Source: Aminivibrio sp.
GTDB lineage: Bacteria; Synergistota; Synergistia; Synergistales; Aminobacteriaceae
Length of the DNA: 64,000 nt
Reading direction: 5' to 3'
Assembly (NCBI RefSeq): GCF_016756745.1
Contig: NZ_JAESIH010000037.1
Location: 1-64,000, forward strand
The translations under genes were made by a program, and so were the position numbers. Shown in pieces: positions 1 through 64,000 of the stretch. The notes under the pieces are model-generated. The model saw only the letters and a program-made list of their open reading frames with translations, was not told the DNA's origin and did not search any database. The first letter of the stretch is position 1; each line of letters starts with the position of its first letter.

Positions 1-192
1 CTGAAAAAGACAGAGAGAATCCGTGTGAAAGGATTTCGGTATACGGCAGCCGGTTTTGCCCTGGCACTCTTCTGGCTCCTGGGCGCGCGGTACATACAGA
101 GAGAGATCTCCTTTGCCCCCATGCTGCTTTCGGTTTTTCTGGTCATTGTGGGTGTCCTTCTCTTTATTCTCGTTCTTCGAAGAAAAAAATAG
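1..192 (+). CDS. C-terminal part of a small membrane protein (5' end outside window)
   Basis: An open frame runs from the first base to a TAG at 190-192 and carries at least 63 codons. The visible part has a short basic start (KKTERIRVKG), two hydrophobic stretches (about residues 14-28 and 40-58) separated by a polar RYIQREIS turn, and an RRKK end, so it looks like a two-helix inner-membrane hairpin with a cytoplasmic basic tail. I do not recognise a family. GTG at 25 could be an internal start, but the frame is open to the window edge, so it is treated as truncated. It lies 18 nt before tsaE and is probably co-transcribed with it. Confidence 0.5.
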   Translation: MKKTERIRVKGFRYTAAGFALALFWLLGARYIQREISFAPMLLSVFLVIVGVLLFILVLRRKK

Positions 193-210
193 AGGAGTGG
201 TGACCAGCCT

Positions 211-717
211 ATGTATTTTTTGCCGTCACGAGCAGCGGTAACGGAATCTGAAGAAGAAACGGAGCGGCTCGGCGCACTGCTCGCCGGATATTTTTCCGGA
301 GGAGTCACAATCCTCCTTTCTGGAGATCTCGGAGCAGGAAAAACGACCCTTGTCCGGGGTTTCTGCGAGGCCCTGGGTTACAGGAAAGTGCGGAGTCCTT
401 CCTTCACGCTCGTGAACCACTATATTGCAGGGAAAAGGAAGATCGTTCATTCAGACCTCTACAGACTGGACTCAGGGGATGTCAGTGATCTTGACCTCCA
501 GGAATACGATTCCGGCGACACGGTTCTTTTCGTAGAATGGGCGGAAAAAGCTCCGTTTTTTTCCGAACGCCCCCTTTGGAAGATGCATATTTCCTCCCCT
601 GACGTTCTCAGTTTTCCGGAACGCCGCCATTTTGATTTTTTTGCCCTCAACCCGGAAGGAGAGGAACTGCTTTCCCGATTCTGGCAGACCATAGGGGAGG
701 AGGTCATTCCCGAATGA
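211..717 (+). CDS. tsaE: tRNA threonylcarbamoyladenosine biosynthesis ATPase TsaE
   Basis: TsaE is the small P-loop ATPase that works with TsaB and TsaD in forming N6-threonylcarbamoyladenosine (t6A) at position 37 of ANN-decoding tRNAs in the cytoplasm. The 168-residue protein has the Walker A motif GDLGAGKT at residues 38-45, the family motif SPSFTLVNHY near 62-71, HSDLYRL at 80-86 and VEWAEK at 108-113, all typical of TsaE, and its length is normal for the family. An AGGAG ribosome site precedes the ATG by about 12 nt. The gene overlaps tsaB by 4 nt (ATGA), which supports translational coupling of two partners in the same complex. Confidence 0.95.
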   Translation: MYFLPSRAAVTESEEETERLGALLAGYFSGGVTILLSGDLGAGKTTLVRGFCEALGYRKVRSPSFTLVNHYIAGKRKIVHSDLYRLDSGDVSDLDLQEYDSGDTVLFVEWAEKAPFFSERPLWKMHISSPDVLSFPERRHFDFFALNPEGEELLSRFWQTIGEEVIPE

Positions 718-1400
718 AATACCGCATTCTGTCAATCAACTGCTCCAACGCACGATGGACCGCCCTTGGTCTTTCGGAAGGGGGGATTGTCAGAGGGGAG
801 ATAAATCTTGATCTCGGCAAAAGACAATCCTCGGTCTTACCGTCCCTTGTCGATTTCTTCCTCGGAAGTTTTCTTCTCAAGGTTACTGATCTCGATTTTG
901 TCGCTGTAGTCAATGGTCCCGGCTCCTTCACAGGAATAAAGGTAGGCGTGGCTTTTTCGCAGTTTCTCGCCTGGGCCTGCGGCGGAAAACCCGTAATCCC
1001 CCTTTCCTCCCTCGAAACGCTGTCCTATGCAAGGCCGGGCAGATCACATCAGTATGTCTGTCCTCTTCTCTGGGCCGGCGGCGGCAGGGTGTATTCGGCT
1101 CTCTTCGGCCCGGCGGCGGCAGGGGAGTGCCCGAAAGAGGCAATGCCGACAAGGGCATACAGCCGGGGTGAACTTCAGGCGGCCTTGGCTCATTCAGGGG
1201 CCCGGGAAAGAGATATTCTCTTTATCTCGGATGCCCCCGAGAAATGCGCCGGGCTTTTTGCGGAGACCATCATCGGACCGTTTGAACCTGCAGCTCCCAG
1301 GGGATCGGCAGACGTACTTCTTGCGGAACATTACACACATCGGGCCATCCCGCCCCAGGCTGTCAGAGCGCGATATCTGCGGGATCCCGACATCGGGTGA
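714..1400 (+). CDS. tsaB: tRNA threonylcarbamoyladenosine biosynthesis protein TsaB
   Basis: TsaB is an ASKHA-fold pseudo-kinase that forms a heterodimer with TsaD and scaffolds the t6A-synthesising complex with TsaE. The 228-residue sequence shows the diagnostic N-x-GPGSFTGI-R/K-VG signature at residues 67-78 (NGPGSFTGIKVG) and an N-terminal phosphate-1-like strand (ILSINCSN). The C-terminal third ends with the usual basic P-x-AVRARYLR pattern found before the stop in many TsaB proteins. The start overlaps the tsaE stop by 4 nt. No tsaD or rimI follows here; the next gene belongs to another unit with its own promoter. Confidence 0.93.
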   Translation: MKYRILSINCSNARWTALGLSEGGIVRGEINLDLGKRQSSVLPSLVDFFLGSFLLKVTDLDFVAVVNGPGSFTGIKVGVAFSQFLAWACGGKPVIPLSSLETLSYARPGRSHQYVCPLLWAGGGRVYSALFGPAAAGECPKEAMPTRAYSRGELQAALAHSGARERDILFISDAPEKCAGLFAETIIGPFEPAAPRGSADVLLAEHYTHRAIPPQAVRARYLRDPDIG

Positions 1401-1408
1401 TGGGTTTA

Positions 1409-1450
1409 TATCTTTTTTATCTCTTTTTATTAATGAAGATAAAAAAGATA
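1409..1450. repeat. AT-rich perfect inverted repeat in tsaB-korD intergenic region
   Basis: TATCTTTTTTATC at 1409-1421 is repeated exactly in inverted orientation at 1438-1450, separated by 16 nt. The arms have almost no GC, so this would be a weak intrinsic terminator. It sits just upstream of the predicted korD promoter (1466-1494), a position compatible with an operator. Either role is inference. Confidence 0.5.
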
Positions 1451-1465
1451 AATATATTTTCACTG

Positions 1466-1494
1466 TTGAACTCCGGCAAGCTTAAAGATATTCT
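1466..1494 (+). promoter_or_regulatory. Sigma70-type promoter for korDABC
   Basis: TTGAAC at 1466-1471 and TATTCT at 1489-1494 are separated by exactly 17 nt, giving a predicted transcription start near 1501 and a leader of about 80 nt before the korD start. The leader contains a short hairpin, CTGGG/CCCAG, at 1519-1534. Assignment is by consensus match and position only. Confidence 0.55.
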
Positions 1495-1579
1495 TTCACA
1501 TGCACACAGATGAGATTGCTGGGTATTTTCCCAGTGCAGATTTGAACCCGTTTAGACAATCCCGCAGGAGGTGATTTTT

Positions 1580-1798
1580 TTGCCCAAAAAGTTCAACGTC
1601 CAGGTGAACCATTCGTGGTGTAAGGGCTGTTCCTTGTGTATCTACATTTGCCCGAAAAAAGTGCTCGAGCTCGACGAAGTACGCGGAAAATCCGTCCCGG
1701 CCCGTCAAGATGACTGCATAGGCTGCAGGCAGTGCGAAAACATATGCCCGGATTTGGCAATTACAGTGAAAGAGAAGGAGGAAGAGAAGGATGCATGA
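1580..1798 (+). CDS. korD: 2-oxoacid:ferredoxin oxidoreductase delta subunit (2x[4Fe-4S] ferredoxin)
   Basis: This 72-residue protein has two complete C-x2-C-x2-C-x3-CP motifs (CKGCSLCIYICP and CIGCRQCENICP), each ligating one [4Fe-4S] cluster, so it is the electron-transfer delta subunit of the korABC enzyme. A GTG at 1571 is in frame, but it lies inside the AGGAGGTG ribosome-binding site at 1566-1573. TTG at 1580 is 8 nt past the AGGAGG core and is the better start. The stop overlaps the korA start by 8 nt. The gene heads the operon behind the promoter at 1466-1494. Confidence 0.9.
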   Translation: MPKKFNVQVNHSWCKGCSLCIYICPKKVLELDEVRGKSVPARQDDCIGCRQCENICPDLAITVKEKEEEKDA

Positions 1799-2924
1799 TG
1801 TCGCCTTCTGGCAAGGAAACGAAGCAATCGCTTACGGTTCTCTCGCCGCCGGATGCCGTTTTTTCGGAGGGTATCCCATAACCCCTTCATCTGAAATTGC
1901 CGAAATCATGGCTGTAGAACTGCCGAAGCTGAACGGAAGATTTATCCAGATGGAGGACGAGATCGCAGGAATAGCCGCCACAATAGGGGGCTCTATCGCA
2001 GGCATGAAATCCCTGACCGCAACCTCCGGTCCCGGATTCTCCCTGAAGCAGGAAAATCTCGGCCTCGCCTACATGGCGGAGATTCCCATAGTTGTGGTGG
2101 ATGTCATGCGCGGCGGTCCCTCCACCGGACTTCCCACGAAAGCGGCCCAGCAGGATGTCATGCAGGCCCGCTGGGGAACCCACGGAGATCACGGTACCAT
2201 TTGTTATGCTCCTGCTTCTGTCCAGGAATGCTATGAAGTGGCCGTCAAGGCTTTCAACTCCGCTGAAAGGTACCGCCAGCCGGTTCTTATTATGAGCGAC
2301 GAGATCATCGGCCACATGCGCGAAAAAGTTCTTGTGCCCAAAATTGACTCTTCCAAGCTCGTGGAAAGGAAACGTCCCACCGATATCCCCGAAAAGTTCG
2401 TTCCCTACCGGCCTGATCCGAAAGACGACCTCCCATGCATGGCATCCTTCGGCGACGGCTACACATGGCATATTACCGGCCTGACCCACAACGAATGGGG
2501 ATTCCCCACGAACAACGCAGATGAAATAGAGAAAAAAATGAAACGCCTCATGAGAAAGATCGACCGTTTCCGTGATGACATCGTCGAATACGAAACAGTC
2601 TCCGTCGACGATGCGGCAGTGCTCGTTCTTGCCTACGGCAGCGTTGCCCGCTCGAGCCTGAGGGCCGTTCACGAGGCAAGGACCCGGGGCATCAAGGCCG
2701 GATTTTTCAGACCCGTCACCCTGTGGCCTTTCCCCGACAAGGAGCTGGAAAAACTCGCCCGCAAGGTAAAAACCATTATCGTTCCCGAGCTGAACTGCGG
2801 CCAGATGGTTCTCGAAGTCGAGCGGGCGGTCCACGGAAAGGCGAAGGTTGTGGCTTACAGCCTTGTCAACGGCGAACTTTTCAAGCCTGAAGAAATTCTC
2901 GCTGTCATTGAGGAGGTGGCCTGA
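1791..2924 (+). CDS. korA: 2-oxoacid (probably 2-oxoglutarate):ferredoxin oxidoreductase alpha subunit
   Basis: The alpha subunit carries the pyrimidine-binding and transketolase C-like domains of an anaerobic thiamine-diphosphate enzyme that oxidatively decarboxylates a 2-oxoacid to the acyl-CoA and reduces ferredoxin. The 377-residue sequence has the family motif GYPITPSSEIAE near residues 27-38, TSGPGFSLKQE near 81-91, and GLPTKAAQQD near 111-120, followed by a C-terminal domain with SVDDAAVLVLAYGS. The GNEAIAYGSLAAGC start and the TPSSEIAE motif fit the KorA type rather than the pyruvate type. Substrate choice between 2-oxoglutarate and branched 2-oxoacids cannot be fixed from sequence alone. 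Gene order D-A-B-C matches Kor/Vor operons. Confidence 0.88.
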   Translation: MHDVAFWQGNEAIAYGSLAAGCRFFGGYPITPSSEIAEIMAVELPKLNGRFIQMEDEIAGIAATIGGSIAGMKSLTATSGPGFSLKQENLGLAYMAEIPIVVVDVMRGGPSTGLPTKAAQQDVMQARWGTHGDHGTICYAPASVQECYEVAVKAFNSAERYRQPVLIMSDEIIGHMREKVLVPKIDSSKLVERKRPTDIPEKFVPYRPDPKDDLPCMASFGDGYTWHITGLTHNEWGFPTNNADEIEKKMKRLMRKIDRFRDDIVEYETVSVDDAAVLVLAYGSVARSSLRAVHEARTRGIKAGFFRPVTLWPFPDKELEKLARKVKTIIVPELNCGQMVLEVERAVHGKAKVVAYSLVNGELFKPEEILAVIEEVA

Positions 2925-2926
2925 TT

Positions 2927-3745
2927 ATGCCTAATCAGGAAGTTTTCAGTTGGCTGCGCACACGGTTCTTCCCCCATATATGGTGCCCCGGATGCGGGCA
3001 CGGCATAATCATGCATGCTCTCCTCAGAGCTCTTGTCACCCTCCAGAAAAAGAAAAGCCAGACGGTCATCGCCTCCGGCATAGGCTGCTCGAGCCGCATG
3101 GCCGGCTATATCGATGCATGCACGGTCCACACCACCCATGGAAGGTCCCTTGGCTTCGCCACGGGCATCAAGCTCGCCAAACCCGAACTCACCGTCATTG
3201 ACGTCATGGGCGACGGAGACTGCACCGCCATCGGGGGCAACCACTTCATCCACGCCTGCAGGAGGAACATCGACATTACGGCCATCGTCATGAACAACAA
3301 TATCTACGGAATGACCGGCGGACAGGCTTCTCCAACCACCCCCGCAGGAAGTATGGCAACCACCACTCCCTATGGCGCCATAGATCCTTCTTTCGACATC
3401 TGCAAGCTCGCTGAGGGAGCAGGAGCAGCTTACGTTGCCCGTTCAACCATTGCCAACCCCAAGCAGGCCGAGCAGTTCATCCTGAACGGAATCCAGAAGA
3501 AGGGATTCTCCGTGGTTGAAATACTGACCCACTGCCATACCACTTTCGGAAGGAAAAATAACCGGAGGACCCCCATCGACAACGTCAACTACTTCAAGAA
3601 CAACTCCGTTCCCCTTGCCAAGGCAAAAGACATGTCCCCGGAGGAACTTGCCGGAAAGATCGTCACCGGCGAATTTGTCAACAAGGATGTCCCCGAATAT
3701 ACGGAGCAGTACCTCGCCTTGATCGAAAACGTAAGGGGGAAGTGA
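2927..3745 (+). CDS. korB: 2-oxoacid:ferredoxin oxidoreductase beta subunit (ThDP-binding)
   Basis: KorB binds thiamine diphosphate and Mg2+ and forms the catalytic core with KorA. The 272-residue protein shows the N-terminal WCPGCGHG motif, SGIGCSSR, and the ThDP motif beginning GDGDC with the paired NNNIYGMTGGQ about 30 residues later, followed by SPTTPAG. These are standard for the beta subunit, as is the length. GAGGAGGTGG at the end of korA serves as its ribosome site, and only 2 nt separate the two reading frames. The protein has no extra ferredoxin domain, in keeping with the separate korD. Confidence 0.92.
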   Translation: MPNQEVFSWLRTRFFPHIWCPGCGHGIIMHALLRALVTLQKKKSQTVIASGIGCSSRMAGYIDACTVHTTHGRSLGFATGIKLAKPELTVIDVMGDGDCTAIGGNHFIHACRRNIDITAIVMNNNIYGMTGGQASPTTPAGSMATTTPYGAIDPSFDICKLAEGAGAAYVARSTIANPKQAEQFILNGIQKKGFSVVEILTHCHTTFGRKNNRRTPIDNVNYFKNNSVPLAKAKDMSPEELAGKIVTGEFVNKDVPEYTEQYLALIENVRGK

Positions 3746-3746
3746 A

Positions 3747-4310
3747 ATGGCAGGAAGATATGAAATCCGATTTGCGGGTTCCGGCGGCCAGGGCGTAATC
3801 CTTGCCGCAGTCATCGCCGGAGAGGCTGCGTCCATTTTCGAGGACGGGCTCTATGTCGTCCAGTCCCAGTCCTACGGCCCGGAAGCCCGGGGTGGGAAGT
3901 CCAAGGCAGAGGTGATCATCTCCACCGAGCCCATCGACTATCCCAAGGCGATCAAGCCGAACCTGCAGGTCATCCTGACCCAGCAGGCTGCGGAAGAATA
4001 CGCCGGAGAAACCCTTCCTGGCGGCAGAATCATCTACGATGACTTCTTCGTTACCAGTTTCCCCCAGGTGGACGCCAACGTGTATTACCTTCCCATAGTG
4101 CGGACCGCCCGTGAAAAAATCGGGAAAGAACTGGTCACAAATATGGTCGCCCTTGGAGCGGTCGCCAGGGTTCTCGAGCTCGAGAAAATCGTCAGGCCGG
4201 AATCGATCCGGAAGGCGATTCTCGGCAAAGTGCCTGAAGGCACGAAACAGCTCAACTCCCAGGCCTTCGACGAAGGATACCTCCTTTTCAAAAAAAGCAT
4301 TCACCTGTAA
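3747..4310 (+). CDS. korC: 2-oxoacid:ferredoxin oxidoreductase gamma subunit
   Basis: The gamma subunit (187 residues) belongs to the POR_N-gamma catalytic-domain family and completes the four-subunit enzyme. It begins with the characteristic GSGGQGVILA loop at about residues 11-20, followed by SQSYGPEARGGKSKAEVIIS, the usual gamma signature. The start lies 1 nt after the korB stop. A rho-independent terminator starts 29 nt downstream, so korDABC is a closed transcription unit. Confidence 0.92.
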   Translation: MAGRYEIRFAGSGGQGVILAAVIAGEAASIFEDGLYVVQSQSYGPEARGGKSKAEVIISTEPIDYPKAIKPNLQVILTQQAAEEYAGETLPGGRIIYDDFFVTSFPQVDANVYYLPIVRTAREKIGKELVTNMVALGAVARVLELEKIVRPESIRKAILGKVPEGTKQLNSQAFDEGYLLFKKSIHL

Positions 4311-4338
4311 AATTCACGGAAACATCTTCCATTAACGA

Positions 4339-4381
4339 GGAAGGCAGAGGTCATCACAATGACCTTTGCCTTCTGTTTTTT
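4339..4381 (+). terminator. Rho-independent terminator after korC
   Basis: GAAGGCAGAGGTCA (4340-4353) pairs with TGACCTTTGCCTTC (4360-4373) over 14 bp with one G-U pair and a 6-nt loop, followed by TG and six T residues. This is a strong intrinsic terminator closing korDABC and separating it from rlmD. Confidence 0.9.
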
Positions 4382-4402
4382 CGGCACAGGAGATTGGGGG
4401 GC

Positions 4403-5776
4403 ATGGCGGTGAATCAGGGTGACAGGGTAGTGCTGCGCACTGAAAAGATCAGCAGCGACGGAAGCTGTATCGCACGCACTTCCGAAGGGCTTGTGGTGTT
4501 CGTTCCCGGGGCTCTCCCCGGAGAAGAAATCAGGGTAAGGATCGTCAGAAAAAAAAGAGAGTACGCCATAGCGGAACCGGAAGAAATACTTCTTGCCCAC
4601 TCGGGCAGGAGTCTTCCTTTTTGCCCTCTCTATGAACGATGCGGGGGGTGCCAGCTCCAGCACGCCGAGTATACCCTTCAGTGCCGATTGAAGAGAGACA
4701 TTGTTCGGGATGCCTTTGAAAGAATTTACCGGGCGCCTTTTCCGGACATCGTCTCATGCGGGCCGAGCCCAAGGGATAGAAATTACCGGAACAAAGGGTC
4801 CCTTCCCATAGGAAACGCGGGAGGAAGAACACAAGCGGGCTATTATGCGAGAAGAAGCCATGACATTGTCCCTGTCGTTTCGTGCCCTGTTCTCGCGAAG
4901 GAAATATGCGATGTGCCGGGAACGGTTTCAGATATTCTTTCAAGCCTCGGATTCCCTTCTTACGACGAAAAGACCGGAAAGGGACTGTTCCGCCATCTCA
5001 TACTGAGATGCGGCAGCAGCACGGGGAACGTTCTTCTTTCGCTCGTCGCGGCCAGGAGGCTTTCCAAAGCCGAAAAGGAGCGAGCCGAACACAGGCTCGT
5101 TCCCCTACTCAGGTCCCATTGCCCGAACCTTCGGACCGTAACGCTGAACTATAATTTTTCAGGGAACAATGTCATCGTGGGCGAAAAGACAGAACCTCTT
5201 TTCGGCGACGGACTGATTGAGGAAGAACTTCCTCCCTTCCGGTTCAGGTTTGATTCCACCGCCTTCTTTCAGGTCAACTCAGAACAGGCCGTCAGACTCT
5301 ACGAAGCCGCGTCTCGAATGGCCTGGGCGGGGGGTACGGAGAAAGTCCTCGAACTCTACAGCGGTATCGGAACTCTTACCTGCTTCCTTGCGGAAGGAGC
5401 TTCTTCGGTGACGGCTGTGGAGGAGTGGATGCCTTCAGTGGAAAGAATGAAAAGCAACGTGGAAGCCAACGGCCTGTCCGGAAAGATAAAAATCATCGCC
5501 GGCCCCGTTGAAGAGAACATTCGTTCCCTCAAGGGAGATTTCGATACAGTAGTTGTCGACCCACCAAGAACGGGGTGCAGCAGGGAGGCAATCCGCTCCA
5601 TCCTGACCATCGCGCCAAGGAACATCGTCTATATTTCCTGCAACCCTGCAACTCTGGCCCGAGATGGGGCTCTCCTCCTGGAGGGGGGGTATTTCCCCAG
5701 GGAAATCAAGTGTTTTGATATGTTCCCCCACACTGTTCATGTGGAAACGGTGGTTCGCTTTACCCTCGGCGAGTAG
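4403..5776 (+). CDS. rlmD: 23S rRNA (uracil-C5)-methyltransferase, RlmD/TrmA-like
   Basis: This 457-residue enzyme transfers a methyl group from SAM to C5 of a uracil in 23S rRNA. It has an N-terminal TRAM domain (about residues 3-60), an iron-sulfur motif with C74, C80 and C83 (CPLYERCGGC), the SAM loop LELYSGIGT, the DPPRTGCS motif and the catalytic SCNPATLARD near the C-terminus. Paralogues RlmD, RlmC and RlmCD cannot be separated confidently. An upstream in-frame TTG at 4394 is directly adjacent to AGGAGA, so ATG at 4403 (9 nt spacing) is preferred. The gene stands alone between a terminator and a repeat element. Confidence 0.88.
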   Translation: MAVNQGDRVVLRTEKISSDGSCIARTSEGLVVFVPGALPGEEIRVRIVRKKREYAIAEPEEILLAHSGRSLPFCPLYERCGGCQLQHAEYTLQCRLKRDIVRDAFERIYRAPFPDIVSCGPSPRDRNYRNKGSLPIGNAGGRTQAGYYARRSHDIVPVVSCPVLAKEICDVPGTVSDILSSLGFPSYDEKTGKGLFRHLILRCGSSTGNVLLSLVAARRLSKAEKERAEHRLVPLLRSHCPNLRTVTLNYNFSGNNVIVGEKTEPLFGDGLIEEELPPFRFRFDSTAFFQVNSEQAVRLYEAASRMAWAGGTEKVLELYSGIGTLTCFLAEGASSVTAVEEWMPSVERMKSNVEANGLSGKIKIIAGPVEENIRSLKGDFDTVVVDPPRTGCSREAIRSILTIAPRNIVYISCNPATLARDGALLLEGGYFPREIKCFDMFPHTVHVETVVRFTLGE

Positions 5777-5834
5777 TTCTGCCGGGTCTTGAAAGAACGG
5801 AAAATACGTTCACAGGCAATAGGGGGATAAAAAA

Positions 5835-6048
5835 GCTGAACCCGCTAATTTTTCCAGACAGAGGGAGTGTCGCCGGGCATAAGGTGAATTCGCCCTCCCC
5901 GGAAGCGAGGAGATACCCCCCTGGGGGACAAGCCCCGGCGAACGCAGGGATGCGCGGTGATCGTTTGTGCAGTTGCCGAGGACGGCAATTTGCACCCCCC
6001 GGCCCAAGGGAACACCAGTGACGCTCCCCGCTGGGGTGCGGATTTAGG
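5835..6048 (+). repeat. Intergenic structured repeat element, copy 1
   Basis: This 214-bp block in the 339-bp gap between rlmD and tRNA-Gly shares modules with 43681-43906, 48868-49034 and 55591-55902. Shared pieces include CAGAGGGAGTGTCGCCGGGC at the left, a GGCGAACGCAGGGAT module, a GCAGTTGCC/GGCAATTTGC hairpin, and CCCGGCCCAAG leading to GCTGGGGTGCGGATTTAGG at the right. The open frames that cross it are spurious. No transposase or coding potential is seen inside. Confidence 0.8.
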
Positions 6049-6066
6049 AAAAAGATTTCTTCAGTA

Positions 6067-6095
6067 TTGCCAAAAGAAAACGGGGCGGATATAAT
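6067..6095 (+). promoter_or_regulatory. Promoter of tRNA-Gly
   Basis: TTGCCA (6067-6072) and a perfect TATAAT (6090-6095) are 17 nt apart, predicting a start about 13 nt before the tRNA. It lies just outside the right end of repeat copy 1. Confidence 0.75.
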
Positions 6096-6115
6096 ATCCC
6101 TCGTCTGACACAAGG

Positions 6116-6191
6116 GCGGACATAGCTCAGCTGGTAGAGCATTAGCTTCCCAAGCTAAGGGTCGCGGGTTCGAATCCCGTTGTCCGCTCCA
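6116..6191 (+). tRNA. tRNA-Gly (anticodon CCC)
   Basis: A 76-nt cloverleaf can be drawn completely: acceptor GCGGACA/TGTCCGC, D stem GCTC/GAGC, anticodon stem TTAGC/GCTAA with loop TTCCCAA (anticodon CCC at 6149-6151), a 5-nt variable loop, and T stem GCGGG/CCCGT around TTCGAAT. The discriminator is T and the CCA end is encoded. It decodes GGG. It has its own promoter and is monocistronic. Confidence 0.96.
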
Positions 6192-6215
6192 TATTTTTAT
6201 TTCCATCGCTTCCCT

Positions 6216-6244
6216 ATATTTGTTCCGCCCAATAGAACAAATAT
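6216..6244 (+). terminator. Perfect inverted repeat after tRNA-Gly, possible terminator or operator
   Basis: ATATTTGTTC (6216-6225) and GAACAAATAT (6235-6244) form a perfect 10-bp stem with a 9-nt loop, followed by TTTC. It could terminate the tRNA transcript, or act as an operator for the V-ATPase promoter that begins 40 nt downstream. The low GC of the stem makes termination uncertain. Confidence 0.45.
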
Positions 6245-6283
6245 TTTCTACAATTCCCCTATGCTCAGGATATATAGTGAAGT

Positions 6284-6312
6284 TTGACATGAATTTTATG
6301 TAGTAATAAAAT
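6284..6312 (+). promoter_or_regulatory. Promoter of the V-type ATPase operon
   Basis: A perfect TTGACA at 6284-6289 and TAAAAT at 6307-6312 are separated by 17 nt. The predicted start near 6319 gives a leader of about 60 nt, ending in a strong GGAAGGAGGT ribosome site before the ATG at 6378. Confidence 0.75.
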
Positions 6313-6377
6313 ACTTTATGTTTTTATGTTGAGACATTAGCCAAGGAACAAACTTTTTTTGGAAGGAGGTGGAACGT

Positions 6378-6704
6378 ATGGCAGTGAATTTGGCTGAGGA
6401 AATCAAGGAAGTCGAGGCCCGTTCCAGAGAAGCGATCAAGGAAGCGAAGAGCGGGGCTGCCCGCATGGTCAACGAAGCGAAGACCGAGGCCGAACGCAGG
6501 GTGAAAGAAGCCAAGCAGAAGGCTTTCCGCCAGTATAAGGAAAAAATTGCCTCCGTTGAAAAAGAAGCTGAAGAAAAAGCACAAAAAGTTGTTGAAACGG
6601 GAAGAAAAAACGCGGAAAACCTCGCTCAGCAGTTCGGAAAAGAAGTTCCGAGCACGGCGAAATGGATTGCGGAAGAGGTGATTTCTCGATATGGCCGTGG
6701 CTAA
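6378..6704 (+). CDS. V-type ATPase peripheral-stalk subunit G/H
   Basis: The 108-residue product is almost entirely a charged, alanine-rich coiled coil (EEIKEVEARSREAIKEAK onward) with the heptad and hendecad character of the G/H subunit that pairs with subunit E to form the peripheral stalk of A/V-type ATPases. ATG at 6378 is chosen over the in-frame GTG at 6369, because the latter lies within the AGGAGGTGG ribosome site. It is the first gene of the operon and overlaps the start of the subunit I gene by 14 nt. Sequence conservation in this family is low, so the assignment rests mainly on composition and position. Confidence 0.8.
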   Translation: MAVNLAEEIKEVEARSREAIKEAKSGAARMVNEAKTEAERRVKEAKQKAFRQYKEKIASVEKEAEEKAQKVVETGRKNAENLAQQFGKEVPSTAKWIAEEVISRYGRG

Positions 6705-8703
6705 AATTGCAAAAGCCGAATTTTACATCCACAAATCCGACGTGGATGGGGTTTTGTCTGCCCTTCAAAATACCGGATCGTACGAGGTAATCCCCTTCAG
6801 TTCGGAAAATGAGTCGGAAAGACCGGTCATTGTCCATCCGGATTTTTCCAGGGTGGATTTTCTGCTTGGAGAGACACGGTTTCTTCTGCGCTTTTTGGAA
6901 CCCCATTTCCTTGACCCAGTTTCCGGAATGGCCCGCGCTATGGGCGAGAAAGAGGAATTTTCACTCCGGCAGGCCAGGGAACTGGATTCCCGGACTGATC
7001 TTCCATCCCTATCCGAAGAGATACGGGGACACGAGCGGAGACTTATGGAAATCCGTTCCGAGTCTACACAGTTGGATTCAACTGAATCACTCCTTCTCTC
7101 CCTTAAGGATTTCCCTTACCCGCTTGAACTTCTCACCTCCGGTACGGAATACGTCAAGGGACTCCTCGGGACCATGCCCGCTGAACAGGTTGAACCATGG
7201 AAACGGGGAGCGGAATCCCTTCTCGGTTCCCTGGGAGAGATCTATGTCGCTCCGGGCGGAGAAAAGGAAAAAGACCGGATCGTGGCTCTCTTTTTTGACG
7301 GAGCCGTTGCACACAAAGTAACAGAAATTAACGCCCGGCACTCGTTCAACCGAATGGAAATTCCACCAGCGCTTCATTCGAGCGTTTCCGAGGAGCTTGC
7401 CCACATCGGCGACAGAAGAACTCTCCTTGCAGCGGAGGAAAAGGAAATACTGAAGAAGGTCGCCGATGCGGCAGCCCGATGGGTACCCACAATCCGGGCC
7501 CTGAGCGATTATTATTCGGTGCTTCGGGACAGGTATTCGGCCCTTGCCTCAGGAAACGCAACAGACCAGGTCGTCATGCTCCGGGGATGGATACCGGAAT
7601 CCGAACTTCCCGCTGTGAAGAAGGCGCTTGCCTCCTTTGATTCTTCCATCGAGATCGTTATCACGGAACCCGGCCCCGATGACACCGTACCGTCCCACAT
7701 TGTCAACCCGTCATGGTGTCTCCCCTTTGAAAACCTCACCCGGCTCTACGGAGCTCCTAAATATGGAGAGATTGATCCCACACCGCTTCTCGCTCCCTTC
7801 TTCCTGATTTTCTTCGGGATGTGTCTCGGCGATGCCGGATACGGTCTGATCATGATCGGTTTCTTCACTTGGTTCCTCAGGAAATTCAAGAGAATGCCCA
7901 CCGGTTTCAGGGAGTTTTTCAAACTCTTTGTTCTTTCGGGAATTTCTGCGGTTGTTGTGGGGGTGCTTACAGGAAGCTGGTTCGGTGATCTTGTGGATGC
8001 TTTCGGCATTTTTTCCTTCCTTCGTCCTTTGAAAAATGCCCCGGTCATCCTCAATCCCATGGAAAACCCCATGACCTATCTTGCCATTTCCCTGGCTCTC
8101 GGAATCGTTCAGCTCATGTTCGGCCTCGGGATTGCGTTTTACGACGCACTCCGCAAGAAAAACTACATGGGGGCCTTCGCGGACACAGGCGGCTGGATAG
8201 TTTTTCTTGTCGGCCTGCTTCTCTGGGGAGGAACCGCCGGGGGCTTTTTGCCCGCTGAGACGGCATCCCTCGCAAAGACTCTCGCCATAGCAGGAGCGGT
8301 CGTTCTCATCGCCACGCAGGGCAGGGAAAAGACGGGAATCATCTCAAAAGCGATCTCGGGGGTGTTGAGCCTGTACGGAGTCACCTCGTACCTCGGCGAC
8401 GTCCTCAGCTACAGCAGGCTTCTCGCACTGGGCCTCGCCACTTCGGCAGTCGGAGTCATCATCAACATGCTTGCCGGCCTTGCCGGGAGCGTTCCGTTTG
8501 TCGGCTGGATTCTCGCTCTTCTTCTGATCGTGGGGGGGCATATTTTCAGCATCGCGGTGAACGTGCTCGGGGCCTTCGTCCATTCCCTGAGGCTGCAGTA
8601 CGTAGAATTTTTCAGCAAGTTCTACACCGGCGGAGGAAGAGTTTTTGCTCCTCTGACGTACAACACCAGTTACGTATTCATAAAGAAAGACACTGTCGAA
8701 TAA
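6691..8703 (+). CDS. ntpI: V-type ATPase subunit I (membrane stator subunit a)
   Basis: Subunit I holds the ion half-channels against the rotating c-ring and anchors the peripheral stalks. The 670-residue protein has a long soluble N-terminal half with coiled-coil segments and then, from about residue 365, a membrane domain with about eight hydrophobic segments. Recognisable family stretches include LAPFFLIFFGMCLGDAGYGL, and YLGDVLSYSRLLALGLAT with the conserved arginine of the a subunit near residue 578. Length and two-domain layout match the V-type ATP synthase subunit I family. It overlaps the upstream G/H gene, and ntpK follows after 32 nt. Confidence 0.94.
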   Translation: MAVAKIAKAEFYIHKSDVDGVLSALQNTGSYEVIPFSSENESERPVIVHPDFSRVDFLLGETRFLLRFLEPHFLDPVSGMARAMGEKEEFSLRQARELDSRTDLPSLSEEIRGHERRLMEIRSESTQLDSTESLLLSLKDFPYPLELLTSGTEYVKGLLGTMPAEQVEPWKRGAESLLGSLGEIYVAPGGEKEKDRIVALFFDGAVAHKVTEINARHSFNRMEIPPALHSSVSEELAHIGDRRTLLAAEEKEILKKVADAAARWVPTIRALSDYYSVLRDRYSALASGNATDQVVMLRGWIPESELPAVKKALASFDSSIEIVITEPGPDDTVPSHIVNPSWCLPFENLTRLYGAPKYGEIDPTPLLAPFFLIFFGMCLGDAGYGLIMIGFFTWFLRKFKRMPTGFREFFKLFVLSGISAVVVGVLTGSWFGDLVDAFGIFSFLRPLKNAPVILNPMENPMTYLAISLALGIVQLMFGLGIAFYDALRKKNYMGAFADTGGWIVFLVGLLLWGGTAGGFLPAETASLAKTLAIAGAVVLIATQGREKTGIISKAISGVLSLYGVTSYLGDVLSYSRLLALGLATSAVGVIINMLAGLAGSVPFVGWILALLLIVGGHIFSIAVNVLGAFVHSLRLQYVEFFSKFYTGGGRVFAPLTYNTSYVFIKKDTVE

Positions 8704-8735
8704 TTTCAATAGCTTGAAAGGAGCGTGTCAATACT

Positions 8736-9215
8736 ATGGATCTTCTTGGAATCGCATTGGCAATACTTGGAGCAGCTATGGCCGCAGGGTGGGCAGGAGC
8801 AGGATCTGCCATCGGGGTCGGAATCGCCGGAGAATCGGGAGCCGGTGTCATGACTGAAGATCCGGGGAAGTTCGGCCTTGTTCTCCTTCTTCAGGCTCTT
8901 CCGGGGACACAGGGAATTTACGGACTCCTTATCGCTTTCTTCGCGATCCTCAAAGTCGGCCTCCTCGGCGGCGGAGACGAAATTTCCGTCAATGTATGGC
9001 AGGGCCTCGGCATTTTCTTTGCCTGCCTTCCCATAGCCCTCGGTGGATATTTTTCCGGAATCGCCCAGGGGAAAACCTCGGCCGCCTGCATCCAGATGAT
9101 CGCAAAACGCCCTGAGGAAACAGGGAAAGCCGTCATTCTCCCTGCAATGGTCGAAACATACGCCGTTCTTTCTCTTCTGATGAGCATCATTCTCCTTAAC
9201 GGAATCAAGCTCTAA
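8736..9215 (+). CDS. ntpK: V-type ATPase subunit K (c-ring) with sodium-binding signature
   Basis: This 159-residue proteolipid has four hydrophobic helices in two tandem hairpins, as in the 16-kDa c subunit of V-type enzymes, and builds the rotor ring. The residues that coordinate Na+ in Enterococcus hirae NtpK are retained at equivalent places: L55, T58 and Q59 in LPGTQG, Q111 in GIAQGK, and E140 in MVETYA. Only the second hairpin carries the carboxylate. This argues for sodium rather than proton coupling; the residue equivalence is aligned by eye. AAAGGAG lies 13 nt before the ATG. Confidence 0.95.
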   Translation: MDLLGIALAILGAAMAAGWAGAGSAIGVGIAGESGAGVMTEDPGKFGLVLLLQALPGTQGIYGLLIAFFAILKVGLLGGGDEISVNVWQGLGIFFACLPIALGGYFSGIAQGKTSAACIQMIAKRPEETGKAVILPAMVETYAVLSLLMSIILLNGIKL

Positions 9216-9237
9216 GCCTGTCAAGGAGGTTAAATCC

Positions 9238-9819
9238 ATGTCCTTGGCGGAAATCAAGAAAAAAATAGAAGCGGATGCGCAGGAGGAATCGGGAAAGATT
9301 CTCGAAGAAGCCCGTTCCATGGTGGAGTCTATCAACAGTGATGCCGACGGGGAAATCCGGAAAATAGAGGAATCATACAGCGAAAGATTCCGCAAAGAAC
9401 AGCCGGAAATCCTTAGAAGGCGCGAGATAGTGGCCGGTCTCGACGTAAAGAAGATTGAGCTCGGTGTGAAACAAACGGCCATTTCGGACTCATTTTCACA
9501 GGCCCTTTCCCTGCTTTCAGATCTTCCCGGAGAGGAATATCTCTCCCTGGTCGAGAGTCTTCTTCTGAAAGCGACGGAGTCAGGGGACGAAACGGTAGTT
9601 ATATCGGCCAAAGAGAAGCATATTACCCAAGAATGGCTTGCCGGTTTCAATGAAAAACACGGCAAAAAATTAGTTCTCGATGAGGAGAAACGCCCGATTT
9701 CAGGCGGATTCATAATGAAAAAGGGCAAAATCGAGACGAACTGCTCATGGGATATGCTCATCCGCTGGGTTCGGGACGATATTGAGGCAGACGTTGCCAA
9801 ACGGCTGTTTTCAGCCTAG
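9238..9819 (+). CDS. ntpE: V-type ATPase subunit E
   Basis: The 193-residue protein starts with a long charged helix (residues 1-75, rich in E, K and Q), expected to form the right-handed coiled coil with subunit G/H, followed by an alpha/beta head that attaches the peripheral stalk to the catalytic A3B3 hexamer. The C-terminal GGFIMKKGKIETNCSWDMLI stretch resembles the conserved end of archaeal/bacterial E subunits (GGvil..g.i..n.s.d..l). AAGGAGGT precedes the start by 10 nt. Its place between K and C is standard for bacterial ntp operons. Confidence 0.88.
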   Translation: MSLAEIKKKIEADAQEESGKILEEARSMVESINSDADGEIRKIEESYSERFRKEQPEILRRREIVAGLDVKKIELGVKQTAISDSFSQALSLLSDLPGEEYLSLVESLLLKATESGDETVVISAKEKHITQEWLAGFNEKHGKKLVLDEEKRPISGGFIMKKGKIETNCSWDMLIRWVRDDIEADVAKRLFSA

Positions 9820-9835
9820 TCGGAGGTGATGCTCC

Positions 9836-10849
9836 ATGGCTCCGGCAGAGCGGTACGGGTATGCAGTTGCACGGCTCCGGGCAATGTCCGGACGCCTTCT
9901 TGAAGAGGCTCTTCTCCAGCGTATTCTGGAAAGCGAAGACCTCGACTCGGCGCTGAAAGTCCTCGGTGAAACGGTCTATTCCAGCTGGCTGATGGAGATG
10001 AAGGGGAACGGCGATTTTGACAGGGCTATCGAAGCGGAACTTCTCCATGTTTACGGAGAAGTTGAGAAGTTCGTTCCGGATCCCGCTCTGGTTCAGCTTT
10101 GCCGTCTTCCTTATGATTTTCACAACGTTAAAGTTCTTTTAAAGAGCTCTCTCCTTGTCCGTGAAGGAGGAGAAAGGCGGTTCGACCTTCTGACCCCGCT
10201 CGGAGACATTCCCACGGATGACATTATCATGGCCATGGAAAGTGAAGACTTCCGTATGCTTCCCTTCGGCCTTCATCTGCTCGTTCCCCACTGTTTCTCG
10301 GTTTGGGAGCAGACGAAAGACATTCTTGAAGTGGAGAAGCTTCTTGACGAAGGGCTTTTCACCGCCATGAGAAAAACAGCGTCTGGAACGGGCATTGAAA
10401 CAGCAATGCTCTGGGTAAGAGGTAAAATCGACGCGGAGAACGTCCGGAACCTTCTCAGAATGAAAAGAATGGATATGGAAACTGGTGCTGCAACCGGTTT
10501 TCTTCATGACGGGGGGCTTGTTTCCAGGGAAAAGCTTCTTTCTCTTTATGCCGAACCGGTGGAGAGCTGGGGCAGGATGCTTTCTTTCGCCGATGTGTCG
10601 AAGGCTTTTTCCCGCGTTCAGGACGCAAGCGATCTCAATTCTCTTGTCGTAGAGATGGAGAAGGTACTCGACGAGTACATCGCTGCCATAGTCGGAAGCT
10701 CCAGGTACAAGGCTTTCGCCCCGGAGAACGTCATTTCCTTTCTGTGGAAGAAGGAAATGGAGGCTAAAAATATACGTATAGCGCTGGTTTCCGTTTCCAA
10801 TGATACGGACAGGACGCTGGCAAGGGGGCTGTTCCGTCATGTCGGTTAA
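9836..10849 (+). CDS. ntpC: V-type ATPase subunit C (d-like central socket)
   Basis: Subunit C (337 residues, the d subunit of other nomenclatures) caps the c-ring and connects it to the central stalk. The sequence opens with YGYAVARLRAMSGRLL, the usual N-terminal motif, and contains the family pattern YDFHNVKVLLKSSLL near residues 90-104. Its three-lobed helical repeat structure is suggested by the repeated N-LL-R/K motifs, such as DAENVRNLLRMKRM and EAKNIRIALV. It overlaps the subunit F start by 11 nt. Confidence 0.9.
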   Translation: MAPAERYGYAVARLRAMSGRLLEEALLQRILESEDLDSALKVLGETVYSSWLMEMKGNGDFDRAIEAELLHVYGEVEKFVPDPALVQLCRLPYDFHNVKVLLKSSLLVREGGERRFDLLTPLGDIPTDDIIMAMESEDFRMLPFGLHLLVPHCFSVWEQTKDILEVEKLLDEGLFTAMRKTASGTGIETAMLWVRGKIDAENVRNLLRMKRMDMETGAATGFLHDGGLVSREKLLSLYAEPVESWGRMLSFADVSKAFSRVQDASDLNSLVVEMEKVLDEYIAAIVGSSRYKAFAPENVISFLWKKEMEAKNIRIALVSVSNDTDRTLARGLFRHVG

Positions 10850-11180
10850 AAACGCAAGAAATTCCATGGCAGCAGTCGGGGAATACGAAACGGTTCTTCC
10901 CTTTCAGGCTGTGGGCGTACGGCCCTTCATCATAAAGGACAACACCCCCTCGGCTGTGGAAGAAACACTCCTCGGGCTTGCTCGCAAAAAGTATGCCGTC
11001 GTCTTCGTTCAGGAAAGTTGTTACGTTGCATCTTCCCAGTTTATAGCCGGCCTGAACAATGACTACGAAACAAGCTTCATCCCCATTCCTGGACTCAAGG
11101 GGAGCCAGGGGATAGGTCTCGAGTCCATACGGAGCAGCGTGGAACGTGCGGTCGGTATGGACATTTTTGCTGTGAAATAA
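10839..11180 (+). CDS. ntpF: V-type ATPase subunit F
   Basis: Subunit F is the small Rossmann-like protein bound to the central shaft. From ATG at 10839 the product has 113 residues. It shows an N-terminal strand-turn FQAVGVRPFIIKD, then KKYAVVFVQESC, and the conserved SFIPIPGLKGSQGIGLESIRSSVERAVG C-terminal segment, which corresponds to the P-x-P-G family motif. An upstream in-frame ATG at 10800 lacks a ribosome site, whereas AAGGGGG lies about 10 nt before 10839. In Enterococcus nomenclature this subunit is NtpG. Confidence 0.87.
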   Translation: MSVKNARNSMAAVGEYETVLPFQAVGVRPFIIKDNTPSAVEETLLGLARKKYAVVFVQESCYVASSQFIAGLNNDYETSFIPIPGLKGSQGIGLESIRSSVERAVGMDIFAVK

Positions 11181-11213
11181 TGCAGAATACGGTTCGTCTG
11201 GAGGCGATAGACT

Positions 11214-13007
11214 GTGGCCACTGAAAAAACCATACGGGGGACCATAGAAAAGATTTCCGGACCGCTTGTGGTGGCGAAGGGTATGTACGGCGCCAGCATG
11301 TTTGACGTGGTTCGGATAGGCGACATTGGTCTCGTTGGAGAAATAATCGAACTGAAGGGAGACACGGCCTCCATCCAGGCCTACGAGGAAACATCCGGTC
11401 TCATGCCCGGAGAGCCTGTAGTCGGTACGGGCGCACCGCTGAGCGTCGAACTCGCCCCCGGCCTGATGGAACAGTTTTACGACGGAGTCCAGCGTCCGCT
11501 GAACATCATCGAGGAAGTGGCAAAAAGCCATTTCATTTCGAGAGGAATTGACGTTCCTGCCGTCGACCGAAACAAAAAGTGGCAGTTCACACCGAAGGTG
11601 AAGGAAGGCGACTTCGTGACCGAGGGTGATGTTCTCGGCGTCGTGCAGGAGACCATCCTCGTCGAACATAGGGTAATGGTGCCCGTCGGCGTTTCGGGCA
11701 AAGTCACAAAAATAAAGGAAGGCAGCTTCACTGTTGAAGAGACCATAGCTGTACTGGAGAAGGACGGAGAAAAGAATAACATTGCTATGCTCCAGCGCTG
11801 GCCGGTTCGGAAAGCCCGTCCCGTGGCGAAGCGGCTTCCTCCAGTCATTCCGCTGACAACAGGACAAAGGGTAGTGGATTCATTCTTCCCCATCGCCATG
11901 GGAGGAACCGCTTGCGTACCCGGCCCCTTCGGATCGGGAAAGACTGTTATCCAGCACCAGCTCGCGAAGTGGGCGGAGGCAGAGATAGTTGTCTACGTGG
12001 GTTGCGGGGAACGGGGAAACGAAATGACCGACGTGCTTCTCGAGTTTCCCGAGCTTGAAGATCCGAGATCCGGACAGCCTCTCATGAAGCGGACCGTCCT
12101 CATCGCCAATACTTCCAACATGCCCGTGGCCGCAAGGGAAGCCAGCATCTACACGGCTATCACCATGGCGGAATACTACAGGGACATGGGATACTCCGTT
12201 GCGCTTATGGCTGATTCCACCAGCAGGTGGGCGGAAGCGCTCCGCGAAATGTCAGGCCGTCTCGAAGAAATGCCCGGCGAAGAAGGATACCCCGCTTACC
12301 TTGGAACAAGGCTCGCATCCTTTTATGAAAGAGCGGGGCGGGCCGTGGTGCTCGGAAGCGAGGGAAGGGAAGGATCCGTCACGGCCATCGGCGCTGTCTC
12401 CCCTCCGGGGGGCGACCTTTCTGAGCCTGTGAGCCAGAATACCCTCCGGGTTACCAAGGTCTTCTGGGGCCTTGATGCGAACCTGGCCTACCAGAGGCAC
12501 TTCCCGGCGATCAACTGGCTGCTGAGCTATTCTCTCTACACTGATAAACTTGATGAATACTGGGATGCCAAGTTTGACGACGAGTGGAGCAGCCTCCGCA
12601 TAGAGGGAATGACCCTTCTCGAGGAAGAGGACAATCTTCGGGAAATCGTGCGTCTTGTCGGCATCGATACCCTGTCCAAAGAAGAGCGCATGCTCCTCGA
12701 AACCGCGAAATCCCTGAGAGAGGACTTCCTTCACCAGAACGCATTCCATGAGGTCGACACCTATGCCTCCATGGAAAAGCAGTTCAAGATGCTCAAGACG
12801 ATCATCAACTTCCACCATCAGGGAATGGAAGCCCTGAAAAAGGGAGCATCCATGAACGAGATCTTCAACCTTCCGGTCCGGGAATCCATCGCCAGAATGC
12901 GGTATCTTGAGGAGAAGGACATCGGCAAGATAGACGAACTGGAAGAGACAATACGGAAGGAAATAAACGACGTCATCCCCGTGGGAGGTGAAAGCGATGC
13001 TGCCTAA
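11214..13007 (+). CDS. ntpA: V-type ATPase catalytic subunit A
   Basis: Subunit A (597 residues) hydrolyses or makes ATP. It has the N-terminal beta barrel, the extra non-homologous insert characteristic of A/V-type alpha-like subunits (about residues 115-180), the P-loop GPFGSGKT near residues 237-244, GCGERGNEM, and [27 protein letters not shown]. The start is GTG preceded by GGAGGCG at about 8 nt spacing. It ends inside the beginning of ntpB (11-nt overlap), so the A and B subunits are probably made in fixed proportion by coupled translation. Confidence 0.97.
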
Positions 13008-14415
13008 GGAATATGGGACCATTAGCGAGCTTTCCGGTCCCCTTCTCGTGGTGGAAAAAACACAGAACGTACGGTACGACGAACTTGTCGAAATTGAGCT
13101 GGCCTCCGGAGAACGCAGACGGGGCAGGGTTCTGGAAATCACGACCGACAAGGCGCTCGTCCAGGTCTTCGAAGGAACCAACGGCATAGACATCAAGAAC
13201 ACGAAGCTCCTCTTCCTTGGAAAGGTGCTCACTCTTCCCGTCAGCCTGGACATACTCGGTCGCGTATTCAACGGCCGTGGAGAGCCCATAGACGACGGAG
13301 CGCCCATCCTTGCCGAGAAGAAGCTCGACATCAATGGAATGCCCATGAACCCCTTCTCCAGGGATTTTCCCTCCGAGTTCATCCAGACGGGCATTTCCAC
13401 CATCGACGGAATGAACCCCATGGTCCGGGGCCAGAAACTTCCCATCTTCTCGGGAAGTGGTCTGCCCCACAACAGGATGGCTGCCCAGATTGCCAGGCAG
13501 GCGACTGTCATAAGCGGCCACGAAAATTTTGCTGTCGTTTTCGCCGCCATGGGAATCACCTTCGAAGAAGCATTCTTTTTCATGGAAGACTTCCGTAAAA
13601 CCGGTGCCATCCAGCGAACGGTCATGTTCGTCAATCTTGCAGATGACCCGGCAATCGAACGGATAACGACCCCCCGTATAGCGCTCACCGCTGCAGAATA
13701 TCTGGCGTTCGAGCATGATATGCACGTCGTGGTTATCCTGACGGACCTCACCAACTACTGCGAAGCCCTTCGGGAAATCTCCGCCGCACGGAAGGAAGTC
13801 CCAGGCCGGAGGGGCTACCCGGGATACCTCTACACCGACCTCGCCACCATGTACGAACGGGCGGGTAGGCTCAAGGGAAAGAAAGGCTCGATTACCCAGA
13901 TTCCCATCCTCACCATGCCTGAGGATGACAAGACGCATCCCATCCCGGACCTTACCGGGTACATCACCGAGGGACAGATCATCCTGAGCCGGACGCTTCA
14001 CAGGAAAGGCATATATCCTCCCGTAGACGTCATGCCGTCCCTTTCCAGGCTCAAAGACAAGGGAATAGGAAAGGGCAAGACAAGGGAAGATCACGCCGAC
14101 CTTATGAACCAGCTCTTTGCCGCCTACGCCAGGGGCAATGAAGCGAAAGAACTCGCGGTCATTCTCGGGGAAGGAGCTCTATCCGAAGAGGACAAGGCCT
14201 TCGCGAAGTTCGCCGATATGTTTGAAGACCAGTACGTTCGCCAGGGGGAATACCAGAACAGGACCTACGAGGAAACCCTTGAACTCGGCTGGGATCTCCT
14301 TACAGCCATCCCGGTGAAGGAACTGAAGCGTATACGGGATGCCTACATCGAGAAATACCTCTCGCCGAGGCTGAAAAACGGGGAAAGGGCCAAAACAGTC
14401 CCTGAAAAAGTGTAA
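12997..14415 (+). CDS. ntpB: V-type ATPase regulatory subunit B
   Basis: Subunit B (472 residues from ATG 12997) alternates with A in the head and binds nucleotide non-catalytically. As expected it lacks a Walker A lysine motif and instead has the degenerate [20 protein letters not shown] segment. Other family motifs are [26 protein letters not shown] and [24 protein letters not shown] at 12988 is in frame but is part of the GGGAGGTG ribosome site, so ATG 12997 is used. The ntpD gene follows after 12 nt. Confidence 0.96.
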
Positions 14416-14427
14416 AGGAGCCGTGTC

Positions 14428-15051
14428 ATGGCCCGATTGAATGTAAACCCCAACAGGATGGAGCTTTCAAGGCTGAAAAAACGCCTTGTCGTGGCAAAAC
14501 GGGGTCACAAACTTCTCAAAGACAAGCAGGATGCCCTTATCAAGGCGTTTCTTGAGCGGGCCCGGGAGGGAAAAGTTCTCCGGGAGGAACTTGAAGGCGA
14601 GCTTGCAGAGTGCTACAAGAGCTTCCTCCTTGCCCGTGCCCAGACCCTGCCTGCCATGCTGGAACAGGCCTTGATGATCTCCGGAGCCAAATGCAATCTT
14701 CAGGTTAGCTGGCAAAATGTCATGAGCGTGCTTGTTCCCGTTTATACTGTGGAGCAGGGAGGAACTCCTGTCAATTACGGTCTCGCTACGTCTCTCGGCA
14801 GCCTCGATGTTGCACTGGAGCGGTTCGCCGCTCTTATTCCGCGGCTGATAGCCCTGGCGGCAAAGGAGAAGGCGATCAACCTCATGGCTTTGGAAATTGA
14901 AAAGACCCGCCGGAGGGTAAATGCCCTGGAACACGTCCTGATACCGAGTTTCGTGGAAACGATCCGGTACATTGCGATGAAGCTCGACGAACAGGAACGG
15001 TCAACTTTGAGCCGGTTGATGAAAATCAAGGAAATCGTTCGCTCTCACTGA
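14428..15051 (+). CDS. ntpD: V-type ATPase subunit D (central shaft)
   Basis: Subunit D is the coiled-coil rotor shaft turned inside the A3B3 head. The 207-residue protein has the diagnostic N-terminal motif NPNRMELSRLKKRLVVAKRGHKLLKDK and a long C-terminal helix (EKTRRRVNALEHVLIPSFVETIRYI). This gene closes the operon; a bidirectional-looking terminator begins 5 nt after its stop. Confidence 0.95.
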   Translation: MARLNVNPNRMELSRLKKRLVVAKRGHKLLKDKQDALIKAFLERAREGKVLREELEGELAECYKSFLLARAQTLPAMLEQALMISGAKCNLQVSWQNVMSVLVPVYTVEQGGTPVNYGLATSLGSLDVALERFAALIPRLIALAAKEKAINLMALEIEKTRRRVNALEHVLIPSFVETIRYIAMKLDEQERSTLSRLMKIKEIVRSH

Positions 15052-15055
15052 CCGG

Positions 15056-15100
15056 AAAAGTTGGAGGAGGACCCGAAAAGGCCCTCCTCCAACTTTTTTT
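15056..15100. terminator. Strong hairpin terminator between ntpD and convergent cheR
   Basis: AAAAGTTGGAGGAGG (15056-15070) pairs with CCTCCTCCAACTTTT (15083-15097) over 15 bp, followed by further T residues on the plus strand. On the minus strand the same hairpin directly follows the cheR stop, and the complementary A-tract gives a T-tract too, so it probably serves both genes. Confidence 0.9.
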
Positions 15101-15101
15101 C

Positions 15102-15908
15102 TCAAGCCGGCTTCTGGTAAAGGAACGCCCCTGCCGATTCGAAACCGATCTTCCTGTACTCGAAAATCTGTTCAGTTGACCCCACGAGAAGAAATCCCCC
15201 CGGTCTGAGAGCCCTGAAAAATTTGTGATAAAGAGCAGTCTTTGTCTCAGCGGAAAAATAAATGACCACGTTTCTGCAGAGGATAAGGTCAAAATCGTCG
15301 GCAAAACTGTCCTCTATGAGATTCAGCCTCTGGAAGCTGACCCTCCCCTTTACCTCCTGCGTCACCGAATAGGTTTCTCCACCGTCCCGGGTGGTGAAAT
15401 ATCTTGAGATAAGGTCCTGGGGAACGTTGAGTATCTGTCGCTTGAGATAGGTGCCTTTTTTCGCGATGGATAGTGCGCCCTGATCAAAGTCGCTTGCGAG
15501 CACCGGTGACTGGGGGGAGAGTCTTGCCTCGAGAGAGAGTATGGCGAGAGAGTAGGGTTCTTCGCCGGTGGCGCACCCGGCACTCCATATTTTCAGCTGC
15601 TTTTTGCCACGGGACTGTATCAGCCGGGGGATGATCGTCTCCCGAAGCTCCGTCCACTTCGCAGGATTGCGGAAAAATTCGGAGACGTTGATCGTGAGGT
15701 AATCGAGAAATTCTCTCAGTTTTTGGTCATTCTCCCTGATCGTCTTGAAATACAGGTCGTATTCGGCAATGTTCCAGCGCTGCATCAGCATGTGGACTCT
15801 TCTATGGATCTGATTTTTATAGGAGTTCAGGTCGAGTCCTGTGAGTTTTTTGACGTTCGCCTTGAAAATATCGTATTCAGGTGAATCATAGCTTGTTTTT
15901 TCGATCAT
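15102..15908 (-). CDS. cheR: CheR-type chemoreceptor glutamate methyltransferase
   Basis: CheR uses SAM to methylate glutamates on methyl-accepting chemotaxis proteins. This 268-residue version has the all-helical N-terminal domain (YDIFKANVKKLTGLDLNSYK...IHRRVHMLMQRW), NVSEFFRN, the SAM loop IWSAGCATGEEPYSLAI, ASDFDQGAL, and DLILCRNVVIYFS. No CheB, CheA or receptor gene is nearby, so it is an orphan here. An upstream ATG at 15971 would add 21 residues, but a TATAAA -10-like box lies inside that extension, and the family domain begins right after 15908. Its upstream region is shared divergently with rnpB. Confidence 0.92.
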   Translation of the reverse strand: MIEKTSYDSPEYDIFKANVKKLTGLDLNSYKNQIHRRVHMLMQRWNIAEYDLYFKTIRENDQKLREFLDYLTINVSEFFRNPAKWTELRETIIPRLIQSRGKKQLKIWSAGCATGEEPYSLAILSLEARLSPQSPVLASDFDQGALSIAKKGTYLKRQILNVPQDLISRYFTTRDGGETYSVTQEVKGRVSFQRLNLIEDSFADDFDLILCRNVVIYFSAETKTALYHKFFRALRPGGFLLVGSTEQIFEYRKIGFESAGAFLYQKPA

Positions 15909-16002
15909 TGGGGGAGTCTCTTCTCCTTTTAGAGGGTGAAAAATGGTATAGGGGTATTTTATACGAAACATCCCGGAAGATATACACCTCCGTCATTTGC
16001 GG

Positions 16003-16011
16003 TGGTATAAT
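16003..16011 (+). promoter_or_regulatory. Extended -10 promoter of rnpB
   Basis: TGGTATAAT at 16003-16011 is a perfect extended -10 element; the -35 region is poor. The predicted start, about 7 nt downstream, coincides with the first base of the P1 helix of RNase P RNA at 16018. Confidence 0.75.
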
Positions 16012-16017
16012 TTTCTC

Positions 16018-16344
16018 GGGAGTATTCTAGGTGACCGCTCCTTTTGGGAGAGGAAAGTCCGGGCTCCATAGGGCAGGATGCTGGGTAACCCCCAGTTGGT
16101 GCAAACCAAAGGAAAGTGCCACAGAAACAAACCGCCCCCTGAGGGTAAGGGTGAAAAGGTGGAGTAAGAGCCCACCGGGTGAAAAGCGATTTTCACGCCA
16201 GGCAAACCCCGTCCGGAGCAAGACTGAATAGGGGGGGAAGACGCTGCCCGCCGACCCCCGGGTACGGTCGCGTAAAGACCGTCGCGAGGCGGTCTTCAGA
16301 TAAATGGTCACCATGAGACAGAACCCGGCTTATTGAATGCTCCC
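16018..16344 (+). ncRNA. rnpB: RNase P RNA, bacterial class A
   Basis: The 327-nt RNA is the catalytic component of RNase P, which matures tRNA 5' ends. Universally conserved pieces are present in order: GAGGAAAGTCCGGGCTCC, the GGTGCAAACC...AAAGTGCCACAGAAA region, AGAGCCCACCG, CCCGTCCGGAGCAAGA, and the 3' segment GATAAATGGTCACC followed by ACAGAACCCGGCTTA. The ends are set by the P1 helix: GGGAGTATTC (16018-16027) pairs with GAATGCTCCC (16335-16344), with one G-U pair. It lies between cheR and the dcw cluster. Confidence 0.96.
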
Positions 16345-16357
16345 ATTTTCCCGAATT

Positions 16358-16420
16358 AAATAGGTCTTTTGGCTCATTTTTAATGTTTTTTTGAGAGCCT
16401 AAAGGCCTATTTATTTTTTT
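16358..16420 (+). terminator. Terminator-like hairpin after rnpB
   Basis: AAATAGGTCTTTTGGCTCA (16358-16376) and the near-complement at 16392-16412 form a long stem with a 2-nt bulge and one mismatch, followed by ATTTTTTT. It ends just before the MraZ boxes and so separates rnpB from the dcw cluster. Confidence 0.75.
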
Positions 16421-16427
16421 GCGAGAG

Positions 16428-16470
16428 TGGTAGGGTGGGGGCAAGTGGGGGAAAATGTCGTAAAGTGGGA
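16428..16470 (+). promoter_or_regulatory. Phased MraZ-binding boxes upstream of mraZ
   Basis: TGGGG at 16436, TGGGG at 16446 and TGGGA at 16466 are spaced in exact 10-nt register; the 16456 register holds a degenerate TGTCG, and TGGTA occurs at 16428. MraZ of Escherichia coli binds TGGGN direct repeats separated by 5 nt, that is, with a 10-nt period. The boxes end 10 nt before the mraZ ATG, so autorepression of the dcw cluster is likely. Confidence 0.8.
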
Positions 16471-16479
16471 GGGATTCCC

Positions 16480-16905
16480 ATGTTGGTGGGGACCTATGAA
16501 CACAAAATTGACTCCAAGGCGCGGATCGTTCTTCCCTCGAAGTTCAGGGAAGAGCTTGGAGACTGTGTTTTTTCCACCATCGGCATCGACAGGTGCGTTT
16601 CTCTCTATTCCCGCTCCCGGTGGGAAAATGTCATGACCAAGCTCCAGGATCTCCCCTTTTCAAAAAGCAAAACCCGAGGGCTCCTCAGGGTGATGCTCGC
16701 TAGTGCTCATGAACTGCCCGTTGACTCGGCAGGAAGGATTCTCCTTCCTCCTGTTCTTCGACAGCACGGTGATCTTTCTCAGGATGTTGTTTTTGTCGGA
16801 GTAAACGACCATGTTGAGCTTTGGGACCGGGACAGGTGGTATGAATACCGGGAAGAGATGGTCGGGGAACTGTCCGAAATAGCCGAGGGAGTTGAAGGAT
16901 TTTGA
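16480..16905 (+). CDS. mraZ: Transcriptional regulator MraZ
   Basis: MraZ is an AbrB-fold DNA-binding protein that represses the dcw promoter. The 141-residue product begins MLVGTYEHKIDSKARIVLP and has the second swapped-hairpin repeat SAHELPVDSAGRILLPPVLR near residues 69-88, so both SpoVT-AbrB-like repeats with their D-x-K/A-GR-I-LP motifs are intact. In-frame upstream starts near 16427-16435 lie within the MraZ boxes; ATG at 16480 follows GGGAGGG by 6 nt. The rsmH start overlaps the stop by 4 nt. Confidence 0.95.
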   Translation: MLVGTYEHKIDSKARIVLPSKFREELGDCVFSTIGIDRCVSLYSRSRWENVMTKLQDLPFSKSKTRGLLRVMLASAHELPVDSAGRILLPPVLRQHGDLSQDVVFVGVNDHVELWDRDRWYEYREEMVGELSEIAEGVEGF

Positions 16906-17819
16906 CGGAACACATCCCCGTTCTCATAACTGAAATCCTGTCTTTTTTGCAGTCCCGCCCGAAAATCGGTAAGGTACTTGATTGCACTCTCGGCCTCGGA
17001 GGATATTCAGAGGCTGTCCTCCAGGCGTTTCCCGGAGTTCGCGTGTGGGGACTCGACCAGGACGAGGAGGCCATACGGATAGCCTCAGACAGGCTCGACG
17101 CTTTCGGGAACAGGTTCCATCCGATCCACGGAAACTTTGCTGAAGCGGTTGACCTGGCTGGATATGCCGGTCCTTTTGACGCTATTTTTTTCGATCTCGG
17201 AGTGTCCAACCTCCAGATCACGGAGGGGCACCGGGGTTTTTCTTTCCAGGCGGACGGACCGCTCGATATGAGGATGAACAGGCGTTCCGATCTGACGGCC
17301 GAATATCTTGTGAACAATTGGACGGAAAAAGAACTCTCCGAGATTTTCTGGAAGTACGGCGAGGAGCGCTATTCCAGGCAAATTGCCCGAGGAATACTTC
17401 GTCACAGGGAAACCACCGGGAAGATTGAAACCACCGGGAACCTTGTGGCGGTTATCCGGGAAACCCTTCCGGCTCCCGTCCAGAGAAAAATGGGCGGACA
17501 TCCCGCACGTAAGGTATTCCAGGCGCTTAGGATTGCAGTCAATAACGAACTTGATGCCTTGGAACGGGGCCTGTCTGGAGCTTTTGAACTGGCCAGTCCC
17601 GGCGCTTCCATAGCTGTAGTAAGCTATCATTCTCTTGAAGACCGCATCGTGAAACATTTTTTTAGAGAAATGCAAAAAGACAACAGAGGAACCATCGCGA
17701 CGAAGCGTCCTGTTATTCCTTCTGACGGGGAAATTGAAAGAAATTACAAGGCCAGAAGCGCGAAACTGCGGCTTTTCGTCATCACCGAGCCGGGGAAGGA
17801 GACAAAAACAAAATGCTGA
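16902..17819 (+). CDS. rsmH: 16S rRNA (cytosine(1402)-N4)-methyltransferase RsmH
   Basis: RsmH (formerly MraW) methylates N4 of C1402 in the decoding centre of 16S rRNA. The 305-residue protein has the HIPVLITEIL opening, the SAM loop DCTLGLGGYSEAVL, FDLGVSNLQI, GPLDMRMN, and the C-terminal HPARKVFQALRIAVNNEL and VVSYHSLEDRIVKHFF motifs. The start is TTG overlapping the mraZ stop, with GAAGGA as ribosome site. It overlaps ftsL by 7 nt. Confidence 0.96.
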   Translation: MTEHIPVLITEILSFLQSRPKIGKVLDCTLGLGGYSEAVLQAFPGVRVWGLDQDEEAIRIASDRLDAFGNRFHPIHGNFAEAVDLAGYAGPFDAIFFDLGVSNLQITEGHRGFSFQADGPLDMRMNRRSDLTAEYLVNNWTEKELSEIFWKYGEERYSRQIARGILRHRETTGKIETTGNLVAVIRETLPAPVQRKMGGHPARKVFQALRIAVNNELDALERGLSGAFELASPGASIAVVSYHSLEDRIVKHFFREMQKDNRGTIATKRPVIPSDGEIERNYKARSAKLRLFVITEPGKETKTKC

Positions 17820-18232
17820 GCCAGAGAGATGGTCAGACAAAGGCGGTTTTTACCCTGAGAAAAATTTGTCCTTATCTTATTTTTTCGGCCCTTGTCGTTT
17901 TCGGATCGTTCATGGGACTCGGAGTGCTTCGACTGTACAGTTTTCGTCTGGAATACAGGCTCAACAACATTAATTCCCAGATCGAATCCTTTCAGGCGCA
18001 GCAGATATCTCTCAAACAAAGCCTGTCGGCTCTTCTTTCTCCCGGGAGAGTGTACGGCTATTCCAAAAGTGAGCTCGGCATGACCTATGCTTCCAATGTC
18101 AGGACTCTGCGCCTGGATGGTCCCCTTCTTGCAGATTCCGGTCCGGGCGGAAACAGCGGAGGAGAGCCCGCACAGAAAGAACCGAAAGGCTGGTTCTATT
18201 TCTTTCTGGAAAAAGCGATGGCAGGAGAATGA
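17813..18232 (+). CDS. ftsL: FtsL-like cell-division membrane protein
   Basis: This 139-residue bitopic protein sits in the invariant ftsL position between rsmH and ftsI. It has a short basic cytoplasmic N-terminus, one membrane helix (about residues 20-42) and a periplasmic coiled coil (LEYRLNNINSQIESFQAQQISLKQSL), followed by a segment with SKSELGMTYA, which resembles the A-x-x-LGM-x-x end of FtsL/DivIC. A glycine-rich, then aromatic C-terminal tail (KGWFYFFLEKA) is an unusual addition. FtsL normally bridges FtsB and FtsQ and activates FtsWI. Identification is mainly from topology and context. Confidence 0.75.
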   Translation: MLSQRDGQTKAVFTLRKICPYLIFSALVVFGSFMGLGVLRLYSFRLEYRLNNINSQIESFQAQQISLKQSLSALLSPGRVYGYSKSELGMTYASNVRTLRLDGPLLADSGPGGNSGGEPAQKEPKGWFYFFLEKAMAGE

Positions 18233-18264
18233 TCACCTTGTGACATCCCTCGGAGGGACTTGGC

Positions 18265-19944
18265 ATGTTAAAACGCTTTGGGGGTTCCCCTTGGTTTCTT
18301 GTCTTTCTGTTTTTTGCCGTTCTTTTCTGGAGAGTGGCATCTCTCCAGCTTTTTCCTGATCCCCGCGTGGAGAAGCAGTCACGGCGGCAATACTGGAGCC
18401 GTGTTCCGGTAAGCACCAACAGGGGTTTCATATATGATGCCGACGGAAATGCCCTTGCCCTTTCAGTTCCTTCTTCCAGTTTCTTTCTTGACCCCGCTTT
18501 CTGGAATCCCTCAGATGGGCCGAAGCTTCAGGGCATTCTTCCTGAAAGTATCATCGCAGCCATTTCAGCCCAAATACCCGGACGATTCTTCTGGCTTGCC
18601 CGAAAAGTCGACAGAGGAACGGCGGAGAAAATCCGCAGCCTGAATCTCAAGGGTATTTATGAAATCAGTGAAAAGAAGCGCCTTTACCCCAACAAGTCCC
18701 TTCTCTCTCATGTTCTGGGTTTCTGCGATGTGGACGACAAAGGACTTGCAGGAATTGAACTGGTGTGGGATAAAATTCTTTTCTCCCCTCCTGGAATAAA
18801 GGTCCTGGCCAAGGGGTCATCGGGGAGGACCCTGGATATCAGCCGCCAATCAAATGAAGGACTCTCTTTCGGACCGGGATCGGTCAGGCTTACGGTTGAT
18901 TCGAGAATCCAGTTCATCGTAGAAAAGCGGCTGGAAGAAGGCGTTGCCGAACACGGGGCCAAGTGGGGCAGCATTGTGTGCATTGACCCGGAAACCGGGG
19001 CCATCGTTTCTATGGCAAGCTGGCCGTCCTTCGACCCGAACGTGAGAGAAAACCTTACATACCTGAAGAGAATTACGAACAATTCTACCGGGCGCACATA
19101 CGAACCCGGATCAACATTCAAACCCATCGTCCTGGGTATAGCCATGGAAAAAGGATGTGTCGGAGGTTCCGAAACATTTAACTGCCCTTACAGAATAAAG
19201 GTTGCGGACGGGCACATTTCCGAAGCAAGCAACAGAAGTTATGGAAGGCTCTCCGTTCCGGAGATTCTCATAAAGTCGTCTAACACGGGCATGGCTCAAA
19301 TCGGCATGCGGGTCAAGCCGTTCGACATGTACAACGGGGTCCGGGAGTGGGGATTCAGCAAGCCCTTGGGGATCGAACTGAACGGCGTGGAAGACGGGCT
19401 TCTCGCCACGCCGGAACAATGGAGGGGGGTCGTTCCTTCGAATATCTCTATCGGCCAGGGACTTGCGGTCACCCCCCTTCACCTGGCCAATGCCATGGCA
19501 GCGATAGCCAACGGCGGATTTCTTCTTCGGCCATACATTGTTTCTGAAGTCCGCGATTCGTCAGGCCGGATGATCTATAAAGGCGAACGAACGCTTGTTC
19601 GGGAAGTGCTTTCGCCGAAAACCGCGTCATGGCTTTCGTCCGTCATGAAAGAATCAGTGAAAAGCGGGACGGGAAAGACGGCAGGGCTTCCCTATGTCTC
19701 CATCGCGGGAAAAACGGGCACAGCCCAGGTGGCAGAAAAAGGAGAGTACAAAAAAGGGAAATGGGTTTCGTCTTTTGCCGGCTTCTGGCCTGCCGAAAAA
19801 CCTGACTATGTCATGCTCGTGGTCATCGGGGAACCATCGAAGGGGAAATACTACGGCGGCGATGTTGCAGCCCCGGTATTCCGCCGGATAGTGGAGGACA
19901 TGTTCCAGTCCGGCCTTTTTGCCGACAGCGGATGGGGAGGATAG
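18265..19944 (+). CDS. ftsI: Septal peptidoglycan transpeptidase FtsI (class B PBP)
   Basis: FtsI crosslinks septal peptidoglycan together with FtsW. The 559-residue protein has a single N-terminal membrane anchor (about residues 9-26), a pedestal domain (RRQYWSRVPVSTNRGFIYDADG...), and a transpeptidase domain with the catalytic STFKP tetrad serine near residue 284, SSN within IKSSNTGMAQ, and KTG in AGKTGTAQ. No C-terminal PASTA repeats are present, so it is the FtsI rather than the SpoVD type. CGGAGGGA lies about 9 nt upstream of the ATG. Confidence 0.95.
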   Translation: MLKRFGGSPWFLVFLFFAVLFWRVASLQLFPDPRVEKQSRRQYWSRVPVSTNRGFIYDADGNALALSVPSSSFFLDPAFWNPSDGPKLQGILPESIIAAISAQIPGRFFWLARKVDRGTAEKIRSLNLKGIYEISEKKRLYPNKSLLSHVLGFCDVDDKGLAGIELVWDKILFSPPGIKVLAKGSSGRTLDISRQSNEGLSFGPGSVRLTVDSRIQFIVEKRLEEGVAEHGAKWGSIVCIDPETGAIVSMASWPSFDPNVRENLTYLKRITNNSTGRTYEPGSTFKPIVLGIAMEKGCVGGSETFNCPYRIKVADGHISEASNRSYGRLSVPEILIKSSNTGMAQIGMRVKPFDMYNGVREWGFSKPLGIELNGVEDGLLATPEQWRGVVPSNISIGQGLAVTPLHLANAMAAIANGGFLLRPYIVSEVRDSSGRMIYKGERTLVREVLSPKTASWLSSVMKESVKSGTGKTAGLPYVSIAGKTGTAQVAEKGEYKKGKWVSSFAGFWPAEKPDYVMLVVIGEPSKGKYYGGDVAAPVFRRIVEDMFQSGLFADSGWGG

Positions 19945-19948
19945 CCAT

Positions 19949-21457
19949 ATGCCGTTCTTGACAGCGGTACTGGATGAATTTGAAAAAAAACACGGTTCCT
20001 CACCGGTTGTCCGGAATCTTCCGTCAAATCCGCCTTTTTTGGAACAGGTCACGGGAGACAGCAGGGAAGCCGTTCCCGGATCAGTATTCTGCTGTGTCAG
20101 GGGAGAAAAAAAGGACGGGCTGGATTTTGCAGCTGCTGCTGTGGAAAAGGGGGCCTGCGTCCTTCTGACCGACAGGGAAATTCCTCTCTCTGTTCCCCAG
20201 CTGCTGACGACCGATGTGCGAAGGGATATGGGCAGACTTGCCTCTATCGTGTACGGCTGCCCCTCCTCAAAGATGAAAATGTTCGCTGTCACCGGAACCA
20301 ACGGAAAGAGCACCACTACCTGGATGATACGGCATATCCTTCAGTCCCTGGGTATAAGGACCGGTCTTTTCGGAACCATTGTCTACAATGATGGAGCTGC
20401 AGAACGAGATGCAGGAAGAACCACACCGGAAAGCTATGAAATTCAGCGATCCCTGGCGTCCATGGTGAAGAACGGATGCGGAGCATGCGTCATGGAAGCG
20501 TCATCCCACGGTCTTTCCCTCGGAAGACTCGAAGGCTGCGCCTTCGACGGTGCCGTCTTCACGAATCTCAGCGAGGAACATCTGGATTATCATAAAACGC
20601 TTGAAGAGTATTTTCAGGCAAAAATTCGCCTTTTTTTCGATTATATGAAAGAGGGCTGGCACGGAGCTTCCAACATGGATGATCTCCACGGGAGAAGACT
20701 GCTTTCCGTTTTTCCAGGAAACCTCATTCCTTTCGGGCTCGGGGGAAACAGCTCGAAAGACGTCAGGGGCACCATTCTTTCCGCAGCGCCTTCAGGAAAC
20801 GAATTTTCGGTTCGCCTGCCGGGAAAACAGGAAGAACTGAGATTTTTTCTTCCTCTTCCGGGACGGTTCAATGTGTATAATGCTCTGGGTTCGATTGCTC
20901 TTCTTCATTCTTTTGTGGATAACCCCGAAAAGTTGGCCGCAGCGCTCAAAACCATGCCCCAGGTCCCGGGAAGACTGGAGCGGTATTATCTTTCCAGCGG
21001 GGTTTGCGTGATCATTGACTTCGCCCATACCCCTACAGCCCTGGGAAATGTTCTTTCCGAACTTCGAAACATGTGCGCCGGAAAGCTGTGCGCCGTTTTC
21101 GGGCATGGGGGGGAGCGTTTCCAGCCGAACCGTTATTCCCTCGGCATGACCGCCGCCCGGTACTGCGACAGGATCGTCGTCACCATGGACAACCCGAGGA
21201 GCGAGGACCCGGGTAAAATCGCGGACCAGATTTACGACGGCATTCGTGCTTCCGAAAAGGAACCGGATACGGAAATAATTCTCGACCGGAAGGCGGCAAT
21301 CAGACGAGCCCTTGACGGGGCTCGGGCAGGAGACGTCGTTGCAGTAACAGGGAAGGGACCGGAGAAATATCTTGTCATCGGAAATCAGACAATTCCCTAT
21401 TCAGACAAGGAAACTGTCCTTGACTGGGTGCAGGAAAGAGGCTTGACATGGAAATGA
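19949..21457 (+). CDS. murE: UDP-MurNAc-tripeptide synthetase MurE (meso-DAP type)
   Basis: MurE adds the third amino acid of the peptidoglycan stem peptide in an ATP-dependent ligation. The 502-residue protein has GTNGKSTT (P-loop), TTPESYEIQRSLA, HGLSLGRLEG, FTNLSEEHLDYH, and the substrate motif DNPRSEDP, which in MurE is associated with meso-diaminopimelate rather than lysine. The longer frame from 19919 is not used, since GGGGAGG lies about 9 nt before ATG 19949. It overlaps murF by 10 nt. Confidence 0.95.
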   Translation: MPFLTAVLDEFEKKHGSSPVVRNLPSNPPFLEQVTGDSREAVPGSVFCCVRGEKKDGLDFAAAAVEKGACVLLTDREIPLSVPQLLTTDVRRDMGRLASIVYGCPSSKMKMFAVTGTNGKSTTTWMIRHILQSLGIRTGLFGTIVYNDGAAERDAGRTTPESYEIQRSLASMVKNGCGACVMEASSHGLSLGRLEGCAFDGAVFTNLSEEHLDYHKTLEEYFQAKIRLFFDYMKEGWHGASNMDDLHGRRLLSVFPGNLIPFGLGGNSSKDVRGTILSAAPSGNEFSVRLPGKQEELRFFLPLPGRFNVYNALGSIALLHSFVDNPEKLAAALKTMPQVPGRLERYYLSSGVCVIIDFAHTPTALGNVLSELRNMCAGKLCAVFGHGGERFQPNRYSLGMTAARYCDRIVVTMDNPRSEDPGKIADQIYDGIRASEKEPDTEIILDRKAAIRRALDGARAGDVVAVTGKGPEKYLVIGNQTIPYSDKETVLDWVQERGLTWK

Positions 21458-22833
21458 ACACTTTTTCTTTTATCGCTGAACTCGCAGGTTCCGAACTACG
21501 GGGCCCCGACGGGGTTTTCTCCGGAAGGTTCCTCGCCGACAGCAGGCTGGTCCGGAAAGGAGACGCCTTCGTGGCATTCCGGGGAGAAAACACCGATGGA
21601 CACGCATTCATACCCGATGCAATTGCCCACGGAGCATCCCTGATCATCTGCGAAGATGACGGGAATATCCCTTTCTCTACCGCTTCGCTGAAGGTCAGCG
21701 ACACGTACAAAGCCCTTCCCGCCATGGCGAAAAAACGGCTTGCCCTTCATGGGAAAAAGCTGCACATCATAGCAATTACCGGAAGCGTAGGCAAAACAAC
21801 CACGAGGGACTATCTTGTCAGGTGCCTGAAGACCTCTTTCAGGGTCCATTCAGCGGAACACAGTTATAACACCCTCATCGGGTGTTCCATGACCATTCTT
21901 TCTCTTCCGGAAGATGCCGAGGTCCTCGTGCTCGAAATGGGCACCAACCACCCCGGTGAAATAGCGGAAATGGCCCGGTTCTTCCCTCCGACCACTTCCG
22001 TGATCACGGAAGTGGCTCCGGCCCACCTTGAGGGTTTCGGTTCTGTGGAGGGAGTGCTCGAGGCAAAGATGGAGATCGCCGGATCCCCGGCTCTCAAGTC
22101 CTTTTTCTACAACGGGGACAATCCTCTTCTGGCAGGGGCTGCCTCGCGGCTTCCGGCAGAAATTGCCAGGCTCTCCGCAGGAATGGAGGAGTGTGATTAT
22201 CGCATTCTCGCCCCGATTTTCACCATCGAAGGAGGGGTTCCCGAACTGTCTTTTTCCCTTGCGATCCCCGGGGATGTCCTTCACGTAAAAGCCAGGGCTT
22301 TCGGGAAACATGCGGCCTATCCCCTGGCATTTGCCGCCGGGATAAGCACCCGGCTCGGTGTTCCCGGAGAAAAAGCCGTTGCGGCTCTCAGGGAGGCTCA
22401 TTCCCTCGAAGGCAGGGGACGCATCAGAATCCTCGGTTCAGGCGCCTGCCTCATCGACGATTCCTACAATGCAAATCCGGCTTCCATGGCGTCGGTCTTG
22501 AGGGCAACTGCCGGCATCGAAAAACACCGGAAATTTGCGGTCGTCGGCGAAATGCTTGAGCTCGGGGAGAGAAGCGATGATTTCCACCGGGATCTGCTGC
22601 CTCTTCTCCGTTCTTTCGATACCGTCTGGCTTGTAGGGAAAACATGGGAAAGGATAGCCTCTTTTACCGGACCGGATGAAACACACCTTGTCCTTTGGAG
22701 CGACAGCCTTCAAAAGCTGGGAGACTGTCTCGGGAACGAACTGGGAGAAGGAGACGCCATCGTAATCAAGGGATCCCATGGCAACCGGCTCGACCGGCTT
22801 GTGGAAATCCTCTGCCGGGAGGCTTCATCATGA
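21448..22833 (+). CDS. murF: UDP-MurNAc-pentapeptide synthetase MurF
   Basis: MurF ligates D-Ala-D-Ala to UDP-MurNAc-tripeptide, completing the cytoplasmic precursor. The 461-residue sequence shows the N-terminal DSRLVRKGDAFVAFRG motif, the P-loop TGSVGKTTTRDYL, EMGTNHPGEI, and the C-terminal DDSYNANPASM and KGSHGNRLD motifs specific to MurF. The start lies within the end of murE and the stop overlaps mraY by 4 nt. The D-Ala-D-Ala ligase gene ddl is not in this window. Confidence 0.95.
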   Translation: MEMNTFSFIAELAGSELRGPDGVFSGRFLADSRLVRKGDAFVAFRGENTDGHAFIPDAIAHGASLIICEDDGNIPFSTASLKVSDTYKALPAMAKKRLALHGKKLHIIAITGSVGKTTTRDYLVRCLKTSFRVHSAEHSYNTLIGCSMTILSLPEDAEVLVLEMGTNHPGEIAEMARFFPPTTSVITEVAPAHLEGFGSVEGVLEAKMEIAGSPALKSFFYNGDNPLLAGAASRLPAEIARLSAGMEECDYRILAPIFTIEGGVPELSFSLAIPGDVLHVKARAFGKHAAYPLAFAAGISTRLGVPGEKAVAALREAHSLEGRGRIRILGSGACLIDDSYNANPASMASVLRATAGIEKHRKFAVVGEMLELGERSDDFHRDLLPLLRSFDTVWLVGKTWERIASFTGPDETHLVLWSDSLQKLGDCLGNELGEGDAIVIKGSHGNRLDRLVEILCREASS

Positions 22834-23786
22834 AGTTTGTTTTTATCTTTTCAGTGGTCATCATTCTCGAAATTTTCCTTCAGTCCAGGTGGATCAGCGG
22901 CCTGAACCGCCGGCAGGTTACTCTCGCCCAAAAGGTGTATGGCGTCAAAAGCCACATGGAAACCAAGTCGTCAACCCCTTCCATGGGAGGGCTCGTATTC
23001 ATCGCTGCGGCTCTTGCGTCCATTCCCCTGGCCGGATGGTTTTCAGATGCTGTTCCGGGAGAACTGGCTTTTTTCTGGTTTTTCCCTTTCCTTTCCGCTG
23101 CGGTGGGATTTGCAGATGACTGGATTAAATTCAGCAAAAAGTCCAGTGAAGGGTTTCCGAGCCTGTACAAGCTCGGTGTCCAAATTCTCATCGTCCTTCC
23201 CTGGGTAATGTGGATTTCCCTTTCAAGGGGAATAAGCCTCTGGCCAGGGATCGTTCTTTCTCCCCGGCTTGCCGTTCCCATTGCAACCTTTCTTGCAATA
23301 GGGATGCTCAATGCGGTCAATGTGACCGACGGCCTTGACGGCCTTGCAGCCGGGACATGCGTCATCTCCATGGCAGGGGCCATTCTCTGGCTCCCTCTGC
23401 GGGGGTCCGCATTTTACGGCGCCGTCGCCGGCCTCGCCGTCTGCGCTGCTTTCCTCTGGCACAATGCCTATCCTGCGAAAGTTTTCATGGGTGACGTAGG
23501 ATCCCACTTCATCGCCGGCCTTATCGTCAGCACGGCGATACACGGCGACTGCCTGATCGCCCTCATTCCCCTCGGATTTGTCTACGGGCTTGAGATTCTC
23601 TCGGTTTCCGCGCAGCTGACGGCAATTTACGGATTCAAAAAAAAGATATTTCTCATGAGCCCCATACACCACCATTTCGAACTGCTGGGCTGGAGAGAAA
23701 ACCATATCGTCACAAGGTTCTGGCTGGTTCACGGAGCCGGGCTGGCCATCACGGCGGTCCTTCTTTCGTCATATTTCGGGAACTGA
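22830..23786 (+). CDS. mraY: Phospho-MurNAc-pentapeptide transferase MraY
   Basis: MraY moves phospho-MurNAc-pentapeptide from UDP to undecaprenyl phosphate, making lipid I at the inner membrane. The 318-residue protein has about ten hydrophobic helices and the family motifs STPSMGGL, the catalytic aspartate pair in FADDWIKF, NAVNVTDGLDGLAAG, and KVFMGDVGSHFIAG, plus SPIHHHFELLGW near the C-terminus. The 45-codon upstream extension of the frame lies inside murF, so ATG 22830 (ATGA overlap with murF, GGGAGG 7 nt before it) is the start. Confidence 0.96.
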   Translation: MKFVFIFSVVIILEIFLQSRWISGLNRRQVTLAQKVYGVKSHMETKSSTPSMGGLVFIAAALASIPLAGWFSDAVPGELAFFWFFPFLSAAVGFADDWIKFSKKSSEGFPSLYKLGVQILIVLPWVMWISLSRGISLWPGIVLSPRLAVPIATFLAIGMLNAVNVTDGLDGLAAGTCVISMAGAILWLPLRGSAFYGAVAGLAVCAAFLWHNAYPAKVFMGDVGSHFIAGLIVSTAIHGDCLIALIPLGFVYGLEILSVSAQLTAIYGFKKKIFLMSPIHHHFELLGWRENHIVTRFWLVHGAGLAITAVLLSSYFGN

Positions 23787-23815
23787 CATTCCCAGGTCTT
23801 TAGAGGTGTATTGCC

Positions 23816-25186
23816 ATGGAACCTGCACATGATCTTCAGGGGAAAAAAATCACCATCATAGGATCCGGAGTCAGCGGCAAAGGTCTGGCATCTCTTGCCG
23901 CCGGGCTGGGTGCGTCTGTTTTCGTGACGGAGAGGAAACACCTGGATGAAGATGCGCGGAATCTCTTCAGGAAAAAAGGCGTTGCTTGGGAGGAGGACGG
24001 TCATTCAGACCGTGCATGCGACGCCGACCTGGTTGTAGCAGGTTCGGGCATATCTCCTTCTGCTCCCGTGATTATCGAAGCCAGGAAAAAGGGGATACCG
24101 GTAACGGGGGAACTCGACTTTATTGCCCCGTTCCTTCGGGGGAAAGTGATAGGCGTAACGGGAAGCAACGGGAAAAGCACAACCACGGCCCTTCTTGGCC
24201 ATATGCTCTCCCGAAAAGGGTTTGCTGTTTCCATCGCAGGAAACATCGGCACCTCCCTTGCTGACTCAGCTTTCAAAGAGTGGGATTATATCGTGGTGGA
24301 GCTGAGCAGTTTCCAGCTCTACTGGAATTCCTGCCTGTCCTGCTGTGTGGCTGTCGTGACCAACCTGGCTCCGGATCACATCGACTGGCACGGAAGCTAC
24401 GAGGAGTATGTACGGGCAAAGGCAAGGATCATCACCACCCAGGGAGGGTCCGGCATGGTGATTGTCCAGGAAAGGGACCGGGCTGCGCTCGGCGTCGCAT
24501 CCTCCGACGAACGCATCGTATGTTTCTCGTGGAAAGGGGAATTTCCCGACCGGTGCGAAAAGGCGATCCTTGCCGACGAAAACAGCAGGTCCGTGTATTT
24601 CCGAACCGGGAAGAACGAAGAGAAGCTTTTCGGGTTTGATGATCTTCCCCTCATCGGAAAGCACAACATCGAAAATGGTTCCATGGCGGCGGGTGTTCTT
24701 CATCTCCTCGGAGAGAACGGCATACCTGACCTTTTCTCGGGATTCGGCGGGCTGCCCCACAGGTGCGAAAAGGTCGCCCACATCGGCGGTCTTCTCTTCA
24801 TTGACGACTCCAAGGGAACAAATGTAGCCTCCACGTGTACCGCTCTGACCTCCATTGAGGGGCCGAAGGCAATCATCCTGGGAGGGCAGGGAAAAGGCGA
24901 AGATTATGCCCCCCTGGCAGAAACGGTACGAAAAGAAGCGGCCGCGGCGGTGGTAATGGGGGAGGAGCGGGGGAAAATAGCGGATGCTCTCCGGCAGGCC
25001 GGATATGACCGAATTTTTGAAGCGGAAGGAATGGAAGATGCCGTGAAAAAGGCCGTTTCCGCCCTGTCGGGGAAAGGCGTGGTTCTTCTGTCTCCCGCAT
25101 GCACCAGCTGGGACATGTACCCGAACTACAAGAAAAGGGGAGAACACTTCAAGAGCATCGTCCTCTCCCTGGAGAAACGGCTATGA
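23816..25186 (+). CDS. murD: UDP-MurNAc-L-Ala:D-Glu ligase MurD
   Basis: MurD adds D-glutamate to UDP-MurNAc-L-alanine. The 456-residue protein has an N-terminal Rossmann-like domain (ITIIGSGVSGKGLA), the P-loop VTGSNGKSTTTAL, ELSSFQLYW, NLAPDHIDWHGSYEEY, and the C-terminal DDSKGTNVAST and LLSPACTSWDMYPNYKKRGEHF motifs. It follows mraY after 29 nt with AGAGGTG as ribosome site and overlaps ftsW by 4 nt. Confidence 0.96.
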   Translation: MEPAHDLQGKKITIIGSGVSGKGLASLAAGLGASVFVTERKHLDEDARNLFRKKGVAWEEDGHSDRACDADLVVAGSGISPSAPVIIEARKKGIPVTGELDFIAPFLRGKVIGVTGSNGKSTTTALLGHMLSRKGFAVSIAGNIGTSLADSAFKEWDYIVVELSSFQLYWNSCLSCCVAVVTNLAPDHIDWHGSYEEYVRAKARIITTQGGSGMVIVQERDRAALGVASSDERIVCFSWKGEFPDRCEKAILADENSRSVYFRTGKNEEKLFGFDDLPLIGKHNIENGSMAAGVLHLLGENGIPDLFSGFGGLPHRCEKVAHIGGLLFIDDSKGTNVASTCTALTSIEGPKAIILGGQGKGEDYAPLAETVRKEAAAAVVMGEERGKIADALRQAGYDRIFEAEGMEDAVKKAVSALSGKGVVLLSPACTSWDMYPNYKKRGEHFKSIVLSLEKRL

Positions 25187-26304
25187 GGGAAGAGACAGTC
25201 CTCCTGAGTGAATCCAGCGCACGGCGCCCCCAGGTGGATCCTTTCCTCTGGATCATCCCTCTGTTACTCGCCATTTTCGGGATCCTGATGATTTTTTCCC
25301 TGACATCCCACACGTCCCTGGAGGAGTACGGATCTCCCTTCACCCTCGGGATGAAGCAGGTTGAATGGCTGTTTGTCGGTATCGCTGGCATGATGGTGAT
25401 GTACATGATTCCCTTGTCTTTTTGGAAAAAATACAGCGGTGCCATCTGGCTTTTTTCTCTTTTCCTTCTCGTTCTCACCCTTATCCCCGGGATAGGCATC
25501 AAGGCGGGTGGGGCGAGGCGGTGGATAGGTTTTGCCGGGCTCCGGTTCCAGCCGATCGAATTCCTGAACCTGGCCATTGCCGTGCATCTTTCGAGGCTCC
25601 TGAACTCGTCGGGAAAAAGGGGACTGTCGGCGTTCATTTCCATAACGGTTCCGGTTCTCTTCCTTTCGGTGGTCCCCCTTCTTTTCCAGCCGAATATCGG
25701 CGGAACCATCCTTATTTTTGCCCTTTCCATGGCAATTCATGTCCAGTGCAGAGGATGGAGCTGGCCATTTATCGCCGGTGCAGCGGGATTTCCTTTTTTC
25801 TTCATGTTCATCATCAGGGAGGGATACCGTCTCAGGAGATATATTGCCTTTCTCGATCCCTGGGAACAGCCCATGGACAGCGGTTTCCAGGTTATCCAGG
25901 GTCTCGTAGCCTTTTCCAACGGGGGTCTCTTCGGCGTAGGAGTGGGAAAGGGGCTTCAGAAACTGAATTACCTCCCCGCCGCCCACACAGACTACATCTT
26001 CGCAACCGTGGGAGAGGAGTTCGGCTTTATCGGCACCTTTTTTATCCTTTTTTTCTTCCTTATGTGGACAATACGCGCCTGTTCAGCCTACAAGAACGCT
26101 GAAGGTTTCCGGGCCACCCTTATCTGGGCCCTTACGGTTTCGGTGCTTATTCCCCTGTTCATCAATCTCGGAGGTGTGCTCAAGCTCATGCCTCTTACAG
26201 GCATTCCTCTTCCTTTCATAAGCTACGGAGGCAGCTCCCTGCTCTTTATGTGGGTGAAAATAGGCATCCTGATGAGAGTCTGCAGGGAGGTGTCCCTGTC
26301 ATGA
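25183..26304 (+). CDS. ftsW: Septal peptidoglycan glycosyltransferase FtsW (SEDS family)
   Basis: FtsW polymerises lipid II at the septum in complex with FtsI. The 373-residue sequence has about ten membrane helices and SEDS motifs: GAGGARRWIGF-like KAGGARRWIGFAGLRFQPIE, LLFQPNIGGTILI, LDPWEQPMDSGFQVIQGL, AHTDYIFATVGEEFGF and the C-terminal LPFISYGGSS. A further 28 codons upstream lie inside murD, so the ATG at 25183 (ATGA overlap) is chosen. FtsW rather than RodA is preferred because of its place in the dcw cluster. Confidence 0.95.
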   Translation: MREETVLLSESSARRPQVDPFLWIIPLLLAIFGILMIFSLTSHTSLEEYGSPFTLGMKQVEWLFVGIAGMMVMYMIPLSFWKKYSGAIWLFSLFLLVLTLIPGIGIKAGGARRWIGFAGLRFQPIEFLNLAIAVHLSRLLNSSGKRGLSAFISITVPVLFLSVVPLLFQPNIGGTILIFALSMAIHVQCRGWSWPFIAGAAGFPFFFMFIIREGYRLRRYIAFLDPWEQPMDSGFQVIQGLVAFSNGGLFGVGVGKGLQKLNYLPAAHTDYIFATVGEEFGFIGTFFILFFFLMWTIRACSAYKNAEGFRATLIWALTVSVLIPLFINLGGVLKLMPLTGIPLPFISYGGSSLLFMWVKIGILMRVCREVSLS

Positions 26305-27395
26305 CGAAATTATGCCTTGTCGCCGGAGGAACGGGGGGGCACATCTTCCCAGCTCTTGCCTTTGCGGAATGGCTCCTGGCCTCCGGCACAGATGTTACCC
26401 TTTCCTTCGTCTGCGGCTCCAGGCCCCTGGAAAAAGAAATTTACGCTTCCAAGGGGATTGTTCCCCTGTGCCTCCCCCTTTCGGGTTCTCCGTTCGGCGC
26501 GGCGGGCATTGGTTCCAGGATTCTCAGGTGGAAGGAAACCCTTTCATCATTCTTTGTCTTCAGAGATTTTTTACGAAAGGAGGAATGCGATTGCTGTCTT
26601 CTTTTCGGCGGCTACGTCTCCTTTGTACCGCTTCTTTCATGCCATCTTGGAGGTATCCCCCTTATCGTTCATGAACAGAATGCCGTGGCGGGAAAAGTGA
26701 CCCGCCTCGCTTTCCGGCTGAAGAAAAAAATCGCCTCGGGATGGGGTGAGTGTCTTCCCTTCGCTGAAGGAACATATACTCCTACCGGAGTGCCTGTACG
26801 GTCTTTTTCTCCGCGGGATCCCGGAGAAGCCTGGCCCCGACTCGGAACAGGAAGAGCCTTTCCCCAAAAACCAATAATCGGTGTCCTGGGCGGTTCACTT
26901 ATGAGCGAACGGCTGATACAATTATTGGGTTATGTGATAAGAGATGAGGTTTTGCAAAAATGTACTTTTCTTTTCCTGGGTGCATCGCAGCAAGTTCAAG
27001 CCGGTCTTTTTTCCGGGGATCGCCCGGAGAATGTGCTTTTCGTTGAGAAGCAGTGGGATATGACCGACTTTTTTTCCGTTATTGACGGAGCCGTAGCTCG
27101 GGGAGGGGCATCGACGCTTTCCGAGCTGATGCTTTGGGGAATTCCCACAGTCGTTGTTCCCTGGAAACAGGCTGCAGATAACCACCAGGAAAAAAATGCC
27201 GAATGTTTTGAAAGGATTGCCTCCGGAGAAATCTGGAGAGAAGACGAACCTCTGGAATTCTTGAAAGAGAAGATACTGCGCGTCCTTCGAAAGGCACAAA
27301 ACGTCAGGAAAGAATTTTCGGAGGGAGATGAGTCTGAACGTTTATGGCGGCTGATCTCGTCCAGTATTGGAAGGGAGATTACGAATTTTGGATAA
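26301..27395 (+). CDS. murG: Lipid II synthase MurG (GlcNAc transferase)
   Basis: MurG transfers GlcNAc from UDP-GlcNAc to lipid I on the cytoplasmic face, giving lipid II. The 364-residue protein is a GT-B enzyme with the N-terminal GGTGGHIFPALA loop, HEQNAVAGKVTRLA, GVLGGSLMSERL, and the C-terminal donor-binding RGGASTLSELMLWGIPTVVVPW with DNHQEKNA. ATG 26301 overlaps the ftsW stop by 4 nt; AGGGAGGTG lies about 9 nt upstream. The murC frame begins 8 nt before its end. Confidence 0.95.
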   Translation: MTKLCLVAGGTGGHIFPALAFAEWLLASGTDVTLSFVCGSRPLEKEIYASKGIVPLCLPLSGSPFGAAGIGSRILRWKETLSSFFVFRDFLRKEECDCCLLFGGYVSFVPLLSCHLGGIPLIVHEQNAVAGKVTRLAFRLKKKIASGWGECLPFAEGTYTPTGVPVRSFSPRDPGEAWPRLGTGRAFPQKPIIGVLGGSLMSERLIQLLGYVIRDEVLQKCTFLFLGASQQVQAGLFSGDRPENVLFVEKQWDMTDFFSVIDGAVARGGASTLSELMLWGIPTVVVPWKQAADNHQEKNAECFERIASGEIWREDEPLEFLKEKILRVLRKAQNVRKEFSEGDESERLWRLISSSIGREITNFG

Positions 27396-28809
27396 TTACA
27401 TTGCAAGCTTGAAGGGTATACGCCGGATTCATCTTATGGGCATCGGTGGCGCAGGGATGAGCGGACTTGCTCTTCTTCTCGCCGAACTTGGCTACGAGGT
27501 AAGCGGCTGTGACATGAGCCACACCACCTATGTCGACAAGGTTCTTAAAGAAGAAATCGCGGTTGTTCTCGGGCATGGAAAGGCCCACATGGATAAATTC
27601 CTTCCCGAGCTTCTCGTCTACAGCAGCGCGATCCCCGAGGAGAACGAGGAAATAACCGCAGCCAGGGAGCGAGGAATCGCCGTCGCCAAAAGGGGAGAGG
27701 TCCTCAGCTGGATTTTCGACTCCCGGTTCGGCATAGGGGTTGCAGGAACCCACGGCAAAACGACAACGTCTTCCATGATAGCCCTCATCCTGGAACAAGC
27801 CGGGCTTCATCCGACTCTCGCCATTGGCGGCGAGCTCTGCGACATCGGAGTAAACGCGAAACTCGGAGACGGTCCCTACATGGTTGCAGAACTCGACGAG
27901 AGCGACGGTTCCTTCGAGAAATTCCATCCCAACATTGCGGTAGTCACAAATGCCGACTGGGATCATGTCAATCATTACCCTACCTTCGAAAGCGTTCTCG
28001 AGGCGTTCAGCCGATTTACATCGAACCCCAAGGACGGAGGCCTTCTCGTGCTCTGCGGAGAGGACGCGGGGTTAGGGAAAATCATGGCGGCAGGGCCCCT
28101 TCCAAGGGAAGCGGTAACCTATGGATGGGGGATGGGATGGACCTGGGGAGCCTTCGACGTGAAGCACAAACACGGCGGCGGGACCAGTTTCTCCATTGCC
28201 CACAATGGTGTCCACATTGACGACATGGAACTCTCAGTCTCGGGAGACCATAATATTCTCAACGCTCTGGCCGCCTGTGCCGTCTCCCACACTCTGGGGA
28301 TTCCCTTTACCATGATCAGGAAGACCCTGAAAGAATTCAAGGGAGCAAAAAGGCGCCTCCAGCATTTGGGACAGATCAACGGAGTCGAGGTCTATGACGA
28401 TTACGGACACCACCCCAGAGAGATCGCGGCAACCCTAAGCGCCATCGGCAGGATGTTCCCGGAAAAAAGGCTTCTTGTCGCCTTCCAGCCGCACAGGTTC
28501 ACCAGAACGCAGGCCCTGTACAGGGATTTCGCCTCAGTTCTCTCCACGGCTGACACGGTGTTCCTGCTGCCCGTCTACCAGGCGGACGAAGAGCCTATCG
28601 AGGGTGTTTCTTCTGCCCTTATCAATACCATTTTAAATGAAAAGAAAAACTCGAAGAGCGTCATGTGCCGTTCTCTCGAGGAAGCGGCCTCCGAGCTCGA
28701 GAAACAGAGTATGCCCGGGGACATTGTCCTGACCATCGGAGCCGGAGATATTTCAAACGTGGGTGAAATGTTCATGGAAAAGGCAAGAGCGGAGGTAGTC
28801 CACGCCTGA
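27388..28809 (+). CDS. murC: UDP-MurNAc:L-alanine ligase MurC
   Basis: MurC attaches the first amino acid, L-alanine, to UDP-MurNAc. The 473-residue protein has the HLMGIGGAGMSGLA nucleotide-binding motif, YSSAIPEENEE, the P-loop GTHGKTTTSSM, ELDESDGSF, NADWDHVNHYPTFE, DDYGHHPREI and QPHRFTRT. TTG at 27388 has AAGGGAG 10 nt upstream, while the alternative TTG at 27367 has none, so 27388 is preferred. In many dcw clusters murB and ddl follow murC; here the next gene is ftsQ-like. Confidence 0.94.
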   Translation: MDNYIASLKGIRRIHLMGIGGAGMSGLALLLAELGYEVSGCDMSHTTYVDKVLKEEIAVVLGHGKAHMDKFLPELLVYSSAIPEENEEITAARERGIAVAKRGEVLSWIFDSRFGIGVAGTHGKTTTSSMIALILEQAGLHPTLAIGGELCDIGVNAKLGDGPYMVAELDESDGSFEKFHPNIAVVTNADWDHVNHYPTFESVLEAFSRFTSNPKDGGLLVLCGEDAGLGKIMAAGPLPREAVTYGWGMGWTWGAFDVKHKHGGGTSFSIAHNGVHIDDMELSVSGDHNILNALAACAVSHTLGIPFTMIRKTLKEFKGAKRRLQHLGQINGVEVYDDYGHHPREIAATLSAIGRMFPEKRLLVAFQPHRFTRTQALYRDFASVLSTADTVFLLPVYQADEEPIEGVSSALINTILNEKKNSKSVMCRSLEEAASELEKQSMPGDIVLTIGAGDISNVGEMFMEKARAEVVHA

Positions 28810-28837
28810 CCGGTATGAAGAACACCGCCGGAAGGGT

Positions 28838-29686
28838 GTGCTTACGTCCGCCGTTTTTCTCTGCCGCAGGGATAGCGATTTCATGGGAAAATTCCTTTTT
28901 TTTCTTCTCGCATGTTCCATGCTCTTCGGAGCAGCCATATCCTACGAGGAGTATAGTCAGTTTCTGAGCCTTGACAGCATATCAGTTCAGACAGGGGCTC
29001 CCGAGGCAGAATCGCTGTTCTGGAAAAACCTGGGGCCTGCGGAATTGCGCTACTGGCCGATTTTTTTCTTCAAATCAGCCGACCTGAAGAAAAAGATGGA
29101 ATCGGAGGCACCACTCGTTTTTTCTTTGCGCAGGGAAAATGTCTCTGATTTCTTTGTCGAACTCGAACCTTTACAACCCTGGCTCAGACTTCGCTGGAAG
29201 GAGAAAGATTTTTTCCTCTCCCGTGACGGGCGCATCTGGGAATCCGATCATCCCCTGAACAGTAAATTCCCGGGAATCAGATCGCCTTCCATACCTCCAT
29301 TTCTTCTTTCAGAAGCCCTTCCTTCTCCGGCAGTCGTTCCGGGAGAAGGGATCGTGGTGACCTCCACAGTTCTCCCCGTTTCTTTATTTGCCGAATGGGT
29401 CAGCGGTCTTGAAACAAGCGGCTGGATGTCTCATACTCGTGAAGTGGAAATTTCCAGAAGAGAAGGAAACTACCTTCTCCGTCTGAATCTGAATAACAGG
29501 GACAGGACCGTGCGGATCCTCATCCGGGGTGACCAGGCACGGTGGAAAGAAATATCCTCCGCCGTCTCGCAGATTCTTCACCAGTTACAATTTTCCGGTG
29601 GAGACCTTATAATAGATACCACTTACACCGACAGAATCATTGTCCGTAATGTGGCCGGCGGCGGTCAGGAAGGGAGCGGGAGATAA
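28838..29686 (+). CDS. ftsQ: FtsQ/DivIB-like cell-division protein
   Basis: The 282-residue protein occupies the ftsQ slot between murC and ftsA. It has one membrane anchor (FLFFLLACSMLFGAAI, about residues 19-34 from GTG 28838) and a periplasmic domain. Although divergent, the order ISVQTG, LKKKMESEAPLVFSLRR, ELEPLQPWLRLRWKEKDFFLSRDGRIW follows the POTRA plus beta-domain pattern of FtsQ. FtsQ recruits FtsL and FtsB to the divisome. The start is uncertain: GTG 28838 has a poor ribosome site, and ATG 28883 (AGGGA at 10 nt) would shorten the protein by 15 residues. It abuts ftsA directly. Confidence 0.75.
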   Translation: MLTSAVFLCRRDSDFMGKFLFFLLACSMLFGAAISYEEYSQFLSLDSISVQTGAPEAESLFWKNLGPAELRYWPIFFFKSADLKKKMESEAPLVFSLRRENVSDFFVELEPLQPWLRLRWKEKDFFLSRDGRIWESDHPLNSKFPGIRSPSIPPFLLSEALPSPAVVPGEGIVVTSTVLPVSLFAEWVSGLETSGWMSHTREVEISRREGNYLLRLNLNNRDRTVRILIRGDQARWKEISSAVSQILHQLQFSGGDLIIDTTYTDRIIVRNVAGGGQEGSGR

Positions 29687-31000
29687 GTGTACAAAGAGCC
29701 GGAAATTCTCGTCGGGCTGGACCTCGGCACGAGCAAAATCGCCGTTGTAGTGGCGGAAAGAGATTCCCGTTTCCAGGAAGCTCAGATAATCGGTGTCGGG
29801 TTCGCTCCGTCTCAGGGAATACGAAAAGGCCTGATCATTAACCTGGAACAGGCGGTCCGCTCTGTACGCCAAGCGGTAAAGGACGCGGAAAACATGGTGG
29901 GTTTCGAAATTTCGGAAGCTACCGTCTCGTTCAGCGGCATAGACGTGGCATCAGTAACGTCCAGGGGAATGATCTCCCTGGGCAGGACTCCCCGCCAGGT
30001 ATCCATCTCGGATGTGGAAAGAGTTATCGAAGCGGCCCAGAGTGAGCTTTCCATTCCTTCAAACAGGGTTACCCTTCATACCATTCCGGTAAAATATTCC
30101 ATTGACGGAAATTCGGGAATTGACGACCCTCTCGGCATGACGGGGATCCGGCTTGAAATGGAACTGCAGTCGGTAATAATTCCCACAACGGTGGTCCAGA
30201 ATATAATAAACTGTGTCGAAACCGCCGGGGTGGAGGTTAACGGACTGGTCATCAAATCCCTTGCCAGTGCCCTCGGGGCACTGACCGACGAAGAAACGAG
30301 GGCTGGGGTTATTTCTCTTTGTATAGGCGGCGGAACCACGGGTGTCGCCCTCTATACAGACGGCCGCCCGGTCAAGCTGTCCATCATCCCCATCGGCGGG
30401 GATCATATAACCAATGACCTGGCCTACGTGATGAAAATTCCCATAAGCAAGGCGGAGGAGATCAAGAAAATGGTCTCTCTTTCCCCTGATGACGAAGAGC
30501 AGGAACTGGACGTCGACGTCAGAGGAAGAACAAAAACCTTCAACGTTCACGAAGCCTCCGAAGTGGTAAACTGCAGGCTGGAGGAGCTTTTCGGGGAACA
30601 TGTACTCCACCAGCTTTCCGAATACACGATGCATATATTCCCAGCAGGGGTCGTTCTTTCGGGGGGCGTGGCCAAAACGCCGGGAATCGAACTATTCGCT
30701 TCCGAGCTTCTTAATCTTCCCGTCCGGATCGCCGAACCCCTTGACATGTACCAGATGCCTCCGGGAAGGAATGACTGTGAATATACTACAGCAGCGGGGA
30801 TCGTGCGGTATATGACCAGCAAGGAAAGAAATCCGTACCGTTTCATCGAGACCCCCGTGTCCCAGCTTCGCTCAGGCTCTTCCATTATTTCGCCGGGGCT
30901 TACAGGGACAAAACAGCCCAGAAAACAGGGCAGTTCCCAGGGTGAAGGACTTCGTGGTCTTATGGAATACCTGAAAAAATCTGTCAAAGAGCTTTTCTAG
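29687..31000 (+). CDS. ftsA: Cell-division protein FtsA
   Basis: FtsA is the actin-like protein that tethers FtsZ filaments to the membrane. The 437-residue sequence begins ILVGLDLGTSKIAVVVAE (phosphate-1 loop), has the SHS2/1C insertion region, GGGTTGVALYTDG (phosphate-2) and VLSGGVAKTPGI (adenosine motif), and ends in an amphipathic membrane-targeting helix GLRGLMEYLKKSVKELF. The GTG start follows the ftsQ stop with no gap. ftsZ begins 32 nt downstream. Confidence 0.95.
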   Translation: MYKEPEILVGLDLGTSKIAVVVAERDSRFQEAQIIGVGFAPSQGIRKGLIINLEQAVRSVRQAVKDAENMVGFEISEATVSFSGIDVASVTSRGMISLGRTPRQVSISDVERVIEAAQSELSIPSNRVTLHTIPVKYSIDGNSGIDDPLGMTGIRLEMELQSVIIPTTVVQNIINCVETAGVEVNGLVIKSLASALGALTDEETRAGVISLCIGGGTTGVALYTDGRPVKLSIIPIGGDHITNDLAYVMKIPISKAEEIKKMVSLSPDDEEQELDVDVRGRTKTFNVHEASEVVNCRLEELFGEHVLHQLSEYTMHIFPAGVVLSGGVAKTPGIELFASELLNLPVRIAEPLDMYQMPPGRNDCEYTTAAGIVRYMTSKERNPYRFIETPVSQLRSGSSIISPGLTGTKQPRKQGSSQGEGLRGLMEYLKKSVKELF

Positions 31001-31032
31001 AGCCGCATTCCGCAATTGGGGAGGACAAGAAA

Positions 31033-32184
31033 ATGGAACACGTATTTCAGGTTAATGATACTCCGAGACCCCACCGGGAGGAAATCAAGGTCATCGGCGT
31101 CGGCGGCGGCGGCGGAAACGCCCTGAATCACATCATCAGGAGCGGAGTGTCAGGAGTCCACTTTATCTCCGCCAATACAGACGTGGGAGCTCTTCAGCTT
31201 TCCCAGGCCACGACGAAAATAACTCTTGGAGAAAAGCTGACCAAGGGACTGGGAGCGGGCTCCGACCCCGAAGTGGGGTTGAACAGCGCAAAGGAATCTA
31301 TTGACAAGATACGGGAAGTGGTCACGGGAGCCGACATGGTGTTTCTTACCGCAGGCATGGGAGGCGGCACCGGAACCGGAGCGTCGCCCATCATCGCGGA
31401 AGTAGCGAAAGAAGCGGGAGCGCTCGTTGTCGCTGTTGTTACCTTTCCCTTCTCCTTCGAGATGAACCGCCGGAGAAAACAGGCCATGACGGGTATAGCC
31501 ACCCTCAAGGAAAAAGTGGACGCCCTTCTCGTGGTCGAAAATGACCGCCTTCTTGAACTGACTGACGAAAAAACAAAGCATGCCGATGCCTACCGTCTCG
31601 CAGACGAAGTTCTCCGTCAGGCAGTTCAGGGGGTTACCGACCTTATTCTGAAACCCAGCCTTATCAATGTGGACTTTGCCGACGTGAGGACAGTGATGCA
31701 GAACGCAGGGTCCGCCATCATGGGGATCGGCTCGGGAGAAGGGGAGAACCGGGCGGAAATCGCCGCGAAGACCGCGATTAAGTCTCCGCTCATGTCCATC
31801 CCCATGAAGGGCGCGAAAGGAATTCTCTTTAATATTACAGGAGGGTCGGATCTCGGGATTCATGAAATCCGAAAAGCGGCACAGATCATCACGGAAACGG
31901 CGGATGAAGATGCGATCGTCATTTGGGGTCACACGGTCTCCGAGGAAATGTCCGACAAAATACAGATAACGGTCATCGCTACCGGTTTTTCCTCGGAAAA
32001 GGAAAGAAAGACGGTCACCAATTTTCCCAAGACAGCCCCGAAGACGAAAACTGCCGGAGTAGTGCTCGAGGAAACTGAAGTGCTCCCGGCCCAGGATGAA
32101 GACCTGTTTACCATGAGCGGAGTCCCGAAGAACCCTTACGATATTCCGTCAATCCTCCGCAAAAGCCGGAAGAACGGGAAATAA
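31033..32184 (+). CDS. ftsZ: Cell-division tubulin homologue FtsZ
   Basis: FtsZ polymerises with GTP into the cytokinetic ring. The 383-residue protein has the GVGGGGGNALNHI glycine-rich start, SANTDVGAL, the tubulin signature GGGTGTGASPIIAE, NVDFADVRTVM and FNITGGSDLGIHE. After a linker of roughly 55 residues it ends with the FtsA/ZipA-binding conserved peptide PYDIPSILRKSRK. It is the last division gene of the cluster, and a terminator lies about 70 nt downstream. Confidence 0.98.
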   Translation: MEHVFQVNDTPRPHREEIKVIGVGGGGGNALNHIIRSGVSGVHFISANTDVGALQLSQATTKITLGEKLTKGLGAGSDPEVGLNSAKESIDKIREVVTGADMVFLTAGMGGGTGTGASPIIAEVAKEAGALVVAVVTFPFSFEMNRRRKQAMTGIATLKEKVDALLVVENDRLLELTDEKTKHADAYRLADEVLRQAVQGVTDLILKPSLINVDFADVRTVMQNAGSAIMGIGSGEGENRAEIAAKTAIKSPLMSIPMKGAKGILFNITGGSDLGIHEIRKAAQIITETADEDAIVIWGHTVSEEMSDKIQITVIATGFSSEKERKTVTNFPKTAPKTKTAGVVLEETEVLPAQDEDLFTMSGVPKNPYDIPSILRKSRKNGK

Positions 32185-32253
32185 CCCCGTTTTCTGTACA
32201 ATCCTTTTAATGGATTCCTCTGACCGGAATATCCTGTTCGTTCAAACATGCTG

Positions 32254-32291
32254 AAGGCAGGAGTCTTGAAAAGGATTCCTGCCTTTTGTTT
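32254..32291 (+). terminator. Rho-independent terminator after ftsZ
   Basis: AAGGCAGGAGTC (32254-32265) pairs with GATTCCTGCCTT (32274-32285) over 12 bp with one G-U pair and an 8-nt loop, followed by TTGTTT. It closes the dcw cluster; about 80 nt without an obvious promoter follow before the SPOR gene. Confidence 0.85.
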
Positions 32292-32371
32292 CGGGATTGT
32301 TGTTTCTCAGGAACAGGCGAAGTTCGGACTTTTTCTGTTCCAGCCGCTCTACAGGCAAAGGAGGGATTTGA

Positions 32372-33055
32372 ATGTCCACGAGAGAGAGCAGAAGACTCAA
32401 GGAAAAACGCTCCATGATTCCTTTCGGGGATATCATGCTCCCGGTCATCGGCCTGGTGGCTGTCGGGCTTCTGATAGTAGGCGTGAAACTTTTTTTCCTG
32501 TCGGGACCCAAAACACCAGGGTATTCACCCGTTGCTCCCACGGTGCCGGCAGCTGCACGACAGGAAACACCACAACAACCTTCTTCGCGCGGCAAGGCGG
32601 CGACACCTTCCCGGCCCCCTGCCACCGATAACCAGGCCGTTCTGGCTGCTCCCGTAGGATCCAGCCGGCCTGTCGTCTTCGTTCCGGAAGGAGCCGGAAC
32701 GAAGAGTTCCCCGGTGGCGGCGCCTCCTTCGGCCCAGCCAGCGCCGAAGGCTCCTCCCGCATCTTCGTCCAAACCTTCCGCAAAGCAGCCTGCAGTCCAG
32801 AGCCCGGCACCTTCGGCCGCCAAGAGCAGATGGGGGGTTCAAATCGGCTCATTCACCGCACGGGAGGGGGCAGAAACGGTCAGGCAGCAGGCAGCCAAGG
32901 CCGGTTTTTCTTCTGTCATCACAGCGGCCCTGGTCAATGGAAAAACTTACTTCAGAGTCACTGTGCCTGCAGGAAACGACAGAAAGGCAGCGGACAATCT
33001 GGCCGATAAACTGACAAAAGCCGGATTTCCGGTATTCGTCGTCGGCATGCGCTGA
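32372..33055 (+). CDS. SPOR-domain membrane protein
   Basis: The 227-residue protein has a basic cytoplasmic N-terminus (ESRRLKEKRS), one membrane helix (about residues 21-43), a long low-complexity linker rich in Pro, Ala and Ser (about 48-147), and a C-terminal SPOR domain (WGVQIGSFTAREGAETVRQQ ... VPAGNDRKAADNLADKLTKAGFPVFVV, about 151-226). SPOR domains bind denuded septal glycan, so a role at the division site is likely, as in FtsN or DedD. Its position right behind ftsZ supports this, although a terminator separates them. No residues identify a specific partner. Confidence 0.85.
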   Translation: MSTRESRRLKEKRSMIPFGDIMLPVIGLVAVGLLIVGVKLFFLSGPKTPGYSPVAPTVPAAARQETPQQPSSRGKAATPSRPPATDNQAVLAAPVGSSRPVVFVPEGAGTKSSPVAAPPSAQPAPKAPPASSSKPSAKQPAVQSPAPSAAKSRWGVQIGSFTAREGAETVRQQAAKAGFSSVITAALVNGKTYFRVTVPAGNDRKAADNLADKLTKAGFPVFVVGMR

Positions 33056-33084
33056 CCCTGATCGCCCAAGGAGCATAATTTATC

Positions 33085-34314
33085 GTGGCCGGTTTTGTCG
33101 AAGCCCTCACCCCAAGAGAAACAGCGCTTGATCATGTTTCAGCCGTCCTTCGCTTTCCCTGGAAGGGGGAGGAGGTTCCCGTGCCTGTGGAATCCTGTTC
33201 CGGCCGGATTAGCAGACCTTTGATCGCGGACGAGAACTTTCCGCCCTTCCCGAGAAGCACCAGGGACGGGTATGCCGTCGTAAGCGCCGACTGTCTTGGC
33301 GCCGCCCCCGGCAGCCCCGCCTACCTGACCCTTGCAGGTGAAATACCCATGGGCTCTGCTCCTTCCCTTTCAATCCGCAGGGGAGAGTGCGCCCTTATTC
33401 ATACCGGGGGTATCCTGCCCGACGGAGCGGATGCTGTCGTGATGGTGGAGGATACGGAAAACGCCGGAAACTGGATAGAGGTGAAAAAGGCCGTCCAAAG
33501 GGCGGAAAATACCGTCCAGGCGGGCGAAGAGTTTTCTGTTGGGGATACCCTGCTGAAAGCCGGGCAGAAGCTTGACTTCAGAACTGCCGGTCTTCTTGCA
33601 ATGGCCGGCGTCAGAGAGGCCGCCACGGCAAGGCTGACGGTGGGAATAATCAGCACGGGAGACGAGATAGCGCCTCCCGAAACAGTCACGCTTCCTGCAG
33701 GCAAGGTTAGAGACGTGAATGCCTCCATGCTCTCGGCCCTCCTCATCGGAGAAGGCCACTCCGTCAGGAATTACGGAATAGCTGAAGACACGAGAGACGC
33801 TCTCGCCGCTTTCGTCAGGGAGGCACTCCGTGAATGCGACGTGGTCGCGATCAGCGGCGGCTCATCGGTCAGCATGAGAGATCATTGCTCGTCCATTCTC
33901 GAAGACCTTCCTCCTCCGGGACTTCTGGTCAGGGGGATTCTCATGTCACCCGGCAAACCTACCCTGATTGCGGGTACGGAGGATAACAGAAAACTTGTAC
34001 TCGGCCTTCCGGGACACCCTTTTTCATGTTTCATTTCGGCGTACACAGTCCTTATCCCCCTTCTGAACGCTCTTCTCCTGGGGAAACCGGCGGGACCGTG
34101 GAAGCGGGTTCTCGTTCCGGTACAGGAACCGGTGTTCGGTCATACAGGTATCGAAGAATTTATCCCCTGCGTTCTGAGAAACGGCAGAGCCTTCCCCTTT
34201 CCCGTAAAATCCTCTTTTTCGAAAGCTCTGGCCGAGGCGGACGGATTGTTCAGGCTTTCCGCATCCCATGAAACCATCAGACAGGGGGAGGAGGCGGAAA
34301 TTTGGCTCTGGTAG
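33085..34314 (+). CDS. moeA: Molybdopterin molybdenumtransferase MoeA
   Basis: MoeA inserts molybdate or tungstate into adenylylated molybdopterin. The 409-residue protein has all four MoeA domains, with STRDGYAVVSAD, LIHTGGILPDGADAVVMVEDTE, GIISTGDEIAPP, ISGGSSVSMRDH, MSPGKPTLIAG and GLPGHPFSCFISA. The GTG start at 33085 has AAGGAG about 10 nt upstream. It overlaps the second moeA gene by 13 nt. Two MoeA paralogues in one operon can indicate separate metal specificities, but the metal handled here cannot be read from sequence. Confidence 0.93.
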   Translation: MAGFVEALTPRETALDHVSAVLRFPWKGEEVPVPVESCSGRISRPLIADENFPPFPRSTRDGYAVVSADCLGAAPGSPAYLTLAGEIPMGSAPSLSIRRGECALIHTGGILPDGADAVVMVEDTENAGNWIEVKKAVQRAENTVQAGEEFSVGDTLLKAGQKLDFRTAGLLAMAGVREAATARLTVGIISTGDEIAPPETVTLPAGKVRDVNASMLSALLIGEGHSVRNYGIAEDTRDALAAFVREALRECDVVAISGGSSVSMRDHCSSILEDLPPPGLLVRGILMSPGKPTLIAGTEDNRKLVLGLPGHPFSCFISAYTVLIPLLNALLLGKPAGPWKRVLVPVQEPVFGHTGIEEFIPCVLRNGRAFPFPVKSSFSKALAEADGLFRLSASHETIRQGEEAEIWLW

Positions 34315-36230
34315 AAAAGGAAACGATGCATATCAGCCTTTCGAAAGCGTGGGAAATACTCAAGAGAAAATGCCGACAGCTCCCCGGGGAGACTGTCTCG
34401 GTTCACGAATCCCTGGGACGAACCCTTGCGGAGGACGTGACCGCAAGCAGAAACGTTCCCCATTACAATGCGTCGGCCATGGACGGCTATGCCCTTTCAT
34501 CGGTCCTGACGGCCGGCGCCACCCCTTCGTCTCCCGTATTTCTTCCTTCGGGAGAATACGAATGGGTTAATACGGGGAGCGAGGTATCTCCCCGTTTCGA
34601 CAGTGTTGTGATGATCGAGGACACCACTCTTGACAAAACGACTGGAACCCTTACGGTCGTCTCATCCCTCGTGGCGGGAGAAAACGTCCGCCCCCTCGGA
34701 GAGGACGTTTTTCTCGGACAGGTCATCGCCAGGGAAGGCGACAGGGTGACGCCCGCCCTCTGTTCCCTCCTGGCGACCGCGGGAGTGAAAAACCTCAGGA
34801 CACTGGCCTTGCCGAAAAGTCTCTACATCCCGACCGGTGATGAAATCATTCCGCTGGAAGAATGGCTTGATCTGGAAAACCCTCCCCCGGGAAAGGTGGG
34901 GGAGAGCAATTCCATGCTGGTCAAGGGCTATTTCCGAAACTGGGGTTTTTCTGTGGAAATCGCCCCATGTATCCCCGACGACCCGGATATTTTACTGACC
35001 TTCCTCGAGGAAAAAAGAAAAACGTATGATCTTATCCTCATCGGGGCAGGTTCTGCAAAGGGTGAGCGGGATCACACCTTTTCCGTACTGCAGAGCCTTG
35101 GACAACCTCTCTTCAGGTGGCTTCTCATGAAGCCGGGCCGGCCGGCCTCGGTGGCCGATCTGGGCGGATGCCTCGCCGTCAACCTGCCGGGCTTTCCCAT
35201 GTCCAACGCAGTCATTCTCTGGTCCGTTGTTTTCCCTGTCCTCCAGCTGCTTCACTGCGGGAAGTTCGACGAAAAGACCATCCTTCCTGCTGCAATTGGG
35301 GCGACCGGAACCGAAGAAGTTACCCTGCTTTCATCCTATTCATCATCCTACGGGAAAGAAGAATGGGTGCGTTTCAAGTGCGTGGAAATCGACGGCGAAA
35401 AAAAAGCCTACGCCCTTCCGTCAGGTGCCGGTGCCCTGTGGTCTCTTTCCGAAACCGACGGGCTTTCTCTCCTCCCCCTGGAAACAGCGGAAAGATCGAA
35501 GGGCTCAACGGTGAACCTCTGGCTCCTCAGAGATATCAGGTGGAAGGAAAGAATTCTGTTTCAGGGTTCCAATGACCCGGCGTTCGAGAGAATTGCTACC
35601 TTCGTCAAAAAAAAGGGCGGAGAGGTGATCTTTCGTTCAGTGGGCAGTCTCGGAGGGCTTGCCGCCCTCTCGCGGAGAGAGTGCCACACTGCCGCATGTC
35701 ATTTGCTCGACACGGAAACAGGTGACTACAACACGTCCTACATTGAAAGAATGTTCGGACCGCAGGCTGATGCTCTCCTTGCCCGCCGTCCCGTGTTCTA
35801 CCGGCAGCAGGGCATCATGGTGCGGAAGGGAAACCCCAAGGGAATCCGCTCCGTTTCCGATCTCGGGAGAGAAGATGTGGTGATGGTGAACCGTCAGCCC
35901 GGTGCAGGCACGAGAGTCCTTCTCGATTTTCTTTTCCGTATGGAGAATATCGACCCCGGGAATGTGCGCGGCTACGAAAACTGCAGCACCACCCATTTCG
36001 ACGCTGGGAACAAGGTCCTGAGAGGGTTCGCCGACGCAGCGGCGGGAATAAAATCTGTCGCCGACGCTCTCGGCCTTGATTTTCTTCCTCTTGCGGAGGA
36101 ACCTTACGAACTCGTTTATTTTAGGAGCATGGAGAACCACCCGGGAATAGCCGCTCTTCTGGAGTCGCTGTGTGATGAAGGATGGAGAGCCATGGTGGAC
36201 CGCATGGGAGGTTACAGATGGCCGGAATAA
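34302..36230 (+). CDS. MoeA fused to a PBP-like substrate-binding domain
   Basis: This 642-residue fusion has a MoeA part (about 1-405, with SAMDGYALSS, WVNTGSEV-DSVVMIEDT, YIPTGDEIIPLE, IGAGSAKGERDH, MKPGRPASVAD and NLPGFPMSNAV) and a C-terminal periplasmic-binding-protein-like domain (about 410-640, with GSLGGLAALSRRECHTAACHLLD, DYNTSYIER, QGIMVRKGNPKGI and VNRQPGAGTRVLLDFL). Such MoeA-PBP_like fusions are known in anaerobes; the second domain is thought to bind a small oxyanion or effector in the cytoplasm, as no signal peptide is present. The start is TTG at 34302, 7 nt after AGGAGG. The MoeA motifs are less canonical than in the upstream paralogue. Confidence 0.88.
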   Translation: MALVEKETMHISLSKAWEILKRKCRQLPGETVSVHESLGRTLAEDVTASRNVPHYNASAMDGYALSSVLTAGATPSSPVFLPSGEYEWVNTGSEVSPRFDSVVMIEDTTLDKTTGTLTVVSSLVAGENVRPLGEDVFLGQVIAREGDRVTPALCSLLATAGVKNLRTLALPKSLYIPTGDEIIPLEEWLDLENPPPGKVGESNSMLVKGYFRNWGFSVEIAPCIPDDPDILLTFLEEKRKTYDLILIGAGSAKGERDHTFSVLQSLGQPLFRWLLMKPGRPASVADLGGCLAVNLPGFPMSNAVILWSVVFPVLQLLHCGKFDEKTILPAAIGATGTEEVTLLSSYSSSYGKEEWVRFKCVEIDGEKKAYALPSGAGALWSLSETDGLSLLPLETAERSKGSTVNLWLLRDIRWKERILFQGSNDPAFERIATFVKKKGGEVIFRSVGSLGGLAALSRRECHTAACHLLDTETGDYNTSYIERMFGPQADALLARRPVFYRQQGIMVRKGNPKGIRSVSDLGREDVVMVNRQPGAGTRVLLDFLFRMENIDPGNVRGYENCSTTHFDAGNKVLRGFADAAAGIKSVADALGLDFLPLAEEPYELVYFRSMENHPGIAALLESLCDEGWRAMVDRMGGYRWPE

Positions 36231-37234
36231 TTCAGGATTCTTTCGGACGGGTGCTTGATTACGTCCGGATTTCGATAACGGACAGGTGCAATTTCCGCTG
36301 CATTTACTGCATGCCCGCCGACGGCATTGAATGGATACCCCACGGGAACATTCTCTCCTACGAGGATTTGCTTTTTCTGTGCCGCGCACTGACGGACCTC
36401 GGCGTCCGAAAAATACGGTTCACCGGGGGGGAACCCTTCGTGAGAAAAGGTTTCGTACCCTTTCTTGAATCGGTGAAAGAGGCCTATCCCAACCTCAGGA
36501 TAGCAGTCACGACAAACGGTTCTCTTCTGGAAAAATGGGCTGAAAGAATCGCCCGTCTCGGCCTCGATTCGCTGAACGTAAGCCTTGATACGCTGGATCA
36601 TGCCAAATTTCTCGAAACCACCAGGACAGGAGATCTGGAGAGAGTCCTCCGGGGGATCGATGCCGTCAGGCAGTCCGGCGGTGTTCCTCTCAAGCTGAAT
36701 TCGGTTGTCATGCGGAACTTCAACCTCGACGAGATACCGGCCCTGGTAGGGTTCGCAGCGGAAAAGGGGGCAACCATCAGGTTTATTGAATTCATGCCGC
36801 TGGACAAGGATGTATGGTCCCAGTCCCAGTTTGTTCCCGCAGAGGAAATTCTTTCCCGGCTTCCGGACCCGGCACTGTGGAGGAGCTGCCCCCCGAGGGA
36901 CAACAGGTCGGAAATATGCGGTCCCTCACGGTATTTTCAAAACAGCGCCACCGGACGGATGGTGGGCATCATTTCCGCTGTTTCAGACCATTTCTGCCAT
37001 CTCTGCAACCGCCTCAGAGTGACGTCTACCGGCGTCATGCGCCCTTGTCTTTTCGGCAACTTCGGCTTTTCCCTGTTTGAAGCCCTTCGCGGCAAGGATT
37101 CCGAAGCGCTGCGGGAGGGAATTATGAAGGCCGTTTCAAGAAAACCCCAAAGAGGAGAGACAGGCATTCCTTCACCGGAAGAGGGGCGGAATTCTCTTCA
37201 GGAAGAACGGCACATGTCCCAGATCGGAGGATAA
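36218..37234 (+). CDS. moaA: GTP 3',8-cyclase MoaA
   Basis: MoaA is a radical-SAM enzyme that makes 3',8-cyclo-7,8-dihydro-GTP, the first step of molybdopterin synthesis, together with MoaC. The 338-residue protein has the radical-SAM CNFRCIYC motif, FTGGEPFVRKG, a second C-terminal [4Fe-4S] site built from CHLC and the cysteine of MRPCLFG, and the C-terminal Gly-Gly needed in MoaA (ending QIGG). ATG 36218 is preceded by GGGAGG and lies within the end of the moeA fusion gene (13-nt overlap). Confidence 0.95.
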   Translation: MAGIIQDSFGRVLDYVRISITDRCNFRCIYCMPADGIEWIPHGNILSYEDLLFLCRALTDLGVRKIRFTGGEPFVRKGFVPFLESVKEAYPNLRIAVTTNGSLLEKWAERIARLGLDSLNVSLDTLDHAKFLETTRTGDLERVLRGIDAVRQSGGVPLKLNSVVMRNFNLDEIPALVGFAAEKGATIRFIEFMPLDKDVWSQSQFVPAEEILSRLPDPALWRSCPPRDNRSEICGPSRYFQNSATGRMVGIISAVSDHFCHLCNRLRVTSTGVMRPCLFGNFGFSLFEALRGKDSEALREGIMKAVSRKPQRGETGIPSPEEGRNSLQEERHMSQIGG

Positions 37235-37237
37235 CCC

Positions 37238-37771
37238 ATGACGAATGACGGATCATTCAGGCAGGACCAACCTTCCTTTTCCCATCTTGACGACGAGGGA
37301 AGACCTCGGATGGTTGATGTGAGCTGGAAGCCGGAAACTCTTCGTACCGCTTCGGCTGAAGGTTGGATAATCCTTGACCGGGCAGTGTGCGAACAGCTGG
37401 CTGCCGACGGATATTCCAAAAAGGGAGATGTCCTCAAAATTGCGGAGACCGCAGGCATCATGGCGGTGAAAAAAACACCGGAACTCATTCCCCTCTGCCA
37501 CGGCATCCGTATAGAAAGAGCGGAAGTGCAATGTCTCTTCATGGAAGAAAGGGGCCGGATCAGGATCACCTGTACCGTCGCTGCGAGGGACGTCACGGGT
37601 GTCGAAATGGAAGCCCTCACGGGCGTGTCCGTTGCCGCTCTCACGGTGTATGATATGTGCAAGGGCGTTTCCAAGAACATGGTCATCGAAGGAATCCGCC
37701 TTCTGAAAAAAACAGGCGGAAAGAGCGGCACCTACATCGCGGAGGGGATGGACGGCAATGCGGATTCTTGA
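37238..37771 (+). CDS. moaC: Cyclic pyranopterin monophosphate synthase MoaC
   Basis: MoaC converts the MoaA product to cyclic pyranopterin monophosphate. The 177-residue sequence has the conserved FSHLDDEGRPRMVDV start, AGIMAVKKTPELIPLCHGIRIE, and GVEMEALTGVSVAALTVYDMCKGVSKNMVIEGIRLL, including the catalytic lysine and aspartate region. It follows moaA after 3 nt and overlaps the mog gene by 14 nt. moaD, moaE and moeB are absent here, so the sulfur-transfer step must be encoded elsewhere. Confidence 0.96.
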   Translation: MTNDGSFRQDQPSFSHLDDEGRPRMVDVSWKPETLRTASAEGWIILDRAVCEQLAADGYSKKGDVLKIAETAGIMAVKKTPELIPLCHGIRIERAEVQCLFMEERGRIRITCTVAARDVTGVEMEALTGVSVAALTVYDMCKGVSKNMVIEGIRLLKKTGGKSGTYIAEGMDGNADS

Positions 37772-38573
37772 AATACTGGAAAAGGAACGGGGAGAACTCT
37801 TCGTCCATACTCTCTGCTATGTCGGCATCAATGCGACAGGGAGAACATCATTCAACGGATCGGAGAAAGACCTCTTCCTCCTTCCTCCGGGCGGTTTCCC
37901 ATCTCTTCCCGACGGCTCGGCCGGCTTCGTCCTGTCCGTCGGCGAATTCCCCGAAGAGTTCTTCTTTTCCGCCGGTGAAGCGCTTTTTCGGGCTGTACCA
38001 TCCTCCATGCCCTTTCCGATGCTTCGGGGAGAGAGGGGCGGTTTTCTTACCGTTTCATTGCGGGCCATTTTTCTCCAGCCGCTCAGAACGGGCGTTCTGA
38101 CTGTAAGCGACAAGGGGAGCCGGGGAGAAAGAGAGGACACGTCAGGTCCAGCCCTGGTCGAACGGCTGAGGGGAATCGGCTGCGACACGACCGAAACGGC
38201 TGTCGTTCCCGACGAACATGAATCTATTGTGACGGTCTTGAAAGACTGGGCCGACTCCAAAGACCTCCACCTGATACTGTGCACCGGGGGAACCGGTTTT
38301 TCCCGAAGAGACGTCACCCCCGAGGCCCTGGAGGCTGTCGCCGGAAGAAAGGTCCCCGGAATAGGAGAGGCGATGCGGCTGGCTTCCCTCAGGATAACGC
38401 CGAAAGCCATACTGAGCAGAGGCAACGCCGTCATCCGGGGGGAGACCCTCATAATATCCCTCCCTGGAAGCGCAAAGGCCGCCACGGAATGTTTCGACGC
38501 CGTAGCGGCGGCACTGAGACACGGCGTTGAAATTCTCAGGGGCTGGGATGGAGAATGCGGGTCTCCTTCATAA
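37758..38573 (+). CDS. mog: Mog/MoaB-family molybdopterin adenylyltransferase with unknown N-terminal domain
   Basis: The C-terminal 160 residues (from about 111, RTGVLTVSDKGSRG) are a complete Mog/MoaB domain with LCTGGTGFSRRDVTPEA and ISLPGSAKAATECF, predicted to adenylylate molybdopterin before metal insertion by MoeA. The first 110 residues (ILEILEKERGELFVHTLCYV ... LRAIFLQP) are extra and I do not recognise them; they are not obviously MOSC, MoaD or MoaE. The ATG follows GGAGGGG and overlaps moaC by 14 nt, so the extension is translated from a normal start and is not a misjoined frame. Confidence 0.9.
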   Translation: MRILEILEKERGELFVHTLCYVGINATGRTSFNGSEKDLFLLPPGGFPSLPDGSAGFVLSVGEFPEEFFFSAGEALFRAVPSSMPFPMLRGERGGFLTVSLRAIFLQPLRTGVLTVSDKGSRGEREDTSGPALVERLRGIGCDTTETAVVPDEHESIVTVLKDWADSKDLHLILCTGGTGFSRRDVTPEALEAVAGRKVPGIGEAMRLASLRITPKAILSRGNAVIRGETLIISLPGSAKAATECFDAVAAALRHGVEILRGWDGECGSPS

Positions 38574-38583
38574 GAAAACGATC

Positions 38584-38600
38584 CTTCAGGTTTCCTGAAG
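38584..38600. repeat. Short perfect hairpin upstream of rapZ
   Basis: CTTCAGG (38584-38590) and CCTGAAG (38594-38600) form a 7-bp stem with a TTT loop, 21 nt before the rapZ ATG. No T-tract follows, so it is not a typical terminator. Confidence 0.4.
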
Positions 38601-38621
38601 AAGGGGAACGGAGGCAGTTTC

Positions 38622-39509
38622 ATGGACAGTGAATTCCAGGGCGTGAAAAAATGCGTCATTCTCACAGGAATGTCCGGCGCGGGAAAATCGACAGCCCTGA
38701 AGGTACTTGAAGACCAGGGAATGTTCGCCATCGACAATATACCCCCGGCGCTGCTATCCCAGCTGATGGTCATCCTGGGGAAGCACCGTGCGGCAGTGAG
38801 AAACGGTGTGGCGGCCGTTGTGGACGTACGGGGCGACACCCTTCTCGACGATTTTCCGGCGGCAGTCACGGCTCTGAAGACCCAGATCCCTGAGGTCAGG
38901 ATTCTTTTCCTCGACGCTTCGGATAAGGCTTTGCTTGCCCGTTTCGAAGCGACCCGGCGGCGACACCCTCTGCATGATGAAGGCACTTTTCTTGACGGTA
39001 TTTCCAGGGAACGAATCCGGCTGAAGCCGATTCTTGAACTTTCCGACACGGTTCTGGACACCTCGGGCCTTTCTCTTCCCCACATCAGGAAAAAACTCCT
39101 TTCCGAAGTGTGCGGTCCCTCTTCCCAGGACTTTCTCATTTTTACCTCCTTCGGCTTCAAGTACGGACCTCCTGCGGACTGCGACTTCCTCTTCGATGTC
39201 CGTTTCCTATCCAACCCTTACTATGTGCCGGAACTCCAGAATCTCTCCGGACAGGACAGGAAAGTCCAGGATCACATCTGGAATTCCGGAGAAGCTGAGG
39301 AATTCTGGAAAAGACTTGTTTCTTTTCTCGAGCACGTGATTCCGTTGTATCTCGGTACGGGGAAGTCCCACCTTCACATCGGGGTAGGCTGTACGGGAGG
39401 CCGCCACAGGTCGGTAGCCGTTGCCGAAAGACTTGCCGCCCATTTCAGGCATTACGGCAGTACATGCTCCCTACGGCACAGGGATATCTCCAGAGAACAG
39501 GGCTGGTGA
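38622..39509 (+). CDS. rapZ: RapZ-family RNase adaptor / nucleotide-binding protein
   Basis: The 295-residue protein has a P-loop kinase-like N-terminal domain (LTGMSGAGKSTALKVLED, Walker A at about 16-23; AIDNIPPALL) and the C-terminal domain with FGFKYGPPADCDFLFDVRFLSNPYYVPELQ and IGVGCTGGRHRSVAVAERLA. In Escherichia coli RapZ senses glucosamine-6-phosphate and guides RNase E to GlmZ; in Gram-positives the homologue YvcJ has GTPase activity. Whether the RNA-adaptor role applies here is unknown. The order rapZ-yvcK-whiA is the conserved yvcJ-yvcK-whiA cluster. Confidence 0.94.
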   Translation: MDSEFQGVKKCVILTGMSGAGKSTALKVLEDQGMFAIDNIPPALLSQLMVILGKHRAAVRNGVAAVVDVRGDTLLDDFPAAVTALKTQIPEVRILFLDASDKALLARFEATRRRHPLHDEGTFLDGISRERIRLKPILELSDTVLDTSGLSLPHIRKKLLSEVCGPSSQDFLIFTSFGFKYGPPADCDFLFDVRFLSNPYYVPELQNLSGQDRKVQDHIWNSGEAEEFWKRLVSFLEHVIPLYLGTGKSHLHIGVGCTGGRHRSVAVAERLAAHFRHYGSTCSLRHRDISREQGW

Positions 39510-39511
39510 TC

Positions 39512-40633
39512 ATGAACAGCATACTGGCCTACATCCTCGGATTAGTGACGGCCCTGATTATGGCCGTTCTGCTGCGCTTCAGGGAACGGTCGGAATTTCC
39601 CTCATTCTACGGCTCATCGAGAAAAAAAAAGGCTGCCATTTCAAGGGCCGTGGAATACAGGCTCTCCATGGGCCCCTATGTGGCAGCCCTCGGCGGCGGA
39701 ACGGGCCTTTCAACCCTCCTGCGAGGACTCAAGAGCTTTACCAGGAATATCGTTGCGGTCGTCACCGTCACCGATGAGGGAGGAAGCTCGGGAAGGCTGC
39801 GGGAGGAATGGGGAGTCCTTCCGCCTGGAGATGTCAGGAACTGCATCGTGGCGCTGGCTGAAAACGACAGCGCCCTGAGGCGTCTTCTCGATTTCCGTTT
39901 CGACAGGGGGGCCCTTGCCGGTCACAGCCTTGGAAACCTCATGCTTCTGGCCATATCGGAGCAGTATGGTGACTTCCGCCGGGCGGTCGAAGAGATGAAC
40001 AATCTTCTCGCCATACGGGGAAGAGTCCTCCCCGTGACAACGGAGGCCGTATCTCTCGTCGCTGAAACCGCAGGTGGGGAGAGAATCAGGGGGGAACTTT
40101 CCATTTCCGAGCACGGGAGCGAGATCAGGAAAATCTGGCTCGAGCCCCTCGATGCCCGTCCTGTCGCTGACGTTCTGAGGGCCATTGAGGAAGCGGAAAT
40201 AATCGCCCTTGGACCGGGAAGCCTTTTCACCAGCGTCATCCCGAACCTCCTCGTTTCAAAGGTAGCGGAACGACTGAGAAACACCGCCGTCCCGAAGGTG
40301 TACATCTGCAATCTCATGACCCAGCCGGGGGAGACGGACGGCTTTTCTCTTGCCGATCACGTCGGGTGGATAGCGTCAACCATGGGCATACCCCCTGATT
40401 ATGTCATCGCCAATACCGGCAAAATTCCTCCCCATATCATGGAAAAGTACGGAAAGGAGGGAGCGGTTCCCCTTGTGGCAACTGACAGGGACAGGGAAAA
40501 ACTGGAAGACATGGGTTGCCTTCTCCTTGAAGGCAATTTCGTGCAGATCATCGACGGTTCCCTTCTCAGGCATGACGGACAGGCCCTCTCCCATCTCCTG
40601 ATCCGTCTTTGCCGTGAACTGAAAGAGGATTGA
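39512..40633 (+). CDS. yvcK: YvcK/GlmR-family gluconeogenesis factor
   Basis: The YvcK family binds UDP-GlcNAc and directs carbon toward peptidoglycan precursors during growth on gluconeogenic substrates. The 373-residue protein has an N-terminal membrane helix (ILAYILGLVTALIMAVLL) not present in Bacillus YvcK, then the CofD-like domain with ALGGGTGLSTLLRGLK, VTDEGGSSGRLREE, HSLGNLMLLA, LGPGSLFTSVIPNLL and CNLMTQPGETDGF. The start is ATG 39512, 2 nt after the rapZ stop. It overlaps or abuts whiA. Confidence 0.92.
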   Translation: MNSILAYILGLVTALIMAVLLRFRERSEFPSFYGSSRKKKAAISRAVEYRLSMGPYVAALGGGTGLSTLLRGLKSFTRNIVAVVTVTDEGGSSGRLREEWGVLPPGDVRNCIVALAENDSALRRLLDFRFDRGALAGHSLGNLMLLAISEQYGDFRRAVEEMNNLLAIRGRVLPVTTEAVSLVAETAGGERIRGELSISEHGSEIRKIWLEPLDARPVADVLRAIEEAEIIALGPGSLFTSVIPNLLVSKVAERLRNTAVPKVYICNLMTQPGETDGFSLADHVGWIASTMGIPPDYVIANTGKIPPHIMEKYGKEGAVPLVATDRDREKLEDMGCLLLEGNFVQIIDGSLLRHDGQALSHLLIRLCRELKED

Positions 40634-40638
40634 TCTCC

Positions 40639-41565
40639 TTGGCCAACCTCAATATCGGGAAGACGCTGTCTTCTTTCATGTGGGATGAATGGCTGACAGC
40701 CCCGCCGAAGAACAGGGCAGAGGCCGTCAGGGAAATCCGCGGCATACTCCAGGGAATGGCCGCTTCCGGAGGCAGTGAAAGCGAGTTACGGCTTTCAAGC
40801 GGCAGACTGTGGATTTTCCGCAGACTGATCAGGCTGTGGGGAGAAGGGGAACTTGGCTTCATCCACGATTTCCCATCCCTCCTGAACATTCCCCGATCCC
40901 TCAAGGGGAAGGTATTTCTCCGCCTTCCTGAAAGGCTCACATTTCTGCGCCACGACCGGACGGAGGAGATGGCGGGCTTCGACAGGAAGCGGCCTGACTG
41001 GCTTCGCGGACTGTGGGGAAGCTGCGGAGCCCTCTACATACCCAGAAGCGGCTATTACCTAAGTTTCAGGATTCCCTCCAGGGAAACGGAACACACTGCG
41101 GCCGCCATGCTGAAAAAATGCGGCTTCTCTTTCGGCCGGAGGTATATACAGGGCAAGCATGAAATCACCCTCCGCAACCAGGAGGAAATCGTCACCCTCC
41201 TCGCGGGTTTCGGCCTTGTGAAAACGTCGCTCCGCATGGAGGAAAAGGCCATTGTCCGTTCCATGAGAAACAGAGCCAATATGCTGGTAAACTGCGACTC
41301 TTCGAATATCCGCAAGTCCCTCGATGCCGCCACGAAGCAGCTTGAAATCGCCCGGGCAGCTGTTTCGGCACCCGGCTTCGAATCCCTGCCGGAAGTGCTC
41401 AAAAATCTTGTAAAATCAAGGGTCGCCAATCCAAGCGTGACCCTCGAGGAACTGGGCAAAATGCAGTCTCCTCCCATCAGTAAAAGTACAGTTCTGTACC
41501 GCTGGAAAAAACTCGAACAGGTAATGGGTCCAGCTTCAGTGAGCGGCAAAAGGAACACAAAATGA
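40639..41565 (+). CDS. whiA: WhiA-family DNA-binding protein
   Basis: WhiA combines a degenerate LAGLIDADG homing-endonuclease fold with a C-terminal helix-turn-helix. The 308-residue protein has the central RGLWGSCGALYIPRSGYYLSFRI region, NRANMLVNCDSSNIRKSLDAATKQLEI, and the C-terminal SLEELG-like TLEELGKMQSPPISKSTVLYRWKKLEQV helix-turn-helix. Roles in division and chromosome segregation are known in Bacillus and sporulation control in Streptomyces. TTG 40639 (AGAGGA at 9 nt) is preferred over TTG 40630, which directly abuts the ribosome site. Confidence 0.92.
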   Translation: MANLNIGKTLSSFMWDEWLTAPPKNRAEAVREIRGILQGMAASGGSESELRLSSGRLWIFRRLIRLWGEGELGFIHDFPSLLNIPRSLKGKVFLRLPERLTFLRHDRTEEMAGFDRKRPDWLRGLWGSCGALYIPRSGYYLSFRIPSRETEHTAAAMLKKCGFSFGRRYIQGKHEITLRNQEEIVTLLAGFGLVKTSLRMEEKAIVRSMRNRANMLVNCDSSNIRKSLDAATKQLEIARAAVSAPGFESLPEVLKNLVKSRVANPSVTLEELGKMQSPPISKSTVLYRWKKLEQVMGPASVSGKRNTK

Positions 41566-41595
41566 ACACCAGATAACGAAGGAGGAAGATATTCC

Positions 41596-42789
41596 ATGAA
41601 ACTGCGTGTTTTTTCTCACCAAGATGTTGCAGAAAAAAAAGTATTGCTCCGGGTCGATTTCAACGTTCCTCTCAAAAACGGAGAAGTAGGGGACATCACG
41701 AGGATTCTGGCTCACAGAGATACCATTTCAGCGCTTCTGAAAGCAAACGCCAGGGTAGCACTCTGCTCTCACCTCGGCAGGCCGAAGGGAAAAAGAGTGG
41801 CTGAAATGTCCCTCTCCCACGTTGCGCCCGTAGCGGAAAAGGTGCTGAATCATCCTGTGAGTTTCTGCGGCGAGTGCATCGGACCGGAGGTAGAAACAGC
41901 CCTTGCCTCCCTTGCGCCTGGAACCCTTCTGCTGCTGGAAAACCTCCGGTATCATCCGGAAGAACAGGAGAACGACGCCAAGTTCGCCAAATCCCTGTCG
42001 GCCCCCTTTGACGTCTTCGTCATGGACGCCTTCAGCGCCTCCCACAGGGCAGACGCCTCCACGAGCGCCATCATGGACATTCTTCCCTCCTTTGCCGGTT
42101 TTCTGCTCGAAAGGGAGGTCAACATGCTCACGGCAGTGATCGAGAATCCGAAAAAACCCTTTGTTCTCATCCTCGGGGGTGCGAAAGTCTCCGACAAAAT
42201 CGGGGTGGTGGAGCATCTCATGGACAAGGCGACGTCGATCCTTATCGGTGGAGGTATGGCCTTTACTTTTCTGAAGGCCGGCGGAGCCAATATCGGGCGG
42301 TCCCTTTTCGAGGCCGAGAAGGTCGATTTTGCTCTTGAAATGATGGAAAAAGCCGCCCGGAGGGGTGTCGAAATACTCCTTCCCGTCGACGTGGTCGCCG
42401 GCGCTTCCCTCGACATGACCCAGGGAGAGCGGATCGTTCCTGCCGACGAGATTCCTGAGGGACTCATGGGACTCGACATTGGTCCGAAGACGGCGGAGCT
42501 CTTCGCTGCAAGGGCGGAGGCAGCCAAAACAGTTCTCTGGAACGGTCCCATGGGGGTATTCGAAAATCCACTCTTTGCCGGGGGAACTCGGATTGTGTCG
42601 AAAGGTGTCGCCAAGTGCACAAAAAACGGCGGTCTTACGGTTGTCGGCGGAGGTGATACCGCTTCCGCGGCGAAACAGCTCGGATTCGACCAGGAAGTAT
42701 CCCATGTGTCCACCGGCGGGGGAGCGAGTCTTGAATTCTGCGAAGGCAGACAGCTTCCAGGAATACTACCGCTGCTGGCGGACAAGTAA
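41596..42789 (+). CDS. pgk: Phosphoglycerate kinase
   Basis: Pgk catalyses reversible phosphoryl transfer between 1,3-bisphosphoglycerate and ADP. The 397-residue protein shows KVLLRVDFNVPLKNGE, SHLGRPKG, LLLENLRYHPEE, DAFSASHRADAST, ILGGAKVSDKI, NGPMGVFE and the C-terminal GGGDTASAAKQLG with STGGGASLEF. Length is standard. GAAGGAGGAAG lies about 8 nt before the ATG. tpiA follows after 26 nt; gap is not next to them here. Confidence 0.97.
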   Translation: MKLRVFSHQDVAEKKVLLRVDFNVPLKNGEVGDITRILAHRDTISALLKANARVALCSHLGRPKGKRVAEMSLSHVAPVAEKVLNHPVSFCGECIGPEVETALASLAPGTLLLLENLRYHPEEQENDAKFAKSLSAPFDVFVMDAFSASHRADASTSAIMDILPSFAGFLLEREVNMLTAVIENPKKPFVLILGGAKVSDKIGVVEHLMDKATSILIGGGMAFTFLKAGGANIGRSLFEAEKVDFALEMMEKAARRGVEILLPVDVVAGASLDMTQGERIVPADEIPEGLMGLDIGPKTAELFAARAEAAKTVLWNGPMGVFENPLFAGGTRIVSKGVAKCTKNGGLTVVGGGDTASAAKQLGFDQEVSHVSTGGGASLEFCEGRQLPGILPLLADK

Positions 42790-42815
42790 AAAATTATTTC
42801 ACGAGGAGACCGGAC

Positions 42816-43595
42816 ATGAAAAAAATCTATCTCTACGGAAACTGGAAGATGAACATGCTCCCCGAAGAGGGGGAGGCATTTTGCCGTTCCCTGGCGGACC
42901 GGATAAGCGGAAGCATGCTGTATGGAAGCGATCTCGTGCACATCTGCCTTTTCCCCCCCTACCTGACGATCCCGTCCGTCCTGAAGGCACTCACGGAAGT
43001 CCCCGTATCGACAGGGGCCCAGGATGGTTATTTCGAGGACAGAGGAGCGTTCACCGGTGCCGTGTCCATGGATATGGTCCGATCCGCCGGCTGCTCTCAC
43101 GTCCTCGTGGGTCATAGTGAACGTCGTCACATATTTGGAGAAAGCGATGAAATCGTGGCAAAAAAACTCAGGAAGGCCCTGGACGTAGGCCTGAAGGCTG
43201 TCCTTTGTTTTGGGGAAACCCTCGAGGAACGGGAAGACGGGGAAACGATCCAGGTGGTACAAAATCAGCTTCGTTCAGCCTTTCAGTCCGTACCTGGGGA
43301 ACATGCCCAGGACCTCATCCTTGCCTACGAACCGGTTTGGGCTATCGGAACGGGGAAAAACGCAAGCCCTGATGACGCCCAAGATGTCTGTGCCTTTGCG
43401 GCAAAACTGGCCTTTGAGGCTTTCGGCGGCGGGTCACGGATTCCTGTGCTGTACGGAGGAAGCGTCAAGGATTCGAATGCGGGGGATCTTCTTTCAAGGC
43501 CTGATATTCACGGTGCGCTGGTGGGCGGTGCGTCCCTGAAAGTGGACTCTTTTTTGGCCATTTACGAAAACTACAGAAAAATCTCTGAAGGATAA
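42816..43595 (+). CDS. tpiA: Triosephosphate isomerase
   Basis: TpiA interconverts glyceraldehyde 3-phosphate and dihydroxyacetone phosphate. The 259-residue TIM barrel has the GNWKMNM start (catalytic lysine), GHSERRHIFGE (catalytic histidine), AYEPVWAIGTGKNASPDDAQ (catalytic glutamate and flexible loop 6), and the phosphate-binding YGGSVKDSNA and LVGGASLK. It ends the plus-strand part of the window. No classical terminator follows; the hairpin-rich repeat copy 2 lies about 85 nt downstream, between it and the convergent rsfS. Confidence 0.97.
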   Translation: MKKIYLYGNWKMNMLPEEGEAFCRSLADRISGSMLYGSDLVHICLFPPYLTIPSVLKALTEVPVSTGAQDGYFEDRGAFTGAVSMDMVRSAGCSHVLVGHSERRHIFGESDEIVAKKLRKALDVGLKAVLCFGETLEEREDGETIQVVQNQLRSAFQSVPGEHAQDLILAYEPVWAIGTGKNASPDDAQDVCAFAAKLAFEAFGGGSRIPVLYGGSVKDSNAGDLLSRPDIHGALVGGASLKVDSFLAIYENYRKISEG

Positions 43596-43680
43596 AGCAT
43601 CGGCCCGGAAATCCATACAACGTAACATAAGATATATTATAGGACATTATCTTCTTCGATAAAAACGCACCCCCGGGAAA

Positions 43681-43906
43681 AATCCGGCGGCCCGGCAATC
43701 CGCACCCCAGCGGAAATGTCGCCGGGGACGGGACCGCTTGGGCCGGGGGTGCAGATTGCCGGGGAGTGACAACGGCTCAAACGAGTCCCGCGGATCCCTG
43801 CGTTCGCCCGTGTCGGTTTCTCCTCCCCTCAGGGGATAATCTCTTCACCCCTGCTGGGGAGGGCGCCTTCACCTTATGCGCCCGGCAATCCCCTCCCTAG
43901 GGGTGA
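43681..43906 (-). repeat. Intergenic structured repeat element, copy 2 (inverted)
   Basis: Read on the minus strand, this 226-bp block carries the same module order as copy 1: GCCGGGCGCATAAGGTGAAG, GCGCCCTCCCCAG, GGCGAACGCAGGGAT, CCGGCAATCTGCACCCCC, CGGCCCAAGCGG, and GCTGGGGTGCGGATT. It fills the 351-bp gap between convergent tpiA and rsfS; the remaining 85 bp (43596-43680) are AT-rich with no gene. Neighbouring hairpins could terminate both transcripts. Confidence 0.8.
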
Positions 43907-43946
43907 AAAATGTGCGGAGGGAGGGCGACTGCGTTTGGTTGTTATT

Positions 43947-44303
43947 TCAGTCTTCGTAGGTAAAGTGAAAGGTCGGTGCGTCTCCCCACAGTTTTTCCAG
44001 CTTGTAATGGTCTCTTCCGGCCCTGCTGAAGATATGAACCACCACGTCGCCCGCATCTATAAGACGCCACCGGGAACTGTCATATCCTTCCACCGTGGAC
44101 TGGAGACCTTTTGAATGTAATGCCTCGAGAGCCGCATCCCTGAGGGTGCCCATATGGATTTCAGAATTGGCCGTGACAAGTACGAATGTATCCGAAATGG
44201 CGGCCGCTCCCTCCATATCCATGGCCACGATATCGAGCCCCCTTTTGTCAGCAAGGGCGTTGTACAGGTATTCAAATTCCCTGAGACGGTTTCCGTTTTT
44301 CAA
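43947..44303 (-). CDS. rsfS: Ribosomal silencing factor RsfS
   Basis: RsfS binds ribosomal protein uL14 and blocks subunit joining when nutrients are scarce. The 118-residue protein has the DUF143/Iojap pattern: LDIVAMDMEGAAAISDTFVLVTANSEIHMGTLRDAAL, then STVEGYDSSRWRLIDAGDVVVHIFSRAGRDHYKLEKLWGDAP, where family members usually show W-x-L-x-D-x-G-D-V-V-V-H-x-F and Y-x-L-E-x-L-W. It is the last gene of the obgE-nadD-LCP-rsfS unit, a grouping common in Firmicutes. Confidence 0.94.
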   Translation of the reverse strand: MKNGNRLREFEYLYNALADKRGLDIVAMDMEGAAAISDTFVLVTANSEIHMGTLRDAALEALHSKGLQSTVEGYDSSRWRLIDAGDVVVHIFSRAGRDHYKLEKLWGDAPTFHFTYED

Positions 44304-44350
44304 TCTTTCACCTTCTCCTTTTTGTTTATGCAGACGATGTTTGTCCTGCC

Positions 44351-45631
44351 TTACTGACGGGCAAGGCCGCCAAGCCGCTGCAGCACTTTTTCGCTGTCCT
44401 TCCCGATGATGATTGTAACATGGGGCACGGCGGAACTCTTTGAAATAAGGTTCCTGCCCACACCCGCTATTTCTCCGAGTGCCTGGGCTGTCTTCTGGAC
44501 CGCCTCGGCCCCTTTTTCAGGTACCTGGATACTGGTCGTCCGGTAATCAAAATGTTTTGCGTTCCCTATGTGCACCACGTCGACGCCGATTTTCTGGAGC
44601 GCTGTGGCGACTTCCTTTCCGAGTCCTGACACACCTGCCCCGTTGAGCACGGAAATAGGTGTGGTCACCGATGCTATAAGGGATTCGACATCAACGGCCC
44701 TGTCCGGAGAGGAAACTTGCTGCCCCATCGGATCCTGGCCGCCGGAAGAGGTTTCCCCGGTCTGTTTTTCGGGAAGCCCGGTGAGCATGGCGGAAGCCTC
44801 AGTAGTGTCCCCTATCCAGTAGCTGAGGTTTGAAATATATGCGGCTTTTCCAGGAAGAGTAAAGAAATGAAGATCCTCTCCGGACAGGTCGGCCAGGTAG
44901 GAAGCAAGCTGCAGAGCTTGGGCCGGGGTCATGTCCGAGTTCAGCATTTCAACGGCTTTCTGGGCAAGTTCGGGAATCTTTGGTATCATGGCGGGTGTCT
45001 GGAGCTTTTTCAGGACCGCCTTTAGGAATTCCTGCTGCCGTTTTACCCTTCCGATATCTCCCAGGGCGTCATGGCGAAAACGAACATAGTGAAGGGCTGT
45101 TTTTCCGTCAAGCTTCTGGAGTCCCTTCGGGATGTTAATGAAAAGCTTTCCGGCGTAATCGTTGTAGACCATTCGTCGTTCCACGTCCACTTCCACGCCG
45201 CCGATGAGATCAATGATGGAAGGAAAGGTATCATAGTTCACCAGGACATAGTAGTTTACGGGAAGGCCCAAAAAGTTGACCACGGTTTCCCGAAGCTTTT
45301 CCACACCGCCGTAGGCGTAAGCGTGATTGATCTTGTCCCAGCCCTTTCCGGGGATCTGGACCCGGGTATCCCTCGGTATCGACATTACCCTGACGATCTT
45401 GCGGTCGATATCGATGGCGGCAAAGGCGATGGCATCGGCCCGCCTTCCTCCGTCCACGTCATCGATCCCTATGAGAAGTATGTTTACCGTTCCGGAAGCC
45501 TCCGTGAATGATATGGATTCCTTGATGGTCTGCGGTTTCGGATCGACGAAGGTCCTGACACGCATGGCCGCTCCCGCGAATGCGGCTGAAACGGCAAGCA
45601 GAAGGATGGCGGCGATTTTCAGTATTTTCAT
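44351..45631 (-). CDS. LytR-CpsA-Psr family glycopolymer transferase with LytR_C domain
   Basis: LCP proteins transfer undecaprenyl-linked glycopolymers to peptidoglycan or other acceptors outside the membrane. The 426-residue protein has an N-terminal membrane anchor (about 4-22), an LCP domain (about 48-210) with LLIGIDDVDGGRRADAIAF, MSIPRDTRVQIPGKG, KINHAYAYGG and HYVRFRHDALGDIGRVKRQQEFL, and a LytR_C domain (about 325-420). In a predicted diderm the acceptor polymer is not obvious. It lies between nadD and rsfS, as in many Gram-positive genomes. Confidence 0.92.
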   Translation of the reverse strand: MKILKIAAILLLAVSAAFAGAAMRVRTFVDPKPQTIKESISFTEASGTVNILLIGIDDVDGGRRADAIAFAAIDIDRKIVRVMSIPRDTRVQIPGKGWDKINHAYAYGGVEKLRETVVNFLGLPVNYYVLVNYDTFPSIIDLIGGVEVDVERRMVYNDYAGKLFINIPKGLQKLDGKTALHYVRFRHDALGDIGRVKRQQEFLKAVLKKLQTPAMIPKIPELAQKAVEMLNSDMTPAQALQLASYLADLSGEDLHFFTLPGKAAYISNLSYWIGDTTEASAMLTGLPEKQTGETSSGGQDPMGQQVSSPDRAVDVESLIASVTTPISVLNGAGVSGLGKEVATALQKIGVDVVHIGNAKHFDYRTTSIQVPEKGAEAVQKTAQALGEIAGVGRNLISKSSAVPHVTIIIGKDSEKVLQRLGGLARQ

Positions 45632-45635
45632 TGAG

Positions 45636-46280
45636 TCAAACCTCCAACTTTCTCCTGTAGAGCCCCTTTTTGTAGATGTACTGTTCCACCGCCTCGGGAA
45701 GAAGATACTTTATACTTCTCCCCTGCTCTATCCTCTGGCGGATTTCCGTGCTGGAGATGGAAAGAAGAGGTATCTCCAGGGGGATAATGGCACTCCGCAT
45801 TTCCATCGGCAGCGCTTCTAGCTTCTGGGGAACATATCCCGGCCTGTTGACTGCCACAATTCTGCAAAGGCCGGGAAGGGCCTCATGCTCTTTCCACGTG
45901 GTGATTCCAAGCACCGCATCCAGCCCCGTTATAAAGTAGAACTCAACCTTCTCAGGGGCGTACCAGTGCCTCATTTCCCTCAGGGTGTCCACCGTATGGC
46001 TCGGTTCCTTGCGGTCGATCTCGATTCTCGAAGGGGTAAACTTCGGATTTCCCAGTGTTGTGAGGAGGGTCATCACGTACCTGTCCTCCGGCGAGGCCGT
46101 CTTCCGTACCCTTTTATGGGCGGGATCTCCTGCGGGTATAAATATGACTTCGTCCAGGTCCAGGGCTGTTCTGCTTTCCTCGGCAGCGAGAAGATGCCCG
46201 AAATGGATCGGGTCGAAGGTTCCGCCCATGATCCCAATTTTTCTCTGTGATTTTCGGGCTCTTTCGTGCAAGGCCGTCAT
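45636..46280 (-). CDS. nadD: Nicotinate-nucleotide adenylyltransferase NadD
   Basis: NadD adenylylates nicotinate mononucleotide in NAD synthesis. The 214-residue protein has the nucleotidyltransferase motif GGTFDPIHFGHLLAA near residues 19-33 (HxGH), DEVIFIPAGDPAHK, the YFITGLDAV segment, and the C-terminal ISSTEIRQRIEQGRSIKYLLPEAVEQYI. It is 4 nt upstream of the LCP gene and 18 nt downstream of obgE. The usual yqeK gene between nadD and rsfS is missing. Confidence 0.95.
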   Translation of the reverse strand: MTALHERARKSQRKIGIMGGTFDPIHFGHLLAAEESRTALDLDEVIFIPAGDPAHKRVRKTASPEDRYVMTLLTTLGNPKFTPSRIEIDRKEPSHTVDTLREMRHWYAPEKVEFYFITGLDAVLGITTWKEHEALPGLCRIVAVNRPGYVPQKLEALPMEMRSAIIPLEIPLLSISSTEIRQRIEQGRSIKYLLPEAVEQYIYKKGLYRRKLEV

Positions 46281-46298
46281 TCCTTCCGTGGTCAGCCG

Positions 46299-47663
<1,365 letters not shown>

Positions 47664-47687
47664 CTATTCCCTTCTGTTTTCCCAAAT

Positions 47688-47772
47688 TGAAAAAAGGGCC
47701 CGGTCGACCTTTCCGCATTGCCGGGAAACAGATGACGTTTCCCGGCAATGCGGAAAGAAGCAAAGGCCCTCT
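47688..47772 (-). terminator. Exceptionally long hairpin terminator between rpmA and obgE
   Basis: The 21-nt arms at 47709-47729 and 47737-47757 are perfectly complementary around a 7-nt loop, and an outer AGGGCC/GGCCCT pairing (47695-47700 with 47765-47770) extends the structure. On the minus strand it is followed by a run of six T residues (plus-strand A run at 47689-47694), just as expected for a terminator behind rpmA. A T-rich stretch also lies on the plus-strand side. Confidence 0.9.
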
Positions 47773-47810
47773 GATGCTGTTCTTTTTTTTTCGGTATTCA
47801 AAAGACGGGC

Positions 47811-48098
47811 CTATTCGGCCAAGTCAAGCACTACTGAAACGAACTTCCGGCTTCCCTTCGTCTCGAAGTTGACGACACCCGCGCTCGTAGCGAAAATGGT
47901 GTCATCTTTGCCGATTCCGACATTTTTGCCGGGGTGAATCTTCGTTCCCCTCTGCCGGACGATAATGTTTCCCGCCTTTACAAGCTGTCCTGCATATTTC
48001 TTGATGCCAAGGCGCTTGCCTTCGCTGTCTCTTCCGTTTGTACTGCTTCCCTGGCCCTTTTTGTGGGCAAAGAACTGCAGGTCAAAAACCCAATTCAT
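47811..48098 (-). CDS. rpmA: 50S ribosomal protein L27 with cleavable N-terminal extension
   Basis: L27 (95 residues) lies near the peptidyl-transferase centre. The body has [28 protein letters not shown] and [20 protein letters not shown]. The N-terminus is [15 protein letters not shown]; the LQFF-A junction matches the site where Prp protease cuts Firmicute L27 to expose the mature alanine-starting end. The prp gene overlaps rpmA by 17 nt immediately upstream, so the modification system is complete here. A terminator follows 38 nt downstream. Confidence 0.96.
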
Positions 48099-48423
48099 TT
48101 ACGTGCACCTCCAGAATTCGGACATGATCGGGATATACCCGGGCAATTTCTTTCAGCGAGCCTATTACGGTCTCCGCAATGACGTTTCCGGCCGGAGAAA
48201 GGCAGGCGCTCCAGTCAAGGGACATTGTTGCCTTTTTCGCATCAATGGCGGACCGCAGGTTTTTTTCCTTCAATACTTCATGAAACCCGTAAAACAAAGC
48301 CTGAACAAGGGCTGATACTCCTGCACAGACAACATCGGAACCTCTTTCGGAAAACCCCGTATGCCCTGTCGCCACCAGGGCGACTTTTTTCCCATCCTTA
48401 AGGCCGACGGAGATTTCCGTCAT
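48082..48423 (-). CDS. prp: Ribosomal-processing cysteine protease Prp (YsxB family)
   Basis: Prp cleaves the N-terminal extension of L27 and is essential in Staphylococcus aureus. The 113-residue protein has the active-site region [24 protein letters not shown], with the catalytic histidine at about residue 20 and cysteine at about 33, and ends with a typical [16 protein letters not shown] strand. Its place between rplU and rpmA is the standard location. The gene starts 2 nt after the rplU stop and its end overlaps rpmA. Confidence 0.93.
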
Positions 48424-48425
48424 AC

Positions 48426-48743
48426 TCAGGCTCCCGGATTGATGGAATCGATTCGAATCTCCGTAAAATGCTGCCTGTGACCTCTCATGCGGCGGTAATT
48501 CTTTTTGCTCTTGAACTTGAAGACGAGTATCTTACGGTCTTTCCCGTTGGTAACCACCGAAGCCTTGACGGATGCTCCCGGGACATAAGGAGTACCTACG
48601 GAAATTCCATCGTCCCTGCCCACGAAGAGGACTTTGTCAAGTACCAGGGATTCACCCTCTGCAATCCCCAGAGATTCAACCTTCAGCAGGTCGCCCTCCT
48701 GGATCCGATACTGTTTGCCGCCTGTTTCAACTATAGCGTACAT
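48426..48743 (-). CDS. rplU: 50S ribosomal protein L21
   Basis: L21 binds 23S rRNA. The 105-residue protein has MYAIVETGGKQYRIQEGD, VLFVGRDDG, GTPYVPGASVKASVV, and KILVFKFKSKKNYRRMRGHRQHFTEIRI, all characteristic. GAGGAGG is located 8 nt before the ATG. A consensus promoter lies 82-110 nt upstream, and the leader carries a small hairpin that could be a regulatory site. Confidence 0.97.
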   Translation of the reverse strand: MYAIVETGGKQYRIQEGDLLKVESLGIAEGESLVLDKVLFVGRDDGISVGTPYVPGASVKASVVTNGKDRKILVFKFKSKKNYRRMRGHRQHFTEIRIDSINPGA

Positions 48744-48767
48744 TCTTTTCCTCCTCTCGCCGGGATT

Positions 48768-48794
48768 CAGGCACCTGCGAAGGTTTACAGCCTG
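48768..48794 (-). promoter_or_regulatory. Leader hairpin upstream of rplU
   Basis: On the minus strand CAGGC pairs with GCCTG and an inner ACCT pairs with AGGT around a TCGC loop, leaving a 5-nt bulge on one side. It lies within the predicted rplU leader, 25 nt before the start codon, where an L21-type autoregulatory site would be expected. Function is inference. Confidence 0.4.
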
Positions 48795-48824
48795 TCCCGT
48801 GCGATATATACACCGAACCGTAGC

Positions 48825-48853
48825 ATTATACGAAGTTCTTCAGTGAATGTCAA
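48825..48853 (-). promoter_or_regulatory. Consensus sigma70 promoter of rplU-prp-rpmA
   Basis: On the minus strand a perfect TTGACA (48853-48848) and a perfect TATAAT (48830-48825) are separated by 17 nt, the best promoter match in the window. Repeat copy 3 begins 15 nt upstream of the -35 box. Confidence 0.9.
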
Positions 48854-48867
48854 TTTTCGTTTCCACC

Positions 48868-49034
48868 CCTAAATCCGCACCTCAGCGGGGAGTGTCACCA
48901 GTGCTCGCTTGGGCGGGGGGTGCAGATTGTCGTCCTTGACAACTGCACCTGAAACCGACATCCGTGTCGGTTTCTCTCCCCCGGGCGCTGTGCCCGGCGA
49001 CACTCCCTCTGCCTGGGAAACTTGCGGATTGAGG
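48868..49034 (-). repeat. Intergenic structured repeat element, copy 3 (compact)
   Basis: This 167-bp copy lies between recN and the rplU promoter. It starts CCTAAATCCGCA and ends TGCGGATTGAGG, giving matching inverted termini, and contains GCAGATTGTC/GACAACTGC, GAAACCGACA/TGTCGGTTTC and CCGGGC/GCCCGG hairpins. It lacks the ATAAGGTGAAG and CGAACGCAGGGAT modules present in the longer copies. Its second half is nearly identical to the right half of copy 4. Confidence 0.85.
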
Positions 49035-49048
49035 CCAAGGGGGATACA

Positions 49049-50710
49049 TCACGACTCAAGCCTTCCGGAAAGCAGTTTTTTCGCGTGTTCGATCGCTTCG
49101 GGAAGCCTGGAATCACCGGAGAGCATCCTGGCGATTTCCGCGGCACGTTCCTCATCTCCAAGCCTGACAGCCTCCACCGACTCTCCGTTTTTCCTCACCA
49201 CGTAATGATGTTCGGCCAGTGCCGCAATCGTCGCCTCGTGGGTCACAAGGATGACCTGGCATCTTCGGGAGAGATCCTGCAACTTGTAGCCGGCGAGTAC
49301 AGCCGCCCTGCCCCCGAGTCCCGCCTCGACTTCGTCAAAGACCAGGGTTGGAGGAAGGGAGGTCGCGGGAAGAGAAAGCTGGAGGGCCAGAAGAATCCGG
49401 CTCAATTCTCCTCCTGATGCAGTTTTGTTCACCGGGATTTCACCTCTCCCCCCTGCTGAAAGGGTGAAGGAAACATCGTCAGCTCCCGTGCTCCTGATTT
49501 TTTCCAGCTCTGAAAGGCGAACCGAGAACCGGCAATCCTCCATGGCAAGACCGGAGAGATGCCGGTTGACCTCCGTTTCCAGTTTTGAGGCTGCTTCAGC
49601 ACGGAGGGCCCGCAATTCGGCGGCAAGACGGACCGCCTCCTTCCGCAGCGCCCTGCCCTTTTCGGTGAGCTCCGAAGAGAGTCGTTCCTGCTCCCTCATC
49701 CACTCCGATGCGGTTTTCGCCTCTTCGCACCAAAACAGGAAATCTTCTACTGATGCCGTTCCCGTGGCTCGTTTCAGCTTTCTCAGGATTCCTGTTTTTT
49801 TCTCGAGGAGATCCCTTTCTTTCTCCATTTCTTCGATAGACTGTCCCGCAGTCATCCTCGCCGCTTCCCTGGCAAAAACCTGGAGCCGCTCCAGGCCTTC
49901 GTTGAACAGCTTTCCGAGCCTGCCTTCATCGTCCTCGATGGTACGGAGCAAATCGAGGCCGCTTGACTCCAGCAGATCGAGCAGACCTTGCCCTGCCGCT
50001 CCTCCCGTTATCTTCAGAACGTTTTCCCTTGATTTCTTGAGGGTATCGAGCCGGAGAGAAAGATTTTGAATCTGCGATTCCCATGCCCCCTCGCACCCCG
50101 GAGAAAGTTTCAGTCCCTTTGCCGCCGAGAGGATAGCCTCGCCGTCCCGGAAGCGGGTCTTCAGGTCCAGTTCCCGGGACTTTGCAGCCCGCAGAGAGCG
50201 ATCACATTCCACCGCACCGGTAAATGTTCGGGACAAGGCTTCTTTGAGAGCCGAAATTTCGTCGCCTCCGCAGAAATCGAGTATTTCCATCTGCCGTTTC
50301 GGATCGAGCAGCTCGATCTGGGCAAACTGGCTCTGGATACGCATCTCTTCGTTCATCACAGCGGAAAAGGTGGAAAGGGGGACAGCCCTGCCCTGGAAGA
50401 ACGTCCGATTTTTACCGCTTCTGGAAAAGGTTCTCCTGGCGAAAAGAACGGAACCGTCTCCCTCTTCCATGTAGGCGCCGCCGGCCCTTTCGGCGGAAAT
50501 CCCTGCAAGCACCGCTTCGACGGACCCTTCTTCCTCGCCGGAACGGAGGAATGCCGACTGGCTCCTTTTGCCTCCGAGAAGCTCCAGGGAACGGACAAGG
50601 CTGCTCTTCCCCGCCCCGCTTTCTCCGGTGATCACCGTCAGTCCCCGGTCAAACCTGAGGGTTGCCGAAGCCACTCCGCCGACGTTACGTATGGTGACTT
50701 CCTCGATCAT
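49049..50710 (-). CDS. recN: DNA repair protein RecN
   Basis: RecN is an SMC-like ATPase in double-strand-break repair. The 553-residue protein has an N-terminal Walker A (ITGESGAGKSSLV, about 28-40), QSQFAQIELLDPKRQMEILD, long coiled coils in the centre (about 150-390), and the C-terminal signature NKTASGGELSRILLALQL with Walker B TLVFDEVEAGLGG and the VILVTHEATIAALA switch. It is the last gene of the xseB-ispA-dxs-tlyA-nadK-recN unit; no terminator is seen, but repeat copy 3 begins just downstream. Confidence 0.95.
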   Translation of the reverse strand: MIEEVTIRNVGGVASATLRFDRGLTVITGESGAGKSSLVRSLELLGGKRSQSAFLRSGEEEGSVEAVLAGISAERAGGAYMEEGDGSVLFARRTFSRSGKNRTFFQGRAVPLSTFSAVMNEEMRIQSQFAQIELLDPKRQMEILDFCGGDEISALKEALSRTFTGAVECDRSLRAAKSRELDLKTRFRDGEAILSAAKGLKLSPGCEGAWESQIQNLSLRLDTLKKSRENVLKITGGAAGQGLLDLLESSGLDLLRTIEDDEGRLGKLFNEGLERLQVFAREAARMTAGQSIEEMEKERDLLEKKTGILRKLKRATGTASVEDFLFWCEEAKTASEWMREQERLSSELTEKGRALRKEAVRLAAELRALRAEAASKLETEVNRHLSGLAMEDCRFSVRLSELEKIRSTGADDVSFTLSAGGRGEIPVNKTASGGELSRILLALQLSLPATSLPPTLVFDEVEAGLGGRAAVLAGYKLQDLSRRCQVILVTHEATIAALAEHHYVVRKNGESVEAVRLGDEERAAEIARMLSGDSRLPEAIEHAKKLLSGRLES

Positions 50711-50719
50711 CTGTGGGGG

Positions 50720-51601
50720 TCACTCCTTTTCGTAAGTGACGATACCCCTTCCCCACTGGAGTTTCTCCTGGAGAAGATCGAAGTAGTTCCTCGTGGGCAG
50801 GGTGATCACACTGACGGCCTTATCGCCGTTCAGGGAGATGAGTATGCTGTCTCCGGGGAGGATTTCGTAGCCAAGCTGCCCGTCCTGGGTGAGAAGGAGG
50901 TCTCTGTGGTTTCCTTTCGGAGTGATGGTAATGACGTCGTTCTCACCGGCGAGCACCGGCCGGGTATAGAGAGTATGGGCGCATATGGGAACGATGATCA
51001 TGCAGGGAATATGGGGAGGGACGATGGGCCCTCCCGCTGAAAGGGCGTAGGCGGTGGACCCAGTGGGAGTGGAGACGATGATTCCGTCGGCCGGAAGGGT
51101 GTTGAGCACCTTGTCGCCGAGACTCACCTCGATATGCATCACCCTGGCCATGGCTCCCTTGGCCAGGACAAGGTCGTTCAGGGCGAAAAGACTGTGGATG
51201 TTTTTCCCGTCCCTGCGGATTTTCCCCTCGAGAACGCTGTGGGAGGAAAGGGAATACTCCCCCCGCAAGATAGCCTCAAGGTCCTTTTCAGCTTCCTCGG
51301 CCTTGCCTGACGCAAGAAAGCCGAGATGGCCCAGATTGATGCCGTAGAGGGAGATGGAGGCACCTAGAACATATCTCGCCGCCCTGAGAAAGGTTCCATC
51401 ACCCCCGATAACGACAGCTATGGAAACGGCCCTTCTCCACTCATCGTCATCAACCCCCTGTATCCCCAGGACAGAAGCCTCGTGGGGGGGGAACAGAAAG
51501 GAAACTCCCGATGCCTTCCCCCATTCGATGAGGGACCTGGCCATTGCGAGCGCTCCTGGTTTTCGCGTATTGACGAGCATTCCGATGCGGGGATCCGCCA
51601 T
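50720..51601 (-). CDS. nadK: NAD kinase
   Basis: NadK phosphorylates NAD to NADP. The 293-residue protein has the GGDGTFLRAARY motif (about 73-84), NLGHLGFLA, a catalytic-domain LNDLVLAKG, and STPTGSTAYALSAGGPIV near residues 178-195. Length and motif order are normal. The start is 3 nt past the tlyA stop, and the stop is 9 nt before recN, so translation is probably coupled. argR, often present between these genes in Firmicutes, is absent. Confidence 0.95.
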   Translation of the reverse strand: MADPRIGMLVNTRKPGALAMARSLIEWGKASGVSFLFPPHEASVLGIQGVDDDEWRRAVSIAVVIGGDGTFLRAARYVLGASISLYGINLGHLGFLASGKAEEAEKDLEAILRGEYSLSSHSVLEGKIRRDGKNIHSLFALNDLVLAKGAMARVMHIEVSLGDKVLNTLPADGIIVSTPTGSTAYALSAGGPIVPPHIPCMIIVPICAHTLYTRPVLAGENDVITITPKGNHRDLLLTQDGQLGYEILPGDSILISLNGDKAVSVITLPTRNYFDLLQEKLQWGRGIVTYEKE

Positions 51602-51604
51602 TGC

Positions 51605-52423
51605 CTATCCTTCCTTCCGGAAAAAATGATGGGCTTCTTCCACTGTTTCCTCCGGCGACGGCGTCCTGCCGGATCCTTTGGTCCTGACCAGGTGGAGAAG
51701 ATACTCGATATTTCCCATGGGACCGGTAATGGGAGAAAATGTCAGCCCCGCAGGGTGAAAATCGCCGTTCTCCTCGCAGAAGGAGAGAATATCTTTCAGA
51801 ACTGCTATGTGGTCGTCCTTCGCTCTGACCACTCCCCCTTTTCCGACCCGGCCTTTCCCGACCTCGAACTGGGGTTTCACCAGCAGGATGGCCTGCCCCT
51901 CGGAAGCGAGTACCAGCCGGATCGGGGGGATCAGGAGCTTCAGGGAAATAAAGGACGCGTCCGCCACAGCGAGGTCCGGGAGCTCCCGGAAATTTTCCGG
52001 GGTGAGCGACCGGGCATTGGTCCTTTCCATGACCACGACTCTTTCGTCATTCCGCAGAGACCATGCAAGCTGACCGTAACCCACGTCCACCGCATACACC
52101 TTCCGGGCCCCTCTTTCGAGAAGCACCTGGGTAAACCCTCCGGTGGAGGCCCCGATATCCACGCAGACCAAATCAACAGGAGAAACGGAAAAGGAATCCA
52201 GCCCCCGGAGAAGTTTGTGAGCTCCCCTGCTGACCCATTTTTCCCCGTCGTCCCGTACTTCAATCCGGGCATCCGCCGGAACCTGGGTGCCTGTCTTGTC
52301 CACCCGGGAACCGCCCACGAAGACCTTCCCCGCCAAAAGGAGAGCCTGGGCTTTCGATCTCGTCTCAACGAGCCCCCTAGATACGAGCAGCCTGTCGATG
52401 CGCTCTTTTTTGGAACTCGACAA
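51605..52423 (-). CDS. tlyA: TlyA-family rRNA (cytidine-2'-O)-methyltransferase
   Basis: TlyA methylates 16S and, in some bacteria, 23S rRNA at cytidine 2'-O positions; older annotations as hemolysin are misleading. The 272-residue protein has an S4 RNA-binding domain (about 7-66; RIDRLLVSRGLVETRSKAQALLLAG), GEKWVSRGAHKL, the SAM motif CVDIGASTGGFTQVLLERGA, and LVKPQFEVGKG. Its TTG start lies 47 nt inside the 3' end of dxs, an unusually long overlap, but the S4 domain requires this start. Confidence 0.93.
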   Translation of the reverse strand: MSSSKKERIDRLLVSRGLVETRSKAQALLLAGKVFVGGSRVDKTGTQVPADARIEVRDDGEKWVSRGAHKLLRGLDSFSVSPVDLVCVDIGASTGGFTQVLLERGARKVYAVDVGYGQLAWSLRNDERVVVMERTNARSLTPENFRELPDLAVADASFISLKLLIPPIRLVLASEGQAILLVKPQFEVGKGRVGKGGVVRAKDDHIAVLKDILSFCEENGDFHPAGLTFSPITGPMGNIEYLLHLVRTKGSGRTPSPEETVEEAHHFFRKEG

Positions 52424-54290
52424 AACGATTCACCACTTTCCCCGGAGTGAGGCCGCAATATTCCTCCTGCTCCAGGATTGTTCCTTGGGGAACAAAGATA
52501 TCAGGTACCCCCATCACGGAAACCGCAGCGGCGTTCTCCTCCCATGTGCCCCCGGCCAAAGCCGCTATGGCTTCTCCGGCGCCGCCCGTGGTGTATCCGT
52601 CCTCGGCCACGACGGCAAAAGAGTGGGAAGCCAGGAGTTCCCGCAGCTCTTTTTCGGGCAGGGGTTTAAGGCATCTCAGATCCACTACCGTTGGAAGGGG
52701 GGAAATCCCCGCGGACCGTGCCGTTTCTCTCGCCCTGAGCATGAGCTCCACTGTCTTTCCGTAACCTATGAGGGCCCACTCGCTTCCCGTCTCGAGTATT
52801 TCAGGCTTCAGCATGTCCGTATCGGGAGACGTTATCATGGAGTATATGGAGTATTGTTTTTTCAGGCAGGGAACGGCAGCCCCCCTGGGAAAGCGGATAA
52901 TCACAGGCCCCTTCTGTTTTCCAGAGAAAAGGAAGAGATTCCGGAGGGATTCCTCGTCTCGAGGAGCAGTCATGACAAGGTTGGGGACAGGCCTGGACCA
53001 GGGTATGTCCAAAAGCCCCTGGTGGGTCTCGCCGTCCTCGCCGACCAGACCTGCCCTGTCCACGGCGAAGATGACTGGAAGATTCTGCATGCAGACGTCA
53101 TGCACCACCTGGTCCATGGCCCGCTGCAGGAAGGTTGAATAGACGAAAACCACAGGCCTCAGTCCTCCCGCAGCCAATCCCGCCGCCATGGTCACCATGT
53201 GTCCTTCGGCGATTCCCACATCGAAAAACCTGTCAGGAAACCGGGATGCGAACTCGTCGAGCCGGCTCCCGCATTTCATGGCCGCCGTGAGGCAGACGAT
53301 CCGGCTGTCCTTTTCCGCCATACCGAGGACGATGTCGGCGGCAGCTTCGCTCCAGGATTTCCCCCCATTTTCGCCCGGTTCTTTCGGACGAGCGGGAGAA
53401 ACTCCGTGGAAAGCGGTGGGATTCCTCTCTGCCTGTACAAATCCCTTTCCTTTGACAGTCACGACGTGCAGAAGCACCGGCCGATCGTATTTTTTCGCCA
53501 GCTCGAAGGCGTTTTCCAGTTCTTCCGTATTGTGTCCGTCGAAGGGACCCCAGTAGTTTATGTCCATCTCGTCAAAAATATTGACGGGCTTGACGATGGT
53601 CTTGATATGGTCCTTCATCTTACCCAGGACATTCTCGAGAGCCTGCCCCCGGGGAAGGGTTGCGCAGGAATCCTTTATGGCCTTCTTGAGCCAGTTGTAG
53701 GCCGAACTGGAGCTCAGGCGGGCCAGATGGGTGGCCATGCCTCCCACCCTGGGGCTGATGGACATGGTGTTGTCGTTGAGAACATAAATCACTTTCGTCC
53801 CGGATTCCTTGGTATAATTCAGCGCTTCGAAGGCGAGTCCATTGAGCAGGGAGGCATCGCCGATGACGGCCACCACGTGGTGCTTCCGCCCCAGGACATC
53901 CCTCGCCTTGGCGTATCCCAGGGCAGCCGAGAGAGAGGTGCTGCTGTGGCCGGCGTCAAAATGGTCGAAAGGGCTTTCTCTCCTCCTCGGGAAACCGCTT
54001 ATCCCTCCCCACTGCCTGAGGGTATGAAACCGATCAAGTCTGCCGGTGAGAAGCTTGTAAGCATAGGCCTGGTGACCCACGTCGAAGAGGATGCGGTCTT
54101 CCGCAGGGTCAAAGGAACGCAGAAGAGAGAGAACGATTTCAACCGCACCAAGAGAAGATGCAAGGTGCCCCCCGTTTTTCATCACGACAGACGTGATCAG
54201 CCCCCGCAGTTCGCCGGCAAGAGCACTTATCTCCTCCCTCGAAAACCCTTTGAGGTCCCTATAGTCTTTCACCGTTTCCAGAATCGCCAT
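52377..54290 (-). CDS. dxs: 1-deoxy-D-xylulose-5-phosphate synthase
   Basis: Dxs condenses pyruvate and glyceraldehyde 3-phosphate in the first step of the MEP isoprenoid pathway. The 637-residue protein has GGHLASSLGAVEIVLSLLR, DVGHQAYAYKLLTGR, the ThDP motif GDASLLNGLAFEALN with NDNTMSIS, and the transketolase C-terminal domains with FPRGAA. Glycine-aspartate-alanine replaces the more common GDG in the ThDP motif, as in many Dxs enzymes. The frame continues 183 codons upstream across ispA, but the family N-terminus begins at MAILETVKDY (ATG 54290), 1 nt past the ispA stop. Confidence 0.94.
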   Translation of the reverse strand: MAILETVKDYRDLKGFSREEISALAGELRGLITSVVMKNGGHLASSLGAVEIVLSLLRSFDPAEDRILFDVGHQAYAYKLLTGRLDRFHTLRQWGGISGFPRRRESPFDHFDAGHSSTSLSAALGYAKARDVLGRKHHVVAVIGDASLLNGLAFEALNYTKESGTKVIYVLNDNTMSISPRVGGMATHLARLSSSSAYNWLKKAIKDSCATLPRGQALENVLGKMKDHIKTIVKPVNIFDEMDINYWGPFDGHNTEELENAFELAKKYDRPVLLHVVTVKGKGFVQAERNPTAFHGVSPARPKEPGENGGKSWSEAAADIVLGMAEKDSRIVCLTAAMKCGSRLDEFASRFPDRFFDVGIAEGHMVTMAAGLAAGGLRPVVFVYSTFLQRAMDQVVHDVCMQNLPVIFAVDRAGLVGEDGETHQGLLDIPWSRPVPNLVMTAPRDEESLRNLFLFSGKQKGPVIIRFPRGAAVPCLKKQYSIYSMITSPDTDMLKPEILETGSEWALIGYGKTVELMLRARETARSAGISPLPTVVDLRCLKPLPEKELRELLASHSFAVVAEDGYTTGGAGEAIAALAGGTWEENAAAVSVMGVPDIFVPQGTILEQEEYCGLTPGKVVNRFVEFQKRAHRQAARI

Positions 54291-54291
54291 G

Positions 54292-55194
54292 TCACTTCGT
54301 CCGTTCACAAAGATAATCCGAAAGATCGGAGAAAAATGCCGTCTCGCCCCGAACGCCTTCGAGGGCCGCTGAAGCGAGCCTGCTTTCGCCGGCCGCAAGC
54401 TCCCGGGCTTTCTGTAGACCGTATACGGCGACAAACGTTTTCTTGTTCTGCGACTCGTCCTTTCCGGGGGTTTTCCCCAGCTCTTCCGCCGTGGACGTAA
54501 CGTCGAGGATGTCATCCACAATCTGGAAGGCGAAGCCGAGATGGTCTCCGAAGGTTCCCAGAGCCGCCAGGGATTCCTCGTCGCCTCCCGCAAGGATCGC
54601 GCCTGAAAGGATCGACGCCCGAAGAAGGGCCGCTGTCTTTTGCCGGGTAACCTTCCAGGGAAAATCCGGGGAATCATCCATGCTCTGCCGGTCAATATCG
54701 AGAACCTGCCCTCCGCATATTCCCGCCGGACCGAGGGCATTCGCCAGAACGTGCATGGCCCCGCAGATCCGGTCATAGGGCAGTCCCAGGCCGGGGAGAG
54801 CGGCAAGAGGATACTCGAAAGCCCAGGCCAGAAGGGCATCCCCAGCGAGAATCGCGAGAGCGTCGCCGAAAAGGACGTGATTGGTTGGTTTTCCCCTTCT
54901 TAGGGTGTCGTTGTCCATGGCCGGGAGGTCGTCGTGAATAAGCGACGCGGTATGGATCATTTCGAGAGCGAGAGCGAGGGGAATCGTTTTTTCCCTTTCG
55001 AGCCCGAAAATCTCTCCGGCCTTTATGCAGAGCACGGGCCTCAGTCGCTTCCCTCCCGCCCTGAGAGAATAAGCCATGGATTCCATAAGCCTCGGGGGAA
55101 CAAGGGAGATCGGACGGGAGCAAAGATCTTCCAGGCTTGTTTCAACAAAATCCCTGGCGAGTTCAAACTGAAGATTGAAACTACATCCGTTCAT
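54292..55194 (-). CDS. ispA: Geranyl/farnesyl diphosphate synthase-type polyprenyl synthetase
   Basis: This 300-residue trans-prenyltransferase probably makes farnesyl diphosphate. It has the first aspartate-rich motif in LIHDDLPAMDNDTLRRGKPTNH (DDx4D, the bacterial short-chain type), GGKRLRPVLC, GGQVLDID, and the second motif FQIVDDILDVTS. ATG 55194 overlaps the xseB stop by 4 nt; the 35-codon longer frame lies inside xseB. Its neighbours dxs and xseB match the usual cluster and link it with the MEP pathway. Confidence 0.94.
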   Translation of the reverse strand: MNGCSFNLQFELARDFVETSLEDLCSRPISLVPPRLMESMAYSLRAGGKRLRPVLCIKAGEIFGLEREKTIPLALALEMIHTASLIHDDLPAMDNDTLRRGKPTNHVLFGDALAILAGDALLAWAFEYPLAALPGLGLPYDRICGAMHVLANALGPAGICGGQVLDIDRQSMDDSPDFPWKVTRQKTAALLRASILSGAILAGGDEESLAALGTFGDHLGFAFQIVDDILDVTSTAEELGKTPGKDESQNKKTFVAVYGLQKARELAAGESRLASAALEGVRGETAFFSDLSDYLCERTK

Positions 55195-55418
55195 TCCCCG
55201 TCCTCCTCGTTCGCCGCACCCCCGGAAAAAGGGACTTCCTTTCCGTCGGAGGAAAGAAGGGTGACTCTCTGCCTTGCCTCCCTGAGATAGGCCTGGCACT
55301 CCCTGATCCGAGCCACTCCCTTTTCGAAAAGCGCCAGAGCTTCTTCAAGGGGAAGGGCTTCCTTTTCAAGCCGTCCGACGATAGTCTCGATCTCGGCCAT
55401 TTTTTCGCTGAATTTCAT
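55191..55418 (-). CDS. xseB: Exodeoxyribonuclease VII small subunit
   Basis: XseB binds XseA to form exonuclease VII. The 75-residue product (from ATG 55418) begins MKFSEKMAEIETIVGRLEKEALPLEEALALFEKGVARIRECQAYL, which matches the family pattern of L-E-x-I-V-x-x-L-E followed by L-E-E-A-L-x-x-F-E-x-G. GGGAGGAG is 10 nt before the start. The large-subunit gene xseA, usually adjacent, is not in this window. Confidence 0.93.
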   Translation of the reverse strand: MKFSEKMAEIETIVGRLEKEALPLEEALALFEKGVARIRECQAYLREARQRVTLLSSDGKEVPFSGGAANEEDGE

Positions 55419-55590
55419 ATGCTCGCTCCTCCCTGAAGGATAACCAAAAACGGGCTGAAATACCGGTTGAGAATGCACACCAGCATATAACCGCAAAAGG
55501 AACGGGTGCCTTTTTATTCCGTCTTTTGCGGAACCTGTCGTATGACTGTTTACAGTATATCGTTCATTGGAGAAAAGAAAAAGGCACCTT
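55419..55590. other. Upstream region of xseB with nested inverted repeats
   Basis: CCGCAAAAG (55491-55499) pairs perfectly with CTTTTGCGG (55523-55531). GGTGCCTTTTT (55505-55515) is repeated in inverted orientation as AAAAAGGCACC at 55578-55588, next to the left end of repeat copy 4. ACTGTTTACAGT lies at about 55545-55556. The region must hold the xseB promoter on the minus strand, but I cannot identify a convincing -35/-10 pair. Confidence 0.45.
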
Positions 55591-55902
55591 CCTAAATCAG
55601 CAAATTTTTAAGGCAGAGGGAGTGTCGCCGGGCATAAGGTGAAGGCGCCCTCCCCAGGGGCGAAGAGATCCCACTCGGCGTTTTTTGCGGATGAATCCCC
55701 TGGGGGAGGTGAGGGGAGAGACTCCGGCACGGATGTCCGTTTCACAGGCAGGCAACAGGCGAACGCAGGAAGCCGCGGGGACTCGCATGGGCAGTTGTCA
55801 CGGACGACAATCTGCACCTGAAACCGACATCCGTGTCGGTTTCTCGGCCCGGGCGCTGTGCCCGGCGACATTCCCTCTGCCTGAAAATCCTGCGGATTGA
55901 GG
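55591..55902 (+). repeat. Intergenic structured repeat element, copy 4 (longest, with terminal inverted repeats)
   Basis: This 312-bp copy has near-perfect terminal inverted repeats: AGGCAGAGGGAGTGTCGCCG on the left and its complement with one mismatch on the right (about 24 bp), plus weaker outer complementarity between CCTAAATCAGCA and TGCGGATTGAGG. It contains the ATAAGGTGAAG, GCGAACGCAGG, GCAGTTGTC/GACAATCTGC and GAAACCGACA/TGTCGGTTTC modules of the family. No open frame inside it looks coding. Confidence 0.85.
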
Positions 55903-55933
55903 TTTGATTTCTTTTTTTCCTGCTGAAAAGTAT

Positions 55934-55962
55934 TTGCTCCCTGCTCCCCTCTGTGCTAGAAT
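55934..55962 (+). promoter_or_regulatory. Promoter of rpmB
   Basis: TTGCTC (55934-55939) and TAGAAT (55957-55962) are separated by 17 nt, giving a leader of about 48 nt before the rpmB ATG. It begins 32 nt after repeat copy 4. Confidence 0.6.
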
Positions 55963-56016
55963 TCTTCCGTTTGGTCGAATCCTAATCGAAATATATCGCA
56001 ACAAGGGGGCGAAATC

Positions 56017-56211
56017 ATGGCCAGAGTATGTGAATGCTGCGGAAGAGGCCCTGTAACCGGGAACGCCGTAAGCCATTCTAACCGCCACACCCGCAGACGG
56101 TGGCTCGTCAATCTCCGGAGTGTGAAAGCCGATGTCGGCGGCGGCGAGTCTCTCAGGATGAGGATCTGCACACGATGCCTCAAAGCCGGAAGAGTGAAGC
56201 GGGCTGTCTGA
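56017..56211 (+). CDS. rpmB: 50S ribosomal protein L28 (zinc-ribbon type)
   Basis: The 64-residue protein has the L28 pattern [22 protein letters not shown], then TRRRWLVNL and the C-terminal [12 protein letters not shown]. The two CxxC pairs (C5/C8 and the CTRC pair) form a zinc site, so this is the C+ version. AAGGGGGCG precedes the ATG. It is the only plus-strand gene in the right third of the window, and a terminator overlaps its last codons. Confidence 0.96.
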
Positions 56212-56225
56212 TCAGCCCGCTTTTT
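56199..56225 (+). terminator. Terminator spanning the convergent rpmB/thiN stop codons
   Basis: GCGGGCTG (56199-56206) and CAGCCCGC (56213-56220) form a perfect 8-bp stem with a 6-nt loop, followed by five T residues. It contains the rpmB stop and the last codons of convergent thiN. Confidence 0.88.
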
Positions 56226-56943
56226 CTCCTGAACCGAGGTAAACGCCCAGAATCCCTTTTCTGACGGAGATTCCGGGCTTTTCTTTTTCCACCAGCCTGT
56301 TGCTGACGGCGAAAGGCTGCCACGGAACAAGTTCGGCGTCGTCCAAGGTCCATTTCGTTCCTTCAAGAAACACACCCCCGCATTCCCCTCCAAGAGGCAG
56401 AAGAGAAAGGACGGAGTATCTCTCGTCCGTGACGTCCAATTGCCATTTTTCCCCGCCGTGAACCAGAAAGAGAACCTCCAGGTGATCGGCAAAAGCAAGA
56501 ACCCTGACTCTCCTCTCAGCCGCCCAGAGAGCGGAATGGACTGCTGACCAGAGGTGATCGAATCTTCCCCCCCAGCACCCGGAAACAATGACAGTCCGCT
56601 GCCCTTCTCCGGCAGCCCGGAAGAAGGCGAGCTGGAGATCCGTGAAATCCTTGTCGGCGGGAAAAGACTCGACTACTGTTGTGCCTGCCGAGGCGACCTG
56701 CTCCCAGAGGTCCGGCGGGGTGCTGTCACCGTCCCCGAGAAGCCTCGAAGGGGTGAACCCTGCCTTCATGCAGGGAACGAGTCCCGAATCGGCGCACCAG
56801 ACCTCTTTTCCCGGAAGGAACTCCCTGAGCCACTGCGGAGAAGGTTCTCTCCCGCCGGCGACTATGACCAGGGGCTCACGGGAAACATCGGCGCTGACGG
56901 CCGCCCTGACTCCTGGAAGGACGATCTCCCCCACGTCAGTCAC
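56212..56943 (-). CDS. thiN: Thiamine diphosphokinase
   Basis: This enzyme transfers diphosphate from ATP to thiamine. The 243-residue protein has the catalytic-domain motifs VIVAGG, WCADSGLVPC, LLGDGDSTPP, FPADKDFTDLQLAF and GCWGGRFDHLWS, then a thiamine-binding beta domain with YSVLSLLPLGG and GTKWTLDDAEL. The start is uncertain: GTG 56943 overlaps the ftsK stop by 8 nt with little room for a ribosome site, and GTG 56934 is possible. The catalytic domain starts about 24 residues in. It ends directly against rpmB. Confidence 0.92.
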   Translation of the reverse strand: MTDVGEIVLPGVRAAVSADVSREPLVIVAGGREPSPQWLREFLPGKEVWCADSGLVPCMKAGFTPSRLLGDGDSTPPDLWEQVASAGTTVVESFPADKDFTDLQLAFFRAAGEGQRTVIVSGCWGGRFDHLWSAVHSALWAAERRVRVLAFADHLEVLFLVHGGEKWQLDVTDERYSVLSLLPLGGECGGVFLEGTKWTLDDAELVPWQPFAVSNRLVEKEKPGISVRKGILGVYLGSGEKAG

Positions 56944-59383
56944 CCTGCCCGGAGGCGGACCGGAGCATTTCCCTGGCCCGCTCGTCGTCCACCATGATTT
57001 CTCTCGGCTTTGACCCTTCCGGTGGCCCCACTATTCCTATCTGCTCCATGGTGTCGATCAGCCGTGCGGCCCGGGTGAACCCGACCCGCAGCTGGCGCTG
57101 CAGCCTGCTTGCCGAAGCTATGCCCGTGCCCAGAACGATGTCCACGGCCTCTTCAAGCAGAGGGTCGTCAGCGTATGAGGTGTCGCCTCCTGAAGGGGCA
57201 TCCCCTCCCTGGTCTTCGATATCCACGTACTCGGGATCTCCGAAGACATTTCTGAGATAATTGATTATCTCAATGCTCTTCCCGTCATCGATAAATGGCG
57301 ACTGTACCCTGAGAGGCCTCGGATATCTCGAACTGACAAACAGCATGTCTCCCTTCCCAAGGAGCCGTTCCGCACCGGAAATGTCGATGATTGTCCGGGA
57401 GTCAGTCTGGGACGGAAGGGTAAAGGCAACCCTCGCAGGAACGTTCGCCTTGATGAGTCCAGTGATGACGTTCACCGATGGACGCTGGGTGGCAAGGATA
57501 AGATGAATTCCAGTCGCCCTGGCCATCTGGGCAAGTCTGCAGATGTAATCCTCCACTTCCTTCTGGGCTGTGAACATGAGGTCAGCCAGTTCGTCCACCA
57601 CGATCACTATGTACGGAAGCTGCGCTTTCGGCAGAACGCACTGGTTGTAGGACTTCAGGTTTCTTACCCTGGCGCGGGCAAAGATCTCGTACCGGTGCTC
57701 CATCTCCCGGACAGCCCAGGCAAGGGCCTGAACCGCCTTCTTAGGGGAGACCACCGGCTTGGCCAACACATGGGGAAGATTTTCGTACATGCTCATTTCC
57801 ACTCTCTTCGGGTCGATCAGAATGAGCCGGAGTTCCTCCGGCGAGCGGTATGAACAGAGCCCGGTGATGCAGCTCGTCACGAAAACGCTCTTTCCGGACC
57901 CGGTCGTTCCGGCCACCAGGAGGTGGGGCAGATCCTCGAGACCCACCACGAGGGGCCGTGAATCAACCCTCACGCCCATGGGCAGAGGGAGGTCGTATTC
58001 GTTATCCTGGAATATCTTGGACTCCAGGATTGTGCGGATGGAAATTCCCCGTCTCTTCGGGTTGGGTATCTCCACTCCTACGTAGGGCTTGCCCGGGATC
58101 GGCGCTTCAATCCGCAGTGAGGGAACGGTCAGGGCAACCGCCAGATCGTTGCTCAGACTGGCCACCTTGCTGACTTTTATTCCGGGAGCGAGCTGCATCT
58201 GGAACTGGATGACCGTGGGGCCGATGACCACGTCGGCCATCTCGGCGCTCACGCCGAAATCGGCGAGGGTAGCGATGATGGAAGCCGCCTGTTCCCGTAC
58301 CGTTTCATTGGACTCCTGGGAATCAAGAAGCTGCTTCGGCCCGAAAATATCCAGGGGAGGAGGGAAAGCGGCTCCCCGGACCTTTTTCTCTGTCCCTTCC
58401 AGTTCGTTGAACTCAATCTCCGGAAGGGCATGGGGATCCCTCTCATCTTCTCTTTCTTCCGTCTCTTCTTCATTATTGGACGGTCTTCCTTCCCCGCCGC
58501 CGAAAGCTACAGGCAACCTGTCGGCGGGAGGCTCGGATGAGGTTGTCTCCGTCTCCCTGCCGAGCTTCCGCAGAAAGAAATCGTCGTCGTCGCCGGCCAG
58601 GTCTTCAGTCCCATCCTGGGGCAAAGAAGCGGCTTCCCCTGTTCGTTCGGCACCGGGGGGAGGAATAATTCCGGACTCTTCCTGTTCGGCCGGAGAGGAG
58701 AAGGACCATGGCCGGGAGGTGCGGTTCCCTTCAGGATACGCTTCGGGAGCCATCTCCTGCTCAGCGGAAACGGGAGAGGGCCCCCGAACATCGTCTGCCG
58801 GGAAGGGCATGCGTTTCCACTTTTCACTCGAAATGGTCTTCACCAGCAGGGAAACCTTCCTTATTACCGCCGCGGGCTGGAAAAATCCGTAGAGGCTGGC
58901 CGAAAGAACCAAAAGTGCGGCGCCAAGAAGCAGGGTGCCAAGCGACCCGATGTTGCGGGTGAAAAAAATGGCAAGGCCGTCGCCCAAGTATCCCGGGGAC
59001 AGGACGGCCACCCCCTGAAATACAGCTGCCATCCGGAACAGCCCAAAGAGGAGAGCCGAGCAGAAAAACAGGAGGACCGTTCCCAGGAACTGCCGGATAA
59101 TACCCCCGGCCCCCGTCTTCAAAAGGTAGGAGACGCAGAGATATCCTCCGAAAAGAACGGGGATGATGACCGCTCCTCCCCAGTTTCTCAGCAGAGAAAA
59201 CCTGATCTCTTCGCCCCAGGCTCCCGTCCGGAGAGAAAAAATGGATGCCAGCACGTAGAGGAGAAAAGCAAGAACGAGAAAAGCGAACACTTCGATCCAG
59301 AGGGAAAGGATGCTTCCACCGCTTCTGTTCCTTTTTCCCCTGGACGATCTACGGGCCGCATCTTTATTTCCGAAAAAAATCAT
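56936..59383 (-). CDS. ftsK: DNA translocase FtsK/SpoIIIE
   Basis: FtsK pumps DNA during chromosome segregation at the septum. The 815-residue protein has a basic N-terminus, four to five membrane helices (about 28-165), a Pro/Glu/Ser-rich linker (about 185-320), the alpha/beta RecA-like motor (Walker A GTTGSGKSVF near residue 490; Walker B IVVVDELADLM), LATQRPSVNVITGLIKANVPARVAF and RLLGKGDMLF, and a C-terminal gamma winged-helix (LLEEAVDIVLGTGIASASRLQRQLRVGFTRAARLIDTMEQIGIVGP) that recognises KOPS-type sites. It starts 1 nt after tldD. Confidence 0.96.
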   Translation of the reverse strand: MIFFGNKDAARRSSRGKRNRSGGSILSLWIEVFAFLVLAFLLYVLASIFSLRTGAWGEEIRFSLLRNWGGAVIIPVLFGGYLCVSYLLKTGAGGIIRQFLGTVLLFFCSALLFGLFRMAAVFQGVAVLSPGYLGDGLAIFFTRNIGSLGTLLLGAALLVLSASLYGFFQPAAVIRKVSLLVKTISSEKWKRMPFPADDVRGPSPVSAEQEMAPEAYPEGNRTSRPWSFSSPAEQEESGIIPPPGAERTGEAASLPQDGTEDLAGDDDDFFLRKLGRETETTSSEPPADRLPVAFGGGEGRPSNNEEETEEREDERDPHALPEIEFNELEGTEKKVRGAAFPPPLDIFGPKQLLDSQESNETVREQAASIIATLADFGVSAEMADVVIGPTVIQFQMQLAPGIKVSKVASLSNDLAVALTVPSLRIEAPIPGKPYVGVEIPNPKRRGISIRTILESKIFQDNEYDLPLPMGVRVDSRPLVVGLEDLPHLLVAGTTGSGKSVFVTSCITGLCSYRSPEELRLILIDPKRVEMSMYENLPHVLAKPVVSPKKAVQALAWAVREMEHRYEIFARARVRNLKSYNQCVLPKAQLPYIVIVVDELADLMFTAQKEVEDYICRLAQMARATGIHLILATQRPSVNVITGLIKANVPARVAFTLPSQTDSRTIIDISGAERLLGKGDMLFVSSRYPRPLRVQSPFIDDGKSIEIINYLRNVFGDPEYVDIEDQGGDAPSGGDTSYADDPLLEEAVDIVLGTGIASASRLQRQLRVGFTRAARLIDTMEQIGIVGPPEGSKPREIMVDDERAREMLRSASGQGD

Positions 59384-59384
59384 A

Positions 59385-60746
59385 TCAGGCTCCCGCGCCT
59401 CCTATCACCATGCTTTCGAGCAGCAGGGAAGGCTGGCCGTCGGTAACAGGAACGCTCTGTCCCGATTTTCCGCACATTCCCGGCAGAAAGTGGAGATCGT
59501 TTCCCACCGCCTCGATTTTGAAGAGAACATCGGGACCATTCCCCGTGAGGACGGCTCCGCGGACAGGATGGGCAATTCGCCCGTCCCTGACAAGATATCC
59601 CTCGGTGACATGAAAAACAAAATCGCCGGAGGTGGGATCCACTTCTCCTCCCCCCATCTTCCGCACGAAGAGCCCCTGTTTCATGCCCCTGAGCATCTCC
59701 TCCGGGGATGTCGCGCCGGGCTCGATGTAGGTGTTCGTCATACGGGGCTGGGGAATGGAACGGAAAGAGCTCCGTCTGCCGTTGCCCGTAAGGGGAAGAC
59801 CGTCCTTCCGTGCTGAGGTCCTGTCGGTGAGGTAGCTTTTCAGCACCCCTTTTTCGATGAGTACGTTTCGGCGGCAGGGAGTTCCCTCGTCGTCGCAGGC
59901 ACCGCTTCCCAGAAGCCCGGGAAGCGAACCGTCATCAACAAGAGTCACCAGGGGGCTCGCCGCTGCCTGGCCGATTTTGCCCCTGTAGACGGAAAAATCC
60001 TTCTGGACGATGTCCGCTTCGAGTCCATGACCGCAGGCTTCATGCACCATTGTCCCTCCAGCCTCGCCGGAGAGAAGGACAGGCATGGTTCCCGCGGGGC
60101 ATTCCGGCGCGTCCAGCATGAGAAGCGCCCGTGCCAGCGCTTCTTCAGCGACTTTCAGGGGGGAAATTTTCCGGAAAAATTCAGGGCTGCCCAGTGAAAG
60201 GGCCTCTGATTCGTAGCCTGTCTGCAAAACGCCGCCCTTCTCCACCACCACTTCCACGCTGAAGAGAGTGTACAGCCTCCTGTCTCCAGCAAAGGTATCT
60301 TCGCTGTTGAAAACGGCGAAACTCTTGCAGGCTGTCTCAAGATGCATGGAAACCTGCTTCACCCACATGGAGCCCCTTCTGATCCTCTCGTCCACCTCCC
60401 TGAAGAAGGAAAAATCCGGCGGAGCGAGGGTTTCTGCCACCCCGATCACCCGGACATCGCTTCCTCCGCGGAAAGGAAGAAGAAGACCGCTGTTCGAAGC
60501 GGCCGTTTCAAGGCACGAAAAGGCTGTAACAGTGCCTACACCGGGCGCATGGACGTGGGAGGTAGATTCTCCCTTGACGATACGGGCGCCTGTTCCCTCC
60601 GAACTCGAGGAAGAAATCTCCTCGAAGGCTCCTTCCTCGTACACGAAGGAATGGGAAGAGGATGTTTCGAAATAAAGGTCCGCAAAATCCGCACCTTCTG
60701 CAAGAAGGGACTTCAAGGCTTTCCCCAGCCTGGCGTTGATACTCAT
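59385..60746 (-). CDS. tldD: TldD/PmbA-family metalloprotease
   Basis: TldD with TldE forms a zinc protease that degrades unfolded peptides and matures some ribosomal peptides. The 453-residue protein has the N-terminal domain with EGADFADLYFETSSS, the zinc motif HEACGHGLEAD (HExxxH, near residue 235), and the C-terminal MTNTYIEPG and GEVDPTSGDFVFHVTEGYLVRDGRI region, corresponding to the third-ligand and substrate area. A TldE partner is not adjacent. The start overlaps the upstream hypothetical gene by 4 nt. Confidence 0.93.
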   Translation of the reverse strand: MSINARLGKALKSLLAEGADFADLYFETSSSHSFVYEEGAFEEISSSSSEGTGARIVKGESTSHVHAPGVGTVTAFSCLETAASNSGLLLPFRGGSDVRVIGVAETLAPPDFSFFREVDERIRRGSMWVKQVSMHLETACKSFAVFNSEDTFAGDRRLYTLFSVEVVVEKGGVLQTGYESEALSLGSPEFFRKISPLKVAEEALARALLMLDAPECPAGTMPVLLSGEAGGTMVHEACGHGLEADIVQKDFSVYRGKIGQAAASPLVTLVDDGSLPGLLGSGACDDEGTPCRRNVLIEKGVLKSYLTDRTSARKDGLPLTGNGRRSSFRSIPQPRMTNTYIEPGATSPEEMLRGMKQGLFVRKMGGGEVDPTSGDFVFHVTEGYLVRDGRIAHPVRGAVLTGNGPDVLFKIEAVGNDLHFLPGMCGKSGQSVPVTDGQPSLLLESMVIGGAGA

Positions 60747-61108
60747 ATCGAATCGAATTCCTCCGGATAGTCTTCTTCTGTTTTTGCCCCATGGAATAAA
60801 GAGGGATCATCCTCCTGAAGAAGATTCAGGCTCATCCCTTCTGATTTCAGGGCATCGGTTAATTCTAACACGTCCTGCCGCTTCTCCGAAGGGAAGAAGA
60901 GGGAGACGACGCCCCATGCGCCGCTCCTTCCCCCATACTCCCCGCAGGATTCCATTTCCCCTACTCCCTCGCCGGTTTCCGTCGTAACGAACCCGAGGCC
61001 GTCGTATTCGGAAACGGTCCAGCTGAAAAGTACGATGGAATCCCTCGGAAGAGCGAGAAGCAGCCTTCCCATGTCGGGGGCGGTGTTCTTTTTCCAGGGG
61101 GCGGTCAT
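60743..61108 (-). CDS. Small conserved-looking hypothetical protein between mltG and tldD
   Basis: The 121-residue product (from ATG 61108, overlapping the mltG stop by 4 nt) has a central alpha/beta pattern: RLLLALPRDSIVLFSWTVSEYDGLGFVTT, an acidic glycine-rich loop, and AWGVVSLFFPSEKRQDVLELTDALKSEGMSLN, then an acidic tail. The P-R-D-x-x-x-L-F-x-x-x-x-x-E-Y-D-G-L pattern resembles small DUF4911-type proteins, but this is by memory and eye. No signal peptide or membrane segment is present. Tight overlaps on both sides show that it is a genuine operon member. I do not assign a function. Confidence 0.75.
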   Translation of the reverse strand: MTAPWKKNTAPDMGRLLLALPRDSIVLFSWTVSEYDGLGFVTTETGEGVGEMESCGEYGGRSGAWGVVSLFFPSEKRQDVLELTDALKSEGMSLNLLQEDDPSLFHGAKTEEDYPEEFDSI

Positions 61109-62130
61109 TTGCTTCGCACCTTTCGTATGTTCTGCTGGTGACCGCTGAGGGTTTCGGAGAAGAGATGCCTTCCGTCCCGGCCGGCCACGTAATACAAATA
61201 TTTTGTCTTTTCCGGACTGAGGGCGGCGAGCCATGACTTCTCCGATGGGATACAGATGGGTGCAGGCGGAAGCCCCGGAATTTTATAGGTGTTGTACGGG
61301 GAATCAATTTCCAGATCCTTGTAGAGGACCCGAGCCAGATTTTTCCCCTCTTTCTTCCATGCATACACCACAGTGGCATCGATCTGGAGCGGCATTTTCT
61401 TTTCTCTCCTGTTTTCAATAACTCCCGCGATGAGGGCTCTTTCCTCATCCCAAAAGGCTTCCCTCTCTACGAGGGAAGCAATGACCGCCATTTCCTTGAG
61501 GTATTCCGCCGTTCTCTTTTCTTCAGGTATCAGCGACCCGATTCTTTCCCACCAGAGTCGTGCCGCCGCGGACACAACCTCTTCCGCGCTGCTTTCCGCT
61601 GTGTGGAACGTTTCCGGCAGAAGGAAGGCTATCCGCTCCTCCTGGGAAGAGGGCAGCTGGGCGGCGATCTCCTTCGGGAACAGGTCGTTCCTGGTGAGGA
61701 TTTTCTCCATGGTCTCCGGAGCGAGAGCAGGCGTGAAAATCCCGGGGAAGGAGAAAAAATCCATTCCCGGAACTATAGTGGCGGATGACACGGCGGGTTC
61801 CGCTTTTTCAAGCTGCCTGGCCACTTCCCAGGGAGAGCCCCTTCGTATGGAGTATGTTCCGGGCTTCAGCCGCCGGTCGATGGAAAACCGGGTCATCCAT
61901 CTCGCCAGGTCGGAAGCTTTTCCTCCCTCCAGAACCCCGGCGGATTCAAACTCCTCGGCCGCCCTCCTGGCGTTCATGCCCTGCCGCACAAGGACGGGAA
62001 CCGGTTCACCCTCACCGGAGGGCAGGTATTCGTGCCACCATTCAGCCGGGCAGTAGATTGCCCTGTAGGCAAATCCGAGGGCAGCAGCGGCTGCGAGAAG
62101 GAAGAACGCGAGGAAGAGTCGTTTTTTCAT
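61105..62130 (-). CDS. mltG: Endolytic murein transglycosylase MltG
   Basis: MltG (YceG family) cleaves nascent glycan strands at the membrane and is thought to set their length. The 341-residue protein has an N-terminal membrane anchor (about 5-23), a LysM-like domain (VRQGMNARRAAEEFESAGVL...KPGTYSI), and the catalytic region with FLLPETFHTAESSAEEVV, ASLVEREA (catalytic glutamate near 218), LQIDATVVYA and SPYNTYKIPGLPPAPICIPS, all YceG hallmarks. It lies 15 nt downstream of amrS. Confidence 0.95.
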   Translation of the reverse strand: MKKRLFLAFFLLAAAAALGFAYRAIYCPAEWWHEYLPSGEGEPVPVLVRQGMNARRAAEEFESAGVLEGGKASDLARWMTRFSIDRRLKPGTYSIRRGSPWEVARQLEKAEPAVSSATIVPGMDFFSFPGIFTPALAPETMEKILTRNDLFPKEIAAQLPSSQEERIAFLLPETFHTAESSAEEVVSAAARLWWERIGSLIPEEKRTAEYLKEMAVIASLVEREAFWDEERALIAGVIENRREKKMPLQIDATVVYAWKKEGKNLARVLYKDLEIDSPYNTYKIPGLPPAPICIPSEKSWLAALSPEKTKYLYYVAGRDGRHLFSETLSGHQQNIRKVRSK

Positions 62131-62145
62131 TCAAACAGCTCCAGA

Positions 62146-63150
62146 TTATTCGGTTATAATGATCTGCGACCGGGTGCCGCACGCCTTGCATCTTCCCTGG
62201 GGATCAAGGTTGTTCGCAAGTATGGAATACTCTCTTCTTGCGAGAAGAAGCCCCCCGCAGGAAAGACATCTTGTTTCGCTTCGCTCTCCAGTATTGCCGG
62301 GATAGACCCAGGGAAGTCTCTTCCGGGCCAGGTCGCAGAACGCCCCCACCATCTCCTTCGACGGGGGCGGCGCTGTCCATTTCCTGGCGGGGAAGTACCG
62401 GGAGACATGAAGAACAGGCTGAGGATCAAGGGAAGCGAGCCAGTCGACCATGCGGCTGAAGGCATCTCTGTCGTCGTTTATGCCCGGCACCAGGAGGAAG
62501 GTGACCTCCACGTGAACGCCGCCGGCTATGAGGGTCCGGATCGTGTTTTTTACTGCCTCCAAGTTTCCTCCGAGAAAATGGTACGCCTCCGGAGTAAAGG
62601 CCTTCAGGTCTATGTTGGCTGCTGAAACAAACGGAAGCAGTCGTTCGAGAGGTTCCGGGAGGATCATCCCGTTGCTCACGAGCACCGTGGACACTCCCTC
62701 TTCCCGAAGAGCCCGGGAAGCATCGAGAAGAAATTCGAACCACACGAGGGGCTCGTTGTAAGTAAAGGCGACCGCCTTGCTTTCTGTCTTCGCCGCCGAG
62801 CGGACTACGTCCTCCGGGGCCATTGAGGCGAGCGAAAGAGAGGGATCCCATCCAGCGATACGCCAGTTCTGGCAGAACGGACAGTCCATGGAGCACCCCA
62901 CCGTTCCCAGAGACAGGATGGACGTTCCGGGGTTCCAATGATAGAGGGGTTTCTTTTCAATCGGGTCCACCGCCGCAGAGGAAATTTTCCCGTAGTTCAG
63001 GGAAACGATGCCTTTCTCCTTCTCGTGTCTTCTGGCACGGCATTTTCCTGTTTCTCCAGGTGCGAGAAGACAGCAATGAGGACATAAAAGGCAGCGGATT
63101 CTCTCCTGTTCCCGTCTCCACAAGGGCGCCTCATGGGAACCGTTCGTCAT
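62146..63150 (-). CDS. amrS: AmmeMemoRadiSam-system radical SAM enzyme AmrS
   Basis: The 334-residue protein resembles glycyl-radical-activase-like enzymes: N-terminal CLLCPHCC cysteines, GTVGCSMDCPFCQNW (the CxxxCxxC cluster), FTYNEPLVWFEF, VSNGMI, NIDLKAFTPEAYHFLGG, HVEVTFLLVPGIND and a C-terminal CLSCGG...CKACGT ribbon. This set defines AmrS, which occurs with AMMECR1 and Memo proteins; its substrate is unknown. The ATG overlaps the stop of the Memo-AMMECR1 gene by 4 nt, tying the three activities together in one operon. Confidence 0.93.
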   Translation of the reverse strand: MTNGSHEAPLWRREQERIRCLLCPHCCLLAPGETGKCRARRHEKEKGIVSLNYGKISSAAVDPIEKKPLYHWNPGTSILSLGTVGCSMDCPFCQNWRIAGWDPSLSLASMAPEDVVRSAAKTESKAVAFTYNEPLVWFEFLLDASRALREEGVSTVLVSNGMILPEPLERLLPFVSAANIDLKAFTPEAYHFLGGNLEAVKNTIRTLIAGGVHVEVTFLLVPGINDDRDAFSRMVDWLASLDPQPVLHVSRYFPARKWTAPPPSKEMVGAFCDLARKRLPWVYPGNTGERSETRCLSCGGLLLARREYSILANNLDPQGRCKACGTRSQIIITE

Positions 63151-64000
63151 GAACGATCCATCTCCCTGATCCTCCGGACGGTAAATTTCCTGACCGCAGC
63201 GGTACGCCAGTCGGCAATCCCCGCTTTTCGGGCAGCGATGGACAACTGGGCTTCCACTGTATCAACGCCTTCAAGGTCAGGAAGGAGCACGCCCCTGGCC
63301 CATCCCTTTTCCACGATCACGCCGTACTTTTTCGGGTCCAGGAGGGCGATGTCGGACACAGCCTCGGGGATGGAGAGTATGTCCACAGATATGGAGATAT
63401 CTTCGAGCTCCCGTTGTTCAACGGGAGGGAACCTTGGGTCCTTGAAGGCGGCCGAGAGGGCATTCTCCGCAATCTCTTCGGCAAGGGCGGCTTTCGTTGG
63501 AAGGATTGTCCCGATGCAGCCCCTGAGGTTGCCTTTTTTCTTCAGGGAGACAAAGCAGCCTGCCTTTTCGGTCATCTCGGGCAGGTCGGAAAAGTCGTCT
63601 GCTTCTTCCCTCGCCCGTTCTTCCCCTTCGGCCAGGTAAGTTTCGATTACCTTTCTTGCCAGGTCAGGCGCAGCGTGGAGCGGGGCATAGGCCACTGCAT
63701 ATCCTACACCGAAAGGAGCCTCGTAGGAAAGAAAACGGACGCTCCTTTTTCGGGCGAGCCCCAAAAATACGAGGGATGAACGAAGGCCGCATTCGCCTGC
63801 CTCTTCAATCTCGCCGGCACTGAGGCGGAGAAGGATTGAAGGGTCATTGTTTCTGAGCGCTTCCACGACCCGGCTGTCGAATCGGGCCCCTGCCGGAGAA
63901 AAGCCCGCCGGAGCCTCCCTGGTCACTTTATGGGAAAGATCCCCGCTGGCCACGAGTCCCCATTGGTCGCTGTCAGCAAGGGAAGCGAGATACGTACCAA
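63147..64000 (-). CDS. Memo-AMMECR1 fusion protein (AmrB-AmrA), 5' end outside window
   Basis: The frame is open to the window edge and encodes at least 284 residues. The first visible part, with WGLVASGDLSHK (Memo/LigB-like metal-site motif) and SSLVFLGLARKRSVRFLSYEAPFGVGYAVA, is the C-terminal portion of a Memo (AmrB) domain. It runs into an AMMECR1 (AmrA) domain with LRGCIGTILPTK, ALSAAFKDPRFPPV and GWARGVLLPDLEGVDTVEAQLS. The ATG-like internal start (GTG 63953) is within the Memo motif and is not a real start. Fused Memo-AMMECR1 proteins are known; what they do is not established. Confidence 0.9.
   Translation of the reverse strand, partial: GTYLASLADSDQWGLVASGDLSHKVTREAPAGFSPAGARFDSRVVEALRNNDPSILLRLSAGEIEEAGECGLRSSLVFLGLARKRSVRFLSYEAPFGVGYAVAYAPLHAAPDLARKVIETYLAEGEERAREEADDFSDLPEMTEKAGCFVSLKKKGNLRGCIGTILPTKAALAEEIAENALSAAFKDPRFPPVEQRELEDISISVDILSIPEAVSDIALLDPKKYGVIVEKGWARGVLLPDLEGVDTVEAQLSIAARKAGIADWRTAAVRKFTVRRIREMDRS

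Follow-up and report, generated by a model that had tools for sequence, protein, structure and literature searches.

The stretch of Aminivibrio sp. DNA analysed here (64,000 nucleotides, hereafter the window) contains a 312-bp repeat (copy 4, positions 55591 to 55902, plus strand) whose two ends carry the same sequence in opposite orientation, raising the question of whether it is a non-autonomous mobile element, a large REP/BIME-type palindromic unit, or something else. We consider it about 95% probable that the repeat belongs to a MITE family sharing its ends with an IS1380-type insertion sequence (IS) of the same genome, and that copy 4 is a fusion, made of the left part of a full-type element and the reverse-complemented left half of a short-type one.

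A dispersed and mobile repeat family

Copy 4 is, as a sequence-only reading had proposed, the longest of the four copies in the window. Copy 1 (about 5837 to 6048, plus strand), a shortened full-type element with a degenerate left tip and AAAAA on both sides, lies upstream of tRNA-Gly; copy 2 (43690 to 43905, ends approximate, minus strand) is a degenerate full-type element without intact tips; and copy 3 (48868 to 49034, minus strand) is a short-type element with both tips, identical to the short unit at 157 of 167 positions. Alignment of the window with congener G002 gave five collinear blocks separated by four breaks, all of which are the repeat copies, and in congener G001 the intergenic spot of copy 3 holds an IS1380-type right end. 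Positions 16019 to 16347 of the window encode a bacterial RNase P RNA of class A (Rfam RF00010).

Searching the host genome (2.94 Mb in 100 contigs) with copy 4 revealed many dispersed copies, in at least 41 places at E <= 2.1e-35; 40 of 187 candidates were scored, so that the true number of places exceeds 41. In this genome, the degenerate tip CCTNAATCMGC is found 343 times against 16 for its reversed control, which, assuming two tips per element, corresponds to roughly 160 elements or more, a total derived from tip counts rather than from full annotation. Bounded by the terminal inverted repeats CCTAAATCCGC...GCGGATTTAGG, the units span 50–290 bp, with no transposase gene and no gene found in the interior. 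The commonest full unit among the loci examined is ~282 bp long, and length classes of about 50, 165, 210, 256 and 282 bp have modules in common, the shorter ones missing whole hairpin segments. The interior is a set of nested hairpins, and loss of hairpin modules gave rise to the length classes. The 256-bp elements, missing from the BLAST list, were considered as a separate family and rejected as such, being shortened full-type units. In one MITE of G001 (L057, G001:C1:179372-179817), an internal unit of ~48 bp is repeated in tandem about five times, making a minisatellite inside a MITE.

The burst of these elements is lineage-specific. The perfect 12-mer CCTAAATCCGCA occurs 233 times in this genome compared with 43, 9, 6 and 1 times in congeners G001, G002, G003 and G004, respectively, and 0–3 times in each of 56 further relatives; its reversed control was absent from the first four genomes. 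A pattern scan of public genomes, from which records of the organism's own genome were possibly left out, gave the MAG Synergistaceae bacterium LM3-B4.3 as its sole match.

Copies of the family are flanked by target-site duplications of 5 bp, far above shuffled pairing. Exact 5-bp duplications were found at 9 of 32 units in the window's genome (0.3 expected from shuffled flanks) and at 13 of 15 units in G001 and G002 (1.05 expected), with 4- and 6-bp flanking repeats near background. Only about one third of the own-genome copies examined have an exact duplication, the remainder having lost it or being degraded themselves. Orthologous empty sites were sought by joining the flanks minus the element and one duplication and matching the product to congeners. 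For three loci (L055, CCCTG; L033, TGGAA; L028, TCAGG), G001 is contiguous across the junction with a single copy of the duplicated target, and a fourth (L043) is empty in three genomes with a target differing by one base. By every defining feature tested, the family is a MITE family, and it has probably been active; the proposal of a non-autonomous mobile element is thus borne out by dispersed copies, duplications, empty sites and the IS1380 partner described below.

Two loci show further variation between genomes. Different-length MITEs occupy an identical position and orientation in the window's genome (L165:2061-2316, G000:C33) and in G001 (L048, G001:C1:205572), where G002 is empty, representing either a shared old insertion or a hotspot. 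The flanks of the MITE at L143 (G000:C9) are 100% identical to G002:C2:40389-40929, and on contig G000:C86 this locus is found in an empty-site version that is 90% identical; the identity to G002 reflects either assembly contamination or very recent transfer.

An IS1380-type partner with matching tips

A transposase with matching termini, suggested as a check by the sequence-only reading, is present in the same genome on another contig than the window. The complete partner IS (L109:872-2783, equivalent to G000:C76:3871-5782) is 1,912 bp long, is flanked on both sides by CGGTC, a 5-bp duplication, and has an open frame of 549 codons. Its product matches the IS1380-family model NF033539 (E = 2.3e-49) with 168 bits, below the NCBI cut-off of 180, and exceeds the cut-off for the Pfam domain DDE_Tnp_1_4; a relative with the same tips in G004 reaches 186.9 bits and passes the 180 cut-off, and an IS1380-type element with the same tips also occurs in another genus (G021). 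Contigs C6, C7, C11 and C72 start 124–247 bp inside the common right end ...ACCTGCGGATTTAGG, the pattern that a multi-copy IS would produce by interrupting the assembly.

The short MITE has 16 bp in common with the right end of the partner and 15 bp with its left end. Only these tips match significantly, the MITE interior showing no relation to the IS; comparison of the two did not reveal derivation of the interior by internal deletion of the IS, a route that is not required of every MITE. Based on the tips and on the duplication length, which is also 5 bp in IS1247 of the IS1380 family (PMC3281130), the MITEs are probably transposed in trans by the IS1380-type transposase. The enzyme would recognize the 11–16-bp tips, the MITE left tip resembling the IS right end CCTAAATCCGCAGGTT and the MITE right tip the IS left end CCTAAATCCGCACC, and would make staggered cuts 5 bp apart in the target, thereby leaving a 5-bp direct duplication.

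At two loci (L109:872-2800, G000:C76; L060:1501-1670, G001:C16), MITE and IS1380 ends abut with only the 5-bp target between them (CGGTC and GGAAC, respectively), which suggests insertion next to an existing element. An IS1634-type transposase beside an IS end on C98 was also considered as the partner and rejected since, by reading, it appears to sit inside an IS1380 remnant; this IS1634-family element (L110, G000:C98) was apparently inserted there.

Folding of the interior and the composite structure of copy 4

The inverted ends described for copy 4 are real. Of the 44 bases in its left arm (55591 to 55634, plus strand), 37 are complementary to the right arm (55859 to 55902, minus strand), whereas dinucleotide shuffles of the copy (n = 500) averaged 12.3 matches and never exceeded 20; the inner block AGGCAGAGGGA...GGGCA is matched at 23 of 24 positions, exactly as had been noted. 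The tips CCTAAATCAGC and GCGGATTGAGG were likewise correctly placed at the two ends: the left tip (55591 to 55601, plus strand) is CCTAAATCAGC, for which the family consensus is CCTAAATCCGC, and the right tip (55892 to 55902) reads CCTCAATCCGC on the minus strand. The interior hairpins that had been proposed are present, given an RNA fold of -176 kcal/mol (z = -12), which is stronger than that of the canonical unit (z = -6.3) because of the long arms. A promoter and terminator scan around copy 4 returned no sites, and no ORF of at least 100 aa lies inside it.

Such folding might indicate that, in addition to the mobility of the family, its hairpin interior has been kept by selection as structured RNA or DNA (for example, as a transcript stabilizer or terminator) rather than carried only as ballast, which we regard as unlikely. 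Besides the fold of the canonical unit, 90.3% of cells are paired compared with 37%–48% when slid, and 25 double-sided changes, mainly in one stem, were counted against 15.9 in shuffles. However, RNAalifold found compensatory change at just 1 of the 51 pairs, its covariation term was slightly unfavourable, common subtypes lose whole hairpins, Rfam has no match at the repeats, and template-switch repair of near-palindromes could yield the same pattern. Covariation in the MITE interior is weak, and we do not claim a conserved RNA. It is likewise unlikely that this high-copy family, probably moved by an IS1380-type transposase and diversifying by hairpin-module loss and fusion, has an interior under selection, whether because it makes transposition more efficient or because it is transcribed into a structured RNA.

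Judged from its sequence, copy 4 departs from the standard elements and consists of two elements fused head to head. Its bases 1–228 (55591 to 55818, plus strand) are full-type, with 200 of 234 aligned columns identical to bases 1–231 of the canonical 282-bp unit, and its bases 216–312 (55806 to 55902, minus strand) correspond, in reverse complement, to the short unit's left half, with 91 of 98 identical to bases 1–97 of the 166-bp reference (the reverse complement of L066:275-440). The components overlap at the fusion junction (55806 to 55818, no strand assigned) in a 13-bp segment, GACAATCTGCACC, which belongs to both and sits in a hairpin common to full and short types. This fused make-up explains the length of copy 4, its long arms and the absence of a target-site duplication at its flanks; the long arms are not the normal ends of the family, which consist of an 11–16-bp tip plus a looser stem. 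In the congeners compared, the site is occupied by 87–92 bp of other DNA, and because this spacer DNA is divergent, the locus lacks a clean empty site with a single target copy.

In the simplest history of copy 4, two elements would have inserted head to head, and a deletion spanning their common segment would, probably later, have joined them. A full-type element on the plus strand and a short-type element on the minus strand would have sat head to head between the divergent flanking genes, which from reading their sequences we take to be xseB-like (minus strand) and rpmB-like (plus strand), and would have fused across the shared 13-bp hairpin segment with loss of their right halves and the intervening DNA. 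It is very unlikely that copy 4 is instead a genuine long element type with naturally long arms that transposed as such: although it has intact tips and long, well-matched arms, its parts match two different subtypes with a 13-bp overlap, it has no target-site duplication, and the loci examined include no second 312-bp unit built in this way. Moreover, a second composite, joined differently, lies at L145 (G000:C47:20190-20560), where a short type is joined to a full type in the same orientation, so fusions do happen.

Relation to known elements and significance

A REP/BIME-type palindromic repeat spread by RAYT (REP-associated tyrosine transposase), the other possibility raised by the sequence-only reading, can be set aside as highly improbable: REP/BIME repeats are likewise dispersed, intergenic, palindromic and high in copy number, but REPs measure 20–40 bp (PMC3733652) compared with ~282 bp for the present unit, and the consistent 5-bp duplications, the empty sites and the IS1380-like tips speak strongly against it.

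The family is likely new, and is a MITE family of an already known kind. It resembles IS1380-family insertion sequences (IS1247, ISEcp1, ISPme1) in that its partner has an IS1380-family transposase, short inverted ends and, as in IS1247, a 5-bp duplication, but the MITEs themselves lack a transposase gene and have only 11–16 bp per end in common with the IS. The Chunjie MITE of Geobacter uraniireducens (178–235 bp, tens of copies, mostly intergenic; PMC10969869, a review), set side by side by description only, is comparable in size, intergenic bias, variable length, terminal inverted repeats and duplications, whereas the present family, with about 160 or more elements estimated from tip counts, is more numerous. 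MITEPye1 of Paracoccus yeei has IS-like terminal inverted repeats, direct repeats and a stem-loop interior as well, and is also thought to be mobilized by an IS in trans; in contrast to the IS1380 tips here, it is linked to IS1182 and is found in 1–3 copies per chromosome (PMC11578231).

As the burst is lineage-specific, the family can serve as an example of how MITEs have recently amplified in Synergistaceae, and copy 4 illustrates that what looks like the "best copy" of a repeat may turn out to be a fusion. No MITE linked to IS1380 was found in the literature searched (ISfinder and most subscription papers lay outside the search), and the family therefore provides a natural system for the end requirements of IS1380 transposases. 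Since the IS1380 family includes ISEcp1, these MITEs allow us to ask what an IS1380 transposase needs at the ends it moves.
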